In this document: in pieces, positions 1 to 64,000 of the stretch
Numbering within the stretch: position 1 is the stretch's first letter
How the letters are laid out: each line of letters starts with the position of its first letter
Assembly: GCF_019511665.1 (NCBI RefSeq)
Contig: NZ_JAEUAW010000004.1
Coordinates: forward strand, 124,001-188,000
Direction: 5' to 3'
Length of the DNA stretch: 64,000 nt
Source of the DNA: Microbacterium jejuense
Lineage (GTDB): Bacteria; Actinomycetota; Actinomycetes; Actinomycetales; Microbacteriaceae
The notes under the pieces: model-generated
The model's input: only the letters and a program-made list of their open reading frames with translations
Told to the model about the DNA's origin: nothing
Database searches by the model: none
Program-made: the position numbers and the translations under genes

Positions 1-1434
1 CTGTGCGCAAGCCGCAATCTCACGGCCGACCGCAGTTGGGACGTCATCGTCCGTCTCGACGGTCAGCCAGCAGGGCCTGGCGAGAAGCGAGAAGCCGCCG
101 CGGCGAACCGACCACTCGTCGAGCTGCTGCGCCGATTGCCGTCGCTCGGCGTGCACGAACTCGATCCCGCGCGGCGAGCGCGCATCGACGAGCTGGGCGA
201 GAGGTGGCGCAACGTGGTCTGGGAGCACCCTGACCCGATGCGCAGCATCGCGTTCCACGTCTTCGGGGTGCCCGGCGCCAGCGCGCCTGACCTACACGGC
301 AAGCGCGCGCTGATCGTGTCGCCCTTTCTGTCAGATGACGGACTGCGGATGTTGCGGTCCGGCGTCCGCACGGAGACGCACGTTCTCTCACGCGCCGAGA
401 GCCTCGACCGGCTTCTGCCTCGCTCTCTCGATGCCAAGCTCTCGACATACGTCTTAGACGAAGCGGCGACCTACTCGCCCGACGACACTGACGACCACGG
501 CGGGTTCGTCCCTCCGGGCGACCGGCTTGCGGGCCTGCATGCGAAGGCGGTCGTAGTGGATCGTCTGGATGGCGCTCACGTCCTCCTCGGGTCTGCGAAC
601 GCAACGGATGCGGGCTGGCAGAGCAACGTCGAGGTGATGGTGGAGTTCGTCGGGCCCATCCCGAAGGTAGGGGTGGAGGCAACACTGGACGCGCTCGGTG
701 AGCTGAAGGAGGAGTACGCCACCACGGGCGGTAGTGAGCCAGATGCCAAAGAGGAGGGGGAGCGCAAGCTCGAAGCCTTTGTGCGCGTGCTCGCGGGCGC
801 GCGCTTCACGGCCCGCGTGCTCCCCGCGGATCCGTACGCGCTGCGGGTGTGGGCGGAGGATTCCGTCACGTCGGCACTGGCCAGTCGCGCCGACGACGTC
901 TCGGTACGGTGGCACCTGCTCACTCGTCCCGACCTGGGAAGCAGGGTCGTGAGCGCGTCCGAATCAGAGGGAGTCCTGCTTAAGGGGATTCCGCTCGCCG
1001 ACATCACCCCATTCGTCGTGCTGGTCGCTCGCGATGCCGCGGGCAACGAGCGTCGCACCATCGTTCTCGCACGGCTGCTCGACGACGTCGAGAGCAGGCA
1101 CGATGCGATCATCGCGCGCCAGCTCACCGACCGTTCGGCGTTCGTGCGCGTCCTGACGCTGCTGTTGGAGTTGTCCGGCGCTTGGACGCTGACGACGTCC
1201 AGCTCCGGCGCCGCAGGCTTCTTCGGAACCGCGGATGCCTCCGGCGTCGGCACCGGTCTGTTCGAGGCGCTCGTCCGCGCCGTCGGTGAGGGCCATCACG
1301 GACTCGCCGATGCTCGGCGCATCATCGACTATCTGCGCGAGCACGACGAAGACGCCGTATTGCCTGAAGGCTTCGACGAGCTGTGGAGTCAGGTCTGGTC
1401 GGCGCACCTCGAACTGTCCGGAGGTCACGTGTGA
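1..1434 (+). CDS. Phospholipase D-like protein, 5' end outside the window
   Basis: The reading frame is open from the first base, so the true start lies before the window; 477 residues are visible. An HKD signature sits around residues 178-200: LHAKAVVVD, then GSANATDAGW, which is the HxKx4D...GSxN pattern of the PLD superfamily. Only this copy is visible; a first half-site may lie upstream. PLD-fold proteins can be nucleases, phospholipases or scaffolds, and the substrate cannot be read here. The 3' end overlaps the next gene by four bases (GTGA), so the two are translationally coupled. PLD proteins accompany helicases in several anti-phage systems (DrmC of DISARM, Mokosh), so a nuclease role in defence is inferred. 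An internal ATG exists at 142-ish distance from the edge, but upstream sequence in the same frame reads as normal protein, so it is not the start. Confidence 0.8.
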   Translation: MCASRNLTADRSWDVIVRLDGQPAGPGEKREAAAANRPLVELLRRLPSLGVHELDPARRARIDELGERWRNVVWEHPDPMRSIAFHVFGVPGASAPDLHGKRALIVSPFLSDDGLRMLRSGVRTETHVLSRAESLDRLLPRSLDAKLSTYVLDEAATYSPDDTDDHGGFVPPGDRLAGLHAKAVVVDRLDGAHVLLGSANATDAGWQSNVEVMVEFVGPIPKVGVEATLDALGELKEEYATTGGSEPDAKEEGERKLEAFVRVLAGARFTARVLPADPYALRVWAEDSVTSALASRADDVSVRWHLLTRPDLGSRVVSASESEGVLLKGIPLADITPFVVLVARDAAGNERRTIVLARLLDDVESRHDAIIARQLTDRSAFVRVLTLLLELSGAWTLTTSSSGAAGFFGTADASGVGTGLFEALVRAVGEGHHGLADARRIIDYLREHDEDAVLPEGFDELWSQVWSAHLELSGGHV

Positions 1435-4400
1435 GCGCTGTCGACGTCGACGCTGTCATGGCAGGGCTGAAGGGCTTCCAGCGAGATGCCGTCGACCACG
1501 TCATCGAGCGGTTCTACGGTGCCACCTCTGGTGACGCATCCGGTCGCTTTCTCGTGGCTGACGAAACGGGACTCGGCAAGAGCATCGTCGCGCGCGGTGT
1601 GATCGCGAAGGCGATCGAGCACCTGCAGGACGTTGACCACGTCGACCGAATCGACATCGTCTACGTCTGCAGCAACGTCGACCTCGCTACGCAGAACTTG
1701 CGCCGCCTGAACGTCACCGGCGACAAGCACATCGGCATGGCAACCCGGCTCACGCTGCTCGCCAAGGAAAGTCGGCGTCTGTCGGAGAAGACGGCGGACG
1801 CCGGCAAGAAGGTCAACCTCGTCTCCTTCACGCCGGGCACGTCGTTCAGCGAAGGCGGGTGGCGGCAGGGGTCGGCGCCGGAGCGAGCGATGTTGACTGT
1901 GATTCTCGACAAGATCGCGAACCGCACGAACTCCGACCGCCGGGTGACACGGCTCTTGATGCACGGCAATGTCGCCACACCCGAGAGATTCGATCAGCGG
2001 CACGTCCAGCCACTCCTGCGCGACCTCGCCGGAGAACCCGACCCGCGCATCGTGGCGACGTTCACCCGAATGATCGAGACGGACGGCTCACTCGACCGCT
2101 TCATCGCCCTCCGTGACGAGGTCCGTCGCAAGCATTCGATGCCGAGCGAGTTGAAGCAGCGCAACCATGATCTGATCGCCGAATTTCGCCAGTCTTTGGC
2201 CAAGGCCGGTGTCGACACTCTGGAGCCGGACCTCATCATCCTCGACGAGTTCCAGCGGTTCCGGCACCTGCTCAACCCGGAGTCAGGCGACGCCGCCGAA
2301 CTGGCCCACGCGCTGTTCGAGCATCCCGATGCGAAGGTTCTGCTGCTCTCAGCAACGCCGTACAAGCCGTTCACCAACAGCGACGATGCCGAGGACGACC
2401 ACTATCAGGACTTCCTCGCGACAGTGCGCTTCCTCGCAGGCGGGGCGCCCGGTGCCGAGCGACAGGTCGCCGCAGCGCTCGCGGCATACCGTCAGTCACT
2501 CGTGGTCGGCGGTGACGCGGCTGCTTCGGCTCGCCGCGTCAGCGATGCGCTGACACCGCTCATGACCAGGTCAGAGCGACCGCCCATCGGCGAGCGCGAA
2601 GACCTCGTCGCCGTGCGGCACCTGGCGACCGGCTCTCCCACGGCAGCCGACCTTCGCGAGTGGGCGTCATTGCGTGCGCTCGGGCGCGCCGTCGATTCGC
2701 CGATTGACCTCGAGTACTGGAAGTCGATTCCCTACTTCGCCAGCTTTATGGACGGATACAAGGCGGCAGATCGCGTCAAAGCCGCACTGGACGGACCCGA
2801 CGCGGAGAACGTCCGCTCTCTCCTCGCGAGGACGCGGTCGCTCGAAGCAGACGCGGTGGCCGAATTCGAACCTGTCGACCTCGGCAATGGACACTTGCGG
2901 GCCTTGGCCGACGAGACGCTGGAGCGCGGATGGTGGAAGCTGCTGTGGGTGCCACCAACGATGCCGTTTCTCCAACCAGGGCCGATCTATGCGCCGTTGT
3001 CAGACGGATCGGTCACGAAGCACGTGGTGTTCTCGGCTTGGACCGGAGTTCCCACCGCGATCGCATCATTGCTCAGCTACGAGGCCGACCGTCTCGCGGC
3101 CGGCGACCGAAAACTCCTCCGCGCGAACACCCCAGATGCCCGAAAGGCGGTCGGTGCACGCCTGCAGTACCGCCTCGCGGAAGGCCGTCCAGCCGCAATG
3201 TCGACACTCGCGCTCTTTTGGCCCCACCCGGGCTTGGCTGAGCTTGGTGATCCCTTGCAAGCCGCACGAACCGCCGGCGCGACCGTGTCGGCAGATGCTC
3301 TGCTCGCGACCGTCGACGCGAAGCTGACCAGGGGTTCGGCGACGGACCAGGTTGCGGACGCCGTGTTCGCATATCCCGTGATGCTGCCGGCAGAACTCGG
3401 CGGCGCGACAGCGGAACAGCTCGTCGAGTTTCGCGCCGAGGAGGGGCGCATCGGCGGCCTCCTGGAGCACGTCCGGCTAGCGCTGGAACCGTCGTCGAAC
3501 GGTGTCCTCTCACACCCCGACCTCGCACGCGTGGCCGCCCACTCACCCGGGAACATCGCCTGGCGAGCACTGCGCACCGTTGCCGGGCCCGACGTCACGC
3601 CCGAGGGACTCTGGACCGCCGCTTTCGAACTCGTGCGAGGCATCCGTACCCTCTTCAACCGCACCGAATCGATCGCCCTGCTCGTCACGCTGTACGGCGA
3701 TGAGCAACCGTTCTGGCGAAGCGTGCTCGACTACTGCGCCGACGGCAACCTGCAAGCCGTCATGGACGAGTACATCTACCAGCTGCTCAGCGAGACCGGT
3801 GGCGGCGACCTCGACGACGCCGGGCTCGCAGCTCTCGCTCGCCGCACGGTCGAGTCGATGGAGCTCCGCCCCGCCCGCTACGTCGCTCGCGACAACACGA
3901 CGGCACGTGACGAGATTCCCATGATGGCGCGCTTCGCCCTTCGGTACGGCGGCAAGTACGCCACCGAGTCGGATGACACCTCGGGGGTGCGCCAGACCGA
4001 GGTGCGGGCTGCGTTCAACAGCCCGTTCGCACCCTTCGTGCTTGCTTCGACGAGCGTCGGACAGGAGGGCATCGACTTTCACTGGTGGAGCCATTCGGTC
4101 GTGCACTGGAACCTCCCCTCGAATCCGGTGGATTTCGAGCAGCGCGAAGGCCGCGTCAACCGCTTTGCGGGTCACGCCGTCCGTAAGAACGTGGCTGAGT
4201 CTCACTGGCCCGATGTGCTGGCCTCCGACGACGTGCGCGCTTGGCGGGCCGCTTTCGATGCGGCGGCGAATGTTGGGAATGAGCTCGGTGAGTTCTCGCC
4301 CTGGTGGCTCTATCCGGGATCGGCACGCATTCACCGCGTGATCGCGCAGTACCCACTCAGTCGCGACATCGCGAAGTACGAGCGACTGCGCAGCGCGCTG

Positions 4401-4529
4401 ACGCTCTACCGGTTGACGCTCGGCCAACCCCGCCAGGAGGACATGGTCGACATGCTCGCAAAGCGAGGCGTCGATGGTGATTCGGTGCCGACGATCGACC
4501 TGCGCCCTCCGCGTCGGCAGCCTTCGTGA
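1431..4529 (+). CDS. Large SF2 DEAD/SNF2-type helicase paired with the PLD protein
   Basis: The protein has 1032 residues. Motif I is DETGLGKSIVARG (about residues 44-56). A DExx-type Walker B, ILDEFQRF, lies near 273, motif III LLSATPY near 305, and motifs V/VI, SVGQEGIDF and QREGRVNR, near 875-905. This is a two-lobe SF2 ATPase with a very long insert between lobes. The start is GTG at 1431, which overlaps the PLD stop; an upstream ATG at 1383 in frame lies inside the PLD gene and is less likely. No methyltransferase or specificity subunit is visible in the window. Known parallels (DISARM, Mokosh) join a helicase to a PLD protein, so the pair most likely acts as an ATP-driven nucleic-acid restriction complex. 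That role is inferred from composition and context. Confidence 0.82.
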   Translation: MSAVDVDAVMAGLKGFQRDAVDHVIERFYGATSGDASGRFLVADETGLGKSIVARGVIAKAIEHLQDVDHVDRIDIVYVCSNVDLATQNLRRLNVTGDKHIGMATRLTLLAKESRRLSEKTADAGKKVNLVSFTPGTSFSEGGWRQGSAPERAMLTVILDKIANRTNSDRRVTRLLMHGNVATPERFDQRHVQPLLRDLAGEPDPRIVATFTRMIETDGSLDRFIALRDEVRRKHSMPSELKQRNHDLIAEFRQSLAKAGVDTLEPDLIILDEFQRFRHLLNPESGDAAELAHALFEHPDAKVLLLSATPYKPFTNSDDAEDDHYQDFLATVRFLAGGAPGAERQVAAALAAYRQSLVVGGDAAASARRVSDALTPLMTRSERPPIGEREDLVAVRHLATGSPTAADLREWASLRALGRAVDSPIDLEYWKSIPYFASFMDGYKAADRVKAALDGPDAENVRSLLARTRSLEADAVAEFEPVDLGNGHLRALADETLERGWWKLLWVPPTMPFLQPGPIYAPLSDGSVTKHVVFSAWTGVPTAIASLLSYEADRLAAGDRKLLRANTPDARKAVGARLQYRLAEGRPAAMSTLALFWPHPGLAELGDPLQAARTAGATVSADALLATVDAKLTRGSATDQVADAVFAYPVMLPAELGGATAEQLVEFRAEEGRIGGLLEHVRLALEPSSNGVLSHPDLARVAAHSPGNIAWRALRTVAGPDVTPEGLWTAAFELVRGIRTLFNRTESIALLVTLYGDEQPFWRSVLDYCADGNLQAVMDEYIYQLLSETGGGDLDDAGLAALARRTVESMELRPARYVARDNTTARDEIPMMARFALRYGGKYATESDDTSGVRQTEVRAAFNSPFAPFVLASTSVGQEGIDFHWWSHSVVHWNLPSNPVDFEQREGRVNRFAGHAVRKNVAESHWPDVLASDDVRAWRAAFDAAANVGNELGEFSPWWLYPGSARIHRVIAQYPLSRDIAKYERLRSALTLYRLTLGQPRQEDMVDMLAKRGVDGDSVPTIDLRPPRRQPS

Positions 4530-4647
4530 GTCATCCGGGCCGAGGTCAGAGGGCGCGTCGTCGTACGGCGTAGAGCGGTACTCGTGACACCGCATGGGGG
4601 CTCTTCATGAGAGCATTCCCTAGCTGTCTTGATTGGGGAACGAGGCC

Positions 4648-5739
4648 ATGAGCAATAATCCACCGACACCTCCAGGGTGGCATCTGAAGTCCGACGGCTC
4701 GCGTGGCTACTGGGACGGTCGCCGCTGGCTCGAGCTGGCGATCGCGCCTATCCCTCCACCGACTCCTTCACCATTCGATGGCGGCCGGAGCCTGCCGCTG
4801 ACGCCGGATGCAGCACATCACATCCCGGGACACATCACATCGACGACACAAGGCACGCGTAGACAATCCAGATCAAGAGCCCTGGGGATCACGGCTTTGA
4901 TTCTCGGTGTTGCCGCCGTTGCTGTAGGGGTGGTCCCACTTCTGGGTGTGATCCTCGGACTCATCGCGGTCGCCCTTGGCACTGTCGCGGTGGTACTGCG
5001 CCAGCCCAAAGGGCTTTCAATCACGGGGCTCGCGCTCGCATCCACCGGGTTATTCGTCGGCATAGTGTCGACGTCAATTATCCTGTCGGCGATGTTGAGC
5101 TCGCAGGTGCAGATGCCCACGGCGGACACTAACTCGGGCGACGCTGCATATGAGAGCGCGCAGGTTGGTGCTCCCGTTGGCGATGAGGAGGTCGACGCGG
5201 AGATCAACGATGCCGTGGAAGTTGTGGGGGCTTTCTGGCGCGACCACTTCGCTGAGTTTTACCCGGGCGCCACGTATCAGCCACCACAGGTCGTAGGCGC
5301 GTATAGTGCTTCCGATCCGCCTTCGTGCGGCGGCCAAGCACTCGTTCCTTACAACGCGTACTACTGCCCAGTCGATAACACCCTGGGGTGGGATGGCGAC
5401 CTCATGAAAGCAGCCCATGGCGCAGGGGACGCGGTTGTCTATCTCATCGTCGCGCACGAGTGGGGTCACGCGATCCAAGCGCACAACAACGATGTCTGGA
5501 CGGCAGAGGAGTTACAAGCGGACTGCTTCGCCGCGGCGGCACTCTACGGCGCCGAAGCAGATGGTGAATTCACTTGGGAGTCAGGCGACACCGCAGAGAT
5601 CACGCATGCCCTCACCGAACTCGCCGACGAGACCCCCTGGACCGACACGACTGATCATGGGGATCCGCTCGACCGAATCGACGCCTTCAATGAAGGACGC
5701 GTGTCCGGCGTATCGGGGTGCTTCACCGTTAGCGGTTAG
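4648..5739 (+). CDS. DUF2510 membrane protein with neutral zinc metallopeptidase domain
   Basis: The protein has 363 residues. The N-terminus holds a DUF2510 motif (PPGWHLKSDG, then YWDGRRW, residues 8-27). Next come hydrophobic helices of DUF4190 type at about 80-117 and 124-150. The C-terminal domain has HEWGH at 270-274 and ELQADC about 20 residues later, the zinc-site pattern of putative neutral zinc metallopeptidases (PF04228). The catalytic domain should face outside. ATG at 4648 is chosen because DUF2510 normally begins there and GGGGAA lies seven bases upstream; an in-frame TTG at 4633 is the alternative. G+C looks lower than in the core genes. It is convergent with the next gene, with stops overlapping by four bases. 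Substrate unknown. Confidence 0.8.
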   Translation: MSNNPPTPPGWHLKSDGSRGYWDGRRWLELAIAPIPPPTPSPFDGGRSLPLTPDAAHHIPGHITSTTQGTRRQSRSRALGITALILGVAAVAVGVVPLLGVILGLIAVALGTVAVVLRQPKGLSITGLALASTGLFVGIVSTSIILSAMLSSQVQMPTADTNSGDAAYESAQVGAPVGDEEVDAEINDAVEVVGAFWRDHFAEFYPGATYQPPQVVGAYSASDPPSCGGQALVPYNAYYCPVDNTLGWDGDLMKAAHGAGDAVVYLIVAHEWGHAIQAHNNDVWTAEELQADCFAAAALYGAEADGEFTWESGDTAEITHALTELADETPWTDTTDHGDPLDRIDAFNEGRVSGVSGCFTVSG

Positions 5740-6440
5740 TCAGGACACTCGCCGAGGAAGCCGAGATAGCACGTGGCTTCGTGGGTGATCGCCGGTCGAT
5801 AGTCGTTGTTCGACACTTGGCGGGTGCTCGATTCCTGTGTGGAGCGCAGGTATCCGTAGCTGCCGAGCGTTTCAACGACCCAGCCGTAGTCTCCGACTTC
5901 CTCCATGCGGTCGAGTTCCGCACCGTAGTCGTCACAAAGAAGGCGGGAGCTTTCCGTTAGCGATCGCTCAGCGCACTCTCGGTTGTACTCGTCCACCATG
6001 TTGTTCCGGCACTCATACCAGTCCTGACCCACGTAGCAAGGGTTGCCGCCCAGGTTTTCAACAATGTAGTCGCCAGTCAGGTACTCTTCCGTGCGAAAAG
6101 TCTCCTTGTGCTCTGGCACATCCACCACGGTCCAATGCTCCGCTGTCAACAAGCCCACGACGACCGTGGTCGCCGCCCCGGCGACGACGATCCCGGGCAG
6201 GCCGAAAAGCAATACCTTCGCGAGGATAGAGAGGCGCTTCTTGGCCTCTTGGGGTCGTGCCGAGGTGCGGCTAGCGCGATCAGGCGCAGCGGGTCCCGGC
6301 GCTGCGTCCGTATGCGCGAATTCGCTCGATGAGCGTCCGTCATCCCAAGGCGTTTTGTCGACCCATTCTGTCCAGGCAGTGCCGTCCCACCACCTTCGAA
6401 ATCCGACGCCATCGTCATACCAACCCGGAGGTAACCCCAT
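5736..6440 (-). CDS. DUF2510 single-pass membrane protein, function unknown
   Basis: The protein has 234 residues. It opens with MGLPPGWYDDG and RRWWDGTAWTEW, a canonical DUF2510 head. A charged, proline-rich linker is followed by one strong membrane helix around residues 70-97 (VLLFGLPGIVVAGAATTVVV). The rest is an acidic ectodomain with several cysteines (CYVGQDWYEC and later ones) that could form disulphides. No enzyme motif is recognised. ATG at 6440 has GGGGA upstream; a TTG two codons earlier is less likely. The convergent metallopeptidase gene also carries DUF2510, so the two may work at the same envelope site. Base composition is lower in G+C than the chromosome to the right, which suggests acquired DNA. 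Confidence 0.65.
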   Translation of the reverse strand: MGLPPGWYDDGVGFRRWWDGTAWTEWVDKTPWDDGRSSSEFAHTDAAPGPAAPDRASRTSARPQEAKKRLSILAKVLLFGLPGIVVAGAATTVVVGLLTAEHWTVVDVPEHKETFRTEEYLTGDYIVENLGGNPCYVGQDWYECRNNMVDEYNRECAERSLTESSRLLCDDYGAELDRMEEVGDYGWVVETLGSYGYLRSTQESSTRQVSNNDYRPAITHEATCYLGFLGECPD

Positions 6441-6719
6441 GTCCAATCCCCGCTCGAGACACCCAGCTGAGCTTGAAACATCCTAGACGGGCGTCAACTG
6501 TTCAAGGATGCCGCGGCCGCGCCGCTCCCGGCTCGCCTGCCCATTCGTCGCGGCATCCGGAAACGCTCGATTCTTACGCTCTCAGACGCCGCGCGCGGGC
6601 CGTCGAAGGCACCATTTTCGGCTCACCGAAGTTTCAGAATGCGGCCAAAAGCGGGCAAAAGCGCAGTCTGAGTGGTCTGACCACAGAAGAAATGCCTGGT
6701 CAGAGGCAAAAAGAGACTG
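6441..6719. other. Intergenic island border, no gene seen
   Basis: There is no credible gene. The right half is A-rich compared with the window and holds short inverted repeats, for example TGGTC-T-GACCA near 6677. It directly abuts the 3' end of tRNA-Arg, where a site-specific integration junction would lie. No integrase gene or second att copy is in the window. Confidence 0.4.
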
Positions 6720-6791
6720 TGCCCCTGGAGGGACTCGAACCCCCAACCGTTTGCTTAGGACGCAACTGCTCTTCCATTGAGCTACAGAGGC
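6720..6791 (-). tRNA. tRNA-Arg (anticodon CCT)
   Basis: On the minus strand the acceptor arms GCCTCTG and CAGGGGC pair with one G-T, and the T arm carries GGTTCGAGTCC. The anticodon loop GTCCTAA gives CCT, which reads AGG. The discriminator base is A and CCA is not encoded. The 3' end faces the accessory genes at 1-6440, so the gene may be the attachment site of an island. Confidence 0.93.
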
Positions 6792-6833
6792 TGGCCGGTC
6801 GAGTCTACCTGCGCCGGGCACCCGCACGACGAA

Positions 6834-6877
6834 GGCCCCGGCATCCGTCCCGAAGGGGAGAAGTGGATGCCGGGGCC
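6834..6877 (-). terminator. Terminator hairpin after the HesB-like gene
   Basis: A perfect 13-bp stem (GGCCCCGGCATCC at 6834-6846 with its complement at 6865-6877) encloses an 18-base loop. It lies 12 bases past the stop of the minus-strand HesB-like gene. There is no T-run, as is usual for actinobacterial terminators. Confidence 0.7.
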
Positions 6878-6889
6878 CGAAGCGGGGCG

Positions 6890-7171
6890 TCAGCCCTGTG
6901 CTGCGAGGGCGAAGCGCACGGCGCCGTCGTCCGAGAGTTCCGCGTCGAGAACGCGGTCTTCAAGCGCGATCGCTGCGGTCGCGTCGAGGAAGACGCGGGC
7001 GCCGTCCGTGACGACGATGGTGTCGGCGGGCTGAGGGTCGGGGGCGACGCTCAGTTCGAATCCGCCGGTGCCGCCGGTGTCGCGGATGCGGACACCGCCT
7101 TCATTCACGTCGGGTACCCGCGAGACGATCTCTTTGACGGCCTCGGCGGCGGTCTGGGTCAGCGTGAGCAT
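6890..7171 (-). CDS. HesB/IscA-fold small protein without cysteines
   Basis: The protein has 93 residues. The order of strands and the motif VRIRDTGGTGGFELSV, then VFLDATAAIALEDRVLDAEL, match the HesB/IscA fold (PF01521), a family of Fe-S cluster carriers. The three cysteines that bind the cluster in true A-type carriers are absent; there is no cysteine at all. It therefore probably does not carry a cluster by the classical route, and its role is unknown. ATG at 7171 has GGAAAGG about nine bases upstream. It is monocistronic, with its own terminator. Confidence 0.75.
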   Translation of the reverse strand: MLTLTQTAAEAVKEIVSRVPDVNEGGVRIRDTGGTGGFELSVAPDPQPADTIVVTDGARVFLDATAAIALEDRVLDAELSDDGAVRFALAAQG

Positions 7172-7317
7172 GCTGCTTTCCTTTCCGTTGCGGCTGTGGA
7201 CGGGCCACGATTCCGAGAACGCGGCCCACCCGCAACCCCTACGCGCCGCAGGGCGCTGATTCGGAGGAACCTCCCACGTTTTCGGTCGATGCTTGTGGGC
7301 CGGTTGTAGTCGACTCA

Positions 7318-7352
7318 CCGCGTTTCGTCTCGCTTCGCTCGCGCAACGACCG
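7318..7352. repeat. Divergent copy of the GCGTTTCGTCT palindromic repeat
   Basis: GCGTTTCGTCTCG followed by CTTCGCTCGCGCAACGACCG resembles the repeat family found densely at 46121-46660, with a shortened centre. It lies just past the stop of the lipoprotein gene at 7363, so it may act in transcript ending. Confidence 0.55.
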
Positions 7353-7362
7353 AAGGGGTGCC

Positions 7363-9075
7363 TCACGGGCGCGGGCCCCCGCCACCGGGGCCGCCGCCCA
7401 TCCCACCGGCGACGTTCGAACCCTCGGTGATCGTCGCGGCGGTCGTTCCGTTCACGGCGACGGTGTACGAACCGCCGTCAGTCACCCCCGGGCCGCTGTA
7501 GAACACGGCGCTGAAGTCGCGGCCGGCCTCGAACGTGGCGATCGTGGTGCCGGCGGCATCCATCACGGTCACCGTATCGCCCGCCGACCCCGACGCCGTC
7601 GCGGCGAGCCACTGCTGCGCACCGGTCGGGTCGACCAGCGCGGTGCCCGCCACGAGCACCTCGCCGCCGTCGATCGTGATGGCGCCGTTGGCGTCGAGCG
7701 CACCCTGACCGCCCGCGTCGCTCGGGCCGCTCAGCACCGCGGTGCCGCCCGTGATCGCGATCGTGCCGTTGGAGTCGAGGCTGTCGCCGCCCGACACGAC
7801 GCGCAGGGATCCGCCTGAGATCGTCAGGGTCTCGCCGGTGTTCTGCTCGCCGCCCGCGCCGGCGCCGGCGGCGTTCAGCCCGTCGTCGCTTGCGGTGACA
7901 TCGACCGTGCCACCTGCGAGGGCGATGTCGGTGGCCTCGAGCCCCTCGTATGCGTCCGTCACCGTCACGTCCCCGTCGCGGATCTCGAGCCGCTGATCGG
8001 CGTGGATGCCGTCGTCGCCGGTGGCCACCGTCACGGTGCCCCCGCCGATGCCGACCGAGCCGTTCGAGTGGATCGCGTCGTCGGCGGCATCGACGCCGAC
8101 CTCGCCGCCGTCGATCGCGACGACGACGCCGGCGCTGATGCCCTTGGCGCCCGCGTCGGCGTCGCCGTCGGCGCCCGAACCGGACTCGATCGTGACCGTG
8201 CCGCCCGTGATGACGGCGTCGGTCGCGACCGCGATGCCATCGTCGCCGCTCGTGAGGTCGATGGTTCCGCCGGTGATCGCCACGAAGCCCTGCGTGGCGT
8301 CGGAATCCTGGTCGCTCTTGAGCGCGTCGCCGCCGGCGGTGATCTCGATCGTTCCGCCCTCGACGGTGAGCGAGTCCTTGCCGCGCAGGCCGTCGTCGGC
8401 AGCGTCGACGGTGAGCGCACCCGAGAGGACCACCAGGTCGTCCGTCGAAGTGATCCCGTCGTTGCCGTTGCCCGACACCTCGAGCGACCCGGTGCCCGAT
8501 ATCGTCAGATCGGCGTCGGCGTAGATCGCGGCGTTCGCCTCGGCGTCGTCGGCGTACGACGACACGTCCGACACCGAGTTGGAGCTGCCGTCGGCGAGAT
8601 ACAGCGCCACATCGTCGGCGCTCGTCACGGTGATGCCGGGGGAGCCGGATGCCGTCACGTCGGCGTCGTCGAGAATCAGCACGACCTGCGCGCCGTCGGG
8701 GGCCGCCACGACGATCTGCCCGTCGAGCGAGCCTGACAGGCGGAACACCCCTGCCGCCGTGATCGTGACGGTCGAGCCGTCGACGGTTACCGCGTCGGAG
8801 TCGGAGGAGGCGGAGGAGCCGCTGAGGGTGATGTCGGCGGCATCCGCTTCGCTCCATTCGTCGTCGTTCACCGTGGTGACGTCGGCGTTCGCGGCGAGCA
8901 CCGCCTCAGCGCTCAGGTCGGAGTCGACGACTGTCGCCGTCTCGGCGGTGGAGGTATCGCTCGTAGCGGCCGACGACGAGGCGGCGGTCTGGGCCGCGCA
9001 GCCGGCGAGCACGACGGCGGCGAGCGTGAGCGGTGCGGCCGCCAGGATCAGGCGGCGCTGGTGGTGACGGGGCAT
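7363..9075 (-). CDS. Carbohydrate-binding beta-helix lipoprotein (Cthe_2159-type)
   Basis: The protein has 570 residues. It has a lipoprotein signal peptide with lipobox LAGC and the lipidated Cys at residue 26. A Ser/Thr/Ala/Asp-rich linker follows. The body is made of repeated rungs such as ADDGLRGKD, GDDGIAVAT, DDAIHSNGS and GDDGIHADQ, typical of the right-handed beta-helix carbohydrate-binding family PF14262 (Cthe_2159). It ends in a Gly/Pro-rich tail. ATG at 9075 has GGAGGA upstream. The start overlaps the end of the VTC-domain gene by 28 bases, so it is the last gene of a five-gene operon. Family members bind acidic polysaccharides and often sit beside VTC and DUF4956 genes. A role in anchoring or sensing a cell-surface polymer is inferred. 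Confidence 0.85.
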   Translation of the reverse strand: MPRHHQRRLILAAAPLTLAAVVLAGCAAQTAASSSAATSDTSTAETATVVDSDLSAEAVLAANADVTTVNDDEWSEADAADITLSGSSASSDSDAVTVDGSTVTITAAGVFRLSGSLDGQIVVAAPDGAQVVLILDDADVTASGSPGITVTSADDVALYLADGSSNSVSDVSSYADDAEANAAIYADADLTISGTGSLEVSGNGNDGITSTDDLVVLSGALTVDAADDGLRGKDSLTVEGGTIEITAGGDALKSDQDSDATQGFVAITGGTIDLTSGDDGIAVATDAVITGGTVTIESGSGADGDADAGAKGISAGVVVAIDGGEVGVDAADDAIHSNGSVGIGGGTVTVATGDDGIHADQRLEIRDGDVTVTDAYEGLEATDIALAGGTVDVTASDDGLNAAGAGAGGEQNTGETLTISGGSLRVVSGGDSLDSNGTIAITGGTAVLSGPSDAGGQGALDANGAITIDGGEVLVAGTALVDPTGAQQWLAATASGSAGDTVTVMDAAGTTIATFEAGRDFSAVFYSGPGVTDGGSYTVAVNGTTAATITEGSNVAGGMGGGPGGGGPRP

Positions 9076-9881
9076 GACGAGTCCTCCTCGTTCGTGGCGG
9101 TCGATGCGGTCTGGGGCGCGGCGCGCCGTGCGTCGTCGAACGGTCCGCGCAGCAGACGCGACCAGCGGTTGCGTGGCAGATCGGGATGCAGCGCCGCCAG
9201 TCCCGTCGCGTACTTGCTGACGGTGGCGGGGCGGTGGCCGGCACGCCACAGCGCCCGATCGACCTCCGACGGGCGGGCGCCGGACTTCGTCTCGACGATC
9301 GCCACCTCGGGCAGGGCGAAGCCGCTCCCGTCCGGCTCGATCCACTCCAGCGCGGTGTCGACAGTGGCGCGGCCCGAGGCGCCGGGGGCCAGCAGCGTCG
9401 CCCGCCGGTAGCGCGTCATGAGCGTGGCGTCGAGCTCGTCGGCGCGCTCTGACGCGACGCCGATGGTGGCCAACGCGTCGGCGACGTCGTCGCGCGCGTC
9501 GTCCGTCAGCCGGTCGCGGTGCCGCGGGTCGTACTCGCCGCGATCCTTCACGGTCGTGCCGCGTGCTCCGCGGGTCTTGATCTCGAGGTACGACGTGCCG
9601 GTGTCGAGGTAGCTGCGCGTGCGCAGCTTGAACCGGCGTCGGCGCGGCTGCGCGGCCATGCGGAAGCTCAGAAGGTCGGGGGTGTCGAAGTACACGGATT
9701 CGTAGGCGAACTCTCTCGCACCGTCGATCTCGAGCACCCGCGTGCGGGGGTCGATCGCCGCGACGATCGCATCCAGGTCCGCGCGCGGGACGACGTATTT
9801 GCGGTCTACGCGGGTGAGGAGGGATGCCTCGGCCACGAGCTCCTCGAGCATCACCGGGTCGAACCGGCCCAGCGCCGTCAT
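9048..9881 (-). CDS. VTC-domain polyphosphate polymerase-like protein
   Basis: The protein has 277 residues, a single VTC domain (PF09359). The features are RVDRKYVV near residue 24, VYFDTPDLLSFR near 68, the basic run RRRRFKLRTRSY, and YLEIKTRG, which are the strands and basic residues that line the catalytic tunnel of yeast Vtc4. There is no SPX domain or membrane helix. Yeast Vtc4 makes polyphosphate from ATP; whether bacterial members do so, or make another phosphate polymer, is less settled. It overlaps the upstream DUF4956 gene by four bases (ATGA). DUF4956 probably supplies the membrane partner. Confidence 0.85.
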   Translation of the reverse strand: MTALGRFDPVMLEELVAEASLLTRVDRKYVVPRADLDAIVAAIDPRTRVLEIDGAREFAYESVYFDTPDLLSFRMAAQPRRRRFKLRTRSYLDTGTSYLEIKTRGARGTTVKDRGEYDPRHRDRLTDDARDDVADALATIGVASERADELDATLMTRYRRATLLAPGASGRATVDTALEWIEPDGSGFALPEVAIVETKSGARPSEVDRALWRAGHRPATVSKYATGLAALHPDLPRNRWSRLLRGPFDDARRAAPQTASTATNEEDSSCPVTTSAA

Positions 9882-10471
9882 CGTCCGGCCCCCGCGACGG
9901 CGGTGACCGCGCGGGCACCGGGACGCGGCATCCGGTACCGCACATCCACGAGAGTCGTGTCGTTCACGAGGTCGAGCTCGTGCACGGTCGTGGAGCTGAC
10001 CACGCCGCCGAGGCGCGCCTCGAGCTCGGAGCGCAGTTCGTCGTCGTCCGTCACGGCACGATCCAGCCGCACCACCTGGTGTCGCGCGCGAGCGAGGAAC
10101 GCGGGATGATCGGCGGCCCACAGCACGACGAGGATGAGAGCGACGAGGGCGGCCACAGGCCACGGGTCGGCCTGCGGCAGTCCCGTGACGAGTCCGATCG
10201 CGAGCGCGGCGAAGTAGTACGCCACCTCGCGCTGCGTGATCTCGGACGAGCGCAGCCGGATGATCGACAGCACGCCGAACAGGCCGAGCCCCAGGCCCAT
10301 GGCGACCTCGGCGGTGCCCAGCACCGCCGCGACGGCCATGACCCCGACGTTGACCCCGAGGAAGGCGACGACGAGGTCGCGACGGTGATGCCGGCGGTAG
10401 TAGAGGCCGAGGCTTAGGACGAGGGCGGCGGCCAGATCGATGCCGATCAGGATCAGCGCGCTGGTGGTCAT
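9878..10471 (-). CDS. DUF4956 membrane protein
   Basis: The protein has 197 residues. About four N-terminal membrane helices (residues 5-125) contain the family motif GLGLFGVLSIIRLRSSEI. A soluble C-terminal domain follows. Function is unproven. Genes of this family are regularly next to VTC-domain genes, so a membrane channel or anchor for the VTC enzyme is a reasonable guess. It overlaps by four bases with the genes on both sides (start with the glycosyltransferase gene, stop with the VTC gene), so stoichiometric translation is likely. Confidence 0.8.
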   Translation of the reverse strand: MTTSALILIGIDLAAALVLSLGLYYRRHHRRDLVVAFLGVNVGVMAVAAVLGTAEVAMGLGLGLFGVLSIIRLRSSEITQREVAYYFAALAIGLVTGLPQADPWPVAALVALILVVLWAADHPAFLARARHQVVRLDRAVTDDDELRSELEARLGGVVSSTTVHELDLVNDTTLVDVRYRMPRPGARAVTAVAGAGR

Positions 10472-11604
10472 GGGTTCCTCCCGATGGGGTGTTCGTTCGC
10501 ATCCATTCGAGCCGCGGCCGCTATGGGGTCCCTATGACGCGGTTCGGGCCCGGGCCTGAGTTCCGCACGATCCTGCTGGGTGCCGAAGACGAAGCTGCGC
10601 TGCACGCCGTAGCTCGTGACGAACAGCACCGCCTCGGTGACCGCCTTGGCGAGCACGAGCGGCACTCCGTAGCGCGTGAGCGCGTCGAGCCACACGATGT
10701 TCGACGCCAGGAGCGCGACGGCCAGCACCCCGTATCGGGCCAGCTGACGAGGCATCCCTCGCCGCCCCCGGGCGCGGAAGACCATGCGACGGTTCACCGC
10801 GAAGTTGACCGAGGCGCTCACGACACGCGCGCCGACGATCGCCGGCACGAGGGCGCCCGTCACCGCCGTGAGCACGAGCAGCATGACCGTGTCGACCGCG
10901 AACGCGAGCAGCGACGAGCCCGCGAACAGCAGCAGCGGCAGCATGACGCGCAGCGAATCGACGATCGGGCGGAAGTGGCTCGACGCGTTCCCGTCGAGGT
11001 AGACGGTCTCGATCGGCACTTCGCGCGTCGCGATGCCCGCGCGCCGGCAGTGCAGCAGCACGTTCTGCTCGTACGCGAAGCGCTCGCCCGGCCGGTCCCT
11101 CACCCACTCGAGGAACTGTGAGGGGATGCCGCGCAGCCCGGTCTGCGTGTCGCTCAGGCTCCACCCCGCCGCGAGCCGGAAGACGGCGCGTGCCACCGCG
11201 TTGCCTGCACGGGAGCGCAGCGGCACGCGGCCCGAGAAGTCGCGGCATCCGAGCACGAGCGTCGGCGCGCCCTTCGCAGCGTCGGCGCGCAGCTCGTCGG
11301 CCACGCGCAAGATGTCGGCCACGGTGTGCTGCCCGTCGGCGTCGGCGGTCACGACGTCATCTCCGGCGTGCACGTCGAGCACATGGTCGAACCCCGTGCG
11401 CAGAGCGGACGCTTTGCCGCGGTTGACGTCGTGCCGCAGCACCGTCGCGCCGAGGCCCTCGGCCATCGCGAACACGGGCGCGAAGGCCGGACCACTCCCG
11501 TCGTCCACCACGACCACCTCGACGTCGGGATCGGCGGCGAGCAGGCGCGCGACCAGCCCGGCCAGCCGTGGCCCGGGCTCGTAGGCGGGGATGAGCACGA
11601 TCAC
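10468..11604 (-). CDS. Bifunctional GT2 glycosyltransferase / GtrA membrane protein
   Basis: The protein has 378 residues. Residues 1-215 form a GT-A domain of family 2: VVVDDGSG near 32, then TADADGQH, the DxD-type metal site, near 90. Residues about 225-345 are a GtrA domain with four membrane helices, the fold that moves lipid-linked sugars across the membrane. The fusion suggests it makes and flips a polyprenyl-phosphate sugar. It is separated by three bases from the upstream phosphodiester glycosidase gene and overlaps the DUF4956 gene by four. The polymer it serves is unknown. Confidence 0.87.
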   Translation of the reverse strand: MIVLIPAYEPGPRLAGLVARLLAADPDVEVVVVDDGSGPAFAPVFAMAEGLGATVLRHDVNRGKASALRTGFDHVLDVHAGDDVVTADADGQHTVADILRVADELRADAAKGAPTLVLGCRDFSGRVPLRSRAGNAVARAVFRLAAGWSLSDTQTGLRGIPSQFLEWVRDRPGERFAYEQNVLLHCRRAGIATREVPIETVYLDGNASSHFRPIVDSLRVMLPLLLFAGSSLLAFAVDTVMLLVLTAVTGALVPAIVGARVVSASVNFAVNRRMVFRARGRRGMPRQLARYGVLAVALLASNIVWLDALTRYGVPLVLAKAVTEAVLFVTSYGVQRSFVFGTQQDRAELRPGPEPRHRDPIAAAARMDANEHPIGRNP

Positions 11605-11607
11605 GGC

Positions 11608-12600
11608 TCACCCCTCCGCCGACGCGTCGGCGATGTAGAGGATGTCGCTCGTGCCGCGCTCGCCGCCGTTGGACGGCTGGTTGACCACCTCGCCGTTGAA
11701 GTACATGGTCGAAGACCCGCCGCCGTCGAGGTTGTACGCCGTGGTGGCGCCGAGGTCGATCATGATGTCGGCGAGCTCGGTGAGCGTGACGCCGGCGCTG
11801 TAGCCCGACTGCCGCCCGTCGACGACGACGAACACGAGGTGGTTCTCGTCGATCACTCCCACGGCGGTGCGGGGCTGGTCGCCCTGGATCGAGTGGTTGC
11901 CGAAGTTGGTGTCGACCTCGACGTCTTCGATGCCGTCGACGACAGAGCCCTCCTCGACGATCGCAGGGCCGAAGCTCAGCGTGTTCCAGGCGCCGTCGGC
12001 GAGGAGCTCGTCGGCCGTCGTGGTGGTCTCGTCGTACACCGCGACGCGGCCATCGGTGTAGAACACCAGCCCCTGCCGCGCCGGCTCGTCACGGAAGACG
12101 ACGCCGTTGCGGATGACGATGCCGGTGTCGCGGAAGCCGTAGTAGTCGCCGTTGATGGCGAAGATCGCGTTGTTGTCGGCCGCGATGGCGCTCGTGGTCT
12201 CGGTGATGTTCTCGCCGAACTGGTCCTTCGCGAAAGCGCTGCGCACGGCCGTGGCGTCCGAGAGCGTGACGTCGGCGACGTAGTACGTCACGGTGTCGGA
12301 GCCCGATCCCTCGGTGACCGTCGAGATCGTGATCGACGTCGAGCCGTCGGAGTAGGACGTATCGGTGACGGTGGTCGCGGCATCCGTCGCTCCGTCCGTC
12401 TCGGCGTCGTCGGTCGTCGACGGATCGGCGGACGTCGTGGAGTTCTGCGCCTCGTACTCCGACACGTCGGCGATCTCGACATGCTCGATCAGGAAGCGGT
12501 CGGCCGCCCACACCGCCCCGCCGCCCGCGCTCAGCGCGACAACGAGACCCGAGGCGATGACGATGTTGCGGGTGCGCCGCTTCTTGTGCGAAGTGTCCAT
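11608..12600 (-). CDS. Phosphodiester glycosidase (NAGPA) domain exported protein
   Basis: The protein has 330 residues. A membrane anchor or signal segment lies at residues 12-33 and a Ser/Thr-rich stalk at 50-95. The C-terminal half has AINGDYYGFRDTG, TAVGVIDENHLVFVVVDGR and YNLDGGGSSTMYF, the signature of the NAGPA family (PF09992), which cleaves sugar phosphodiesters. It is the first gene of the five-gene operon and so sets its promoter, somewhere in 12601-12759. An outer-surface enzyme that trims sugar-phosphate links in a wall polymer is inferred; the substrate is not known. Confidence 0.85.
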   Translation of the reverse strand: MDTSHKKRRTRNIVIASGLVVALSAGGGAVWAADRFLIEHVEIADVSEYEAQNSTTSADPSTTDDAETDGATDAATTVTDTSYSDGSTSITISTVTEGSGSDTVTYYVADVTLSDATAVRSAFAKDQFGENITETTSAIAADNNAIFAINGDYYGFRDTGIVIRNGVVFRDEPARQGLVFYTDGRVAVYDETTTTADELLADGAWNTLSFGPAIVEEGSVVDGIEDVEVDTNFGNHSIQGDQPRTAVGVIDENHLVFVVVDGRQSGYSAGVTLTELADIMIDLGATTAYNLDGGGSSTMYFNGEVVNQPSNGGERGTSDILYIADASAEG

Positions 12601-12759
12601 GCTTCATGGGTACGGACCCCGCTTACGACGCGTCTTGCCGTCGCCTATGAGGCCGCTCGGCGAAGAATCCTTATGCGATCAGAAAGTTCGGTGGTTTCTT
12701 AGACCGTGTCGGCTGTCATCCGTGGCGTACGACGGTGGCGGTCTGACATGGTGGCACGC

Positions 12760-14307
12760 ATGACCCGCATTGGCATCGTCGCCGAAGCGCCCGGAGAGAA
12801 CCGGGTGGCCGCGACCCCCACCACCGTTCCGAAACTCATCACCCTGGGCTACGACGTCGTCGTCGAAGCCGGTGCGGGGGCGGCGTCGTCGTTCCCGGAT
12901 GCCGCGTACGCGGCATCCGGAGCCTCCGTGGTCGACGCGGCCGAGGCGTGGGCGTCGCCCGTGGTGCTGAAGGTGAACGCGCCGACGCCGGCGGAGATCG
13001 ACCGGCTTGCCGATGGAGCGACGGTCGTCGCGATGCTGAGCCCGGCGCTGCGGCCGGATCTCGTCGAGGCGCTCGCCACGCGGGGCATCACGGCCGTCGC
13101 CCTCGACGCGGTGCCGCGGATCTCGCGCGCGCAGTCGATGGACGTGCTGAGCTCGATGGCCAACATCGCCGGGTACCGCGCCGTCGTCGAGGCCGCCCAC
13201 GAGTTCGGGCGGTTCTTCACCGGGCAGGTCACGGCGGCGGGCAAGGTGCCGCCCGCGAAGGTGCTCGTGGCGGGAGCGGGCGTGGCGGGGCTGGCGGCGA
13301 TCGGCGCAGCCTCGAGCCTCGGCGCCATCGTGCGCGCGACGGATCCGCGCCCCGAGGTGGCCGACCAGGTCGCGTCGATCGGCGGCCAGTACCTCGAGGT
13401 CGTCGTTGCCGACGAGCACAGGCAGGCGTCGGCCGACGGCTACGCGAAGGCCACGAGCGAGGCGTACGACCGGCGGGCGGCCGAGATCTACTCCGAGCAG
13501 GCCGCCGACGTCGACATCATCATCACGACCGCGCTGATCCCCGGACGGCCCGCGCCGCGACTCATCACCGCCGCCGACGTCGCGCGCATGAAGCCGGGCA
13601 GCGTCATCGTCGACATGGCGGCCGGCCAGGGCGGCAACGTCGAGGGCTCGGTCGCGGGGGAGAGGGTCGTCACCAGTAACGGCGTCGTCATCCTCGGCTA
13701 CACCGATCTCGCGGGCCGGCTGCCGCAGCAGGCGTCACAGCTGTTCGCGACGAACCTCGTCAATCTGCTGAAGCTCCTGACGCCGGGCAAGGACGGCGTG
13801 CTCTCACTCGACTTCGACGACGTCGTTCAGCGTGCCGTCACGGTCGTCCGCGACGGCGCGGTGACGTGGCCGCCGCCGCCCGTCCAGGTGTCAGCGGCGC
13901 AGGCAGCGGCGCCGGCTGTGCCCGCGGAGGCCCCGCCCGCGCGGGCTCCGATGTCGGCCGGTGCGCGCACGGCGCTGGTCGCCGTGGGGATCGCCGCGCT
14001 GTTCGCGGTGTGCGCGTTCGCGCCGCCGCCGCTGCCGCAGCACTTCCTCGTGCTCACGCTCGCGGTGGTCGTCGGCTTCTACGTCATCGGGCACGTCGCG
14101 CACGCGCTGCACACGCCGCTGATGAGCGTCACCAATGCCATCTCGGGCATCATCGTGGTCGGCGCCATGGTGCAGATCACGGCGCCCGACCTGACCGTGC
14201 AGATCCTTGCCGCCGTGGCGGTGCTGCTGGCGAGCATCAACATCTTCGGCGGCTTCGCCGTCACGCGCCGCATGCTCGCGATGTTCCAGAAGGGCGACGC
14301 CCGATGA
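12760..14307 (+). CDS. pntA: NAD(P) transhydrogenase subunit alpha
   Basis: The protein has 515 residues. The N-terminal part matches the NAD(H)-binding dI domain: [16 protein letters not shown] at the start, then a Rossmann turn [15 protein letters not shown] near 175 and [12 protein letters not shown] near 285. The C-terminal 110 residues hold the membrane segments of the alpha subunit, so this is the fused E. coli-type PntA rather than split PntAA/PntAB. With PntB it couples proton entry to hydride transfer from NADH to NADP+, supplying NADPH. ATG at 12760 gives the usual family start; ATG at 12748 is possible. It overlaps pntB by four bases. Confidence 0.93.
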
Positions 14308-15725
14308 TCGCCGTCGCAGGTGCCGTCGCGGGAGCGGCCTACGTCGTCGCCGCCCTGCTGTTCATCCTGAGCCTCGCGGGGCTCAGCAAGCACGAGACGA
14401 GCCGCCGCGGCGTGACGTTCGGCATCGTCGGCATGATCATCGCCCTGGTGGCGACGGTGTGGCTCACGGCCGCCGGCGCGTGGGGCACCCCGTCCGGGAC
14501 GACGGGCCTCATCCTTCTCGTGGCGGCCGTGGTCGTCGGCGGGGCGATCGGGCTGTGGCGGGCGCGCGTCGTCGAGATGACGGGGATGCCGGAGCTCATC
14601 GCGCTACTGCACTCCTTCGTCGGTCTCGCCGCGGTGCTGGTGGGCTGGAACGGCGCCCTGTACGACGCCGGGCTCGACGGCGCCCTCGCCGACATCCACC
14701 ATGCCGAGGTGTTCATCGGCGTCTTCATCGGCGGTGTGACGTTCACGGGGTCGATCGTGGCGTTCCTGAAGCTGTCGGCCCGCATCTCGTCGCGGCCGCT
14801 CATGCTTCCGGGCAAGAACGCGCTCAACGTCGGGGCGCTCGTCGTCTTCGTCGCCCTGACCGTCTGGTACGTCCTCACGCCCGAGCTGTGGCTGCTCGTG
14901 CTCGTGACCGTGCTCGCGCTGGCGCTGGGCTGGCACCTGGTCGCCTCCATCGGCGGGGGCGACATGCCCGTCGTCGTCTCGATGCTCAACAGCTACTCGG
15001 GATGGGCGGCGGCCGCAGCCGGGTTCCTGCTGAACAACGACCTGCTGATCGTCACAGGGGCCCTGGTGGGCTCGTCGGGCGCGTACCTGAGCTACATCAT
15101 GTGCAAGGCGATGAACCGCTCGTTCCTGTCGGTCATCGCGGGCGGGTTCGGGATCGAGGCGCCGAAGGGCGGCGACGAGGAGCACGGAGAACATCGCGAG
15201 ATCGACGCGGCCGGTGCCGCGGACCTGCTCGCGGGGGCCGGTTCCGTCGTCATCACCCCCGGCTACGGCATGGCCGTCGCGCAGGCGCAGCACGGTGTCG
15301 CGGACCTCGTGCAGAAGCTGCGCGAACGGGGCGTCGACGTGCGGTTCGGCATCCATCCCGTCGCCGGTCGTCTTCCCGGGCACATGAACGTGCTGCTCGC
15401 CGAGGCGAAGGTCCCCTACGACATCGTCCTCGAGATGGACGAGATCAACGACGACCTCGCGCACACCGACGTCGTGCTCGTCATCGGCGCGAACGACACG
15501 GTCAATCCTGCGGCGGCCGAGGACCCCACCAGTCCGATCGCCGGAATGCCCGTGCTGCGCGTGTGGGAAGCATCGAATGTGATCGTCTTCAAGCGGTCGA
15601 TGGCGTCCGGATATGCCGGCGTCGCCAATCCGCTGTTCTTCCGCGAGAACACGCAGATGCTCTTCGGCGACGCGAAAGACAAAGTCGACGAGATTCTCAT
15701 GCAGCTCTCACGAATTGCCGTGTGA
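14304..15725 (+). CDS. pntB: NAD(P) transhydrogenase subunit beta
   Basis: The protein has 473 residues. The N-terminal half holds about nine membrane helices and [20 protein letters not shown], a strongly conserved PntB segment. The C-terminal dIII domain binds NADP(H): [36 protein letters not shown] and [12 protein letters not shown]. It works with PntA in the plasma membrane. The start ATG overlaps the PntA stop (ATGA). A strong bidirectional hairpin ends the operon right after the stop. Confidence 0.95.
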
Positions 15726-15728
15726 CAG

Positions 15729-15773
15729 CGAAAGGCCCTCACGGTGAGGCTTCATCACCGTGAGGGCCTTTCG
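15729..15773. terminator. Bidirectional terminator between pntB and lsr2
   Basis: A perfect 19-bp stem starts with CGAAAGGCCCTCACGGTGA at 15729-15747 and has a 7-base loop. The arms begin and end in AAAG/CTTT, so it can work in both directions and serves the convergent pntB and lsr2 genes. Confidence 0.88.
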
Positions 15774-15780
15774 ACATCGA

Positions 15781-16131
15781 TCAGTGCGCTGCGTCGTATG
15801 CCTCGAGAATGGATGCCGGAACCCGGCCCCGCTCCGAGACCTTGAAGCCGTTCGCCTTCGCCCATTCACGCACGACGCTGAGGTCGCGCTGACCCGTGCG
15901 GCGGCGGCCGCCGGCAGCGGAGGTGGGAGCGGCCGTGCGGCCGGAGCTCACACGCCGACCGGCTGAGGTGTAGGCCGAGAGGGCGTCGCGCAGGGCGGCC
16001 GCATTCTCGGCGGAGAGGTCGATCTCATAGGCGATGCCGTCGAGCGAGAAAAGAACGGTCTCGCCGTCGCCGACTTCGAGGACGGTGCCGTCGATGTCGT
16101 CGACGAGCTGGTGGATGATTTTTCGGGCCAT
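15781..16131 (-). CDS. lsr2: Lsr2 nucleoid-associated xenogeneic silencer
   Basis: The protein has 116 residues, the usual size. The N-terminal dimerisation part begins MARKIIHQLVDDIDG and contains FSLDGIAYEIDLS. A basic linker with GRRVSSGR and GGRRR leads to the C-terminal DNA-binding domain RDLSVVREWAKANG, then ERGRVPASILEAYDAA, whose RGR hook enters the minor groove of AT-rich DNA. Lsr2 silences acquired AT-rich genes in actinobacteria, so it may act on the island at 1-6700. ATG at 16131 is the family start; a TTG two codons upstream is not. Confidence 0.95.
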   Translation of the reverse strand: MARKIIHQLVDDIDGTVLEVGDGETVLFSLDGIAYEIDLSAENAAALRDALSAYTSAGRRVSSGRTAAPTSAAGGRRRTGQRDLSVVREWAKANGFKVSERGRVPASILEAYDAAH

Positions 16132-16210
16132 GTGCAATCACATTACGCAGGGCAATTGCATGGTGCCAAGAATTTCGCCGCGACGCGCCGACAATAGCCG
16201 CGCATTGGTG

Positions 16211-17134
16211 TCAAGGAAGGATTCCCGCGCGGCGCGCCATGACGACCGCCGCATGGCGGGTCGAGGCATCCAATTTCGCCATCGCAGACTGCAGATACGA
16301 CTTGACCGTGCCCTCTTTGAGGTTCAGTGTCGCGGCGATCTCGGCGTTGGTCGAGCCGAGCGCGGCGCAGGCCAGGACGTCGAGCTCGCGAGGAGACAGG
16401 CGCACGTCGAGTTCGAGCGGCGGCTCGGCGGCGTCGTTCGACAGCGAGGCCAGGCGCTGCTCGAGGCGCCCGAGTCGCGCGCGCACGGCAGGGTCGGCCA
16501 CCAGTGCGGAGATGCTGCGCAGCTCGGCGTAGCTCTCGCGCAGTCCCTCTCGCGTCGCGGCCGGGAGGGCCGCGGGGGTCGCCGCGCCGTGGGTCCTCGA
16601 CAACCGGCGCTGCACCTCTTCGCGGATGCGCAGCTCGCTCGACAGTTCGTCGGCCACGGCGAAGGCGGGACGCGCCACGACGTCGCCGACGGGAGCCTCG
16701 GCCCACGAGCCGCAGTAGATGACCCCGCGCGCACGCCCCGACACCATGATCGGCACGGCGAACAGCGTCGCGATGCCCTCGCCGAGCACTGCCCGGTCGT
16801 AGTCGTGCGTGATGCTGCGGGCGGAGCGGTAGTCGATGGCCAAGCGGGGGCGCTTCTCGATGAGCGCGCGACCGCCCAGGCCGCGGGCCTCCTCGACGAC
16901 GAGGCCCTCCAGGCTGTGGGTGCGTGCGCCATGGATCGAGGTGACGTGGATCGCGCCGTCGAGCACGAGACCGCCGAAGGCGACGGGGAACCGCGTGCGT
17001 CGTACGAGCTCGGCGACCGCGTGGTCGAGGGCCTGCGCATCGCTCAGGTCGTCGTCGGGTGCGCCGAAGGCAGCACCGACCCCCGCTCGAGCGCGGTCAG
17101 GGCCCGGTGCCTGGTGTGGGAGGGACGCGCCCAC
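16211..17134 (-). CDS. GAF-domain LuxR-type transcriptional regulator
   Basis: The protein has 307 residues. The N-terminal 170 residues look like a GAF sensor domain (FGGLVLDGAIHVTS, LFAVPIMVSGRARGVIYCG). A coiled region links it to a C-terminal LuxR helix-turn-helix: LSPRELDVLACAALG, TNAEIAATLNLKEGTVKSYL. It lacks a phosphoacceptor receiver domain, so the signal is probably a ligand or redox state. The start is GTG at 17134. There is no obvious target nearby; neighbours are lsr2 and an alkyltransferase-like gene. The ligand and regulon are unknown. Confidence 0.82.
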   Translation of the reverse strand: MGASLPHQAPGPDRARAGVGAAFGAPDDDLSDAQALDHAVAELVRRTRFPVAFGGLVLDGAIHVTSIHGARTHSLEGLVVEEARGLGGRALIEKRPRLAIDYRSARSITHDYDRAVLGEGIATLFAVPIMVSGRARGVIYCGSWAEAPVGDVVARPAFAVADELSSELRIREEVQRRLSRTHGAATPAALPAATREGLRESYAELRSISALVADPAVRARLGRLEQRLASLSNDAAEPPLELDVRLSPRELDVLACAALGSTNAEIAATLNLKEGTVKSYLQSAMAKLDASTRHAAVVMARRAGILP

Positions 17135-17267
17135 GACTACCTACTTCCGGGGTGACGGCGTCCTCGCCGCCGTCTTCGTCGCGTCGACATTACCACCGGG
17201 CGTGCGACGCGAACCCGGGGGAGGGCGGGGCCCGGACGCTCGCCTCGGGCCCCGCCGCGCGGGCGGC

Positions 17268-17903
17268 CTACACGCCCGCGGTCTGTGCGTCTCGCGCGGC
17301 TTGCGGCGCGGGCGGGATGCTCCGTCCCCTTCCTGGCTCGGCACCGGTGCTCGGTTCGCGTTCGAGGTCGAGCAGGAAGCGCTTGATGTCGGGCCGGCCG
17401 CCGTACTCGCCGATCGAGCCGTCGGCACGCACGACGCGGTGCACCGGGACGACGATCGAGAACGGGGTGGCGGCGCACGCGGTGCCCACCGCTCGAGCGG
17501 CGCGGGGGGTGCCGGCCGCGATGGCCACTTCGCCGTAGCCCGCGGTCTCGCCATAGGGGATGTCGCACACCGCCTCCAGCGCGGCTCGCGTGAAGCCGCG
17601 CACGAGTCTCCAGTCCAGCGGGAGGTCGAAGTGCGTGCGGGCGCCGTCGAAGTACTCGTCGAGCTGGGCGGCGGCCACCTCGAACGGGTCCGCCTCGGCG
17701 CTCGGCGAAGCGGTGCCCGCGGCATCCCCCTCATCGTCGGGGACGGGCGCGGCGTGGAGCCGCAGCGAGACGCGCTCGATCTCGCTGTCGAGTGGGCCGT
17801 CGAAGGGATGCAGCGTCACGATACCGTCCTCGGTGACGACGATGAGGATGTCGCCGACGGGCGACGGGTGGACGCGGTAGCGGGGCGGATCCGTCGTGGT
17901 CAT
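17268..17903 (-). CDS. MGMT/ATL-family protein lacking the catalytic cysteine
   Basis: The protein has 211 residues. The DNA-binding and active-site domain of O6-alkylguanine-DNA alkyltransferases is clear: IPYGETAGYGEVA near 115-127, then the arginine-finger region RAARAVG at 134-140. The active-site motif, PCHRV in true alkyltransferases, reads PVHRV at 153-157. The acceptor cysteine is Val154, so self-alkylation repair cannot occur by the known reaction. Alkyltransferase-like (ATL) proteins also lack this Cys (Trp or Ala instead), bind O6-alkylguanine and recruit nucleotide excision repair. An ATL-type role is inferred. The C-terminal tail is Pro/Ala-rich. ATG 17903 lies about 180 bases from the divergent helicase gene. 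Confidence 0.83.
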   Translation of the reverse strand: MTTTDPPRYRVHPSPVGDILIVVTEDGIVTLHPFDGPLDSEIERVSLRLHAAPVPDDEGDAAGTASPSAEADPFEVAAAQLDEYFDGARTHFDLPLDWRLVRGFTRAALEAVCDIPYGETAGYGEVAIAAGTPRAARAVGTACAATPFSIVVPVHRVVRADGSIGEYGGRPDIKRFLLDLEREPSTGAEPGRGRSIPPAPQAARDAQTAGV

Positions 17904-18072
17904 GCGACCATCCTGACGCGGGGCGATGACGTTCCGGACAGCGGGATCGCGGAATGTGGGAAGCCGGCGCTCGCCCCGGTCGAACCGTGGCCTGGGGAGG
18001 AGAGGACGCCGGCCCGGCCGCCCAATACCGCGAAACTCAGGTCCATTGCAAGTACCCCGTGCATGCTCCGTT

Positions 18073-18088
18073 TAGGGTGGCTCGTGTG
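18073..18088 (+). promoter_or_regulatory. Candidate -10 element for a leaderless start
   Basis: TAGGGT at 18073-18078 lies seven bases before GTG 18086, the spacing seen for leaderless genes. No good -35 is visible, and no Shine-Dalgarno precedes this GTG. Confidence 0.5.
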
Positions 18089-21000
18089 TGGCGAGCAGAG
18101 CGGAGCGCCGTGTTGGGCGCAGAGGACGCCGAACGCGGGTCGGTCGTGACCCCCGGCGATCTCGGGCTCGCCGAACCGGACGTGACGGTCGTGCACGTCG
18201 CGGAACCCGAGCGCGACCGGCTGCGTCTGCAGTCCGCGGCGCTCGGCGGACGCTCCACGCTGCAGCACTTCATCGACGGCCAGGACGCGGCGATCGAGAT
18301 CACGAAGGCGCACCCCGGCAGCCTCCCGCAGTTCATCACCGGCAGGTCGACGCTGCTGTCGAACCTCTTCCGCGACGAGGTGGCGCTGCGCGGCGCGCGC
18401 CTGGCCGCCGAGCGCATCACGGCGAAGGACCTCGAGCTGCGCACGACGCGCGGGCTCGACACCGTCCGCCTCGCGGTGGGACTCGCCCACTGGCGTCTCG
18501 GCGGGCTCGTGTGCAGCGCCCCTGTGCTGCTGCGCCCGCTGGCGATCCGCCGTCACCACGGCGACTTCGAACTCAAGCTGCACGGGACGTTCTCGGTCAA
18601 CCCCGAGCTGGTGCGCGCGATGCGGCGGCACTTCGGCATCGCGATCGACGCGGGAGGCCTCGCCGCGCTCGCCTACGAGGGCGGGCTGTTCAAGCCGCAG
18701 CCGGTGATCGACCACCTGCGCGCACTCACCGCGTCCATCGACAGCTACGTCGTGAAGCCCCGCCTGCTCGTCTCGAGCTTCGCGGACGTGGGCGGGAGCA
18801 TGGCGGCGGACGCCACGAACCTCGACCACCCCGTGCTCAACGCGCTCGCGGGCCACGTCTCGGACCGCGAGTCGCTGACCATCCGTCGCGACGGACCCGT
18901 TCCGACGAGCCCCGACCATCGTCCGCCGGCGGCGGACACGCTGCTGCTGGACGCGGACTCCGAACAGGAACGGGTGCTGGCGCGCATCGCCGACGGCCAG
19001 TCGATCGTGGTGCACACGCTGCCCGGCACCGGCGGCACGCAGACCGTCATCAACACGGTCGGCCAGCTGGTCCGTGCCGGCAAGAACGTGCTCGTCGTGA
19101 GCGCGCGACGCTCGACGCTCGACGGCGTCCGCCATCGCCTCGCGGGGATCGGGCTGCCAGGGCTCGCGGTGTCGCCCGACCGGCTGCAGCGCGACCTCAT
19201 CCGCGCGATCGGCCGCAACGAGAAGGCCGAGACCCCCAAGGTCGCCGACATCGACGACGCGCTCGTGCGCCTGCGCGGCGTGCTCGGCGACTACCGCTCC
19301 GCGGTGACCGACCCGCATCCGTCGCTCGGCGTCTCGGTGCTCGACATCCTGCGCGCCCTCGCGACGCTCGCGGAGTCCGGCGCGGCACCGGCGACCGAGG
19401 CGCGCTTCGACGAGGAGGCGCTCGAGCGCCTTGCGACCACGCGCCCGGAGGCGGCGGCCAAGCTCGCGGCGGCCGCGCGGCTCGGGGAGTTCCGCTTCGG
19501 TCCCGACGACTCGCCGTGGTACGGCGTCACGTTCTCGACCGTCGAAGAGGCGCGGGCCGCGCATGCGCTGGCCGGAAAGCTGCAGCGCAGCGATCTGCCC
19601 ACGCTGCTGGAGCGCGGCTACGAACTGGTCGGCCAGACGCGCATGCGCCCCTTCCAGACCGTCGATGAGCTCGGGGTCTACCTGCGCCTCATGCAGGGCA
19701 TCCGCGACTCGCTCGACAAGTTCAGCATGACGGTCTTCGAGCGTCCGCTGGGCGAGCTGATCCAGGCGCACGCGGCCCGACGCGACGCACCCGACATGAC
19801 CGGGGCGAACCGCCGCCGGCTGCGCCGCCTGTCGCGCGAGTACCTGCGTCCGGGCGTCCACGTGCCCGACATGTACGAGGCGCTCGTGCGCATCCAGCAG
19901 CAGCGCACGGAGTGGCAGCGGTACGTCGAGGCCGGCGTGACGCCCGAGGTGCCGCTGGGCCTCGGCGACGTGCAGGTCGCGTGGCACCGCGTCGAGTCCG
20001 AGCTCGGCGAACTCGACAGCGTGCTCGGCCGCAGCGGACCCGATCGCCTCGGAGCGCTGCCCGTGAAGCAGCTCGTGCGCACGCTCGCGGGCCTTGCCGC
20101 GGACTCCGACGTCTTCGACAACCTCAAGGAGCGCGCCACGCTGCGCACCGAGCTGGCGGCCCTGGGACTGGAGCCGCTGCTGCTCGAGCTCTCGGTGCGG
20201 CACGTTCCCGAAGAGCAGGTGGCGGCCGAACTCGAGTTCGCGTGGTGGCAGTCCGCGCTCGAACTGGTGCTGCGCACGGATCGGGCCGTCCTCGGCGCCA
20301 ACACCGCGGTCGTCGACCGCCTGGAGCGGGACTTCCGTCTCGTCGACGAGGCGCATGCGGCGGCATCCGGTCCGCTTCTGGCTGCGCAGCTGGCCACGCA
20401 GTGGCGGATCGGCATCGTCGACCACGCCGATGAGGCTGCCGCGCTCAAGCAGGCACTCAAACGTGGTGCCGTGACGCCCGCCGAGCTCTTCGCCGTCGCA
20501 CCGACCCTGTCGCGCACGCTGGCGCCGGTGTGGCTCGCGTCGCCCTACGAGGTGCCACGGATCCCCGAGGCAGCGGCCTTCGACGTCGTCGTGCTGGCGG
20601 ATGCTGGGGCCCTGTGCCTCGCGGAGGCCGCACCCGCCCTGCGACGGGCGAGGCAGGTCGTGGCGTTCGGCGATCCCGTGACGCAGAAGCCGACGCCCTT
20701 CGTGGTCGCCGCCGCCTACTCGGCCGCGCCCTCCGCGCCCGCCGCGATGGCGGGGGAGGAGACCGCCGACGACGAGGTGCCGTTCGACCACACCAGCGTG
20801 TTCGAACGTCTGGCCGAGCTGTTCCCGGTCGAGACGCTGACCCGCAGCTACCGCGCGGGCGGCGAAGACCTGGCGGCGCTCGTGAACGACGCGTTCTACG
20901 GGGGCGAGCTCGTGTCGCTGCCGTGGGCGGGGTCGTACCTCGGACGCGGCAGCCTCGCGGTGGACTATGTCGAGGGGGGCCACGGCGCACCCGATCCCGT

Positions 21001-21844
21001 GACGGGCGCCGTCGAGAGTCCCGATTCCGAGGTCGCGCGCGTCGTGACTCTCGTCGTCGAGCACGCCGTCAACCGCGGCACCGAGTCGCTCATGGTCGTG
21101 ACAGCGAGCGCGCGTCATGCCGAGCGCATCCGCGGTGCCGTCGAGGCGGCGTTCGTCGGCCGGTCCGACGTCGCGGACTTCGTCTCACGCGACACCGCTG
21201 AGCCGTTCGCCGTGCTCACGCTCGAGGAGTCGGTGGCCGAGAGCCGCGACCGCGTGATCTTCTCGCTCGGCTTCGGTCTCACCAAGCACGGCCGCGTGCT
21301 GAGCGACTTCGGCGACCTGTCGACCCCCGACGGCGAACGACTGCTCACCGTCGGCATGACCCGTGCGCGCCGGTCGATGGTGATCGTGTCGTCCATCCGC
21401 CCGTCGGCATTCGACGACGGCCGCCTGGAGTACGGCGCGGCGACGCTCATGTCGATCCTCGGCAACATCGCCGCCCGATCGCGCGAGGCACGGCTCGAAG
21501 ACCTCGCCGATCCGCTGACCCGCGCGCTCGCGCGCGAGCTGCGGCGCGCCGGGCTGTCGGTCGACGTGCACTACCGCGGCCTGCTGCCGCTCGTGGCGCA
21601 GTACGACGGCAAGGCCGTCGTCGTCGAGAGCGACCCCGAGACGGTGGGCGAGTCGCTGCGCGAGTCGCTGCGGCTGCGCCCGCAGGTGCTGCGGCGCCTC
21701 GGCTGGCACTACGTCCGCGTGCACTCGTTCGACCTGTACCGCGACCCCGCCGAAGTGGCTCAGCGGATCGCCGCGATGCTCGGCGTGCCGCCGGATGCCC
21801 CGCGCGTCGACAACGAGACGCAGCCGATCGATGTCGTCGAGTGA
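18086..21844 (+). CDS. Giant SF1-helicase-like protein with altered Walker motifs and Vsr/MTES_1575-type C-terminus
   Basis: The protein has about 1252 residues. The middle and C-terminal parts follow UPF1-like SF1 helicases: P-loop region LPGTGGTQT (312-320), VVAFGDPVTQKP, TRSYRAGGEDLAALVNDAFYG, and LLTVGMTRARRSMVIVSS. Two key sites are changed. The P-loop lysine is Gly317 (PGTGGT instead of PGTGKT). The Walker B DE is lost (FDVVVLADAG). The last 90 residues (VVVESDPE, LRPQVLRRLGWHYVRVHS, LYRDP) resemble the Vsr-like nuclease fold REase_MTES_1575, named from Microbacterium testaceum. ATP hydrolysis is doubtful; a DNA-binding or structural role is possible. GTG 18086 is chosen from the -10 spacing. 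The next gene starts inside its last codons. Confidence 0.75.
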   Translation: MWRAERSAVLGAEDAERGSVVTPGDLGLAEPDVTVVHVAEPERDRLRLQSAALGGRSTLQHFIDGQDAAIEITKAHPGSLPQFITGRSTLLSNLFRDEVALRGARLAAERITAKDLELRTTRGLDTVRLAVGLAHWRLGGLVCSAPVLLRPLAIRRHHGDFELKLHGTFSVNPELVRAMRRHFGIAIDAGGLAALAYEGGLFKPQPVIDHLRALTASIDSYVVKPRLLVSSFADVGGSMAADATNLDHPVLNALAGHVSDRESLTIRRDGPVPTSPDHRPPAADTLLLDADSEQERVLARIADGQSIVVHTLPGTGGTQTVINTVGQLVRAGKNVLVVSARRSTLDGVRHRLAGIGLPGLAVSPDRLQRDLIRAIGRNEKAETPKVADIDDALVRLRGVLGDYRSAVTDPHPSLGVSVLDILRALATLAESGAAPATEARFDEEALERLATTRPEAAAKLAAAARLGEFRFGPDDSPWYGVTFSTVEEARAAHALAGKLQRSDLPTLLERGYELVGQTRMRPFQTVDELGVYLRLMQGIRDSLDKFSMTVFERPLGELIQAHAARRDAPDMTGANRRRLRRLSREYLRPGVHVPDMYEALVRIQQQRTEWQRYVEAGVTPEVPLGLGDVQVAWHRVESELGELDSVLGRSGPDRLGALPVKQLVRTLAGLAADSDVFDNLKERATLRTELAALGLEPLLLELSVRHVPEEQVAAELEFAWWQSALELVLRTDRAVLGANTAVVDRLERDFRLVDEAHAAASGPLLAAQLATQWRIGIVDHADEAAALKQALKRGAVTPAELFAVAPTLSRTLAPVWLASPYEVPRIPEAAAFDVVVLADAGALCLAEAAPALRRARQVVAFGDPVTQKPTPFVVAAAYSAAPSAPAAMAGEETADDEVPFDHTSVFERLAELFPVETLTRSYRAGGEDLAALVNDAFYGGELVSLPWAGSYLGRGSLAVDYVEGGHGAPDPVTGAVESPDSEVARVVTLVVEHAVNRGTESLMVVTASARHAERIRGAVEAAFVGRSDVADFVSRDTAEPFAVLTLEESVAESRDRVIFSLGFGLTKHGRVLSDFGDLSTPDGERLLTVGMTRARRSMVIVSSIRPSAFDDGRLEYGAATLMSILGNIAARSREARLEDLADPLTRALARELRRAGLSVDVHYRGLLPLVAQYDGKAVVVESDPETVGESLRESLRLRPQVLRRLGWHYVRVHSFDLYRDPAEVAQRIAAMLGVPPDAPRVDNETQPIDVVE

Positions 21845-22031
21845 CCGTCAGCGCATCGAGCGGGTCCGCGGTTCACGGCGTGCGAAGCTGACGCCCGCCC
21901 CCGGCACGACCGCCGAGCCCACCCCTGCCGATGAACCGGTGGATGCCGCGACCGCAGGAGGTGCGGCATCCACCGGTTCTGCGGGGCCGAACGACGAGCG
22001 CATGCGCCGCGACGTTCCCCCGCACTACTAG
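21831..22031 (+). CDS. Small basic protein coupled to the helicase-like gene
   Basis: The protein has 66 residues: MSSSDRQRIERVRGSRRAKL, then a Pro/Ala/Thr-rich middle and the tail NDERMRRDVPPHY. The charged ends and low-complexity centre suggest a disordered adaptor. The ATG at 21831 lies 14 bases before the end of the preceding gene, in another frame, so translation is coupled. I recall similar short proteins with an ND-R-PPHY tail in Microbacteriaceae, but the function is unknown. Confidence 0.65.
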   Translation: MSSSDRQRIERVRGSRRAKLTPAPGTTAEPTPADEPVDAATAGGAASTGSAGPNDERMRRDVPPHY

Positions 22032-22052
22032 GGCGCTTGTCGTCTCGCCCGC

Positions 22053-22466
22053 TCAGCGGCCGGGCGACTTCTGCAGCAGGTCGCGGATCTGGACGAGCAG
22101 CTCCTGCTCGGTCGGCAGCGGCTCGGCCTCGGGCTGGCCGGCGCCGGCCCGGGCCGCCTGGCGCTCCTTGAAGTGGTTCATCGGCATGACGAACACGAAG
22201 TACACGATGACCGCGACCGCGAGGAAGTTGATGATCGAGCCGACGATCGTGCCGATCTGGAACGTGGAGGTCCCGCCCGACAGCGTCGGCACGGTCAACA
22301 CCCAGCTGCTGAGGTCGCCGACCTGGAAGACGACGCCGATGAGCGGATTGATGAAGCCGTCGACGAGTGCGCCGACGATTGCCGTGAACGCCGCGCCGAT
22401 CACGACCGCGACCGCCAGGTCGATGACGTTGCCGCGCAGGATGAATTCCTTGAAGCCCTTGATCAC
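22053..22466 (-). CDS. mscL: Large-conductance mechanosensitive channel
   Basis: The protein has 137 residues, the normal size. It begins MIKGFKEFILRGNVIDLAVA, with the conserved first pore helix, then FINPLIG and a second helix FLAVAVIVYFVFVMP. The cytoplasmic C-terminal helix ELLVQIRDLL is present. It forms a homopentamer in the plasma membrane and opens under osmotic downshock. It is convergent with the small coupled gene, and the FmdB gene lies upstream. Confidence 0.96.
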   Translation of the reverse strand: MIKGFKEFILRGNVIDLAVAVVIGAAFTAIVGALVDGFINPLIGVVFQVGDLSSWVLTVPTLSGGTSTFQIGTIVGSIINFLAVAVIVYFVFVMPMNHFKERQAARAGAGQPEAEPLPTEQELLVQIRDLLQKSPGR

Positions 22467-22510
22467 GTGGTACCCCCTGGGTGTCGTCCCGCGACGGATC
22501 GGGCTCCGGA

Positions 22511-22792
22511 TCAGGCTCCGGACGACGCGGGCGAGGCCTTCGCCTCGGACTTCGATGATGCCGAAGTCGATGAGGAGCCGCTACCCGAGGCATCCGATCC
22601 CGAGGTCTTGGCCCCCGCGCGCGAATCGGTGCGGTAGAAGCCCGAGCCGTTGAACGTCACGCCGATCGAGCCGTACTCCTTGCGCAGCGGACCGCCGCAT
22701 TCGGGGCACTCGGTGAGGGTGGGGTCGGCGAAGGACTGCACCGCGTCGAAGCGGTGACCGCACTGCTTGCAGGCGTAGGCGTAGGTGGGCAT
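22511..22792 (-). CDS. FmdB-family zinc-ribbon protein
   Basis: The protein has 93 residues. A zinc ribbon with two CxxC pairs (YACKQCGH, TECPECGG) occupies the first 35 residues. This is the FmdB/CxxC regulatory domain. The rest is a Ser/Ala/Gly-rich, probably disordered tail. Such genes often lie beside the 5-formyltetrahydrofolate cyclo-ligase gene in actinobacteria, as here, 20 bases downstream of it. The molecular role is not established. Confidence 0.88.
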   Translation of the reverse strand: MPTYAYACKQCGHRFDAVQSFADPTLTECPECGGPLRKEYGSIGVTFNGSGFYRTDSRAGAKTSGSDASGSGSSSTSASSKSEAKASPASSGA

Positions 22793-22811
22793 TTCTCTCG
22801 CTCGGTGGGGG

Positions 22812-23408
22812 TCAGCGCCGCGTGGGCGCGAGGGTGATGGTCTGCGTGGGGGTCACGACGCCGCTGACGCGCTGGTCGTGGACGTCGCTGGGCACCTCGT
22901 CGACGACCTCGGAGTCGTACACGACGGCGTACACGGGCGGGCACCGCTCCATGGATCCGAGGGTCTTGTCGTAGAAGCCGCGGCCCCAGCCGAGCCGCAT
23001 GCCGGTGCGGTCGACGGCGGCCGCGGGCACGACGAGCAGGTCGACGTCGTTCAGCGCGATGGGGCCGAGCAACTCGCCCACGGGCTCCGGGAGGCCGAAC
23101 AGCCCCTCGGCGATGTCGCCGTCGGGGGTCGCGACGGCCCAGTCCAGCAGCCCGTCGGTGCGGGTCACGGGAAGGAGGACCCGGATGCCGCGGGCCGCGG
23201 CATCCGCCACGAACGAACGCGTGCCGGGCTCGGTCGTGGTGGACAGGAAGCACGAGATCGAGCGGGCGCCGTGCTCGGCGACGAGGGCATCGAGCTGCGC
23301 GTGGACACCGGCCTCGGCGCCCTCGCGGGCCGCGTCCGAGAGCAGCTGACGGCGCTCGCGCAGCTCGGCTCGCAGCGCGCGCTTCGCGTCGGCGATCGCG
23401 TCGGACAT
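22812..23408 (-). CDS. 5-formyltetrahydrofolate cyclo-ligase
   Basis: The protein has 198 residues. It catalyses ATP-dependent conversion of 5-formyl-THF to 5,10-methenyl-THF. The signature GMRLGWGRGFYDKTL near residue 145 binds ATP-magnesium; IRVLLPVTR and the opening KRALRAELRERR fit the family. ATG at 23408 is chosen over the much longer open frame, which runs through the divergent galU gene. It forms a probable operon with the FmdB gene and is divergent from galU across 81 bases. Confidence 0.93.
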   Translation of the reverse strand: MSDAIADAKRALRAELRERRQLLSDAAREGAEAGVHAQLDALVAEHGARSISCFLSTTTEPGTRSFVADAAARGIRVLLPVTRTDGLLDWAVATPDGDIAEGLFGLPEPVGELLGPIALNDVDLLVVPAAAVDRTGMRLGWGRGFYDKTLGSMERCPPVYAVVYDSEVVDEVPSDVHDQRVSGVVTPTQTITLAPTRR

Positions 23409-23477
23409 GCCCTCGATTCTACGGCGGCGGATTCTAGACCGCGTCCATGTCCACCGGGAACGATAACCCTGGCGGCA

Positions 23478-23492
23478 TAGACTCGGACAATG
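23478..23492 (+). promoter_or_regulatory. Leaderless promoter of galU
   Basis: TAGACT at 23478-23483 is followed by six bases and ATG 23490. The spacing puts transcription start at the A of the start codon. No Shine-Dalgarno is present. Confidence 0.7.
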
Positions 23493-24377
23493 CCTCACTC
23501 TCCGATCAAGGCCGTGATCCCGGCCGCAGGTCTCGGTACCCGCTTCCTCCCGGCGACGAAGGCGATGCCCAAGGAGATGCTCCCGGTCGTCGACAAGCCC
23601 GCGATCCAGTACGTCGTCGAGGAGGCCGCGCAGGCCGGCATCGATGACATCCTCGTGATCATCGGTCGCAACAAGAACGCCATCTCGAACCACTTCGACT
23701 CGGTGCCCGAGCTCGAAGAGAAGCTGAAGGACAAGGGCGACGTCGATCGCCTTCGCCGCGTGCTGGAGTCGAGCGACCTCGCCGACATCCATTTCGTCCG
23801 CCAGGGCGAGCCGAAGGGTCTCGGCCACGCCGTGCTGCGTGCGAAGGCGCACGTCGGCGACTCCTCCTTCGCGGTCATGCTCGGCGACGACCTCATCGAC
23901 GAGCGCGACGAGCTGCTGACCACGATGATCGCCGAGCACGAGCGCACGGGCGCCGCGATCGTGGCCCTCATGGAGGTGCCGCAATCGCACATCCACCTCT
24001 ACGGCGTCGCGTCGGCCGAGGCGACCGAGCAGGACGGCGTCGTCAAGGTGAACGGCCTCGTCGAGAAGCCCAGCGCCGAGGACGCCCCGTCGAACCTCGC
24101 GATCATCGGCCGCTACGTGCTCAGCCCCGCCGTGTTCGACATCCTCGAGCGCACGGAGCCCGGCAAGGGCGGCGAGATCCAGCTCACCGACGCACTGCAG
24201 GAGCTCGCGGCCGACCCAGACGGACCCGGCGTGTACGGCGTCGTCTTCCGTGGCCGTCGCTACGACACCGGCGATAGGGTGGACTACATCAAGGCCATCG
24301 TGCAGCTCGCGGTCGATCGCGAAGACCTCGGTCCCGATCTGCGTCCCTGGTTCAAGGAGTTCGCGGCGAACCTCTGA
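23490..24377 (+). CDS. galU: UTP-glucose-1-phosphate uridylyltransferase
   Basis: The protein has 295 residues. It makes UDP-glucose from UTP and glucose-1-phosphate for wall polymers and trehalose. The nucleotidyltransferase signature AAGLGTRFLPATKAMPKEML is at residues 11-30, with VDKPAIQYVVEEA, LGDDLID and the catalytic VEKP following, and YDTGDRVDYIKA near the end. It is probably translated from a leaderless mRNA. The acetyltransferase gene follows 23 bases later, so the two may share a transcript. Confidence 0.96.
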   Translation: MPHSPIKAVIPAAGLGTRFLPATKAMPKEMLPVVDKPAIQYVVEEAAQAGIDDILVIIGRNKNAISNHFDSVPELEEKLKDKGDVDRLRRVLESSDLADIHFVRQGEPKGLGHAVLRAKAHVGDSSFAVMLGDDLIDERDELLTTMIAEHERTGAAIVALMEVPQSHIHLYGVASAEATEQDGVVKVNGLVEKPSAEDAPSNLAIIGRYVLSPAVFDILERTEPGKGGEIQLTDALQELAADPDGPGVYGVVFRGRRYDTGDRVDYIKAIVQLAVDREDLGPDLRPWFKEFAANL

Positions 24378-24400
24378 CGCCGCCCGTTCAAGGGAGTCTC

Positions 24401-25030
24401 GTGGATCTGACGGCTCCCCGCAGCCATGGCCCGGTGGCGATCCGGCTGGTGAAGCAGCGCGACGCGCGCGTGCTGCAGAGCGAGCTGCTCGCCAACCGCG
24501 GCTGGCTGCGTCCGTGGGAGGCCACGAGCCCCGACGGCCCTGTGTCGTTCGACATGCGCGTCGGCGTGCGCCGGCTGCTGCAGCAGTACCGCGACGGCGT
24601 CGGCGTGCCGTTCGTCATGGAGTACGACGGCGAGGTCGCCGGACAGCTCAACGTGTGGGGCGTCGCGCGCGGCTCGCTCGCATCGGCCACGATCGGCTAC
24701 TGGGTCAGCGAGCGATTCGCCGGTCGTGGCATCACGCCCACATCGGTGGCGCTCGCGACCGACATCTGCTTCTCGGAGCTGCGCCTGCACCGCATGGAGA
24801 TCTGCATCCGGCCTGAGAACCGGGCGAGCCTGCGCGTCGTCGAGAAGCTCGGGTTCCGCTACGAGGGCCTGCGGCGACGCTTCATCCACATCGACGGGGA
24901 CTGGCGCGACCACTACGCGTTCGCCCTCGTGCGAGAGGACGTGCCCGAGGGCGTGCTGCAGCGGTGGGTGTCCGGTCGGGCGCCGCAGGACGCGGCGACC
25001 GTCCCTCCCGCGGATCGCCTGCACGCGTAG
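24401..25030 (+). CDS. GNAT acetyltransferase, RimJ/RimL type
   Basis: The protein has 209 residues. The acetyl-CoA site appears as IGYWVSERFAGRGITPTSVA, and the later ENRASLRVVEKLGFRYEGL is typical of the RimJ/RimL group that acetylates protein N-termini. The GTG start at 24401 is supported by AGGGAG five bases upstream. The position behind galU is common in actinobacteria. The target protein is not known; RimJ proper acetylates ribosomal protein S5 in E. coli. Confidence 0.88.
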   Translation: MDLTAPRSHGPVAIRLVKQRDARVLQSELLANRGWLRPWEATSPDGPVSFDMRVGVRRLLQQYRDGVGVPFVMEYDGEVAGQLNVWGVARGSLASATIGYWVSERFAGRGITPTSVALATDICFSELRLHRMEICIRPENRASLRVVEKLGFRYEGLRRRFIHIDGDWRDHYAFALVREDVPEGVLQRWVSGRAPQDAATVPPADRLHA

Positions 25031-25092
25031 GCCGACGACGCGCATCGCGCGACACGCGAGCGGATGCGTGTGTCCGCGGGATGCCGTCGCGT

Positions 25093-25108
25093 TACCGTGG
25101 ACTGCATG
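25093..25108 (+). promoter_or_regulatory. Leaderless promoter of the coiled-coil membrane protein
   Basis: TACCGT at 25093-25098 precedes ATG 25106 by seven bases, and there is no Shine-Dalgarno. This decides the start over the upstream in-frame ATG at 25064. Confidence 0.6.
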
Positions 25109-26077
25109 GGTGGGCAGGTACTGGGCGGGGGAGTGATCGTCCTCGTCGCCGCGGCGTTGTGGCTGGTCTACCTGCTGCCGTCGTGGCACAGCAGGCGTCA
25201 GTACGACGCCGCTGAGCGCAACGCCGTGCGGCTCAACCAGGCGCTCCGGGTGCTCGCCGAGACGAGTGAGACGCCTGAAGAGGTGCGGCTGGAGCTCAAC
25301 GCGCGCACCGCCGCCGCCCAGCAGCGGCTCGCGAAGCGCGCTCTCGCCGAACGCGAGCAGGCGGCCCTCGAAGGCGCGAAGGCCGAGCTCGAACGCGCCC
25401 GCACCGAGCGGGTCGCCGCCGAGGCCGCCGCGCGGGTCGACCTGGAGCGCTCACGTGCGGAGCGTGCCGCGGCCGAGGCTGCCGCGCGTGCCGAGCTCGC
25501 AGCGGCGCGCGCCCTCCCGGCCGCCCGCCGCGCGCGTGCGCGCCGCCGGTTCCGCCTCGCCGCGACCTTCGTCGGGGTGCTCGGTCTCGGGCTGGCCGCG
25601 TGGGGCGCGTACGAGACCGTCACCGCCGGCGTGCAGACGCTCCTGTGGACGGGGGTGGGACTGGCTGCGGCATCCCTTCTCGTCCTTCACCGGCTCGCGC
25701 GGGTCGCCGCGCGCGCTGTCGCCGCGTCGGCGGATGCCGCACCCCGACGCGCGACGGCGGTGCAGGATGTCGCGCTCGAGGTCGAGGAGCGGGTGTGGGA
25801 GCCGCGCACCCTGCCGCAGCCGCTCACCGCGTCCGCCGGATCGCGCGCGGCCGCCGTGCTGGACGCGCAGGCCGCTCGCGCCGCACTGCGTCAGGCAGCC
25901 CTCGAAGAGGCGATGCGGGCGCGAGCGGAGGACCAGCGTCCGCCGTCGATCGACACGGCTCGGACGGCACGGACGACCTCGCCGGGCACCGACTACTCGC
26001 GGATGGGGTACGTCGACGACGCCGAGATCGAGGCGCACGTGCGCGACCTGCTGAGCCGCCGCGCAGCGGGTCAGTGA
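25106..26077 (+). CDS. Membrane protein with long alanine-rich coiled coil
   Basis: The protein has 323 residues. An N-terminal membrane helix (VIVLVAAALWLVYLLPSW) comes first. Then residues about 35-145 form a highly charged Ala/Arg/Glu coiled coil with repeats such as ERTRAE-like heptads (RVAAEAAARVDLERSRAERA). Two further membrane helices lie near 155-200 (FVGVLGLGLAAWGAY, GVGLAAASLLVLHRL). A cytoplasmic tail ends in MGYVDDAEIEAHVRDLLSRR. No enzymatic motif is present. It is conserved in layout with the tRNA-Ala that follows in related genomes as I recall, but function is unknown; an envelope or division scaffold is one guess. Confidence 0.65.
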   Translation: MGGQVLGGGVIVLVAAALWLVYLLPSWHSRRQYDAAERNAVRLNQALRVLAETSETPEEVRLELNARTAAAQQRLAKRALAEREQAALEGAKAELERARTERVAAEAAARVDLERSRAERAAAEAAARAELAAARALPAARRARARRRFRLAATFVGVLGLGLAAWGAYETVTAGVQTLLWTGVGLAAASLLVLHRLARVAARAVAASADAAPRRATAVQDVALEVEERVWEPRTLPQPLTASAGSRAAAVLDAQAARAALRQAALEEAMRARAEDQRPPSIDTARTARTTSPGTDYSRMGYVDDAEIEAHVRDLLSRRAAGQ

Positions 26078-26144
26078 GGCGCGCCCGGGGTCGCCGGCCG
26101 ATTCGGAGCACGCTTCGAGCCGTGATAGTGTTTTCGAGGTTCAC

Positions 26145-26220
26145 GGGCCTGTAGCGCAGTTGGTAGCGCGCCTCGTTCGCATCGAGGAGGTCAGGGGTTC
26201 GATTCCCCTCAGGTCCACCA
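26145..26220 (+). tRNA. tRNA-Ala (anticodon CGC)
   Basis: The acceptor arms GGGCCTG and CAGGTCC pair with one G-T. The anticodon stem CTCG/CGAG holds the loop TTCGCAT, anticodon CGC. The T arm has GGTTCGATTCC, and CCA is encoded at 26218-26220. A hairpin terminator follows directly. Confidence 0.96.
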
Positions 26221-26227
26221 GAACACC

Positions 26228-26257
26228 GAAGAGCCCGCCGGATCCGGCGGGCTCTTC
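26228..26257. terminator. Palindromic terminator between tRNA-Ala and gntR
   Basis: GAAGAGCCCGCCGGA at 26228-26242 is followed at once by its exact complement. As a hairpin it gives a 12-13 bp stem ending in CTCTTC. It serves the tRNA and, on the other strand, the GntR-family gene ending at 26264. Confidence 0.85.
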
Positions 26258-26263
26258 TGCGTC

Positions 26264-26974
26264 TCAGACGGCCTTCAGCGGCGGGGGAGCTGCCGACGAC
26301 TCGATGATCGAGACGCCACGGCCGCGGAGTCGACGCCGCTCCTCTTCGAGCGAGGCCAGCAGGCGATCGCGGGTGCCGCGGCTGTGCTGCGCGACGAGGC
26401 GTCGGGCGGCGGCGGCGTCGCGGTCCGCGACGGCTGCGGCGATCTGCATGTGCTCGGCGCGAGCCTGCGCCCGTGACTCGGGCGTGCGCACCTCGAGCCA
26501 CCGCGTGCGGCTCAACCGGGTCAGGGCGCCCGCCATCGCGTCGGCGAGGAACGGGTTGCGCGACAGGCGCGCCAGGGCGAGGTGGAAGTCGCTGCCGTCG
26601 CGCAGGCCGACCTCTTCGTCGTCGTGGCGATGGTGAGCGTCCGCGAGCGCGCGGAGGGATGCCAGCTCGGCGTCGTCGGCGCGCTCGACCGCATGCTCGA
26701 CCACGGCGGCCTCGACGGCCTCGCGATACTCCATGACCGCGCGGATCTCGGCCAGATCGATCGGCGCCACCTGCCAGCCGCGTCCCTCGCGCTGCGTGAG
26801 CCCCTCGTTCTCGAGCCGCATCAGCGCGGCGCGGATGGGCGTGCGCGACGCGCCGAGCAGGGACTCCAGCCCGCGTTCGCTCAGTCGTTCACCGGGCATC
26901 AGCTCGAGGGAGAGGATCGCGGTGCGGAGCCTGTCGTACAGGCCTCCATCGTTCGCTGCGTTCATGGCATCCAT
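26264..26974 (-). CDS. GntR-family (FCD) transcriptional regulator
   Basis: The protein has 236 residues. The winged helix-turn-helix lies at residues 10-75 (RTAILSLELMPGERLSERGL, GASRTPIRAALMRLENEGL). The all-helical FCD effector domain at 85-215 has the metal-ligand pattern VEYREAVEAAVVEHAVE-like, DFHLALARLSRN and EHMQIAAAVADRD. It is divergent from an MFS gene, and a palindrome overlaps the shared promoter, so it probably controls both itself and the transporter in response to the transported substrate. ATG 26974 is used; ATG 26965 is also possible. Confidence 0.87.
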   Translation of the reverse strand: MDAMNAANDGGLYDRLRTAILSLELMPGERLSERGLESLLGASRTPIRAALMRLENEGLTQREGRGWQVAPIDLAEIRAVMEYREAVEAAVVEHAVERADDAELASLRALADAHHRHDDEEVGLRDGSDFHLALARLSRNPFLADAMAGALTRLSRTRWLEVRTPESRAQARAEHMQIAAAVADRDAAAARRLVAQHSRGTRDRLLASLEEERRRLRGRGVSIIESSAAPPPLKAV

Positions 26975-26988
26975 TGTGGTGCACCGGA

Positions 26989-27010
26989 GTGGTATACCGT
27001 AATGGTATTC
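26989..27010. promoter_or_regulatory. Candidate GntR operator
   Basis: GGTATACC (26991-26998) is a perfect palindrome. It overlaps the inverted pair ATACC-5-GGTAT (26994-26998 and 27004-27008). It lies 17 bases from the regulator start and 26 from the MFS start, as expected for an autoregulated divergent operator. Confidence 0.65.
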
Positions 27011-27035
27011 GAACAGTGTGACGGAGAGAAGGCCC

Positions 27036-28280
27036 ATGTCGAACCAGGCGGCGACGACGCAGATGCGGACCGTGCGGACCCCGGCGAAGGCCTGGGTGAT
27101 GCTCGGCCTCGGTGTCGCGGCGCAGGCGACAGGAACGCTGCTCGTCTCGACGCCTGCGTACCTCATCCCGCTGCTGCACTCCGAGCAGGGGATGCCGCTC
27201 GCGCAGGCCGGCCTGCTCGCCGCGGCGCCGACCTTCGGCATGGTGCTCACGCTCGTGCTGTGGGGAGCGGCGGCCGACCGCTTCGGAGAGCGGTGGGTCA
27301 TCGCCGGGGGCCTCGCCCTGACCTCGCTGTTCGCGTTCGCGGCGCTGGCCGTCGACGGCTACGCGTGGCTCGCCGTCGTCCTGGTGCTGGGCGGAGCGGC
27401 ATCGGCGAGCACCAACTCTGCCAGCGGCCGTATCGTGGTCGGCTGGTTCCCGCGCGAGCGCCGCGGGCTCGCGATGGGCATCCGCCAGATGTCGCAGCCG
27501 CTGGGTGTGGCCGTCGCCGCGCTGACCGTCCCCGCCCTGGCCTCGGGGTACGGGCTCGCCGCGCCGTTCGTGCTCTCGGGCGCCGCCGCTCTCGTGCTGA
27601 CGGTGCTGTGCGCGTGGGGCATACGCAACCCGCCGCGTCCGAGCGCGCCGGTCGGTGCTGCGGCTCCCCGCACCGCCAATCCGTATACCCGCGACCGCTT
27701 CCTGCTGCGCATCCACGTCGTCTCGGCGCTGCTCGTCTTCCCGCAGTTCACGCTGTCGACGTTCGGTCTGGTGTGGCTGACGGCGGGGATGGGATGGAAC
27801 GCGACGGCGGCGGGACTCCTGGTGGCGGCATCCCAGTTCGTCGGAGCCCTGGGGCGCATCGTCATCGGCCACCTCAGCGACCGCGTGGGCACGCGTGTCG
27901 GAGTGCTGCGCTGGGTCGCCATCGCCGGTGTCATCGCGATGGTCGCCCTGGGAGCCGCGGGCTGGGCGCACTGGGACATCGTCGCCGCGGCGGTCTTCGT
28001 CATCGCGGCCACGATCAGCGTCGCCGACAACGGACTGGCCTTCACATCGGTCGCGGAGGCTGCCGGCCCGCGCTGGGCGGGCCGGGCGCTGGGGATCCAG
28101 AACACGGGGCAGTTCCTGACCGCCTCCGTCGTCGGTCCGGTCGTCGGCGCCCTCATCACGGCGGTGGGGTACCCGCTCGCCTTCGCACTGGTCGCCGTCA
28201 CGCCGCTCGTGTCGCTCGGCCTCCTGCCCTCGCGGGATCAGCACGGGATCGACGAATCCGCGGAGCGTCAGCCGTCCTGA
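27036..28280 (+). CDS. MFS transporter under GntR control
   Basis: The protein has 414 residues and 12 predicted membrane helices. The MFS loop motif appears as WGAAADRFGERW near residue 76 and again as GHLSDRVGTRVGVLRW in the second half. The overall pattern is closest to the oxalate/formate or organic-acid antiporter-like branch of MFS, but the substrate cannot be fixed. ATG 27036 has GGAGAGAAGG upstream; an in-frame GTG at 27018 is weaker. Divergent FCD-type GntR genes often control carboxylate uptake, which fits. Its end overlaps the corA end by 13 bases. Confidence 0.82.
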   Translation: MSNQAATTQMRTVRTPAKAWVMLGLGVAAQATGTLLVSTPAYLIPLLHSEQGMPLAQAGLLAAAPTFGMVLTLVLWGAAADRFGERWVIAGGLALTSLFAFAALAVDGYAWLAVVLVLGGAASASTNSASGRIVVGWFPRERRGLAMGIRQMSQPLGVAVAALTVPALASGYGLAAPFVLSGAAALVLTVLCAWGIRNPPRPSAPVGAAAPRTANPYTRDRFLLRIHVVSALLVFPQFTLSTFGLVWLTAGMGWNATAAGLLVAASQFVGALGRIVIGHLSDRVGTRVGVLRWVAIAGVIAMVALGAAGWAHWDIVAAAVFVIAATISVADNGLAFTSVAEAAGPRWAGRALGIQNTGQFLTASVVGPVVGALITAVGYPLAFALVAVTPLVSLGLLPSRDQHGIDESAERQPS

Positions 28281-29230
28281 CCCGTCCAGCCCTTGCGCCG
28301 GAAGAACAGCCACATGCCGCCGGCCGAGATCGCCATCGTGCCGAGGCCGAGCCCGAAGAACGCCCAGGGTCCGTCGAAGACGTGTGTCACCGCCCAGCCG
28401 AAGTTCATGCCGAAGAACCCGGTGAGAAAGCTCAGCGGCAGGAAGATCGACGCGATGATCGCGAGCTGCTTGGATGTCTCGCCCTGCCGGTTCGCGACGG
28501 TCGACAGGTACAGGTCGGTGCAGCCGGTCACCATCTCGTGGTCGGCGTCGAGCTCGTCGTTGATGCGGAGGAGATGGTCGTAGACATCGCGGAAGTAGTC
28601 GTGGCTGTCGGCCTCGAGCCCGGCGAGATCGGCGATCACCTCGATCTCGCGCGCGAACACGTCGCGCATCGGCACGACGGCCCTGCGCAGGTGCAGCAGC
28701 AGCCGCTTGAGGCGGAACGTCTCTTCCAGCTCACGGCGTCCGCCGCCTGACGTGATCGCGTCTTCGAGGTCGTTGATCTGCTCCTCGAGGTCGCCGAGCA
28801 TCGGAAAGTAGCTGTCGACGATGACGTCGATGATCTTGTAGACGTGGTACTGCTCGCTCTTGGCGGTCTTCGCATTCGAGAACAGCGGCACGACCCGGGC
28901 GAGATCCGGATACGGACGCCGGTGCAGCGTGACGATGAAGTCGCCGCTGAGGTGGCAGTGGATCTCTTCGAGCGGGTGGATGTTGCGGTCCTCGGGCTGC
29001 GATGACACGGCGCCCTGCAGCACGAGGAGCGCGGTGTCGCCGTAGGTGTCGAGCTTCGGGCGCTGGCCGAACAGCATGCTGTCTTCGACGGCGAGCGGAT
29101 GCAGGTCGAGGAGTGCGCCGAGACGCTTGATCTCGTCGGCGGGCAGGTCCGTGGCATCCAGCCAGAAGAACTCGTGGTCACGACGCAGCTGCCCGATGAG
29201 CTCGTCGTCGATGGAATCGAGGATGCGCAT
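28268..29230 (-). CDS. corA: CorA-family magnesium/divalent cation transporter
   Basis: The protein has 320 residues. A cytoplasmic alpha/beta domain precedes a long helix and two C-terminal membrane helices. The pore signature GMN is present in TGFFGMNFGW near residue 272, after the first helix IIASIFLPLSFL. The C-terminal end RRKGW is basic, as in the family. It forms a homopentamer that passes Mg2+ (and Co2+/Ni2+) into the cell. Metal specificity is not certain. It stands alone, convergent with the MFS gene. Confidence 0.93.
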   Translation of the reverse strand: MRILDSIDDELIGQLRRDHEFFWLDATDLPADEIKRLGALLDLHPLAVEDSMLFGQRPKLDTYGDTALLVLQGAVSSQPEDRNIHPLEEIHCHLSGDFIVTLHRRPYPDLARVVPLFSNAKTAKSEQYHVYKIIDVIVDSYFPMLGDLEEQINDLEDAITSGGGRRELEETFRLKRLLLHLRRAVVPMRDVFAREIEVIADLAGLEADSHDYFRDVYDHLLRINDELDADHEMVTGCTDLYLSTVANRQGETSKQLAIIASIFLPLSFLTGFFGMNFGWAVTHVFDGPWAFFGLGLGTMAISAGGMWLFFRRKGWTGQDG

Positions 29231-29284
29231 GGCTTCACCCTAATTCGCGGGTGAAGCCATGCGCGGACGCCGCAGGGACGCGAC

Positions 29285-30605
29285 TCAGCCGTCTGTCGCG
29301 GCCCGGCGCAGGAGGGGCTTGGTCACGCTGAGGCCCAGCGCGACCACGCCGATCCCCGCCGCCAGCACCGCGGCGATGACGATCAGCGCCAGCGGCTGGA
29401 CGAGGAGCGCGACGCCCGTCAACGGGAGCATCACGACGGCGGCGATCACGGCCGAGCCGATCGCCGTGAGGCGCAGCGGCGACATGACGGCGCGCCGGCG
29501 TGCGGCATCCATCGTGCGCTGGGGCATCCCGAGCATGTCGAGCGAGCGGTAGAGGTCGCGGCGGTCGAGGATGCCGGCCGCCTGGTTGACGCCGACGGAG
29601 CACGCGACCATCAGGAAGGAGCCGACGACCGTGATGAGGATGCCGGTGCGCACGTCGGCGAACAGCTGCGCCGACTCCGCGTCCAGGCCCTCGCCACCGG
29701 CGAGGTCGGCGACGGCGATGCCGACGCCCGCGAAGACGGCCATGAAGCTCGTCATGGCGACGCCCGACACCTGGCGCCAGGCGGCCTTCGGGGACTCCAG
29801 CCGAGCGCGCGGCGAGCAGCTTGGCGGGGCGGGCCGATCGCTGGGCCTGCCCCTGCGCCACGAGGCGGATGACCCACGGTCCGACGAGGTTGAGGACGGC
29901 GAGGGTGCCGCCGAACGCAGCGGCGAGGAACGCGACGATCACCATGGCGCTGCCGGCGACCTGCAGCACGCTCATCAGGCCGAACGACAGGACGACGACG
30001 GCCGCGGCGATCCCCGCGCGCAGCCACGAGAGCTTCGGCGCGTCCTGACGCGTGCGCACGCCGAGCGGCGAGATGACGACCTGGCGCAGACCCACCATTG
30101 CGCTGACGGCGGCCAGCACCGCGATCCCGAGCACGGTTCCCGCGATCGCCGGAGCGCTCAGCACGACCCCGCCGATGCCGAGCGGCTCGCCGCGGAACGG
30201 GACGAGGGCGAGCGCGGGGACGATCGCGAAGTAGACGACCACCCCCGCGAGCGCACCGGCGAGGGCGAGCACGGTCGATTCGAGCACGGCGAGGGCCGAG
30301 ACCGTCGCGGGGGTCGCGCCGAGCAGCCGCAGCGTCGCGAGCCGGTCGTCACGGCGGCGTGCCGAGAGCCGCGCGGCCGCGCCGCCGAGCGACGCCAGCG
30401 GAACCACCAGAAGGACCAGGGCGACGACGGCGAGCAGCTGATACGTGAACGCGATGTCGTCCGTCCACGTCCAGAACGACTGGGCACCGCCGAGGACGGT
30501 CAGCAGCAGCGCGGTCACGATGGCGAACGCGGTGGCCGGCAGGGCGAGCGTCGCGAACCCCGACGCCCCCGGCCGAGCCAGCAGCCACGCGACGCGCGCG
30601 ATCAT
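29285..30605 (-). pseudogene. FtsX-like ABC permease interrupted by a frameshift
   Basis: Two frames together make one FtsX/MacB-type permease. The 5' part (30605 to about 29805) begins MIARVAWLLARPGASGF and has several membrane helices. The 3' part (about 29805 to 29285) continues from SGVAMTSFMAVFAGVGIA to the end. At 29804 one extra base (A on the plus strand) breaks the frame: removing it gives RRLESPKAAWRQVSGVAMT in one run, the expected family sequence. It may be a real mutation, or a sequencing error. The start overlaps the ATPase gene by four bases. If real, the ABC exporter is probably inactive. Confidence 0.82.
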
Positions 30606-31300
30606 GCCGCGGCTCCGACGCGCTCGCCGACGATCCGGCCGTCGCGCACCTCGACGATGCGTGAGCACCGGGAGGCGACCTCGGCGTCGTGGGTGACCAT
30701 GACGAGCGTGCGGCCCTGGCCGGTCGTCGAGTGCAGGAGCGCGCCGATCACGTCGGCGGAGGTCGCGGAGTCCAGGGCACCCGTGGGCTCGTCTGCGAAC
30801 ACGACGACCGCTCCGGTGACCTGAGCGCGGGCGATGGCCACGCGCTGCGCCTGGCCGCCCGAGAGCTGTCCGATGCGGCGGTCCTCCATGCCGGTGAGGC
30901 CCAGCGCGGCGAGCCAGCCGGCGGCGTGCGGAACGGCTTCACGACGGGTCATGCCGTTCAGCATGAGGGCCAGGGCGACGTTCTCGATGGCGGTGAGCTC
31001 GGGGATCAGCAGCCCCTGCTGGAAGACGAACCCGAACTGCTCGCGGCGCAGCTGCGAGCGGTCCCGCTCGTTCAGCGCGTTCACCTTCACCCGGCCCGCG
31101 CGGCCGTCGAAGGCGACGGTCCCTGCGTCGGGGAGCGTGATGCCGGCGAGGCAGTGCAGCAGCGTGGTCTTGCCCGATCCGGAGGCGCCCATGATGGCCA
31201 GCGACTCGCCCGCGCGAACGGCGAGCGACACCCCCGCCAGCGCCCGCGTCGTGCCGAAGGACTTCTCGAGGCCGGTGGCCTCGATCACGAAAGAACTCAT
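30602..31300 (-). CDS. ABC transporter ATP-binding protein (LolD/MacB type)
   Basis: The protein has 232 residues. Walker A is GASGSGKTT near 38-46. The Q-loop is FVFQQGLLIPEL. The signature is LSGGQAQRVAIARA, and Walker B VVVFADEPTGALDS is followed by the H-loop MVTHD. The sequence type fits LolCDE/MacB-like mechanotransmission or lipopeptide/antibiotic export systems. It is coupled by a four-base overlap to the permease gene, which is frameshifted, so this ATPase may lack its partner. Substrate unknown. Confidence 0.92.
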   Translation of the reverse strand: MSSFVIEATGLEKSFGTTRALAGVSLAVRAGESLAIMGASGSGKTTLLHCLAGITLPDAGTVAFDGRAGRVKVNALNERDRSQLRREQFGFVFQQGLLIPELTAIENVALALMLNGMTRREAVPHAAGWLAALGLTGMEDRRIGQLSGGQAQRVAIARAQVTGAVVVFADEPTGALDSATSADVIGALLHSTTGQGRTLVMVTHDAEVASRCSRIVEVRDGRIVGERVGAAA

Positions 31301-31413
31301 GCTTCCACCGTGCCGCGCACGGGTGGCGCGGCGCGTCGGGCGCGAGAGGGATCCGCCCTGCCCGGCGTCATCCCCGCGGATGATCCCGCCCCGGCACGTG
31401 GGTGCCGAGCGGG

Positions 31414-32781
31414 TCAGTCCGGCGTGGCCTCCGCCGCCGCGCGCGCAGCGGCAGGTAGGGCGTCGACGATGCGCGATACGGCGGTGTCATCGTGGGATGC
31501 CGACACGAACCACGCTTCGAAGACCGACGGCGGCAGCGACACGCCCTGCGCGAGCATGGCCCGGAAGAACGGCGGATAGCGGAACGCCTCCTGTGCCTTC
31601 ACGGTGTCGTAGTCGATGGGCGGCTCGGCGGCGAACTGGATCGAGAACAGGTTTCCCGAGCGCTGCAGCACGTGCGTGACGCCTGCCTCGTGCAGGGCGG
31701 CCGTCGTCGCCTCCGCGACCGTCGCGGCCGCGGTGTCGATGCGCTCGTACGCGGCGGCGTCGAGGTGGTCGAGCGTCGCCCGCCCGGCCGCGACGGCGAG
31801 CGGATTGCCGCTCAGCGTGCCCGCCTGGTAGACGGGACCGAGGGGCGCCAGCAGCTCCATGAGCGCCGCCGGGCCGCCGATCGCGGCCAGCGGCAGCCCG
31901 CCGCCGACGACCTTTCCGAAGGTGATGAGGTCGGGCGCGAACGGCACCGGGTCGATGCCGTACCAGCCGGCCGGTCCGACGCGGAAGCCCGTGAGCACCT
32001 CGTCGAGGATCAGCAGCGCGCCGTGGGCGTGGGCGATGTCGGCGAGCGCGGCGTTGAAGCCGTGCGCGGGCGGGACGATGCCCATGTTGGCAGGCGCTGC
32101 CTCGACGATCACCGCGGCGATCTCGTCGCCGCGAGCGGCGAACACCTCGCGCACCGCGTCGAGGTCGTTGTAGGGGATGACGAGTGTCTGCGCGGCGATG
32201 GCCGCGGGGACGCCGGCCGAGCCCGGCATCGCGAGCGTCGCGACGCCCGACCCCGCCTCGGCCAGCAGACCGTCCGAGTGGCCGTGGTAGTGCCCGGCGA
32301 ACTTCACGACGAGGTCGCGACCGGTCGCACCGCGGGCGAGGCGGATGGCCGTCATCGTCGCCTCGGTGCCCGTCGACACGAGCCGGACGCGTTCCACGGG
32401 GTGCGTCTCGAGGCCGGCTCGCGGCGTTTCGTCTCGCTCGTTCCTCGCTCGCTCAACGAGCGGGGGACGGGTGACGCGGGCGGCGATGAGCTCGGCCAGC
32501 TCGGTCTCGCCCGGCGTGCTCGCGCCGAACCCGAGGCCCCGGGCTGCGGCATCCTGCACCGCCGTCACGACGGCGGGGTGCGCGTGGCCGAGGATGGCCG
32601 GACCCCACGAGCCGACGAGGTCGACGTACTCGCGACCCTCGACGTCGGTGACGTACGGACCGGACGCCGACACGAAGAACCGCGGCGTCTCGGCCACCGA
32701 GCCGAAGGCGCGCACCGGCGAGTTCACGCCGCCCGGCATGGCGCCGCGGGCGCGGTCGAATTCCTGGGCGTTGGTCGTCAT
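31414..32781 (-). CDS. hemL: Glutamate-1-semialdehyde 2,1-aminomutase with a repeat-derived insert
   Basis: The protein has 455 residues, longer than the usual 425-440. It converts glutamate-1-semialdehyde to 5-aminolevulinate with [21 protein letters not shown] binds the PLP phosphate, [10 protein letters not shown] holds the catalytic Asp, and [10 protein letters not shown] holds the Schiff-base lysine. Between AELIAARVT and [13 protein letters not shown] lies an extra segment, [19 protein letters not shown]. It is the translation of a palindromic intergenic repeat inserted in frame (about residues 104-121). All catalytic motifs are intact, so the enzyme is probably active with a surface loop. 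The ATG overlaps the hemB stop by four bases. Confidence 0.94.
32423..32466. repeat. GCGTTTCGTCT palindromic repeat inside hemL
   Basis: The copy starts GCGTTTCGTCTCGCTCGTT and ends CGCTCGCTCAACGAGCGGG. It is nearly identical to the copies at 39080-39120, 39144-39184 and 46258-46299. It lies within the hemL coding sequence in frame, without a stop. Confidence 0.9.
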
Positions 32782-33746
32782 CGGATCCACTCCGCCAGCT
32801 CGAGGGCCCAGTAGGTCAGCACGGCGTCGGCGCCGGCGCGGCGGATGCCGACCACCGACTCCTCGATCGCACGGCGGCGGTCGATCCAGCCGTGGGCGGC
32901 GGCCGCCTCGATCATGGCGTACTCGCCCGACACCTGGTACGCCCACACCGGGACGGGGCTGGATGCCGCGGCATCCGCCAGCACGTCGAGATAGCTCATC
33001 GCGGGCTTGACCATGACGATGTCGGCGCCCTCGGCGAGGTCGAGCTCGAGCTCGCGGGCCCCCTCACGACGGTTGGCCGGGTCCTGCTGGTAGGTGCGGC
33101 GATCGCCCACGAGCGAGGACTGCACGGCCTCGCGGAACGGGCCGTAGAACGCCGAGGCGTACTTGGCGGCGTACGCGAGGATCGGTGTGTTCGCGTACCC
33201 CGCGTCGTCGAGCGCGTCGCGCACGGCGGCGACCTGGCCGTCCATCATGCCCGACAGTCCGAGCAGCTGGGACCCCGCCTGCGCCTGCGCCACGCCCATC
33301 TCGCGGTAGCGGTCGAGCGTCGCGTCGTTGTCGACGTAGCCGTTCGCATCGAGCACACCGCAGTGGCCGTGATCGGTGAACTCGTCGAGGCAGAGGTCGG
33401 TCTGCACGACGAGAGCGTCGCCCGCCTCGGCGACCGCGACGCGTGTGGCGACGTTGAGGATGCCGTCGGGGTCGGTCGCGCCGGATCCCACCGCGTCTTT
33501 GTGCTCGGGCACGCCGAACAGCATGATGCCGCCGATGCCGGCGGACGCGGCATCCGCCACGACGCCCTTGAGCGATTCCGTGGTGTGCTGCACGACGCCG
33601 GGCATGGACGAGATCGGCACGGGCGCGCCGGCGCCCTCGCGCACGAAGACGGGCAGGATCAGCTCGGCGGGGTGCAGGCGCGTCTCGGCGACGAGCCGGC
33701 GCATGGCGGGCGTCGCGCGCAGGCGACGGGGGCGGTCCGTGGTCAC
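32778..33746 (-). CDS. hemB: Delta-aminolevulinic acid dehydratase (porphobilinogen synthase)
   Basis: The protein has 322 residues. It condenses two aminolevulinate molecules to porphobilinogen. The Schiff-base lysines are in [12 protein letters not shown] and [11 protein letters not shown]. The metal site reads [14 protein letters not shown], with two of the three Cys of the E. coli-type zinc site and Asp at the third place, so the metal dependence is mixed. GTG 33746 overlaps the hemC stop (GTGA). It is part of the heme operon. Confidence 0.95.
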
Positions 33747-34654
33747 GGGCGTTCTCCGGTCAGGTCGGCGGCGCCGGCGGCGAGCAGCTCGCGCGCGACG
33801 GCGGTCGCGATGTCGCGCGGAGCGTCGGCATCGGGCCAGACCGCCGCGTGCGACGAGGTGAGGACGGTGGTGCCGTCGAGGCTGTAGACGCTCGCCGACA
33901 GCAGCAGCAGGCCGGCGTCGACGACGGCCCGCGCGCCCACGGGCGCGGAGCAGCCCGCTTCGAGCAGCGCGAGCACCTCGCGCTCGGCTTCGACGGCGGC
34001 GCGGGTCTCGGCGTGGTCGAGGGCGCTCACGAGGTCCTCCTGACCGCGGCGCACCTCGACCGCCAGGGCACCCTGACCCGGCGCGGTGGGCCACGCGTCG
34101 GCGTCGAGGAACTCGGTCACCACATCGGCGCGTGCGATGCGCCGAAGGCCCGCGGCGGCCAGGATGACGGCATCCAGTTCTCCGCTGGTGACCTTGCCCA
34201 GGCGCGTGTCGACGTTTCCGCGGATGTCGACGACCTCGAGGTCGGGCCGACGGGCGCGCAGCTGGGCCATGCGGCGCGGCGAGCCGGTGCCCACGCGGGC
34301 GCCGGCGGGCAGCTGGTCGAGCGTGAGGCCGTCGCGGGAGACGAGTGCGTCGCGCGGGTCCTCACGGGTGGGGATCGCGGCGACCACGAGCCGCTCGTGC
34401 GGCGCCGTGGGAAGGTCTTTCAGCGAGTGGACGATCACGTCGCACTCGCCCGCTTCGAGCGCGTCGCGCAGGGCGCCGGTGAACAGGCCCGTGCCGCCTG
34501 CCCGCGACAGCGGCTCGTTGGAGCGGTCGCCGTCGGTCGTGATCGTGACGATCTCGGTCGTCACGCCGGTCGCGTCGGCGAGGTCGTCCGCGAACATGCC
34601 GGTCTGGGCGAGGGCGAGCGTGCTGCCGCGCGTCCCGATCCGCAGGGTGGTCAT
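33743..34654 (-). CDS. hemC: Porphobilinogen deaminase (hydroxymethylbilane synthase)
   Basis: The protein has 303 residues. It polymerises four porphobilinogens to hydroxymethylbilane. It starts [14 protein letters not shown], with the usual substrate-binding arginines later (GSPRRMAQL). The dipyrromethane cofactor cysteine is in [12 protein letters not shown] near residue 235. It overlaps hemQ upstream and hemB downstream by four bases each. No hemD follows it, unlike in many bacteria. Confidence 0.96.
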
Positions 34655-35334
34655 GCCAGCACCTCGGCGATCTCATCGAGGCCGATGCGGCGCCCGGTGA
34701 AGAACGGCACCTCTTCGCGCACGTGCCGGCGGGCCTCTGTCTGGCGCAGGTCGCGCATGAGGTCGACCAGCTCGACGAGCTCGGGCGCCTCGAGCGCGAG
34801 GATCCACTCGTAGTCGCCGAGCGCGAACGACGCCACGGTGTTGCTCAGCACCGTGCGGTGCGCGGCGCCCTTGCGGCCGTGGTCGGCGAGCATCTGGCGG
34901 CGCTCGTCGTCGGGAAGGATGTACCAGTCGTACGACCGGACGAAGGGGTAGACGGTGAGCCACGCCTCGGGGTCCTTGTCGCGCATGAACGCGGGCAGGT
35001 GGGATGCCGAGAACTCGGCGTCGCGGTGCACGCCCATGACGTTCCACACGGGGAGCAGGCTCGCGAGCGGCTCGGCGCGGCGCAGCGTCCGCAGCGCCGA
35101 CTGCAGCACCTCGGGGGCCACCCCGATGCCGGTGAGCCAGATCATGAGGTCGGCGTCGGCGCGCAGCCCCGACACGTCGTAGAAGCCGCGGACGACGACC
35201 CCGGACGCCTCGACCTCGGCGACGGCGGCAGCCAGATCGCCCTCCCCAGCCGGGCGGGACGGGTCTCGCCGGAACACGGCCCACAGGGTGTAGCCGAGGG
35301 TGTCAGGGGAGGTCGGGGCCGGCGTGTCCGTCAT
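34651..35334 (-). CDS. hemQ: Coproheme decarboxylase (HemQ/ChdC)
   Basis: The protein has 227 residues, chlorite-dismutase fold. HemQ performs the last step of the coproporphyrin-dependent pathway, oxidative decarboxylation of coproheme to heme with H2O2. Family features are YTLWAVFRRD at the start, VWNVMGVHRDAEFSASHLPAF, SYDWYILPDDERRQMLADHG and NTVASFALGDYEWILALEA. It lies between cgoX and hemC with a four-base overlap to hemC. It shows that this organism makes heme through coproporphyrin rather than protoporphyrin. Confidence 0.94.
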   Translation of the reverse strand: MTDTPAPTSPDTLGYTLWAVFRRDPSRPAGEGDLAAAVAEVEASGVVVRGFYDVSGLRADADLMIWLTGIGVAPEVLQSALRTLRRAEPLASLLPVWNVMGVHRDAEFSASHLPAFMRDKDPEAWLTVYPFVRSYDWYILPDDERRQMLADHGRKGAAHRTVLSNTVASFALGDYEWILALEAPELVELVDLMRDLRQTEARRHVREEVPFFTGRRIGLDEIAEVLA

Positions 35335-35392
35335 GGTTCCATCTTTTCACGCCTCGCTGAGCACGCTCTCGGCCGCGGGGCGGTACAGGTGG

Positions 35393-35480
35393 CGCTTGGT
35401 CTCGGTCGTTCCTCCCTCGCTCAGCGTCCGGTGATCGGGCACCCGGTCGCTGAGCGAGCGCCGGCGAGACGAAGCGTGGG
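35393..35480. repeat. Inverted composite of the GCGTTTCGTCT repeat family between hemQ and cgoX
   Basis: A degenerate forward arm ends CCTCGCTCAGCG (to 35427) and a reverse arm begins CGCTGAGCGAGCGCC (from 35448) and ends GAGACGAAGCG. The arms can pair across a 20-base centre. It lies within the heme operon and could affect mRNA ends. Confidence 0.65.
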
Positions 35481-35499
35481 GACGGAGGACAGCGGGCGC

Positions 35500-36714
35500 T
35501 CAGCGGGCGAGCAGGCCCGTCGCCGTCCGCTCGGCGTGCGCCACGATGCCCGCAAGACCCGAGCCCGCGACGGTCTCGCCCACGACCGTCATCTCGGGAG
35601 GGATGGATGCCGCGCCCGGCCGTATCCACGAGACGTGCGCCGCGTCGACCAGGGTCGGCAGCTTCACGCCCAGCAGCGTCTCGGCATCGGCGCGGGCCGC
35701 GCCCACCGGGTCGGCGGGGGTCTGGTCGTACGACAGTCGCAGGATGTGCCGCCCGGCGGCGGCCTCCCGCAGCCACGCCCACTTGGCCGTGGCGTGCGTG
35801 AGGGCGCGGGCGCCCACCGGGGCCCCCGCGGCGACCAGCAGGCCGGTGCCGCGGGGTGCGGCATCCAATTCGGCCTGCTCGACCACCAGCGTGACGAGAT
35901 CGATGCGCCGGCCGGGGCCCGGCGTCGACGCGACGCCCGGCGCGGCGACGACCACGGTGCCGTCGAGCGCCGACACATCGTCGACGCGCGCGTTCAGGCG
36001 CACCTCGCCGCCGTGGCGCTCGAGGTCGTCGGCGAGCGCGGGCACGATGCGGTGGACGCCGCCGCGGAGGCCGGCGACCGCGGAGCCCGGGGGAGCGGCC
36101 GCGCGCAGTCGCGCGACCGCGGCGTGCAAGGACCCGGCCTCGCGCACGGCGTCGCCCAGGCCCGGGTGGGCGCGGGCGACCGGCAGGTCGTCGGGGTGCT
36201 GCGAGTGCACGCCGTGCACGACGGGTGCGACGAGCCCGTCGAGCAGGCCGTCCCCGTAGCGCGACCGCACGAGGGCACCGAGCGTCGCGGGGACGTCGTC
36301 CAGCGGCAGCCCGTCGAGTTCGACGGCGCGCTCGGCCACCGGGCGGCCGACGACCCGCACGACGTCGTCCGCCAGCGGGTCCGCCGGAATGCCGAGCAGG
36401 GCCGTCGCCGGCAGCGGCACGGCGTCGCCCGCGACCGGCTGCAGCCAGGCCGGCCCCGGCGCGGGCGCCACGATGTCGTCCTGCAGCCCGAGCTCGGCGA
36501 GCAGGCCCGCTACGACGCCGCCGCGGACGGCGAAGCTCTCGGCGGCGGCATCCAATCCGATCCCGGCGACCTCGTGGCGGGCGACGGTGCCGCCGAGGCG
36601 ATCGGATGCCTCGAACACCGTCACGCGCGCCCCCGAGGCCGCGAGCCGCCGGGCCACCACGAGCCCGCCGACGCCGCCGCCGACGATCGAGAAGCGGCCG
36701 GAGCGGTCAGGCAT
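35500..36714 (-). CDS. cgoX: Coproporphyrinogen III oxidase, HemY/CgoX type
   Basis: The protein has 404 residues. It is an FAD enzyme of the protoporphyrinogen-oxidase family: [18 protein letters not shown] at the N-terminus, then FEASDRLGG and the C-terminal FAD motif [14 protein letters not shown]. With HemQ in the same operon, the physiological substrate is coproporphyrinogen III (HemY renamed CgoX). It is somewhat shorter than the usual 450-480 residues. The start overlaps the hemE end by eight bases. Confidence 0.92.
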
Positions 36715-37765
36715 GCGCGTGCACGAACTCCACGATGCGCGTGAGGACGGTCGGGTCGGTGTCGGGCGGCACACCGTGGCCGAGGTTGAGCACGTGGGCA
36801 CGGGCCGCCTTGCCGCGCTCGAGGACGTCCACGAGGTGCGCTTCGAGCACCGGCCACGGAGCGCGCAGCAGCGCGGGGTCGATGTTGCCCTGCACCGTGA
36901 CACCCTGACCGACGCGTCGTACGGCCTCGTCGAGCGGCAGGCGCCAGTCGACGCCCACGGCGTCGACGCCGACGTCGCGCATCGCGGCGAGGAGCTCGCC
37001 GGTGCCGACGCCGAAGTGCACGAGCGGCACTTCCAGGTCGCGCACGGCGTCGAGGGCGAGGGACGAGAACGGCGCGACGTGCTGCGTGTAGTCGGCGAGG
37101 CTCAGCGAGCCCGCCCACGAGTCGAACAGCTGGCCCGCCGACGCGCCGGCCTCGAGCTGCGCCCGCAGGAACGCGCCCGTGATTCCGGCGCACCACGTCA
37201 GCAGCGCGGCCCACGTGTCGGGGTCGGAGTGCATCAGCGCGCGGGTCTTGAGCTGCTCCTTGGACGGGCCGCCCTCGACGAGGTACGACGCGAGCGTGTA
37301 CGGGGCGCCCGCGAAGCCGATGAGCGGCGTCGTGCCGAGCTCGGCCACGGTGAGGGCGACGGCCTCGCGGATGGGAGCGAGCGCCGCGGGGTCGAGCGGG
37401 GGCAGCGACGCCACGTCTGCCGCGGTGCGGACCGGGTTCTCGAGCACGGGACCGCGGCCGGCGACGATGCGCACGTCGACGCCCGCCAGGCGCACCGGGA
37501 TCACGATGTCGCTGAAGAAGATGCCCGCGTCGACGCCGTGCCGACGCACCGGCTGCAGGGTGATCTCGCTGGCCAGCTCGGGGTTCAGGCACGCGTCGAG
37601 CATGTCGGTGCCGACGCGCAGCTCGCGGTACTCGGGAAGGGAGCGGCCCGCCTGCCGCATGAACCACACCGGCGTCACCGCGGGCCGATCGCCCCGGTAC
37701 GCGCGTATCAGCGCGGGGGGATCGTTTCTCTGGAGGACGGAAGGGTGAGAGTCATGCAACATCAC
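36707..37765 (-). CDS. hemE: Uroporphyrinogen decarboxylase
   Basis: The protein has about 352 residues. It removes four carboxyl groups from uroporphyrinogen III to give coproporphyrinogen III. The signature [16 protein letters not shown] lies near residue 32-47, and [19 protein letters not shown] and FDSWAGSLS follow. It is the first gene of the heme operon. GTG 37765 sits six bases after a TAATCT -10 box, so a leaderless start there is likely; the next codon is ATG 37762, which is also possible. It is divergent from hemA by 17 bases. Confidence 0.95.
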
Positions 37766-37785
37766 ACGTTAAGATTAGAGTCGTG
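37765..37785. promoter_or_regulatory. Overlapping divergent leaderless promoters of hemE and hemA
   Basis: For hemA, TAAGAT (37770-37775, plus) lies seven bases before GTG 37783. For hemE, TAATCT (37772-37777, minus) lies six bases before GTG 37765. The two -10 boxes overlap by four bases, so the two polymerases cannot occupy both at once. Confidence 0.75.
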
Positions 37786-39033
37786 CTCCTCTGTCTGACC
37801 GCGAACCATCGGAACGCGAGCCTCGACACCCTGGAGCGTCTCTCTGTCGGGGCGCCCGACGCGACGCGTGCACTCGTGCGCGACGAGATCTTCGTCTCGG
37901 GCGCTGTCGTCCTCGCGACCTGCAGCCGGTTCGAGGCCTATCTCGACATCGATGAGCCGCTCACCGGTGGCGAGGCCGTCGCGGTCGAGTCCGTCGTCGA
38001 AGCGATGGCCGCGGCATCCGATGTGTCTGCGGACGTGCTGCGCGCATCGGTGGCCGTGCATCAGGGAGCGGATGCCGCCGCCCACCTGTTCGCCGTCACG
38101 AGCGGCCTGGAGTCGGTCGTCGTCGGTGAGGACGAGATCTCGGGCCAGGTGCGCCGGGCCCTCGATGCCGCGCGCGCCGACGGCCTCACCAGCGGGGAGC
38201 TGGAGCGGCTGTTCCAGAGGGCCACGCACACGAGCCGCGGCGTGCGCAACCGCACGCAGCTGCGCGGCGCCCACCGCTCGCTCGTGCGGCTCGCCCTCGA
38301 GCTCGCCTCGAGCCGCGTCGCAGACTGGTCGGCTGCGCGCATCGTGCTGGTCGGCACCGGCCGCTACGCCGCGCGCACCGTGGACGCGCTGCGCGCCCGC
38401 GGCGCCGGCGACCTCCACGTCTTCTCGCCCTCGGGGCGTGCCGAGGGCTTCGCCGTGCAGCGCGGCCTGCTGCCGGTGACGGATTTCGCCGCGGCGGCCG
38501 CGCAGGCCGATGTGGTGATCACGTGCACGGCGGACGCCGTCGTGCACGCCGACGCGTTCACGTCCGGTCGCCGGGTGCTCGTGATCGACCTCGGCCTGCC
38601 GCGCAACGTCGACCCCGCCGTCGGCGAGGTCGAGGGGGTCGAGCTGCTCGACCTCGAGACCATCCGGCTGCACGCGCCGCTGGAGCAGTTCAGCGCGCAC
38701 GCCGACGCCCGCGCGATCGTCGGCGACGCCGCGACCGAGTTCGCCGCCGACCGCGAGGTCGGCCCTGCCATCACCGCGCTGCGCGGCGAGGTGCTCAAGG
38801 TCGTGGACGACGAGATCGCCCGTGCCCGCGCGCGCGGCGCCGGCGACGACGTCGAGGCGGCGCTGCGTCACCTGGCGGGCGTGCTGCTGCACAAGCCGTC
38901 GGTGCGCATGCGCGAGCTGGCGGTCGAAGGACGCCTCGACGAGGTCCACGGCGCGCTCGAGCTGCTGCACGGCCTGGCGGTCGACGCCCCCGGTGCGGCG
39001 GTCGACGACGACGACCTCTGGGCCACCGCCTAG
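37783..39033 (+). CDS. hemA: Glutamyl-tRNA reductase
   Basis: The protein has 416 residues. It reduces glutamyl-tRNA to glutamate-1-semialdehyde, the first committed step of heme synthesis. It begins MLLCLTANHRNASLDTLERL. The catalytic cysteine is in VLATCSRFEAYL. VGEDEISGQVRRAL is in the substrate domain, VLVGTGRYAARTVDAL is the NADPH turn, and a C-terminal dimerisation helix follows. It is GTG-started and leaderless, transcribed away from the other hem genes. The end is followed by repeats. Confidence 0.96.
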   Translation: MLLCLTANHRNASLDTLERLSVGAPDATRALVRDEIFVSGAVVLATCSRFEAYLDIDEPLTGGEAVAVESVVEAMAAASDVSADVLRASVAVHQGADAAAHLFAVTSGLESVVVGEDEISGQVRRALDAARADGLTSGELERLFQRATHTSRGVRNRTQLRGAHRSLVRLALELASSRVADWSAARIVLVGTGRYAARTVDALRARGAGDLHVFSPSGRAEGFAVQRGLLPVTDFAAAAAQADVVITCTADAVVHADAFTSGRRVLVIDLGLPRNVDPAVGEVEGVELLDLETIRLHAPLEQFSAHADARAIVGDAATEFAADREVGPAITALRGEVLKVVDDEIARARARGAGDDVEAALRHLAGVLLHKPSVRMRELAVEGRLDEVHGALELLHGLAVDAPGAAVDDDDLWATA

Positions 39034-39406
39034 CGCGTTGCAAGTGGATGCCGGCGGCCCAGGCCGATCGTGCACGTGGGCGTTTCGTCTCGCTCGTTCC
39101 TCGCTCGCTCAACGGCCGGTGGTGAGGGAGGTCAGAGGTGCGGGCGTTTCGTCTCGCTCGTTCCTCGCTCGCTCAACGGCCGGTGGTGGTTGGGGTCAGC
39201 CGGTAACCGGTCGTTGAGCGGAGGGCGCTCTGGCGCCCGCAGACGAAACGCCTCGTCCGGGACGGATCGGCTTGCGCAAGACGCGCAAGAAATCATAGGA
39301 ATGACGCAAAAACACGGCAAGTGCTTGAGAACTCGCGTGCTCGCGCTCTAGATTGAGCGCGAGCGGGCATCGTCGCCCGTCCCGTCCCGGATGAAGCGAG
39401 TCGCTG
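39034..39406. repeat. Intergenic region with three palindromic repeat copies
   Basis: There is no gene. Two direct copies (39080-39120 and 39144-39184) start GCGTTTCGTCTCGCTCGTT. One inverted copy of the other centre type (39208-39252) contains GGGCGCTCTGGCGCCC and ends AGACGAAACGCC. From 39253 to 39406 lies an AT-richer leader (CATAGGAATGACGCAAAAAC) that probably carries the promoter of the GH87-like gene. Confidence 0.85.
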
Positions 39407-41437
39407 ATGACACGACCCCGAACCCTCGTCGCGGCTGTGGCCGCGGCATCCCTCGCCCTCGGAGCGGCGGTGACGGCCCCGGCCGCCGTCGCGGCGCCGC
39501 CGGGCTGGAACACGCCCGCGCCGGTCGTCACGCGCGCGGCGCTCGATCCCGCGCTCGTCGCCGGGCGCGGTGCCGACGTGGCGTTCCTCGAGCAGGAGGC
39601 CGAGAACGCCGTCACGAACGGCACGGTGATCGGCCCGAGCCGTGAGGCGTACACGATCGAGGCGGAGGCGTCGGGGCGCTCGGCCGTGCGCCTGGCGCCG
39701 GGGGAGTACGTCGAGTTCACGCTTCCGGCGGCGGCGAACGCGCTGACCGTGCGCTACAGCATCCCCGACGCGCCAGGCGGCGGTGGGCTCACCGCGCCGC
39801 TCACCGTTCAGGCCGGGCCCCACACCACGACGATGCAGCTCACGTCGGAGTACGCGTACCTCTACAACCAGTACCCGTTCACGAACGACCCGCGCGCGGG
39901 GCTGCTGCATCCGGACTGGTGGGTCGCCGAATGCGCGTGCGTGCCCGCGGCGACCACGCCGGCGTTCGAGCCGGCGACGCCCTTCCGGCCGATGAAGTTC
40001 TACGACGAGCAGCGGCTGCCGCTGCACAAGACCTACAAGGCGGGAGACAAGGTGCGCCTGACCGCGTCCGCTGACGTGCCGTGGACGGTGATCGACCTCA
40101 TCGACACCGAGCTGGTGGGCAAGCCGGTCGTCGTGAAGAAGGCGGTGGACGTCGTCGACTTCGGCGCCGACCCGACAGGCCGGACGGACTCCGCCGATGC
40201 CTTCGACGCGGCGATCGCGGCCGCCAAGCAGCGGGGGCAGGTCGTGTATGTGCCGCAGGGGCGGTTCCGCGTCGAACGCCACATCGTCGTCGACGACGTG
40301 ACGATCCGGGGCGCCGGCAACTGGCACACGATCGTCTTCGGCTCTGAGGTGGCGCTCGCCGAGCCCGCCGCGGACGGCTCGACGCATACGGGCGTCGGGT
40401 TCTACGGAAAGGATGCCGCCGACGGAGGCAGCACCGACGTCCACCTGTCGGGCTTCTCGATCATCGGCGACGTGCGCGAGCGCATCGACACCGACCAGGT
40501 CAACGCGATCGGCGGCGCGTTCCACGACTCGTCGTTCTCGGACCTCTACATCCAGCACACCAAGGTGGGGATGTGGTTCGACGGCCCGATGTCGAACGTG
40601 ACGGTCGAGCGCAACATCATCGTCGACCAGATCGCCGATGCGCTGAACTTCCACATCGGCGTCACCGACTCGGTCGCGCGGCACAACTTCGTGCGCAACT
40701 CCGGCGACGACGGCCTGGCGATGTGGGCGGAGGCGAAGGGCGGCACGACGCTCACGAACGCGCGCAACACGTTCGAGCGCAACACCGTGCAGACGCCGAA
40801 CCTCGCCAACGGCATCGCGATCTACGGCGGCACCGACAACACGGTGGCGGGCAACCTGGTGGCCGACACGATCCGCGAGGGAAGCGCGCTGCACGCCGGC
40901 TCGCGGTTCGGCGCGCACCCGTTCGCTGGGGCGCTCACCTTCCGCGACAACACAACAGTGCGCGCGGGCACGCGCGAGCTCAACTGGAACATCGGGCTCG
41001 GGTCGCTGTGGGTCTACGCCCTGGAGGGCTCGATCTCGGGCATCCACGTGACCGGCGACCATTACCTCGACAGCACGTACAACGCGATCCTGCTGGTGTC
41101 GGAGTGGGGAGTGAAGGACCTCTACTCGATGTCCGACGTGTCGTTCGCCGACGTGCGCGTCGACGGCACGGGCACGTCGGTGCTGAGTGCGCGCGTGAAG
41201 GGCGGGGCGTCGTTCCAGAACGTCGACGCCCGCAATGTCGGCGCCGTCGGCATCAACAACTGCGGGTCGTTCGGCTTCCCGCCCACGGGGTCGGAGTTCT
41301 CGGTCACGGATCTCGGCGGCAACGACGGCGGCGGAACGACCGGCCCGTGGCTCGCGTCGTGGGAGCTGCCGAACACCATCACGTGCGACGACCGCCCGCC
41401 GGTGGTCGCACCGCCGGCGCCGTCGCCGTGGCCGTGA
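39407..41437 (+). CDS. Secreted GH87-like alpha-1,3-glucanase with N-terminal carbohydrate-binding domain
   Basis: The protein has 676 residues. A Sec signal peptide (residues 1-30) ends in AVAA. Residues about 60-215 form a CBM-like beta-sandwich (EAENAVTNGTVIGP, YVEFTLPAAANALTVRYSIP). From about 245, VDFGADPTGRTDSADAFDAA starts a pectate-lyase-3 right-handed beta-helix. The segment NSGDDGLAMWAEAKGG followed by NGIAIYGGTDNTVAGNLV fits family GH87 (mutanase, mycodextranase), where the paired Asp of GDD are catalytic. Activity on alpha-1,3-glucan of fungal walls or biofilms is inferred. It is monocistronic, with a strong terminator. Confidence 0.78.
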   Translation: MTRPRTLVAAVAAASLALGAAVTAPAAVAAPPGWNTPAPVVTRAALDPALVAGRGADVAFLEQEAENAVTNGTVIGPSREAYTIEAEASGRSAVRLAPGEYVEFTLPAAANALTVRYSIPDAPGGGGLTAPLTVQAGPHTTTMQLTSEYAYLYNQYPFTNDPRAGLLHPDWWVAECACVPAATTPAFEPATPFRPMKFYDEQRLPLHKTYKAGDKVRLTASADVPWTVIDLIDTELVGKPVVVKKAVDVVDFGADPTGRTDSADAFDAAIAAAKQRGQVVYVPQGRFRVERHIVVDDVTIRGAGNWHTIVFGSEVALAEPAADGSTHTGVGFYGKDAADGGSTDVHLSGFSIIGDVRERIDTDQVNAIGGAFHDSSFSDLYIQHTKVGMWFDGPMSNVTVERNIIVDQIADALNFHIGVTDSVARHNFVRNSGDDGLAMWAEAKGGTTLTNARNTFERNTVQTPNLANGIAIYGGTDNTVAGNLVADTIREGSALHAGSRFGAHPFAGALTFRDNTTVRAGTRELNWNIGLGSLWVYALEGSISGIHVTGDHYLDSTYNAILLVSEWGVKDLYSMSDVSFADVRVDGTGTSVLSARVKGGASFQNVDARNVGAVGINNCGSFGFPPTGSEFSVTDLGGNDGGGTTGPWLASWELPNTITCDDRPPVVAPPAPSPWP

Positions 41438-41454
41438 CCCGGGCTCGATGAGGG

Positions 41455-41486
41455 GGATGCCGCCACCCGGCCGGGTGGCGGCATCC
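41455..41486. terminator. Palindromic terminator after the glucanase gene
   Basis: GGATGCCGCCACCCGG at 41455-41470 is followed directly by its exact complement, giving a strong hairpin of about 14 bp, 18 bases after the stop. Confidence 0.85.
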
Positions 41487-41495
41487 CCAAGCTCT

Positions 41496-41547
41496 ATTCT
41501 AAAGCAGTCTTGCGAAAGGAGTCTTTAGAATCTAGTCTCGCCGTATG
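41496..41547 (+). promoter_or_regulatory. ArsR operator and leaderless promoter
   Basis: The 9-bp inverted repeat ATTCTAAAG (41496-41504) and CTTTAGAAT (41523-41531) flanks the promoter region. TAGTCT at 41533-41538 lies six bases before ATG 41545. The layout suggests autorepression by the ArsR-type product and a leaderless transcript. Confidence 0.7.
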
Positions 41548-42135
41548 ACCGAACGACGCCGCGAGCGCATCACCGACCCCGAGCGCATCCGCGCGCTGGC
41601 CCACCCCGTGCGCATCGCACTGCTCGACCATCTCGGCGACGTCGGCGAGGCGACCGCGACAGAGTGCGCGGAGGCGCTGGGGGAGTCGCCTGCGAGCTGC
41701 TCGTTCCACCTGCGCATGCTCGAGAAGTACGGCTACATCGAGCGCGCCGAACGCCGCGGGCGCGAGAAGCCCTGGCGGGTGAAGGTGGCGGACTTCGACA
41801 TGCGTCCCGATCCGGACGTGCCCGGATCCATGCTCGCGGTGCAGGCCGTGGCGTCGATGGGGCTCGAGTCCGAGTTCCTGCGGGCCAGGGACTGGTTCTC
41901 GCGCATCGACCGCGAGAGCGACGAATGGGTGCAGGCGACGACGTTCACGCGCTCGTCGTTCTGGGCGACGGCCGAAGAGCTGGCGCAGCTCAGCCGTGAG
42001 GTGCAGGACATCACCAACCGGTTCGCGGGCCGTCACTCGGATCCGTCGAAGCGCCCCGAGGGTGCGCGGTTCTCGCGCTTCTTCGCCGTCGTCAACCCCG
42101 AACCCGTGCGCCTCGACCCGGAGGCGGACCGATGA
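41545..42135 (+). CDS. ArsR-type winged-helix transcriptional regulator
   Basis: The protein has 196 residues. A winged helix-turn-helix lies at 10-80 (ERIRALAHPVRIALLDHLGD, ECAEALGESPASCSFHLRML). The C-terminal 100 residues are helical, with no ELCV metal motif, so the signal is probably not arsenic or zinc; a drug-like ligand is more likely given the coupled exporter. The start is leaderless behind a -10 box, with an inverted repeat upstream. The stop overlaps the MFS start (ATGA). Confidence 0.85.
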   Translation: MTERRRERITDPERIRALAHPVRIALLDHLGDVGEATATECAEALGESPASCSFHLRMLEKYGYIERAERRGREKPWRVKVADFDMRPDPDVPGSMLAVQAVASMGLESEFLRARDWFSRIDRESDEWVQATTFTRSSFWATAEELAQLSREVQDITNRFAGRHSDPSKRPEGARFSRFFAVVNPEPVRLDPEADR

Positions 42136-43364
42136 GCGGGGCGTCGCCGCGCCGCCTGCGGCTTCCTGTCGCATGGTCGGCCCCCGGGTTCCCGCGCCTG
42201 GCGGGCGCTTGGGTCGCGACGAACCTCGGTGACAGCGCCCTGTACCTCATGATCGCGGTGTGGGTGAAGGAGCTCACCGGGTCGGATGTGGCCGCCGGCT
42301 TCGTGTTCGTGGCGCTCGGCGTTCCTGCGATCCTCGCGCCGTTCATCGGCATGATGGCTGACCGGATGCCGCGCCGCCGGCTCCTCGTGATCAACAACGC
42401 CGCGCTGGTCCCGGTGCTGCTGTCGCTGCTGCTCGTCTCGGGCGCCGAGCAGCTGTGGCTCGTGTACGCGGTCATGGTGGTCTACAGCGCCGCCGGGTAC
42501 GTGACGGGGTCGGCGCAGTCGGGCATCATCCGCGCGATGCTGCGCGACGACCAGCTCGCTTCAGGCAACGGCCTGCTGTCGACCATCGACAACGCGCTGC
42601 GGCTCGTGTCGCCGCTCATCGGCACGGCCCTGTACGTGTGGCTCGGCGCTCCCGCCGTCATCGTGCTCACGGCGGCGTGCTTCGCGGTGGCCGCCGTGGT
42701 CGTCGCCGGGCTCCCGGTCGGCGCTGCCGCACCGGTGCGCGAGGCGCGGCGCGGGTACTTCCACGAACTCGCCGCCGGGTTCGTGCAGCTCTTCTCGCCG
42801 CAGAGCCTGCGCGTGGTGACGATCGCCGTCGCGATCGGCTTCGGCGCGACCGGCCTGCTCAACATCGTGGTGTTCCCCGCACTCGATGCCATGCACGCCG
42901 ACCCCGCCGCCATCGGCGTGCTCGTCCCCGTCCAGGGCGCGGGCGCCGTGCTCGGCGGCGTGCTGTCGGCCACGCTCGTCACGCGCTGGGGCGAGGGGCG
43001 CACCGCCGCGCTCGGCCTGGTGCTGGTGGCCGCGGGAAGCGTTCCGTGGGCGTTCGGCTCGGTGATCGCCGGCGGCGTCGGCATGTTCGTCCTGGGCCTG
43101 GGCATCCCGCTCACCGTCGTGGCCTTCGCCACCCTGCGGCAGCGGCTCACGCCCGACGCCCTCCAGGGCCGCACCGGTGCGGCCGCCAACGTCGTGATCA
43201 ACGTGCCGCAGACCCTGGCATCGGTCATCGGCGCGGGGCTGCTCGCGGTCGTCGACTTCCGCGTGCTGATCTGGGTGTCGGTCGTCGCCGTCGTGCTCGG
43301 CGCCGCGACGGCGCTGCTCGCTCGCCGCGTCGCCGCTCCCGTCGCGGCTGCGGCGCTGTCCTGA
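42132..43364 (+). CDS. MFS exporter coupled to the ArsR regulator
   Basis: The protein has 410 residues and about 12 membrane helices. It opens APGFPRLAGAWVATNLGDSALYLMIAVWVKELTGS, here described as positions 15-49, a pattern of MFS drug exporters of the enterobactin-exporter (EntS-like) type. The conserved loop MMADRMPRRRLLVINN is near residue 75. Coupled translation with a ligand-type ArsR gene suggests inducible efflux of a drug or natural product. The substrate is unknown. Confidence 0.85.
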   Translation: MSGASPRRLRLPVAWSAPGFPRLAGAWVATNLGDSALYLMIAVWVKELTGSDVAAGFVFVALGVPAILAPFIGMMADRMPRRRLLVINNAALVPVLLSLLLVSGAEQLWLVYAVMVVYSAAGYVTGSAQSGIIRAMLRDDQLASGNGLLSTIDNALRLVSPLIGTALYVWLGAPAVIVLTAACFAVAAVVVAGLPVGAAAPVREARRGYFHELAAGFVQLFSPQSLRVVTIAVAIGFGATGLLNIVVFPALDAMHADPAAIGVLVPVQGAGAVLGGVLSATLVTRWGEGRTAALGLVLVAAGSVPWAFGSVIAGGVGMFVLGLGIPLTVVAFATLRQRLTPDALQGRTGAAANVVINVPQTLASVIGAGLLAVVDFRVLIWVSVVAVVLGAATALLARRVAAPVAAAALS

Positions 43365-43375
43365 CCGGTGGGGCC

Positions 43376-45274
43376 TCAGGCGGGTTCGGCGACGGCGGCC
43401 CGTCCGTCCGGCGCAGGGGCGGGCACGACCAGCCCCGACGCCGGTCCCGTCAGTGCGCGCAGCGCGTAGAGGATCGTGGCGAGGTCGACGCCCTCCTGGA
43501 TGAGGGCGCCGGCCACTGCGGGGATCACACCCGTCGTCGCGACGAGCATGAGCCCGATGCTGAGCGCGATGCCGATCCAGATCGCGGTGTACGCGACACG
43601 CAGGGTGTGGCGCCCGATCGAGACGGCGTCGGCGATGCCGGCGAGAGAGTCCTTCAGCACGACGGCGTCCGCCGCCTCGCCCGCCGCCGTCGACCCCTTG
43701 GCGCCCATTGCGACGCCGATGTCGGCGGCGGCCAGCACCGGGGCGTCGTTCACGCCGTCGCCGACCATCATCACCGGCCGCGGCCTCATCTGCGCGGCCA
43801 GCTGCACCTTCTCGGGCGGCAGCAGCTCGGCATGCACATCGGTGATCCCGACGCTGCGGGCCACGGCATCCGCCGTCGCCTTCGCGTCGCCGGTGAGCAT
43901 CGCGATCCGTTCGACCCCGGTGTCACGCAGCCACGTCACGACCGCGCGCGACTCGGGGCGCGGATCGTCGGCCAGGACGAGCGTGCCCGCGAACCGCCCG
44001 TCGACGGCGACGTACGCGGCAGCCTCGCCCTCGCGGATGCCTCGCCGCACCGTGTCGGGTGCCAGCGACGCCACGTACGCGGGCTTGCCGACGACGACCG
44101 TGCGTCCGTCGATCTGCGCCGTGACCCCGTTCGTCGCCACCTCGTGCGCTTCGTCGGCAGAGAGCAGGTGGATGCCGCGGCCCGCTGCCGCGCGGCGGAT
44201 CCCGTCGGCCAGCACATGGCTGGAGTACTGCTCGGCCGACGCGGCGAGCGTCAGCAGCTCGTCCTCGCCGAAGCCGGGAGCCGGCTCGACGGCGACGAGG
44301 TCGGGGCGCCCCTCGGTGAGCGTGCCGGTCTTGTCGAAGGCCGCCGACCGCACGCGCGCGAGCTGCTCGATGACCGCGCCGCCCTTGACGATGATGCCGG
44401 CCTTCGCCGCTCGCGAGAGGCCGCCGAGGAACGCGACAGGTGCGGCGATCAGCAGCGGGCACGGCGTGGCCAGCACCAGCACCTCGGCGAAGCGCGTCGG
44501 ATCGCCCGACACGGCCCACGCCGCCCCCGCGATCACGAGCGACACCGCCGTGAACGGGATGGCGAAGCGGTCGGCCAGTCGCACCGTGGGGGCGCGATCC
44601 TCCTGCGCCTGCTTCACGAGCTCGACGATCTGCTGGTACTGGCTGTCGGCGCTGCGCCGCAGCGCGCGGATCCGCACCGCCCGCGACCCGTTGACCGAGC
44701 CCGAGAGAACCTCGTCGCCTGCCGAGCGGGTCACGGGCAGGCTCTCGCCGGTGAGCGACGACTCGTCGAACGAGCCGTCCTCGCTCAGCAGCGTGCCGTC
44801 GACCGGCACGATCTCGGCGGGTCGCACCAGCAGCACGTCGCCGACGCGCACGTCGTCGGCGTCGGCGTCCTGCACCTCGTCGCTGTCGGACTGCGGGTGC
44901 ACGAGGACGTGCGCGACCTGCGGCGAGCGGTCGAGCAGCGCCGTGAGCTCGCGCTTGGCCCGGCGGCTGGCGTAATCCTCGAGCGCCTCACCGCCCGACA
45001 GCATCAGCACGATGACGAGCGAGGCGACGTACTCGCCGACGGCGAGGGTCGCGACCATCGCCACCACCGCCAGCACGTCCAAGCCGACGTGACCGCGCAG
45101 GACGTCCCGGACCATCCCGAGGAGCGTCCACGCGATGACCAGGCTCACGTAGACGATCGCGATCCACTTCGTCGTGCGCTCGTACCCGGCGGCGCCGAAC
45201 GCCAGCACGACGATGAGGACGATGATCGTGAGCCACACCACGGGGAATCGCACGAACCAGCGCAGGAACCTCAT
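43376..45274 (-). CDS. Heavy-metal P1B-type ATPase with a TPC motif
   Basis: The protein has 632 residues. The P-type core is complete: TGES (LTGESLPVTR), phosphorylation site AFDKTGTLTEG near 312, MLTGDAKATA and VGDGVNDAPVLAAADIG. The transmembrane metal motif is TPC (LATPCPLLIAAP) rather than CPC of copper or zinc pumps, which points to the less-known P1B-5-like group (nickel/iron/cobalt in studied cases). It has no N-terminal CxxC metal domain. The ZIP transporter gene ends 33 bases before its start side, so the two may form a unit for metal import and export. Confidence 0.88.
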   Translation of the reverse strand: MRFLRWFVRFPVVWLTIIVLIVVLAFGAAGYERTTKWIAIVYVSLVIAWTLLGMVRDVLRGHVGLDVLAVVAMVATLAVGEYVASLVIVLMLSGGEALEDYASRRAKRELTALLDRSPQVAHVLVHPQSDSDEVQDADADDVRVGDVLLVRPAEIVPVDGTLLSEDGSFDESSLTGESLPVTRSAGDEVLSGSVNGSRAVRIRALRRSADSQYQQIVELVKQAQEDRAPTVRLADRFAIPFTAVSLVIAGAAWAVSGDPTRFAEVLVLATPCPLLIAAPVAFLGGLSRAAKAGIIVKGGAVIEQLARVRSAAFDKTGTLTEGRPDLVAVEPAPGFGEDELLTLAASAEQYSSHVLADGIRRAAAGRGIHLLSADEAHEVATNGVTAQIDGRTVVVGKPAYVASLAPDTVRRGIREGEAAAYVAVDGRFAGTLVLADDPRPESRAVVTWLRDTGVERIAMLTGDAKATADAVARSVGITDVHAELLPPEKVQLAAQMRPRPVMMVGDGVNDAPVLAAADIGVAMGAKGSTAAGEAADAVVLKDSLAGIADAVSIGRHTLRVAYTAIWIGIALSIGLMLVATTGVIPAVAGALIQEGVDLATILYALRALTGPASGLVVPAPAPDGRAAVAEPA

Positions 45275-45307
45275 GTCTCACACCCTGGCACAGCGCTCCC
45301 TCCCGGG

Positions 45308-46090
45308 TCAGCCGGCCACCTCGTGCAGCAGGAACGCCCCGAGGAACCCGATCGTCGCCCACAGGCCGGTGAGCGCGCGCTGCTCGTCGAAGGCCTCGGG
45401 GATCATCGTGTTGCACACCATGGCGAGCAGGCCGCCGGCGGCGATCGTCGTGATGAGCGCGATGAGGCTGGGCGGAGCGGCCTGGAACGCCGCGTATCCC
45501 AGCACCGACGCGATCACGGTGACCACCGCGATGCCGCACCACAGCAGCGCCACGTAGCGCGCGGAGCTTCCACCGCGCTTGAGCGCGGCCGTCGACCCGA
45601 GCCCCTCGGGGAAGTTGCTGATGGCGATCGCCGCGACGATCGGGATGCTGATGCCGCCCTGCAGCACCGAGAGGCCCATCACGATCGATTCGGGGATGCC
45701 GTCGATGAGGGCCCCGACCGCGATCACGAGGCCTGCGCCGCTCGCGGCTCCGGCGGCGCCGGCACGCCGTGCGACGATGCTGGCGCTGCCGTCCCCGTCG
45801 ACCCCGGCGACGGGCTTGCGCTTCTTCGGACGCGAGATGAGCTGATCGGCGACGATGTACAGGATCGCGCCGCCGAGGAACCCCACAGCGGTCGGCACCA
45901 GTCCGCCGTCGTCGGCGGCCTCCTCGACGAGCTCGAACGCGAGCGTCGAGATCAGCACGCCGGCGCCCAGCGCCATGATCCCGGCGACGACGCGCTGCGG
46001 GATGTCGACGAACCATGCCACGCCGGCGCCGACGAGCAGCGTCCCGCCACCGATGAGGCCGCTCAGCGCGGCGAGCCAGAGACCCTCCAT
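45308..46090 (-). CDS. ZIP-family metal transporter
   Basis: The protein has 260 residues and about eight membrane helices. The metal path motifs of ZIP proteins are in ALIDGIPESIVMG (helix IV) and AISNFPEGLGSTAA (helix V). The intracellular loop is basic (RPKKRKPVAG) and not rich in histidine. It should bring divalent metal ions into the cytoplasm or, less likely, release them. It is transcribed ahead of the P1B ATPase gene with a 33-base gap, which suggests co-transcription. The promoter must lie next to or within the repeat array at 46121. Confidence 0.88.
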   Translation of the reverse strand: MEGLWLAALSGLIGGGTLLVGAGVAWFVDIPQRVVAGIMALGAGVLISTLAFELVEEAADDGGLVPTAVGFLGGAILYIVADQLISRPKKRKPVAGVDGDGSASIVARRAGAAGAASGAGLVIAVGALIDGIPESIVMGLSVLQGGISIPIVAAIAISNFPEGLGSTAALKRGGSSARYVALLWCGIAVVTVIASVLGYAAFQAAPPSLIALITTIAAGGLLAMVCNTMIPEAFDEQRALTGLWATIGFLGAFLLHEVAG

Positions 46091-46120
46091 GGCGCCAACC
46101 TACTGGGCAGACCAGGCGGG

Positions 46121-46660
46121 GTCGTTCGTGCGGTCGGGGCGTTTCGTCTCGGGAGTCGGGCGCTCAACGGCCGGGGGTGTGTCGGTCGTTGAGCGGAGGG
46201 CGCTCTGGCGCCCGCAGACGAAACGCGGGCTGGCCCGGGGTTGCTCGTGCGGCCGGGGCGTTTCGTCTCGCTCGTTCCTCGCTCGCTCAACGGCCGGGGA
46301 GGTGGGTGTCGGTCGTTGAGCGGAGGGCGCTCTGGCGCCCGGAGACGAAACGGGGTCTGTCACCGGGGTCGTTCGTGCGGTCGGGGCGTTTCGTCTCGCT
46401 CGTTCCTCGCTCGCTCAACGGCCGGGGGTGGGTGCCGGTCGTTGAGCGGAGGGCGCTCTGGCGCCCGCAGACGAAACGGGGTCTGTCACCGGGGTCGTTC
46501 GTGCGGTCGGGGCGTTTCGTCTCGGGAGTCGATCGCTGAGCGAGGAGCGCCAGCGACGAGACGAAGCGTCCTCGCTCGCTCAACGGCGGGGGTGCGCCGG
46601 TCGTGCTCTCTCGCCCGCGGATGAAACGCCGCGTTTCGCCTTGCTCGCTCAACGGCCGGG
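46121..46660. repeat. Tandem array of paired palindromic repeats
   Basis: No gene is present between 46091 and 46676. About four units of 120-128 bp start at 46121, 46242, 46369 and 46495, each opening with a form of GTCGTTCGTGCGGTCGGG. Each has a forward arm (46139, 46258, 46386, 46512) beginning GCGTTTCGTCTCG and ending CTCAACGGCCGGG, and, in the first three, a reverse arm (46181-46226, 46309-46352, 46435-46478) with centre GGGCGCTCTGGCGCCC. Arm ends are complementary while centres differ, so each unit can fold into a long branched hairpin. Unit four is rearranged, and a short copy ends the array at 46631-46660. Confidence 0.9.
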
Positions 46661-46676
46661 TGCAGTCCCCGCGCCG

Positions 46677-48269
46677 TCACACCCCCGCGGTCTCGCGCGC
46701 CCGCAGGTCCTTGCGGAGGATCTTGCCTGCGCTGGACTTCGGGATCGCGTCCACGAACTCGACGCGGCGCACCTTCTTGTGCGGCGCGACCTGGTCGGCG
46801 ACGAACGCCATGACCTCCTCCTCCGTGAGCCCGGAATCGGGCGCGGCGACGATGAAGGCCTTGGGGATCTCCTGCTTGTCGTCGTCGAGGACGCCGATGA
46901 CGGCGGCATCCATCACCTTCGGATGGCCGAGCAGCAGAGCCTCGAGCTCGGCCGGGGCGATCTGGTAGCCCTTGTACTTGATGAGCTCCTTCACGCGGTC
47001 GACGATCGAGAAGTAGCCGCCCTCGTGGTAGACGGCCACGTCCCCGGTGTGCAGGAACCCGTCGGCGTCGAGCGTCTCGGCCGTCGCCTCGGGCTTGTTG
47101 AGGTAGCCGAGCATGACATTGGGGCCCTTGACCCACAGCTCGCCCGGCTTCGTCATGCCGTCGGGACCGATCTCGGTGATCTCTTCGCCGGTCTCGGTGT
47201 CGACGAGCTTGTTGAGCGTGTTCGGCAGCATGCCGCCCACCGAGCTGACCGGCTCGTCGTCGCGGCCGTAGTACATCGCGTGCGAGACCGGGCTCAGCTC
47301 GCTCATGCCGTAGCCCTGCAGGAAGCGGGCGTGGATGCGGCGCCCGGCGACCTCGGCGGTCTCGCCGTCCAGCGGCGCGGCGCCCGAGAACACGGTGTGC
47401 ACGCTGGAGATGTCGAACTGGTCGACGATCGGGTGCTTGGCCAATGCCACCGCGATCGGCGGTGCGATGTACAGGTACGTGCACTGGTACTTCTGGATGT
47501 TGGTGAGGAACTCGACGAGATCGAACTTCGCCATCGTGACCAGGCTCGCCCGCTTGCGCAGCGCGAGGTTCAGCAGCACCGTCATGCCGTAGATGTGGAA
47601 GAACGGCAGCACCGCCAGCACACGGTCCGACGCGTCGAGGTTCATGTTGGGCACGCACTGGGCGACGTTCGCCACGAGGTTGCGGTGCGACAGCATGACG
47701 CCCTTGGGGATGCCGGTCGTTCCCGACGAGTACGGCAGCACCGCGACGTGCGTCGCCGGGTCGAACGACACCTCCGGCGCCGGCGAGCCCTCGCCCAGCA
47801 GCTCGCGCAGGTTCGCGTGGCCGGCGGCGCCGTCCAGCACGATGACGCGTTCGTGGGGGATGCCGGCGGCCTCGGCAGCCGCGGCGGCCTGGGGGAGGAG
47901 GGGGCTGACCGTCACGAGCCATGTGGCCCCGGCATCCCTCACCTGCTTCTCGATCTCGCCCGCCGTGTACAGGGAGTTGATCGTCGTCACCGTCGCGCCG
48001 GCGCGCAGGATGCCGTGGAACACCGTCGCGAACGCGGGCACGTTCGGGCACAGCAGCCCCACGACGGTGTCGAGGCCGACCCCGCGCGCCGCGAGCGCCC
48101 CGGCGAACAGGTCGATCTGCATCCGCAGCGCGCCGTACGTCGTCTCGGCGCCCGTGGCGGGGTCGATGAGGGCGACACGGCCGAGGTCCTCGTCCGTCAG
48201 CGTCGCGAACAGGTAGTCGTAGACGCTGAGCTCAGGGATCTCGACATCGGGGTGGGTACTGGTGAACAC
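46677..48269 (-). CDS. Acyl-CoA synthetase, 4-coumarate-CoA ligase type
   Basis: The protein has 530 residues. It is an ANL-family enzyme forming an acyl-adenylate and then the CoA thioester. Core motifs are PYSSGTTGIPKGVMLSH near 180, LQGYGMSELSPVSH, GELWVKGPNVMLGYLN, the hinge region VDRVKELIKYKGYQIAPAE and the catalytic lysine in PKSSAGKILRKDL at the end. The overall type is that of aromatic or medium-chain acid ligases. The start is GTG 48269 behind AAAGGAGAT, better than the upstream ATGs. It is monocistronic, ending just beside the repeat array. The acid substrate is unknown. Confidence 0.91.
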   Translation of the reverse strand: MFTSTHPDVEIPELSVYDYLFATLTDEDLGRVALIDPATGAETTYGALRMQIDLFAGALAARGVGLDTVVGLLCPNVPAFATVFHGILRAGATVTTINSLYTAGEIEKQVRDAGATWLVTVSPLLPQAAAAAEAAGIPHERVIVLDGAAGHANLRELLGEGSPAPEVSFDPATHVAVLPYSSGTTGIPKGVMLSHRNLVANVAQCVPNMNLDASDRVLAVLPFFHIYGMTVLLNLALRKRASLVTMAKFDLVEFLTNIQKYQCTYLYIAPPIAVALAKHPIVDQFDISSVHTVFSGAAPLDGETAEVAGRRIHARFLQGYGMSELSPVSHAMYYGRDDEPVSSVGGMLPNTLNKLVDTETGEEITEIGPDGMTKPGELWVKGPNVMLGYLNKPEATAETLDADGFLHTGDVAVYHEGGYFSIVDRVKELIKYKGYQIAPAELEALLLGHPKVMDAAVIGVLDDDKQEIPKAFIVAAPDSGLTEEEVMAFVADQVAPHKKVRRVEFVDAIPKSSAGKILRKDLRARETAGV

Positions 48270-48374
48270 CGGATCTCCTTTGATCGGTAGGGGTCGCGCA
48301 GCGCGGCGTGCGCCCATCATGCCACTTCGTCGCGGCAATGTGGAACGCGATCCCCGATCCGGTGGAACGCAGTG

Positions 48375-49454
48375 TCAGGCGAGCACGGCCTGGCGCCCGC
48401 CGGTGGCGAGACGCTCGGCGGCGAGGCCCTCGGCGGCCTCCAGCGGCGTCACGCCGCGCGCCTCGGCCTCGTCGAAGATGCGGCGCACCGTGTCGCCGAT
48501 CTGCGCGACGCGGCCCATGATCTCGGCCCGCGTGCCGCGCTGCTTCGCCTCGAGGTCGAGATAGATCACGCCGCCCGCGTTAACGACGAAGTCGGGGGCG
48601 TAGAGGATGCCGCGCCCGGCGAGCCGCGACGCGCCGCTGTGGTCAGCCAGCGGGTTGTTCGCGGGGCCGCACACCGCCTTCGTGTCGAGCGCGTCGATGA
48701 CCTCGTCGGTGAGGAGGCCGCCGATGCCGGCGGGCACGAACACATCGGCCGGCACCAGGTGCTCCGAGCCGGGCTCCGCCCACGCGGCGCCCAGTTCGAC
48801 CGCGAGGTCGCGCTTGGCGGGGTTGACGTCGGTCACGGTCAGGTGCGCGCCCTCGGCCGACAGACGCACGGCCAGACGGCTGCCGACCTGGCCGAGGCCC
48901 GAGATCGTGATGCGACGACCGGCGACGTCGGCCGTGCCGGTGACGCGTTCCAGCGTCGCCCGGAGCGACTCGTACACGCCGAGGCTCGTGGGGCCGGCCG
49001 GCTCACCCGATCCGCCCACCGCGTCGGGCAGTCCGACGACGTGCTCGGTGCGCTCGCGGACGACGAGCATGTCGTCCGTGGTCGAACCCACGTCCTCCGC
49101 GGTGCGATACAGGCCGTGCAGCGACTCGACGGCGTCGCCGAGGTCGAGGAAGGCCGCACGGCGGCGGTCGTCGTCGAGCACTGTGCCCGGCGGCAGGGCG
49201 ATGACGGATTTGCCGCCGCCCGCGTCGAGTCCTGCGGCCGCGTTCTTGAGCGTCATCGCGGCCGACAGCCGCAGCGCGTCGCCGAGCGCGTCGCTCCAGT
49301 GCGGGTAGCTCCACAGCCGTGCGCCGCCGAGGGCCGAGCCGAGCACCGACGAGTGCAGCGCCACCGTGATGAACAGACCGCTCCGTCGCCCCGTGATCAC
49401 CTCCACCCGTTCGTGCGCGAAATCGGGGAGGGGCAGGGTCGGCGTGTGCGTCAT
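48375..49454 (-). CDS. Leu/Phe/Val-type amino-acid dehydrogenase
   Basis: The protein has 359 residues. It deaminates a branched or aromatic amino acid to the keto acid with NAD+. AAAGLDAGGGKSVIALPPG carries the catalytic lysine, VGSTTDDMLVV follows, ISGLGQVGSRLAVRLSAEG is the NAD turn, and YAPDFVVNAGGVI is conserved in the Glu/Leu/Phe/Val family. The length fits leucine or valine dehydrogenase rather than glutamate dehydrogenase. ATG 49454 has GAAGGAAG upstream. Exact substrate preference cannot be read. Confidence 0.9.
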   Translation of the reverse strand: MTHTPTLPLPDFAHERVEVITGRRSGLFITVALHSSVLGSALGGARLWSYPHWSDALGDALRLSAAMTLKNAAAGLDAGGGKSVIALPPGTVLDDDRRRAAFLDLGDAVESLHGLYRTAEDVGSTTDDMLVVRERTEHVVGLPDAVGGSGEPAGPTSLGVYESLRATLERVTGTADVAGRRITISGLGQVGSRLAVRLSAEGAHLTVTDVNPAKRDLAVELGAAWAEPGSEHLVPADVFVPAGIGGLLTDEVIDALDTKAVCGPANNPLADHSGASRLAGRGILYAPDFVVNAGGVIYLDLEAKQRGTRAEIMGRVAQIGDTVRRIFDEAEARGVTPLEAAEGLAAERLATGGRQAVLA

Positions 49455-49791
49455 CGCGGTGCTTCCTTCGGCGGGCTTCGTGGGCCGCGGGGTGTGCTGC
49501 GGGTGCGGGTGGCGTGTCGCAGCGGACGCCGCTGCGTTGCGGCATCCACTCTCATTCCACACCGGAGCGGCGGATTGTTCAACCGTGCGCGCAGCGAGTG
49601 CGCAGAGTGCTCGGCCGCCCGGGTGATTCGACGGTGGTCTTGCGCACAATCGTGCAGGATTGCAGGCACAACGGGGCGAGCGGGGCTTCGCGCCGGAATC
49701 CGACCGCGACGCGGGCGGCGTGCCGGCATCCGTGCGCGTAACCGTGCGAGGCGGCGCACGGCTCGATCACGCCGCTGGCTATGCTGTGGCC
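49455..49791. other. Intergenic region between divergent dehydrogenase and YbaK genes
   Basis: There is no gene that I can support. It holds the promoters of both flanking genes. TATGCT at 49780-49785 lies six bases before GTG 49792, a leaderless start for the YbaK gene. Around 49643-49672, TTGCGCACAATCGTGCAGG has partial dyad symmetry (TGCGCAC/GTGCA) and may be a regulator site. Nothing else is seen. Confidence 0.5.
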
Positions 49792-50265
49792 GTGACCGTC
49801 CTCCCCGCGCGCAGCCAGCTCGTCCATGACGCCCTCCGTGCCGCCGGGATCGCCGGCGACATCGTCGTGCTTCCGGATGCCGCCTCCACGGCGGTCCTGG
49901 CCGCCGAGGCGCTGGGAGTCGAGGTCGGCGCGATCGCGAACAGCCTCGTCTTCATGAGCGATGGCGAGCCGCTTCTCGTGATGACGAGCGGTGCCCACCG
50001 CGTCGACACCGCCGCGCTCGCCGAGCGGCTGGGGCGCGGCAGGATCCAGCGCGCGAATCCCGACCAGGTGCGCGAGGCCACCGGGCAGGCCATCGGCGGC
50101 GTCGCCCCCACCGGCCACCCCGCACCCCTCACGACGATCGTCGACGAGGAGCTCGCGCGCTACCCCGAGATCTGGGCGGCGGGCGGCACTCCGCACACGG
50201 TGTTCCCGCTGACCTACGACGAGCTCGTGGGCCTCACCGGCGGCACCGTGGCCAAGGTCGACTGA
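49792..50265 (+). CDS. YbaK/EbsC-family aminoacyl-tRNA deacylase-like protein
   Basis: The protein has 157 residues, the usual size. The family hydrolyses mischarged tRNA in trans (for example Cys-tRNA-Pro by YbaK). VEVGAIANSLVFMSDGEPLLVMTSGAHRVD, here residues 42-71, contains the conserved lysine-poor strand region, and EATGQAIGGVAPTGHP is the typical GxxPxGH loop. GTG 49792 is chosen because of the -10 box six bases upstream. It ends seven bases from the convergent IclR gene. The tRNA target is unknown. Confidence 0.88.
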   Translation: MTVLPARSQLVHDALRAAGIAGDIVVLPDAASTAVLAAEALGVEVGAIANSLVFMSDGEPLLVMTSGAHRVDTAALAERLGRGRIQRANPDQVREATGQAIGGVAPTGHPAPLTTIVDEELARYPEIWAAGGTPHTVFPLTYDELVGLTGGTVAKVD

Positions 50266-50271
50266 GCCGCT

Positions 50272-51072
50272 TCAGGCCGGAGTCGGCCGTGCGCGTCCGA
50301 TGCGCCGCTCGAGCTCGCCGGCGGCAGCGCCCGCCCGTTCGGCGAGCTCGCCCGCACGGGCGTCGTCGGGACTGTCGGCCTGGGCGGGCCACGTGAGCGC
50401 GATCGCGGCAGCGGGCCAGCCGGTGTGATCGCGCACGGCGACGCCCACCGAGCGCATGCCCAGGGTCACCTCTCCGTCCTCCTCGGCGAACGCGCGGGAG
50501 CGGACCTCCCGCAGGAGCTCGCGCAGCTCGGCCGGCCGCCGGGGTCCGCGTCCTGTCCGGTCGGCGAAGGCCGCCGCATCCGGGAACAGCGCCCGCACCT
50601 GCTCGGCGGGGAGGGCGGCCAGCATCGCGCGTCCGGTCGCGGTGAGGTGCGCGGGAAGCCGCACGCCCACGTCGGTCACGAGAGCGGGCCGCCGGGGTGC
50701 GCGCTCTTCGACGATGTACAGCACGTCCCGCCCGTGCATGACGGCGAGGTGCGCGCTCTCGCCGGTGCGGTCTGCGAGCTCGGCGAGCACGGGGCGTCCC
50801 AGCCGGGCCAGCGGCTCCTGCCGCGAGTAGCCGCCGGCGAGCTCGAACGCCGCGAGCCCCAGTCCCCACCGGCGGTCCTCGGGCAGGTGCACGACGAACT
50901 GGTGCTGCTGCAGCGTCGTGAGCAGGTGGTACACCGTCGACCGCGGGATGCCGAGGGCCGTGGCGATCGTGCGCGCGGGAGCGGGGCCCCGCTGCCGTGC
51001 CAGGAACGACAGGATCCGCAGCGTGTGGTCGGCCGCCGGCACCTGCGGTCGTGCGTCTGGGATCACAGACAC
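50272..51072 (-). CDS. IclR-family regulator, probable control of hut genes
   Basis: The protein has 266 residues. The winged helix at 10-75 (HTLRILSFLARQRG, RTIATALGIPRSTVYHLLTTL) is followed by the IclR effector domain (LGRPVLAELADRTGESAHLA, LPAHLTATGRAMLAAL). It is divergent from hutH with 52 bases between starts, so it most likely regulates histidine degradation, with urocanate or histidine as ligand by analogy to other Hut regulators. GTG 51072 is taken as start; in-frame codons further upstream run into hutH. Confidence 0.87.
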   Translation of the reverse strand: MSVIPDARPQVPAADHTLRILSFLARQRGPAPARTIATALGIPRSTVYHLLTTLQQHQFVVHLPEDRRWGLGLAAFELAGGYSRQEPLARLGRPVLAELADRTGESAHLAVMHGRDVLYIVEERAPRRPALVTDVGVRLPAHLTATGRAMLAALPAEQVRALFPDAAAFADRTGRGPRRPAELRELLREVRSRAFAEEDGEVTLGMRSVGVAVRDHTGWPAAAIALTWPAQADSPDDARAGELAERAGAAAGELERRIGRARPTPA

Positions 51073-51124
51073 AGGATGCCACGACCCGCTGTTCGACGGC
51101 AGCCCGGCGGTGTGGAATCGAGCC

Positions 51125-52726
51125 ATGATCGCTGAGTCCTCCGTCATCGTCGGCGCCGCACCCCTGCGCCCCGAGGACGTCGTCGCCGTCGCCCGTCACG
51201 ACGCCCGCGTCGAGATCGCCCCCGAGGCGCTCGAACGCGTCGCCGCCGCGCGTGCCCTCGTGGAGGGCCTGGCCGACGACCCCGAGCCGCACTACGGCAT
51301 CTCGACCGGGTTCGGTGCGCTCGCGACCACCTTCATCGCGCCCGAGCGGCGGCGGCAGCTGCAGGCGAGCCTCATCCGCTCGCACGCCGCCGGCACAGGC
51401 CCCGAGGTCGAGCGGGAGGTCGTGCGCGCCCTCATGCTGCTGCGGCTGCAGACCCTGGCGACCGGCCACACGGGGGTGCGCCCGATCGTCGTCGAGACGT
51501 ACGCCGCGATGCTCAACGCCGGCATCACCCCCATCGTCCGCGAATACGGCTCGCTCGGCTGCTCGGGCGACCTCGCTCCGCTGTCGCATGTCGCGCTCGC
51601 CGCGATGGGCGAGGGTCGCGTGCACGTGCTTCGACAGGCTCAGCAACCGGAACAGGCGGTGGAGATGGACGCCGCCGACGCGCTGGGTGCGGCATCCATC
51701 GCTCCGCTCGTGCTGCGCGAGAAGGAGGGTCTCGCCCTCATCAACGGGACGGACGGCATGCTCGGGATGCTGCTGCTCGGCCTGCACGACCTCTCCGTGC
51801 TGCTCGACACGGCCGATGTCGCGGCGGGCATGTCGGTGGAGTCGCAGCTCGGCACCGACGCGGTGTTCGCCGCCGACCTGCAGGCGCTGCGCCCGCAGGC
51901 GGGGCAGGCCGTGTCGGCGGCGAACCTGCGCACCGTGCTCGCGGGGTCGCCGATCGTCGCGTCGCACCGCGACCCGGCCGTGTGCACGCGCGTGCAGGAC
52001 GCGTACTCGCTGCGGTGCTCGCCGCAGGTGCATGGCGCAGCCCGCGACACCGCCGACCACGCGCGGATGATCGCGGAGCGTGAGCTCGCGGCGGCCGTCG
52101 ACAACCCCGTCATCACCGACGACGGGCGCGTCGAATCCAACGGCAACTTCCACGGTGCGCCGATCGCGTACGTGCTCGACTTCCTGGCGATCGCGGTGGC
52201 GGACGTGGCGAGCATCTCGGAGCGGCGCACCGATCGCGCGCTCGATCCCGCCCGCAGCAACGGCCTGCCGCCGTTCCTCGCCCACGAGGTGGGCGTCGAC
52301 TCCGGCCTCATGATCGCGCAGTACGCCGCCGCCGGAATCGTGTCCGAGCTCAAGCGACTGGCCGTGCCGGCATCCGTCGACTCCATCCCGTCGTCGGCGA
52401 TGCAGGAGGATCACGTCTCGATGGGCTGGGCCGCCGCCCGCAAGCTCCGTCGCGCCCTCGACGGCCTTGCGCGTGTGCTGGCGATCGAGGTGCTGACCGC
52501 CGCCCGCGCGCTCGACCTGCGCGCCCCGCTGCAGCCGGGCGCCGCCACCGGCGCGGTGCGCGAGCTCGTCCGCGGGACGGGCGTCGCGGGTCCCGGACCC
52601 GACCGCTTCCTGTCGCCCGAGATGGAGGCCGTGGCCGCGCTCGTCGCGTCCGGCGCCGTCGCGCGGGCGGCCCTGAAGCCCGTGGCTGCGGCATCCACTT
52701 CCGCTTCGCCGGATCGGGAGATCTGA
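51125..52726 (+). CDS. hutH: Histidine ammonia-lyase
   Basis: The protein has 533 residues. It releases ammonia from histidine to give urocanate. The MIO cofactor site reads GCSGDLAPLSH with C146-S147-G148, so the usual Ala-Ser-Gly triad is Cys-Ser-Gly. YGISTGFGAL and NGNFHG (substrate site) are intact. Residues 169-176, LRQAQQPE, come from a short repeat (CTTCGACAGGCTCAGCAACC) lying in a loop where HutH proteins vary. The length is a little above the family norm. First gene of hutH-hutU-orf-hutI. Confidence 0.95.
   Translation: MIAESSVIVGAAPLRPEDVVAVARHDARVEIAPEALERVAAARALVEGLADDPEPHYGISTGFGALATTFIAPERRRQLQASLIRSHAAGTGPEVEREVVRALMLLRLQTLATGHTGVRPIVVETYAAMLNAGITPIVREYGSLGCSGDLAPLSHVALAAMGEGRVHVLRQAQQPEQAVEMDAADALGAASIAPLVLREKEGLALINGTDGMLGMLLLGLHDLSVLLDTADVAAGMSVESQLGTDAVFAADLQALRPQAGQAVSAANLRTVLAGSPIVASHRDPAVCTRVQDAYSLRCSPQVHGAARDTADHARMIAERELAAAVDNPVITDDGRVESNGNFHGAPIAYVLDFLAIAVADVASISERRTDRALDPARSNGLPPFLAHEVGVDSGLMIAQYAAAGIVSELKRLAVPASVDSIPSSAMQEDHVSMGWAAARKLRRALDGLARVLAIEVLTAARALDLRAPLQPGAATGAVRELVRGTGVAGPGPDRFLSPEMEAVAALVASGAVARAALKPVAAASTSASPDREI
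51629..51650 (+). repeat. CTTCGACAGGCTCAGCAACC repeat inside hutH
   Basis: The copy lies in frame and reads LRQAQQPE. I recognise this type of sequence as a dispersed repeat of high-GC actinobacteria. No second copy is seen in the window, so its repeat nature rests on recollection. Confidence 0.5.
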
Positions 52727-52780
52727 CGGATGCAGGACGAAAACGCGCACAAGATCCTGTCTTCGCCAGATCTCCTGATC
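52712..52780. other. Inverted repeat between hutH and hutU
   Basis: GATCGGGAGATCTG (52712-52725, the end of hutH) and CAGATCTCCTGATC (52767-52780) pair at 13 of 14 positions across 41 bases. The hairpin would sequester the intergenic mRNA, just 30 bases before the hutU start. It may set the hutH/hutU expression ratio. Confidence 0.6.
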
Positions 52781-52810
52781 TCGGCAGCCCAACGGAGGGA
52801 AACGACCGAC

Positions 52811-54496
52811 ATGAACCCCGGCACCGCCCACACGACACCCCGCACCGTCCGCGCCCCGCGCGGCGCCGAGCGCACCGCCAAGAGCTGGGGCGCCGAGGCC
52901 GCCAAGCGCATGCTGATGAACAACCTCGACCCGGAGGTCGCCGAGCATCCCGAGGACCTCGTCGTCTACGGCGGCACCGGCCGCGCCGCGCGCAGCTGGG
53001 AGGCCTTCGACGCCATCGTGCGCACGCTCGACGAGCTCGAGCCCGACGAGACGCTGCTCGTGCAGTCCGGCAAGCCGGTCGGCGTGTTCCGCACGCACGA
53101 GTGGGCGCCGCGGGTGCTCATCGCGAACTCGAACCTCGTCGGGGACTGGGCGACGTGGCCCGAGTTCCGCCGCCTCGAATCGCTCGGGCTCACGATGTAC
53201 GGCCAGATGACCGCCGGCTCATGGATCTACATCGGCACGCAGGGCATCCTGCAGGGCACGTACGAGACGTTCGCTGCGGTCGCGCGTTCGCTCGGGCGCG
53301 ACGACCTGTCGGGCACGCTCACCCTGACCGGCGGCGCCGGCGGGATGGGCGGCGCGCAACCGCTCGCGGTGACGCTCAACGGGGGAGCCGTGCTCATCGT
53401 CGACGTCGACGAGTCGCGCCTGGCCCGCCGCGTCGAGCACGGGTACCTCGACGAGTACACGACCGACCTCGATGCCGCCCTGGCCCGCGTCGTCGCCGCG
53501 AAGGCAGCCGGTGAGGCGCTCAGCGTCGGCGTCGTCGGCAATGCCGCCGAGGTGTTCGCCGACGTCCTGCTCCGACAGCAGGCGGGCGAGTTCACAGTCG
53601 ACATCGTCACCGATCAGACGAGCGCGCACGATCCGCTGGCGTACCTTCCGGTGGGCATCGCCTTCGAGGACTGGAAGGCCGAGGCATCCCGCGATCCCGA
53701 GGCCTTCACCGCGCGTGCCCGCGGGAGCATGGCCAAGCACGTGGCGGCGATGGTGGGGTTCCAGGATGCCGGAGCCGAGGTCTTCGACTACGGCAACTCG
53801 ATCCGCGCCGAAGCCCAGCTCGGCGGCTTCGACCGTGCCTTCGCGTTCCCGGGCTTCGTGCCGGCGTACATCCGGCCACAGTTCGCGGAGGGCCGCGGAC
53901 CGTTCCGCTGGGTCGCGCTGTCGGGCGATCCCGACGACATCCGCAAGACCGACGAGGCTGTCAAGGCGCTGTTCCCCGACAACGCGGGGCTGGTCCGCTG
54001 GCTCGACAAGGCCGGCAACGCCGTGCACTTCGAGGGACTCCCGGCCCGCATCTGCTGGCTCGGCTACAAGGAGCGGCACCTCGCGGGCCTGAAGTTCAAC
54101 GAGATGGTGGCCTCGGGCGAGCTCGCCGGCCCGATCGTGATCGGCCGCGACCACCTCGACGCCGGCTCGGTCGCGTCGCCGTACCGCGAGACGGAGGCGA
54201 TGGCCGACGGCTCGGACGCGATCGCCGACTGGCCGCTGCTGAACGCCCTGCTCAACACCGCGTCGGGCGCGTCGTGGGTGTCGATCCACCACGGCGGAGG
54301 CGTCGGCATCGGGCGCAGCATCCACGCCGGCCAGGTGACCGTCGCCGACGGCACGCCGCTGGCCGCCGAGAAGCTGGAGCGCGTGCTCACGAACGACCCG
54401 GGCACCGGCGTCATGCGCCACGTGGACGCCGGCTACGACCGCGCCAAGGAGGTCGCCCGCGAGCGCGGCCTCCAGGTGCCGATGCTGGAACAGTGA
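52811..54496 (+). CDS. hutU: Urocanate hydratase
   Basis: The protein has 561 residues. It hydrates urocanate to imidazolonepropionate with tightly bound NAD+. [14 protein letters not shown] and [14 protein letters not shown] at the start, [16 protein letters not shown] (NAD turn), and [20 protein letters not shown] near the end are hallmark segments. ATG 52811 has GGAGGG ten bases upstream and gives the usual N-terminus; ATG 52730 would add a repeat-derived extension. It follows hutH after a hairpin-forming gap. Confidence 0.96.
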
Positions 54497-54500
54497 CGTC

Positions 54501-54602
54501 ATGACGACCCCGCAGCTCCTCCTGCGCGTCCCGATGTCGTCCAGGAGAGGGGCGTGGGACACGACCTCGAGAGATCTGGACATGAAGGGGTGGATGCCGT
54601 GA
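54501..54602 (+). CDS. 33-codon ORF bridging hutU and hutI
   Basis: It starts ATGACGACCCCG four bases after the hutU stop, reads [20 protein letters not shown] then [13 protein letters not shown], and ends in a TGA that overlaps the hutI GTG (GTGA). That arrangement would couple hutI translation to it. No known family is recognised and no strong Shine-Dalgarno precedes it. It could be a leader peptide, the remnant of a lost gene, or chance. Confidence 0.35.
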
Positions 54603-55789
54603 GCGCCGTGCTCATCACGAACATCGGCGAGCTGACCACCAACGTCGGCCGCGACGGCGATCCGCTGGGCACGCTGCGCGATGCGGCACTGCTGCTCGAG
54701 GGCGATCGCGTCGCGTGGGCAGGGCCGGCGGCCGAGGCCCCGCACCTGTCGTCTCGCTTCGCTGGATCGACGACCGTCGAGGTGGTGGATGCCGGCGGCC
54801 GAGCCGTCATCCCCGGTTTCGTCGACAGTCACACGCACCTCGTGTTCGGCGGCGACCGGGCCGACGAGTTCGAGGCGCGCATGAGCGGCACCCCGTATGC
54901 GGCGGGAGGCATACGGCGGACCGTCGTCGCCACGCGCGCCGCGAGCGACGACGAGCTCCGCGAGCGCCTGCAGCGGTTCACGCGCGAGCTGCGGACGCAG
55001 GGGACCACGACCTTCGAGATCAAGACGGGGTACGGGCTGACCGTCGCCGACGAGGCACGGCTGGCTCGGCTCGCGGCCGAGGTCACGCCCGAGGTCACGT
55101 ACCTCGGAGCGCACGTCGTGCCCGCCGAGTTCGCCGACCGCCGCGACGAGTACGTCGACCTGGTGTGCGACGAGATGCTGCGGGCATGCGCGCCCCACGC
55201 ACGCTGGATCGACGTGTTCTGCGAGCGCGGGGCGTTCACGCCGGAGGAGTCGCGCCGCGTCCTCGCCGCCGGCGTCGCGCACGGACTGCTGCCACGGGTG
55301 CACGGCAATCAGCTCGGCCCCGGTGAGGGCGTGCGCCTCGCGGTCGCGATGGGCGCGGCATCCGTCGACCACTGCACGTACCTCGACGACGCCGACGTCG
55401 CCGCTCTCGCCGGCGCCGACACCGTGGCGACGCTGCTGCCGGGCGTCGAGTTCTCGACGCGGCAGCCCTACCCCGACGCGCGGCGTCTGCTCGAGGCGGG
55501 CGTGACGGTCGCCCTCGCCAGCGACTGCAACCCGGGGTCGAGCTTCACGAGCTCGATGCCGCTCATGATCGCCCTGGCCGTGCGCGAGATGGGCATGACG
55601 CCCGGCGAGGCCGTGTGGGCGGCGACGGCCGGTGGTGCGCGGGCGCTCCGGCGGACCGATGTCGGCGCTCTCGGCCCGGGCATGCGCGCCGACCTCGTGA
55701 TGCTCGACGCACCGACGCGCGTGCACCTCGCCTATCGACCGGGGGTCCCGCTCGTGCACACGGTGTGGCTCGGGGGCGAACAGGTCTGA
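54599..55789 (+). CDS. hutI: Imidazolonepropionase
   Basis: The protein has 396 residues. This amidohydrolase opens imidazolonepropionate to formimidoylglutamate. Metal ligands are in [41 protein letters not shown] and [12 protein letters not shown] 54599 has AAGGGG eight bases upstream and is preferred to GTG 54554, which would add 15 unusual residues. It overlaps the 33-codon ORF, and is convergent with sixA and hutG. Confidence 0.94.
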
Positions 55790-55811
55790 CGCCGCCGCGC
55801 GACGCCCCCGG

Positions 55812-56282
55812 TCACCGCGGGGTGTCGAAGGTCCAGTCGTCGGGATCGAGGGCTGTCGCGACGTCCCAGTCGTCCTGGTCCCACGCGAAGGTCGCGACGG
55901 CGCACGTGGGCATGTGGCCGATGCCCTCGCCCGAGAGCCGTCCGGCCAGGACGCTCATGCCGGGATCGTGCGCGACGACGAGGACCGACCCGGCGCCGGT
56001 GGCCGCGGCCGCCGCGAGCAGGGAGTTCGCCGGTGCGCCGTACAGAGCGGGATCGAGCGACACCGCGACGCCGAGCTCGGCTGCGAAGGCCTCGGCCGTC
56101 GTGCGGGCGCGCAGCGCCGTGCTCGACAGGATCACGTCGGGGCGGAATCCGGATGCCGCCAGGCGCGCCGCCATGACGGGCGCGTCCCGCATGCCGCGGT
56201 CGTTGAGGGGGCGGTCGTGATCGTCCAGGCCCGGATCGCCCCAGTCGGACTTGGCGTGGCGCACGAGCGCGAGGCGGATCAC
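55812..56282 (-). CDS. SixA-type histidine phosphatase
   Basis: The protein has 156 residues. The catalytic RHG-type motif is LVRHAKSDWGDP at residues 6-17, with the second His in VVAHDPGMS. This is the small SixA branch of the histidine phosphatase superfamily, whose E. coli member dephosphorylates the ArcB HPt domain. The substrate here is unknown. GTG 56282 overlaps the hutG stop by four bases, so it is translated from the same mRNA as hutG. Confidence 0.86.
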   Translation of the reverse strand: MIRLALVRHAKSDWGDPGLDDHDRPLNDRGMRDAPVMAARLAASGFRPDVILSSTALRARTTAEAFAAELGVAVSLDPALYGAPANSLLAAAAATGAGSVLVVAHDPGMSVLAGRLSGEGIGHMPTCAVATFAWDQDDWDVATALDPDDWTFDTPR

Positions 56283-57223
56283 GAGGCGCTCCGCCGCGCG
56301 GCGAGGCCGGCGAGCAGTTCGAGCACGCACAGTGCGGCGAGGCGCACGGTGCGCCCGTCGGGGGCATCGGCGGTCGCGTCGACCTCGGCGATGTCGGCGC
56401 TGTGCAGGCGCGGGTCCGCGGCGGCTTCGCGCACGAGCGCGCGCAGCTCCCAGGCGGCGAGGCCGCCCGGCACCGAGGCGGGGCACCCGGGCGCCACGGA
56501 GCGATCGCACACGTCGACGTCGATGTCGAGGTGGATGCCGCCGCCGCCGGCGCCGGCGATCTCCCGGGCCTCGGCGACGACGTCCGCGGCGCCGCGGCGG
56601 CGCACGTCGTCCATTGTGATGACGGTGATCCCGAGGTCGGCCGCGCGCCGCGCATACGCGACGGAGTTCGCGAAGTCGGCGATGCCGAGCTGCACCACGC
56701 GGCGTCCGTCGAGCCCGCCGTCGATGAGCCGCCGCACCGGCGAGCCGTTGGACGCCCCGTCACGCAGGTCGAAGTGCGCGTCGATCGTGATGAGGCCCTG
56801 CGCGGCGGCCCCCTGCGCGACGCCGTAGGTCAGCGAGTTGTCGCCGCCGAGCGCGATCACGAGGTCGGCGCGCTCGCGCGCCGCCGCGACCGCGGAGCGG
56901 ACGGATGCCTCGCCCTCGGCCCCGTCCGGATCGGCGACGTCGCCCCCGTCGGCGATGCGCAGCACCGCGTTCAGGTCCACGGGCGGCGGCCCGAGCAGCG
57001 TGGGGCTGTAGCGGCGCAGCGCGTCGCGGATCGCCGCGGGAGTGGCGTGCGCCCCCGTGGGGGACAGCGACGTCAGGTGGGTCGGCACGCCCAGGAGGAC
57101 GGCATCCCACCCGTCCGCGCCGTCTCTCTCCGGGCCATCTCTCTCCGCGCCATCCCCGTTCGTGTCGTCGATGCGCGGCCAGGCGCCGGCGCGGGGCCAG
57201 AGGTCGTCGTGTGAGAGCGCCAC
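56279..57223 (-). CDS. hutG: Formimidoylglutamase / arginase-family ureohydrolase
   Basis: The protein has 314 residues. The dimanganese ureohydrolase motifs are DAHFDLRDG near 155 and HLDIDVDVCDRSVAPG near 232. The first motif, GGDHS in most members, reads GGDNSLTYG (Asn for the His ligand). Position opposite hutHUI and the need for the last step make formimidoylglutamate to glutamate plus formamide the likely reaction. A long acidic insert lies at residues 20-40. It lies between DUF445 (upstream) and sixA (coupled). Confidence 0.85.
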   Translation of the reverse strand: MALSHDDLWPRAGAWPRIDDTNGDGAERDGPERDGADGWDAVLLGVPTHLTSLSPTGAHATPAAIRDALRRYSPTLLGPPPVDLNAVLRIADGGDVADPDGAEGEASVRSAVAAARERADLVIALGGDNSLTYGVAQGAAAQGLITIDAHFDLRDGASNGSPVRRLIDGGLDGRRVVQLGIADFANSVAYARRAADLGITVITMDDVRRRGAADVVAEAREIAGAGGGGIHLDIDVDVCDRSVAPGCPASVPGGLAAWELRALVREAAADPRLHSADIAEVDATADAPDGRTVRLAALCVLELLAGLAARRSAS

Positions 57224-57232
57224 GATTCGACG

Positions 57233-58504
57233 CTACCCGAGGAGCGCGTGCGCGACCGTGAAGATCGCCACGCCGGCGAGCGCCCCGACGATCGTGCCGT
57301 TGAGGCGGATGTACTGCAGGTCGCGGCCGACCATGAGCTCGATCTTCTCGGTGGTCTCCGCCGGATCCCACCGCTCCACGGTGTCGGTGATGATCGACGC
57401 GATGTCGTGGCGGTAGCGGTCGACGAGGAAGACGGCGGTGTCGGTGACCCACGTGTCCACGCGACGCTGCAGGGCGGCATCCGTCGTCAAGCGCTGGCCG
57501 ATCTCGACGAGCGCCTCCACGGCCCGCCGGCGCAGGCCGCTGTCGGAATCGGCGAGCGAGCGCAGCAGTCCCGCCTTGGCGGTCGCCCACGCCTCGGCGG
57601 CGAGGTCGCGCACGCGCGGGCTGTCGAACACCGCGAGCTTGGCGTCCTCGAACCGGCCGATCGTGGCAGGGTCGTGCTGCAGGTTCGCGGCGAGGCGCTC
57701 GAGGTAGCCGTCGATCGCGAGGCGGGCGGGATGCCGGGGGTCGCGCTGCACCGCACCCACGAACTTGACCGCCTCGTTGTACACGGTGTCGTCGACGAAC
57801 CGGTGCGCCACCGACGGCACCCACGACGGCAGGCGTCGAGAGACGAGCCCGGTGAACGCGCGGTGGTTGGCGGCGAGCCACGTCGCGACGCTGTCGGCGG
57901 CGAGGTCGACCGCGCCGCGGTGCGCTCCGGCGTCGACGATCCGCTGCAGCCACTCGCCCAGCGGCGGACCCCATTCCGGCGCGATGAGGTGCTCGCGCGC
58001 AAGCTCCTCGATGACGTCGCGGACGTCGTCGTCGCTCAGCGCCTGCAGCACGCTCGAGGCCATGACGGACGCCTCGGCGGCGACGCGCTCGGCGTGCGCG
58101 GGAGCGCTCAGCCACTCGCCGAGCCGCGCCGCGATGGGCGTCTCGACCAGCTTGGTGCGCACGACGTCGCCGCGCAGGAACTCGGTCTCGACGAACTCGC
58201 CGAGGGTGCGGCCGATCTCGTCCTTGCGGCTCGGGATGATCGCGGTGTGCGGGATCGGGATGCCCAGTGGATGCCGGAACAGCGCCGTCACCGCGAACCA
58301 GTCCGCCAGCGCACCGACCATGCCGCCTTCGCCCGCCGCCCGCAGGTAGGCGAGCGCGGGGACCTCCTGCTGGAACGCGAACGACACCGCGAACAGCGCG
58401 GCCATGAACAGCAGGGCGCCGAGCGCCACGCCCTTCATACGTCGCAGCGCGCGGCGGCGCTCCTGGTCGGCAGGACTCAGCAGGTGCGTCGGCGTCGGCG
58501 ACAC
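57233..58504 (-). CDS. DUF445 membrane-associated protein
   Basis: The protein has 423 residues. Membrane helices near 25-45 and at the C-terminus (GTIVGALAGVAIFTVAHALLG) enclose a long helical soluble domain. GGMVGALADWFAVTALFRHPLGIPIPHTAIIP is the family hallmark (residues 60-91). Function is not established. The stop lies nine bases before the hutG start and its own start follows the acyl-CoA dehydrogenase stop by one base, so it sits in the middle of a minus-strand transcription unit. Confidence 0.86.
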   Translation of the reverse strand: MSPTPTHLLSPADQERRRALRRMKGVALGALLFMAALFAVSFAFQQEVPALAYLRAAGEGGMVGALADWFAVTALFRHPLGIPIPHTAIIPSRKDEIGRTLGEFVETEFLRGDVVRTKLVETPIAARLGEWLSAPAHAERVAAEASVMASSVLQALSDDDVRDVIEELAREHLIAPEWGPPLGEWLQRIVDAGAHRGAVDLAADSVATWLAANHRAFTGLVSRRLPSWVPSVAHRFVDDTVYNEAVKFVGAVQRDPRHPARLAIDGYLERLAANLQHDPATIGRFEDAKLAVFDSPRVRDLAAEAWATAKAGLLRSLADSDSGLRRRAVEALVEIGQRLTTDAALQRRVDTWVTDTAVFLVDRYRHDIASIITDTVERWDPAETTEKIELMVGRDLQYIRLNGTIVGALAGVAIFTVAHALLG

Positions 58505-58505
58505 G

Positions 58506-59678
58506 TCAGTCCTCGAGAGGTCCGAGCCACGCGGTGGCGACCGTGGAGTGCGTCGACTCCGGGTCGGACGGGTGGAACAGTCCCGCCAGCACGTCGCGGT
58601 ACAGGCGCCCGAGCTCGTTGCCCGAGAAGTAGGACGATCCGCCCGCGACGAGGATCGCCTCGTCGACGATGGACTTCGCGGCGGACACCGCGCGATGCTT
58701 CACGCCGGCGAGCTGGGCGAACCACTGCGAGCCGTGGTCGGCGAGCTCGTCGACATCGCGCGAGAGCGCCTGCAGCTGCGGCGGCAGCGCGTCGTACTCG
58801 AGCGCCATGTCGGCGATGCGCCAGCGGATGTCGGGGTCCTGGCTGTAGGCCTTGCCCGTGCGCTTGGACGTCCGCTTGCCGGCCGTGGCGACGGCGAGCT
58901 CCAGCGCCCGCCGCGCGATGCCGGTGTACACCGACGCCAGGAGCAGCTCGAACACGCTGAAGATGCCGAACACCAGAGGATCGGGGTTGGGGCCCGGTGC
59001 GAGGCGTCGCACCACCCGATCGGCCGGCGCGACGGCGTCGTGCAGCTCTGTGGTGCGCGATTGCGTGCCCCGCATGCCGAGGGTGTCCCAGTCGTCGCGC
59101 ACGACCACGCGCCCCGTCTGCACCTCGGACCGCGGCACGAACGCGTAGACCATGCGCGGCGCGTCCTCCGACGACGTGTCGAGGCCGTGCAGCCCCAGCT
59201 GCGTCCACACCGGCGACAGCGACGTGAAGATCTTCGTGCCGGTGAACGAATAGCCGCCGTCGGGGAGGGGTGCGGCATCCGTCCCGCTCCCGAACAGCAC
59301 CAGGTCGTTGCCCGCCTCGCTGATCCCGAACGCGAACACCTCGCCGGCTGCCGCACCCTCCTGCACGAAGCGCAGGTCGTCGCTGCCGCGGTCGGCGAGC
59401 ACCTTCGCGACGCCCGTCCACACCAGGTGCATGTTGATCGCGAGGGCGGTCGCCGGGGCAGCGCCCGCGAGCCGCTGCTGAAGAAGGGATGCCTCGGCCA
59501 GGCCCAGTCCCGCCCCGCCGAGCTCGCGGGGCACGAGGATGGCCAGGTAGCCGGCGGCCTTGAGGTCGGCGAGATCGTCGTCGGGGAAGGTGTTCTCGCG
59601 ATCGTGGACGGCCGCGCGCGCACGGAAGCGCTCGAGCAGGTCGTCGGGCAGGAGCTGTGTCGGATCGAAGGACGTCAC
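58506..59678 (-). CDS. Acyl-CoA dehydrogenase family flavoprotein
   Basis: The protein has 390 residues. The fold features are PRELGGAGLGLAEASLLQQR at the N-terminus, FAFGISEAGNDL and GYSFTGTKIFTSLSP in the beta domain, DWDTLGMRGTQSRTT, and a C-terminal helical bundle. The base Glu region cannot be fixed with confidence. The sequence type also fits the DszC/HpaB-like or oxidase-type relatives. GTG 59678 is taken as start. It lies 53 bases after the alpha/beta hydrolase gene. Substrate unknown. Confidence 0.87.
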   Translation of the reverse strand: MTSFDPTQLLPDDLLERFRARAAVHDRENTFPDDDLADLKAAGYLAILVPRELGGAGLGLAEASLLQQRLAGAAPATALAINMHLVWTGVAKVLADRGSDDLRFVQEGAAAGEVFAFGISEAGNDLVLFGSGTDAAPLPDGGYSFTGTKIFTSLSPVWTQLGLHGLDTSSEDAPRMVYAFVPRSEVQTGRVVVRDDWDTLGMRGTQSRTTELHDAVAPADRVVRRLAPGPNPDPLVFGIFSVFELLLASVYTGIARRALELAVATAGKRTSKRTGKAYSQDPDIRWRIADMALEYDALPPQLQALSRDVDELADHGSQWFAQLAGVKHRAVSAAKSIVDEAILVAGGSSYFSGNELGRLYRDVLAGLFHPSDPESTHSTVATAWLGPLED

Positions 59679-59731
59679 CCCGCCATTCTTCCCCCGCCCG
59701 GCCCGTTTGCGGCGAGCGGTCGCGGGGAGCC

Positions 59732-60487
59732 TCAGCCGAGCAGCTCGAGCAGGGCCGCGATCGTCGCCTCGGGCTGATCGCGGTGCGGCGAGTGCCCGGC
59801 GCCGCGGATCACGACGGCCCGAGAGAAGCGGGCGTTCGCCGCGACGGCCGCCTCGACGGGCAGGCCGCGGAAGATCGATCCTGCATCGGCGGCGATCACG
59901 TCGACCGGCACGTCGACGCGCAGTGCGGCATCCGTCACATCCCACGACGGGTTCTGCACCGTCGTCTGCTCGACGGCCCAACGGCTGCTCACCTGCGAGG
60001 CCTGGGCCTTCAGTTCGATGTCGTGCTCGTGCCAGTGCGGGTGCGCGCGGCGCACCGCCTCGGGCGACGGGTCGGCGAACGCGGCCGCGAGCCCCGCGCC
60101 GATGCTGGCGCGATCGTCCGCCTGCAGCGCGATCGCGGGATCGACGAGCACCAGGCGCCGCGTCCACTCCGGGTCGGCCGCGCTCGCGAGGACCGCCGCG
60201 GCACCGCCGAGCGAGTGCGCGACGACGAGGTCCCACGCGCCGCCGTCTGCGGGGCGCGCAGCGGCCACGTCGGCGCCGTACGCGGCGAGCGTGTAGTCCA
60301 GCGCGCGCGGTGCGGCGCCGTGACCCCGCAGGTCGACGGCGTCCGCGCGCCAGCCGGCGTCGGCCAGGGCAGTGCCGTACCGCCACATCAGGGCTCCCGT
60401 GGAGCCGAGGCCGTGGACGAGCAGTGCGCGGCGCTCGGCGGCCACCGAGCCCCACGTCAGGCGGGGGAGCGAGACGGGCGTGGGCAT
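59732..60487 (-). CDS. Alpha/beta hydrolase
   Basis: The protein has 251 residues. ALLVHGLGSTGALMWR carries the oxyanion loop, VVAHSLGGAAAVLAS the nucleophile elbow (Ser in HSLGG), and GAGHSPHRDQP the catalytic His. The acid is probably the Asp in DVIAADAGSI. The enzyme may be an esterase, thioesterase or C-C hydrolase. ATG 60487 is preceded by a -10 box seven bases upstream, so the mRNA is probably leaderless. It may head the minus-strand unit running to sixA. Confidence 0.87.
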   Translation of the reverse strand: MPTPVSLPRLTWGSVAAERRALLVHGLGSTGALMWRYGTALADAGWRADAVDLRGHGAAPRALDYTLAAYGADVAAARPADGGAWDLVVAHSLGGAAAVLASAADPEWTRRLVLVDPAIALQADDRASIGAGLAAAFADPSPEAVRRAHPHWHEHDIELKAQASQVSSRWAVEQTTVQNPSWDVTDAALRVDVPVDVIAADAGSIFRGLPVEAAVAANARFSRAVVIRGAGHSPHRDQPEATIAALLELLG

Positions 60488-60500
60488 GGGGTTCAGCCTA
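60485..60500 (-). promoter_or_regulatory. Leaderless promoter of the alpha/beta hydrolase
   Basis: On the minus strand TAGGCT (60500-60495) is followed by seven bases and ATG 60487. No Shine-Dalgarno is present. Confidence 0.6.
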
Positions 60501-60574
60501 GAAGTTCGGACCGCTCGGTCCCGCCGCGGGAGCCTCTCGGCGTCACGCACGGCAGGATGGAGGCGGAGGTTGGC

Positions 60575-60979
60575 GTGATCTCGACGGAACTGGCGATGGC
60601 CCTGCGCGACGCGGGGCTGGTGTGGCACCCGCGCTCGGGCGACCGATTCCAGCTCGACGAGCCCGAGTTCGAGGCGGACGTCTTCACCGTGAGCGAGATG
60701 ACGATCGAGCCGCGCGAGTACCCGACCGGCCGCATCCTCGCGTTCAACGGCACCACCGAGTGGGCGCTCGACTCGGTCGCGCTCGAGGACGCGCTGTGGC
60801 TGCCGCACGAGCATCAGCTGCGCGAGCTGCTGCGCGGGGCGTTCCGGTCGCTGCGGCGACTGCCCGACACCCACGAGGTCGAGATCGTCGTGGCGGGGGA
60901 CCGGAAGGTCTTCGAGCACCCGGAACCCGCAGACGCGTACGCGCTGGCGGTGCTGGAGCTGCTGCGCCGGCTCGAGTGA
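60575..60979 (+). CDS. Conserved small protein of unknown function
   Basis: The protein has 134 residues. It begins VISTELAMALRDAGLVWHP and contains DVFTVSEMTIEPREYPTGRI, FNGTTEWALDSVALEDALWL and a C-terminal helix. It is soluble, acidic and without known motifs. Related actinobacterial proteins are, as I recall, sometimes labelled pilus assembly protein CpaE, but no P-loop is present here, so that label is not supported. GTG 60575 has GGAGG five bases upstream; ATG 60557 is the alternative. Confidence 0.65.
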   Translation: MISTELAMALRDAGLVWHPRSGDRFQLDEPEFEADVFTVSEMTIEPREYPTGRILAFNGTTEWALDSVALEDALWLPHEHQLRELLRGAFRSLRRLPDTHEVEIVVAGDRKVFEHPEPADAYALAVLELLRRLE

Positions 60980-61006
60980 CGCGACCGCCCGTCACGTCGC
61001 GAGGGC

Positions 61007-62215
61007 TCAGCCGATCGTCGGGACCGGCTCGGTGTCGGGGATGGGGCTCGCGCCGCGCTCGCGCAGATCGGGCTGGTGCCGCACGAACACCAGGGCGACC
61101 AGCAGGGCGAGGGCGCAGAATGCGGCTGCCGCACTGTAGGCCGCCGTGACCCCGCCGGGACCGTCGATGAGGAACCCGGCGACCGCCGAGCCCACCGCGG
61201 CGCCGATGAGCTGCCCGGTGCCCACCCAGCCGAACGCCTCGGCGGTGTCGCTGAACTTGACGCTCGCGGTCGTCATGGCCGACAGCACGCCGAGGGCCGG
61301 GGCGATGCCGATGCCGGCGACGAACAGGGTCGCGCCGATCCACCACACGTTCACCCACAGCGTCGTGAGCGCGAGACCGAACGCGACGACCGCGAGGCGG
61401 CGGACCATCGCCCAGCGCCCCATCGGCAGGTGTCCGAACGCGAGACCGCCCGCGAGGCTGCCGACCGAGAACACCGCAAGCACGACGCCCGCCTCGACGC
61501 CGCCGTGCGAGAACGTCGCCACCACGGCGGCCTCCACCGCCGAGAACGAGCCGATGAGCAGGAACCCGATGACGGTCGCGAGCAGGATCGGCGGGCGTGT
61601 GAGGACCTTGCCCAGCGACCGCTTGCTGCGCGGGATGCGCACGCGGCCGACCTCAGGCGACAGGATGAACCACGCGCAGCCCGACAGCAGGATGACGACG
61701 ACGAGCACGAGGCCGACGACCGTTCCCGCCTGCGTCGCCACGAACGTGATGAGCACCGGCGCGAGGATCCAGATGATCTCCTGCAGCGAGGCGTCGAGCG
61801 AGTACAGGCCGGTCAGCTGCTTCGAGTTGACGAGCTTCGGGTAGATCGTCCGCACCGCCGACACGATGGGCGGCGTCGACATCCCCGCGATGAACCCCAG
61901 CACGACGTACACCGGCACCGGCGCGATGAGGAACGCGATGCCGAGAAGGGATGCCGCCGACACGAGCGTCGTGAGGGTCAGGACGCGCCGCATGCCCCAG
62001 CGGCCCATCCAGCGGCTCGTCACCGGGCCGGCGATCGCCTGGCCGATCGACACCGCCGCCAGCACGACGCCCGCGGCGCCGTACGAGCCCGTGATCCCCT
62101 CGATGTGCAGGAGGATGACGAGGCTGATCATCCCGTTGGGGAACCGCGCGACCAGCTGCGCCGAGATCATGCGCAGGACGCCGGGAGTGCGCAGAAGATC
62201 CCCGTAGCCGGCCAC
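61007..62215 (-). CDS. MFS transporter
   Basis: The protein has 402 residues and about 12 membrane helices. TSRWMGRWGMRRVLTLTT is the MFS loop near residue 67, and a basic centre (RIPRSKRSLGKVL) separates the halves. LYSLDASLQEIIWILAPVL and FGWVGTGQLIGAAVGS are typical of a widespread actinobacterial MFS branch of unknown substrate. GTG 62215 follows a -10 box by six bases. It is divergent from the nrd operon, with 349 bases between starts. Confidence 0.83.
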   Translation of the reverse strand: MAGYGDLLRTPGVLRMISAQLVARFPNGMISLVILLHIEGITGSYGAAGVVLAAVSIGQAIAGPVTSRWMGRWGMRRVLTLTTLVSAASLLGIAFLIAPVPVYVVLGFIAGMSTPPIVSAVRTIYPKLVNSKQLTGLYSLDASLQEIIWILAPVLITFVATQAGTVVGLVLVVVILLSGCAWFILSPEVGRVRIPRSKRSLGKVLTRPPILLATVIGFLLIGSFSAVEAAVVATFSHGGVEAGVVLAVFSVGSLAGGLAFGHLPMGRWAMVRRLAVVAFGLALTTLWVNVWWIGATLFVAGIGIAPALGVLSAMTTASVKFSDTAEAFGWVGTGQLIGAAVGSAVAGFLIDGPGGVTAAYSAAAAFCALALLVALVFVRHQPDLRERGASPIPDTEPVPTIG

Positions 62216-62227
62216 CAGACAACGTTA
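62213..62227 (-). promoter_or_regulatory. Leaderless promoter of the MFS gene
   Basis: On the minus strand TAACGT (62227-62222) precedes GTG 62215 by six bases. Confidence 0.6.
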
Positions 62228-62463
62228 CGCCACGCCGCCTGCGTCACGACACGCCGGGCGCGGGCGCGACACGCCGGGGATGTTCTCCACAGCCGAATCC
62301 GATGTCGGACAGTGCGGCTACCGTCGCGGCTGTGGAGGGATGCGGCCGTGGCTCCCGAAACCCCCGTGATCCCGGCCTTTTCTCAGCCGCCGGGGCTGTG
62401 GATGAATCCGTGGAGAACCTGTGTTGTACATGGGGAGAACGGTGGAAAATCACACCGATGTAA

Positions 62464-62511
62464 CTACTAGCCCTTGTGGTGCTTACGGATGTCGGTACCC
62501 ATATGTAGTAT
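62464..62511 (+). promoter_or_regulatory. nrdR box: Candidate NrdR box pair upstream of nrdHIE
   Basis: Box 1 (62464-62479) is CTACTAGCCCTTGTGG and box 2 (62496-62511) is TACCCATATGTAGTAT. Each keeps about 10 of 16 bases of the palindromic NrdR consensus, and they are 32 bases apart, three helical turns, as in known NrdR targets. Box 2 overlaps a possible -10 (TAGTAT). The remainder of 62216-62564 shows no gene. Confidence 0.65.
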
Positions 62512-62564
62512 TGGTCTCCCGGCGGGGGGACTGCCGGAGAAGGAACGACGGGAGCAGAATCGAC

Positions 62565-62798
62565 ATGGCGATCACGGTCTACACCAAGCCCGCATGCGTG
62601 CAGTGCACGGCGACTTACCGTGCCCTCGACTCGAAGGGCATCGAGTACGAAGTCCACGACCTCTCGCAGGACCCTACGGCCCTCGAGCAGGTCAAGGCGC
62701 TGGGCTACCTCCAGGCGCCGGTCGTCATCACCGATGAGGACCACTGGTCGGGCTTCCGCCCCGACAAGATCGACGAGCTCGCCGCGCGTCTGGCCTGA
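62565..62798 (+). CDS. nrdH: NrdH redoxin
   Basis: The protein has 77 residues. It is a glutaredoxin-like protein with thioredoxin-like reactivity that re-reduces the class Ib ribonucleotide reductase. The active site CVQC is at 11-14 (TKPACVQCTATYRALD), and GYLQAPVVIT and the conserved WSGFRPDKI follow. ATG 62565 has GGAG nine bases upstream. First gene of nrdHIE. Confidence 0.96.
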   Translation: MAITVYTKPACVQCTATYRALDSKGIEYEVHDLSQDPTALEQVKALGYLQAPVVITDEDHWSGFRPDKIDELAARLA

Positions 62799-62855
62799 GG
62801 TTTCGGCGGCGCTCAACCACCGCCCGCAGGTCTGTCTCGACGAAAGGGGGCAGGC

Positions 62856-63287
62856 ATGAGCACGGTCGCGACGAGCGCGCCGCTGCTGGTCTACTTCTCG
62901 AGCGTGTCGGGCAACACCGCGCGTTTCATCGAGAAGCTCGGCGCACGAGCGGTCCGGATCCCGCTGCATTCGACGGATCCGGCGCTCGTGGTCGACGAGC
63001 CGTACGTCCTCGTGACACCCACCTATGGCGGAGGCCAGGGCAGGGGGGTCGAGAAGGGCGCCGTTCCCAAACAGGTGATCCGGTTCCTCAACGACGAGCG
63101 AAACCGCAGCCTCATCCGCGGAGTGATCTCCGCGGGGAACACCAACTTCGGCGAGCACTTCTGCATCGCCGGCGACATCATCAGCCGCAAGTGTCACGTG
63201 CCGCACTTGTACCGGCTCGAGGTATTCGGCACGCCTGAAGATGTGGAACGCGTGAGCGCGGGATTGGAACGATGGTGGGAACTCTGA
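62856..63287 (+). CDS. nrdI: NrdI flavodoxin-like protein
   Basis: The protein has 143 residues. It supplies an oxidant, formed at its FMN, to build the dimanganese tyrosyl radical cofactor of Nrd[21 protein letters not shown] binds FMN phosphate, and TPTYGGG and [15 protein letters not shown] are the other FMN loops. The ATG has AAGGGGGCAGG upstream. It overlaps nrdE by 16 bases. Confidence 0.96.
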
Positions 63288-64000
63288 CGCAGATGGACTT
63301 CAAGACCGAGGCACGCTTCGAGGGCATGGACTATCACGCCCTCAACGCGATGCTGAACCTGTACGACGCGAACGGGCAGATCCAGTTCGACGCCGACAAG
63401 CGTGCGGCGCGGGAGTACTTCCTGCAGCACGTGAACCAGAACACGGTGTTCTTCCACTCCCTGAAGGAGCGGCTGGACTACCTCGTCGAGAAGGAGTACT
63501 ACGAGGGCGCCGTCCTCGAGAAGTACTCGTTCGAGTTCATCCAGAAGCTCAACGACCTCGCGTACTCGAAGAAGTTCCGCTTCGAGACGTTCCTGGGCGC
63601 GTTCAAGTACTACACGAGCTACACGCTCAAGACCTTCGACGGCAAGCGCTACCTCGAGCGCTTCGAGGACCGCGTCGTCATGACCGCCCTCGCACTGGGC
63701 GATGGTGACGAGAAGCTCGCGACCTCGCTCGTCGAAGAGATCATCTCGGGCCGCTTCCAGCCCGCCACCCCCACGTTCCTCAACGCCGGCAAAGCGCAGC
63801 GCGGCGAGCTTGTCTCGTGCTTCCTGCTGCGCATCGAAGACAACATGGAGTCGATCGCACGCGGCATCAACTCCGCGCTGCAGCTGTCCAAGCGCGGCGG
63901 CGGCGTTGCGCTGCTGCTGTCGAACATCCGCGAGTCGGGTGCCCCCATCAAGCAGATCGAGAACCAGTCCAGCGGCATCATCCCCGTGATGAAGCTGCTC
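63272..64000 (+). CDS. nrdE: Class Ib ribonucleotide reductase alpha subunit, 3' end outside the window
   Basis: The first 243 codons are present and the frame is open to the edge. The sequence begins [20 protein letters not shown]. It has no ATP-cone, as expected for NrdE, and contains [40 protein letters not shown] (with the first redox-active Cys) and [20 protein letters not shown]. It reduces ribonucleoside diphosphates with NrdF. The start overlaps nrdI by 16 bases, so translation is coupled. It is cut by the window, not truncated. Confidence 0.96.

Follow-up and report, generated by a model that had tools for sequence, protein, structure and literature searches.

A Microbacterium operon combining a near-obligate VTC-DUF4956 pair, putatively concerned with polyphosphate, with a separable NAGPA-glycosyltransferase unit

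Introduction

The yeast VTC complex, as described in the available excerpt of PMC9911596, combines the tunnel-fold polymerase Vtc4 with the Vtc1/Vtc3 membrane parts, and Vtc4 residues R264, R266 and E426 are exchanged in a catalytically impaired form of it. In streptococci and clostridia, according to the available excerpt of PMC7112168, cotH, a poly-phosphate polymerase gene and the genes for DUF4956 and DUF4832 are contiguous with pelDEADAFG. Among openly licensed papers, we found no measured product of a bacterial VTC-DUF4956 pair, no study of DUF4956 function and none on bacterial surface polyphosphate and capsule. A third related system is the three-component GtrA/GtrB/Gtr modification, where a GT2 enzyme and GtrA make and flip a polyprenyl-phosphate sugar; in ordinary GtrA-GtrB systems a third transferase acts outside.

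Here we describe a five-gene locus of a soil bacterium of the genus Microbacterium. Like the yeast complex, so far as the excerpt describes it, the locus encodes a polymerase of the tunnel fold whose active-site residues are the same, and this enzyme is apparently linked to a membrane protein that has conserved basic residues; unlike in yeast, the two are separate proteins, the VTC protein has no recognised SPX domain, DUF4956 stands in for the membrane part, and what lies across the membrane would be the cell surface instead of the vacuole. The pel-associated group in the excerpt of PMC7112168 likewise places VTC-type, DUF4956 and CotH-or-similar genes in one operon, but the Microbacterium operon has a Cthe_2159 lipoprotein and a NAGPA-glycosyltransferase (NAGPA-GT) pair, and no pel gene. 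Compared with GtrA/GtrB/Gtr, synthase and flippase are here fused, and their constant neighbour is a NAGPA-type glycosidase, not a membrane transferase. Our preferred reading, held tentatively and with slightly less than even confidence, is that VTC and DUF4956 make and export polyphosphate, that the lipoprotein handles the chain outside, and that NAGPA and GT2-GtrA are a separable sugar unit.

Gene layout

The window (the whole 64,000-nucleotide stretch of DNA analysed) carries five co-directional genes on the minus strand between positions 12600 and 7363, with neighbours 3 bases apart or overlapping. Each matches a named Pfam family, in agreement with the original prediction of a five-gene operon. 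In operon order, they are:

11608..12600, minus strand, NAGPA phosphodiester glycosidase, putative (Pfam PF09992, E 1.3e-40)
10468..11604, minus strand, GT2 glycosyltransferase fused to a GtrA/DPMS membrane domain (PF00535, 9.6e-14, and PF04138, 2.4e-14)
9878..10471, minus strand, DUF4956 membrane protein (PF16316, 1.1e-62)
9048..9881, minus strand, VTC-domain protein (PF09359, 8.5e-24)
7363..9075, minus strand, Cthe_2159 beta-helix lipoprotein, putative (PF14262, 1.8e-84)

The end of the NAGPA gene (11608) and the GTG start of the glycosyltransferase gene (11604) leave a gap of 3 bases. The following overlaps comprise 4 bases (10468-10471), 4 bases (9878-9881) and, provided that the lipoprotein starts at 9075, 28 bases (9048-9075). 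Promoter and terminator scans gave no signal above that of shuffled sequences.

Since the identical five-gene order recurs in 26 of the 97 VTC loci examined (25 of 96 distinct loci, L033 and L100 being one contig), the arrangement is not due to chance. Gene order is thus conserved beyond this strain, a point on which the original prediction had staked itself. Together with the NAGPA-GT pair, which tracks the VTC module even where the two are unlinked (see below), this bears out the claim that the five products act together, which we consider very probable. A phage origin was rejected, as the VTC protein had no match in phage records at 1e-5.

The VTC protein

No membrane helix was seen in the VTC protein, and no Pfam domain besides VTC, hence no SPX, was found in it. 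A profile search matched it to yeast Vtc4 (3g3q, E 2.2e-21). Among solved folds, its AlphaFold2 model (mean pLDDT 92.3) came closest to yeast Vtc4 (Z 17.4, Vtc4 with AppNHp); among tunnel enzymes other than VTC proteins, ygiF scored highest (Z 14.0). The putative active-site residues are R24, K28, R87, R89, K102, K112, R160, R171, E197, K199 and K223. In the residue map, R87, R89 and E197 are the equivalents of Vtc4 R264, R266 and E426 and are invariant in 48 sequences. The same holds for the equivalents of K281, K294, R361, R373 and K458, which we take, along with K200, to be active-site residues of Vtc4; the K200 equivalent is K or S among the 48 bacterial sequences. Profile, fold and residue map all side with the polyphosphate-type polymerase that had been proposed: judged by sequence and model, the protein looks like such an enzyme of the triphosphate tunnel kind. 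In the preferred reading, it would polymerise phosphate from ATP inside the tunnel, as yeast Vtc4 does. The genome also has PPK1, which makes VTC plausible as a second, specialised polyphosphate route.

AtTTM3 has Glu-171 two residues past a metal-binding Glu (available excerpt of PMC4641920). At this place, equivalent to Vtc4 K428, Lys stands in 48 of 48 VTC sequences, as in Vtc4 itself. The correspondence of AtTTM3 Glu-2 and Glu-4 to VTC positions was placed by motif spacing; all 48 sequences have Arg at the equivalent of Vtc4 R196, and the T198 equivalent, two before the conserved lysine, is D, E or T in the bacterial proteins, so part of the triphosphatase acidic patch may be kept.

VTC and DUF4956 as partners

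VTC and DUF4956 are near-obligate partners. Of 149 Microbacterium genomes, 35 have VTC and exactly these 35 have DUF4956, and all 37 copies are adjacent by coordinates (this and the other co-occurrence counts and Fisher tests given here ignore relatedness). In a sample of the phylum, VTC was present in 42 of 396 genomes and a DUF4956 match in all 42, in one case scoring under the family cut-off. In 96 of 97 loci the two genes are neighbours on one strand, with either of them first; 14 of 16 plasmid records with VTC match the DUF4956 of the window, and the other two, from Deinococcus, are annotated with DUF4956. The exceptions are a VTC locus without DUF4956 (L151) and a genome with a strong DUF4956 match and no VTC (G645). 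Records from at least four phyla among those examined contain the pair. Phosphate-related neighbours were met as well: in four of four alphaproteobacterial records opened, out of 12 matching, DUF4956-VTC is followed by a phytase-like protein, in one case with a phosphate transporter in between, and in Deinococcus QL22 genes for acid phosphatase and phosphonate uptake are found close to VTC-DUF4956.

For DUF4956, five membrane helices are predicted, with a small C-terminal beta-alpha-beta-beta domain after them (AlphaFold2, mean pLDDT 83.4). At the end of helix 3 are two arginines, R74, invariant in 35 sequences, and R72, conserved in at least 90% of them. The model had no PDB match at E <= 0.001, and the profile none among PDB sequences better than E 1.3. 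The rows from VIA comparison of the model (best Z 6.8) fall in the range that this tool labels as common arrangements; against the yeast VTC chains the best Z was 4.4 (9umg_F), and no clear resemblance to the membrane part of the yeast complex was seen. MgtC, too, has a small alpha/beta domain after its membrane helices, and DUF4956 shares with MgtC/SapB this layout and a glycine-rich membrane motif. The two differ in that the MgtC profile is reached by just 7 of 35 DUF4956 members (best 5.3e-6) and not by the window protein. Since hhalign, with only 5 MgtC sequences, gave a probability of 21% (E 0.001), we rejected MgtC as a firm family assignment and keep it as a lead.

By analogy with yeast, VTC in the cytosol and DUF4956 in the membrane may form one machine, in which DUF4956 would dock VTC and pass the chain to the outside.

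Surface partners

The lipoprotein has a lipobox with Cys26 and is strongly acidic (84 D+E versus 13 K+R of 570 residues). C26 is conserved in at least 95% of 71 relatives, and several Asp are conserved too. With both the PF14262 domain and the lipobox present, it is a putative Cthe_2159 carbohydrate-binding lipoprotein. Such a protein is encoded beside the VTC-DUF4956 pair in 67 of the 97 loci, and a CotH kinase without the beta-helix protein in 15 others.

These neighbours bear on whether anything is exported at all. One can also imagine that polyphosphate, or short chains, made by the pair stays intracellular or membrane-bound and serves phosphate or energy balance, that DUF4956 is a mere anchor or regulator, and that the surface genes are co-regulated by a shared stress or two-component system. 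Two-component genes, recognised by eye, are indeed found near 27 of the 97 loci, the weak MgtC-like signal could mean a regulator and not a channel, and 15 loci have neither a lipoprotein nor a CotH gene. However, one or the other adjoins the pair in 82 of 97 loci, an association that recurs in other phyla, and a simple scan found 62 of 67 Cthe_2159 proteins to have a lipobox-like motif and 12 of 15 CotH proteins to have a hydrophobic stretch at the N-terminus. We regard a system without export as unlikely, though worth keeping in mind.

In the export reading that we prefer, the lipoprotein would hold or organise the polyphosphate on the cell surface, and bridging metal ions are the simplest means; that so acidic a protein would need such ions for polyphosphate binding counts against this reading. 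Elsewhere among bacteria, its place would be taken by a phytase-like protein or a secreted CotH kinase. If this is true, yeast-type polyphosphate synthesis and export has a bacterial counterpart with a different membrane subunit, aimed at the cell surface. DUF4956 would gain a function, and the presence of VTC-like genes beside those for CotH kinases, phytase-like proteins and beta-helix lipoproteins would be explained.

A bolder version, which strikes us as improbable, makes surface polyphosphate the working substance: in these actinobacteria NAGPA would act on polyprenyl-phosphate sugar as a transferase that glycosylates or anchors the chain, and in relatives with CotH the chain would be the phosphate donor of a secreted kinase, with no ATP outside. 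The genome of the window has no CotH match. CotH was found in 5 of 35 VTC-positive versus 4 of 114 VTC-negative Microbacterium genomes (Fisher 0.03, uncorrected) and beside VTC only in one (the G116 copy), so the phosphate-donor idea is little supported within the genus; for the same reasons CotH was rejected as a general dependent of VTC.

Alternatively, the pair and its CotH or lipoprotein may be an accessory set for the display of an exopolysaccharide or adhesin, with another matrix in Microbacterium. The contiguity of cotH-PPP-DUF4956-DUF4832 with pelDEADAFG (excerpt of PMC7112168) is consistent with this, as is the distant relationship of PF14262 to an adhesive beta-solenoid cluster that is given in the available part of PMC9210967. 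No polysaccharide synthase was recognised in the 11 of 36 recurring neighbour families inspected, which argues weakly against such a role, and we hold it to be distinctly unlikely.

The NAGPA and GT2-GtrA pair

The NAGPA domain (residues 143-323) is preceded by an N-terminal membrane anchor and a Ser/Thr/Asp-rich linker, both recognised by eye, and is predicted to lie outside the membrane. Its sequence relatives in the PDB include 6ozd and 3ohg as well as entries for mammalian NAGPA, among them 6pkg. In 42 relatives, 40 residues of the domain are invariant, including the DGR and DGGGS motifs, and domain and motifs point to a phosphodiester glycosidase of the NAGPA type. What had been called a surface phosphodiesterase thus stands as to the domain and falls as to a general phosphodiesterase, NAGPA being a glycosidase of sugar-1-phosphodiesters. 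A polyprenyl-phosphate sugar is itself such a compound. It counts against this as the substrate that GT2 enzymes of the GT2-GtrA kind are thought to make beta-linked ones, whereas human NAGPA cuts alpha-linked substrates.

GT2-GtrA contains PF00535 and PF04138, as fits the lipid-linked sugar flippase-transferase originally proposed. Its best NCBIfam match was the polyprenyl-phospho-GalNAc synthase PpgS (1.9e-15, far below the cut-off), there was no match among PDB sequences at E 0.001, and D88, D90, Q92 and H93 are conserved in at least 95% of 41 relatives. With an acidic motif in its GT2 domain and the GtrA/DPMS domain, the protein looks like a synthase/flippase of polyprenyl-phosphate sugars. 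In the preferred reading, it would make and flip such a sugar, on which NAGPA would act outside, in the slot of the third transferase of GtrA-GtrB systems, whereby a surface partner (lipoprotein or polymer) would be glycosylated or the carrier recycled. NAGPA-type enzymes would then have a natural bacterial substrate.

The two genes are a second, separable unit. Among the Microbacterium genomes, 26 of the 35 with VTC have NAGPA-GT, five of these at an unlinked site, and none of the 114 without VTC has it; in a sample of the family the counts are 11 of 26 versus 1 of 173, with 7 unlinked. The pair is also present in Actinomyces oris and in Paenibacillus cellulosilyticus (Bacillota); in the latter it occupies one replicon, where another glycosyltransferase gene adjoins it on the opposite strand, and VTC-DUF4956-lipoprotein another replicon. 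In one genome (G254) NAGPA-GT stands beside a lipoprotein gene and there is no VTC match, so it may serve the lipoprotein and not the polymer.

This separability bears on the claim that the five genes make or tether one phosphate-containing glycopolymer, teichoic-acid-like. All five do co-occur, and they bring together functions concerned with glycans, phosphodiesters and polymerisation. Against this, the tunnel enzyme belongs to a kind acting on nucleoside or inorganic triphosphate, and its residue set is that of Vtc4, not of a polyol-phosphate polymerase; the operon contains no polyol-phosphate polymerase, ligase or further transferase; and a NAGPA of this type is absent from the fetched stretch in 69 of 97 VTC loci. 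Since the core is the VTC-DUF4956 pair, and 15 of 97 loci have CotH and no beta-helix protein, the original prediction is partly supported, being right on coupling and too specific on the glycopolymer, which we now think has a small chance of being correct.

The genes might also travel together as an island that is acquired and lost whole, with no function in common. Their scattered distribution over 35 of 149 Microbacterium genomes agrees with such hitch-hiking, as does a tRNA-Arg gene some 0.6 kb beyond the operon; the Fisher tests ignore relatedness, and the five unlinked Microbacterium genomes all lie within one group of the VTC-DUF4956 tree. Yet NAGPA-GT tracks VTC although unlinked in those five, in seven other genomes of the family and in the Bacillota strain, and we consider hitch-hiking very improbable.

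A glycan cluster around the unlinked NAGPA-GT genes was sought and rejected: the sole family in more than 3 of 14 stretches was a NAGPA-antisense frame (13 stretches). Among the unlinked stretches, L233-L235 share their local context.

Operon Layout and Distribution of the VTC-DUF4956 Pair

The five genes of the set lie on one strand, and each has a Pfam match above the cut-off:

12600-11608, minus strand, NAGPA
11604-10468, minus strand, GT2-GtrA (GT)
10471-9878, minus strand, DUF4956 membrane protein
9881-9048, minus strand, VTC
9075-7363, minus strand, Cthe_2159 lipoprotein

In this order, a 3-base gap is followed by overlaps of 4, 4 and 28 bases. The VTC protein is 86% identical to that of M. 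helvum and 83% identical to those of M. ureisolvens and M. yannicii, the closest named loci.

VTC is patchily distributed, being found in 35 of 149 Microbacterium genomes, 26 of 199 Microbacteriaceae genomes (this sample and the genus sample both include the window genome) and 42 of 396 Actinomycetota genomes. A tRNA-Arg (CCT) gene is located at 6719-6791, ca. 0.6 kb beyond the operon end; this gene, taken together with the patchiness, might point to an insertion site. DUF4956 is present in the identical 35 Microbacterium genomes and in all 42 VTC-positive genomes of the phylum sample, with one match (genome G568) below the cut-off. Two phylum genomes have DUF4956 without VTC: G615, with a match below the cut-off, and G645, where a 6.2-kb contig (L237) carries a strong DUF4956 gene and no VTC is detectable. 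Among the phylum genomes sampled, G645 is thus the one that clearly has DUF4956 uncoupled from VTC.

Gene neighborhoods were compared in 97 loci (stretches fetched around VTC, four loci of named relatives and the window, with L033 duplicating L100), a set that leaves out the loci of 8 of the 42 VTC-positive phylum genomes; neighbors were identified by profiles seeded with the proteins of the window. A same-strand DUF4956 gene adjoins VTC in 96 loci, upstream of it in 75 and after it in 21. The exception, L151, is the third VTC copy of a genome (G548) that has two DUF4956 genes. The complete five-gene set occurs in the window order in 26 of the 97 loci, and no report of this set was found in the literature searched, where DUF4956 is rarely named.

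VTC was also matched by 16 plasmid records, eight of which were opened. DUF4956 adjoins VTC in all eight, as annotated in six and by profile in Nonomuraea and Streptomyces. An independent DUF4956 search recovered 14 of the 16; the two missed, both from Deinococcus, are annotated with DUF4956. A phytase-like protein follows VTC/DUF4956 in all four alphaproteobacterial records opened (in one, with an intervening phosphate transporter). One Deinococcus record has a CotH gene, and the other has acid phosphatase and phosphonate genes nearby. Paenibacillus cellulosilyticus carries all five families spread over two replicons, with VTC, DUF4956 and the lipoprotein consecutive and two-component genes, recognized by eye, divergent from them.

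Structural Predictions for VTC and DUF4956

The best structural match of the VTC AlphaFold2 model (mean pLDDT 92.3) is Vtc4, the yeast polyphosphate polymerase (Foldseek E 3.3e-12). In the VIA comparison, the model matched Vtc4 with AppNHp at Z 17.4 over 214 residues, and the top non-VTC tunnel enzyme reached Z 14.0. A profile of 48 bacterial VTC sequences matches Vtc4 at 2.2e-21. Vtc4 residues K281, K294, R361, R373 and K458, which we take to be active-site positions, correspond to K102, K112, R160, R171 and K223 of the window protein and are invariant in 48/48 rows. Equally invariant are R87, R89 and E197, the counterparts of R264, R266 and E426, which are named in PMC9911596.

Tripolyphosphatases have glutamates in place of four basic Vtc4 residues (PMC4641920), and three of these places were compared. 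The Glu-171 place is Lys in 48/48 VTC rows and in Vtc4; the equivalents of Glu-2 (Arg in VTC rows and in Vtc4) and Glu-4 (D/E/T in VTC rows, Thr in Vtc4) were assigned by motif spacing and are unsure. Because of the fold, the invariant residues and the Lys at the Glu-171 place, VTC would more likely be a polymerase than a hydrolase. Yeast VTC, according to PMC9911596, couples synthesis to translocation via a basic channel.

The DUF4956 model (mean pLDDT 83.4, pTM 0.61) comprises, besides five helices, a small beta-alpha-beta-beta domain. An RRHHRRD loop connects helices 1 and 2, and the conserved R72 and R74 sit at the end of helix 3. By the positive-inside rule, the loop suggests that the C-terminal domain and R72/R74 are on the cytosolic side, where VTC is. 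A PDB fold search with this model returned nothing matching clearly; a weak relationship to MgtC is possible.

Lipoprotein and CotH Partners

The Cthe_2159 lipoprotein is present in 67 of the 97 VTC loci. In 15 further loci, in all of which the lipoprotein is absent from the fetched stretch, the pair is adjoined by a gene of the CotH kinase family (12 called by clustering, two of them also confirmed by Pfam, and three by Pfam), which is on the opposite strand in L167, L168 and L172. Neither partner occurs in 15 loci, some of which lie on short contigs. Simple scans revealed a lipobox-like motif in 62 of 67 Cthe_2159 frames and a hydrophobic N-terminal stretch in 12 of 15 CotH frames. Among Microbacterium genomes, the lipoprotein was found in 32 of 35 VTC-positive vs. 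2 of 114 VTC-negative ones, one of the two (G036) having a partial match. With its very acidic composition and several conserved Asp, the window lipoprotein would be suited to bind an acidic polymer through bridging metal ions. Gly-rich stretches are seen at its C-terminus (7363-7400) and in one linked CotH protein (L168:9188-10810). A histidine kinase/response regulator pair was recognized by eye near 27 of the 97 loci.

A group of cotH, poly-phosphate polymerase and DUF4956 genes beside pel operons is described in PMC7112168, with the proposal that CotH may regulate Pel synthesis, and a Clostridium perfringens locus with VTC-domain and CotH genes is listed in PMC2879425. Neither paper, in the excerpts consulted, assigns a joint function to VTC and DUF4956.

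Distribution of the NAGPA-GT Unit

Short NAGPA (frames mostly of 310-380 residues) is found in 26 of 149 Microbacterium genomes, every one VTC-positive, and GT adjoins it in all 26 loci. The gene is in the operon in 21 genomes and elsewhere in five (G108, G008, G080, G081 and G093). The remaining Microbacterium NAGPA matches are weak fragments or ~1,250-residue frames (six genomes, five of them VTC-negative); the latter (L213-L216), occurring with and without VTC, are of a different type. Of the 12 family-sample genomes that have short NAGPA, 11 are VTC-positive, and in seven the unit is unlinked to VTC; GT adjoins it in 11 (read as two frames in G311), and the twelfth would fall beyond the contig end.

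By Fisher tests uncorrected for relatedness, NAGPA-GT is associated with VTC in the genus (26/35 VTC-positive vs. 0/114 VTC-negative, 9e-22; unlinked only, 5/14 vs. 0/114, 8e-6) and in the family (11/26 vs. 1/173, 2e-10; unlinked only, 7/22 vs. 1/173, 7e-7). In the VTC-DUF4956 tree, which has 8 state changes overall, the five unlinked Microbacterium genomes fall within one 8-row group (support 97; one row with a very long branch), with a second G093 copy placed elsewhere. A comparison of 14 stretches carrying either an unlinked NAGPA-GT or a lone lipoprotein gave no further family common to more than three.

The sole VTC-negative family genome with short NAGPA is G254 (its sample membership inferred from its handle), where NAGPA-GT is divergent from a Cthe_2159 lipoprotein gene (L258) and a VTC match is absent; from this arrangement, the sugar unit may belong with the lipoprotein. 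The NAGPA-GT pair is also carried by Actinomyces oris and P. cellulosilyticus (NAGPA identity 60% and 58%), the two best of 19 NAGPA-matching records and the two that were opened. An annotated two-component pair adjoins NAGPA-GT in A. oris.

Proposed Mechanism

We propose that VTC would synthesize the chain, that DUF4956 would carry it across the membrane and that secreted partners would then act on the exported chain; the weight for this reading comes mainly from the VTC-DUF4956 pairing, the VTC fold and the invariant active-site residues. NAGPA may act on a polyprenyl-phosphate sugar, because a third transferase gene is neither present in the operon nor constant around the unlinked NAGPA-GT pairs of the 14 stretches, and because NAGPA is the constant companion of GT2-GtrA in two phyla. 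One glycosyltransferase gene adjoins the Paenibacillus NAGPA-GT pair.
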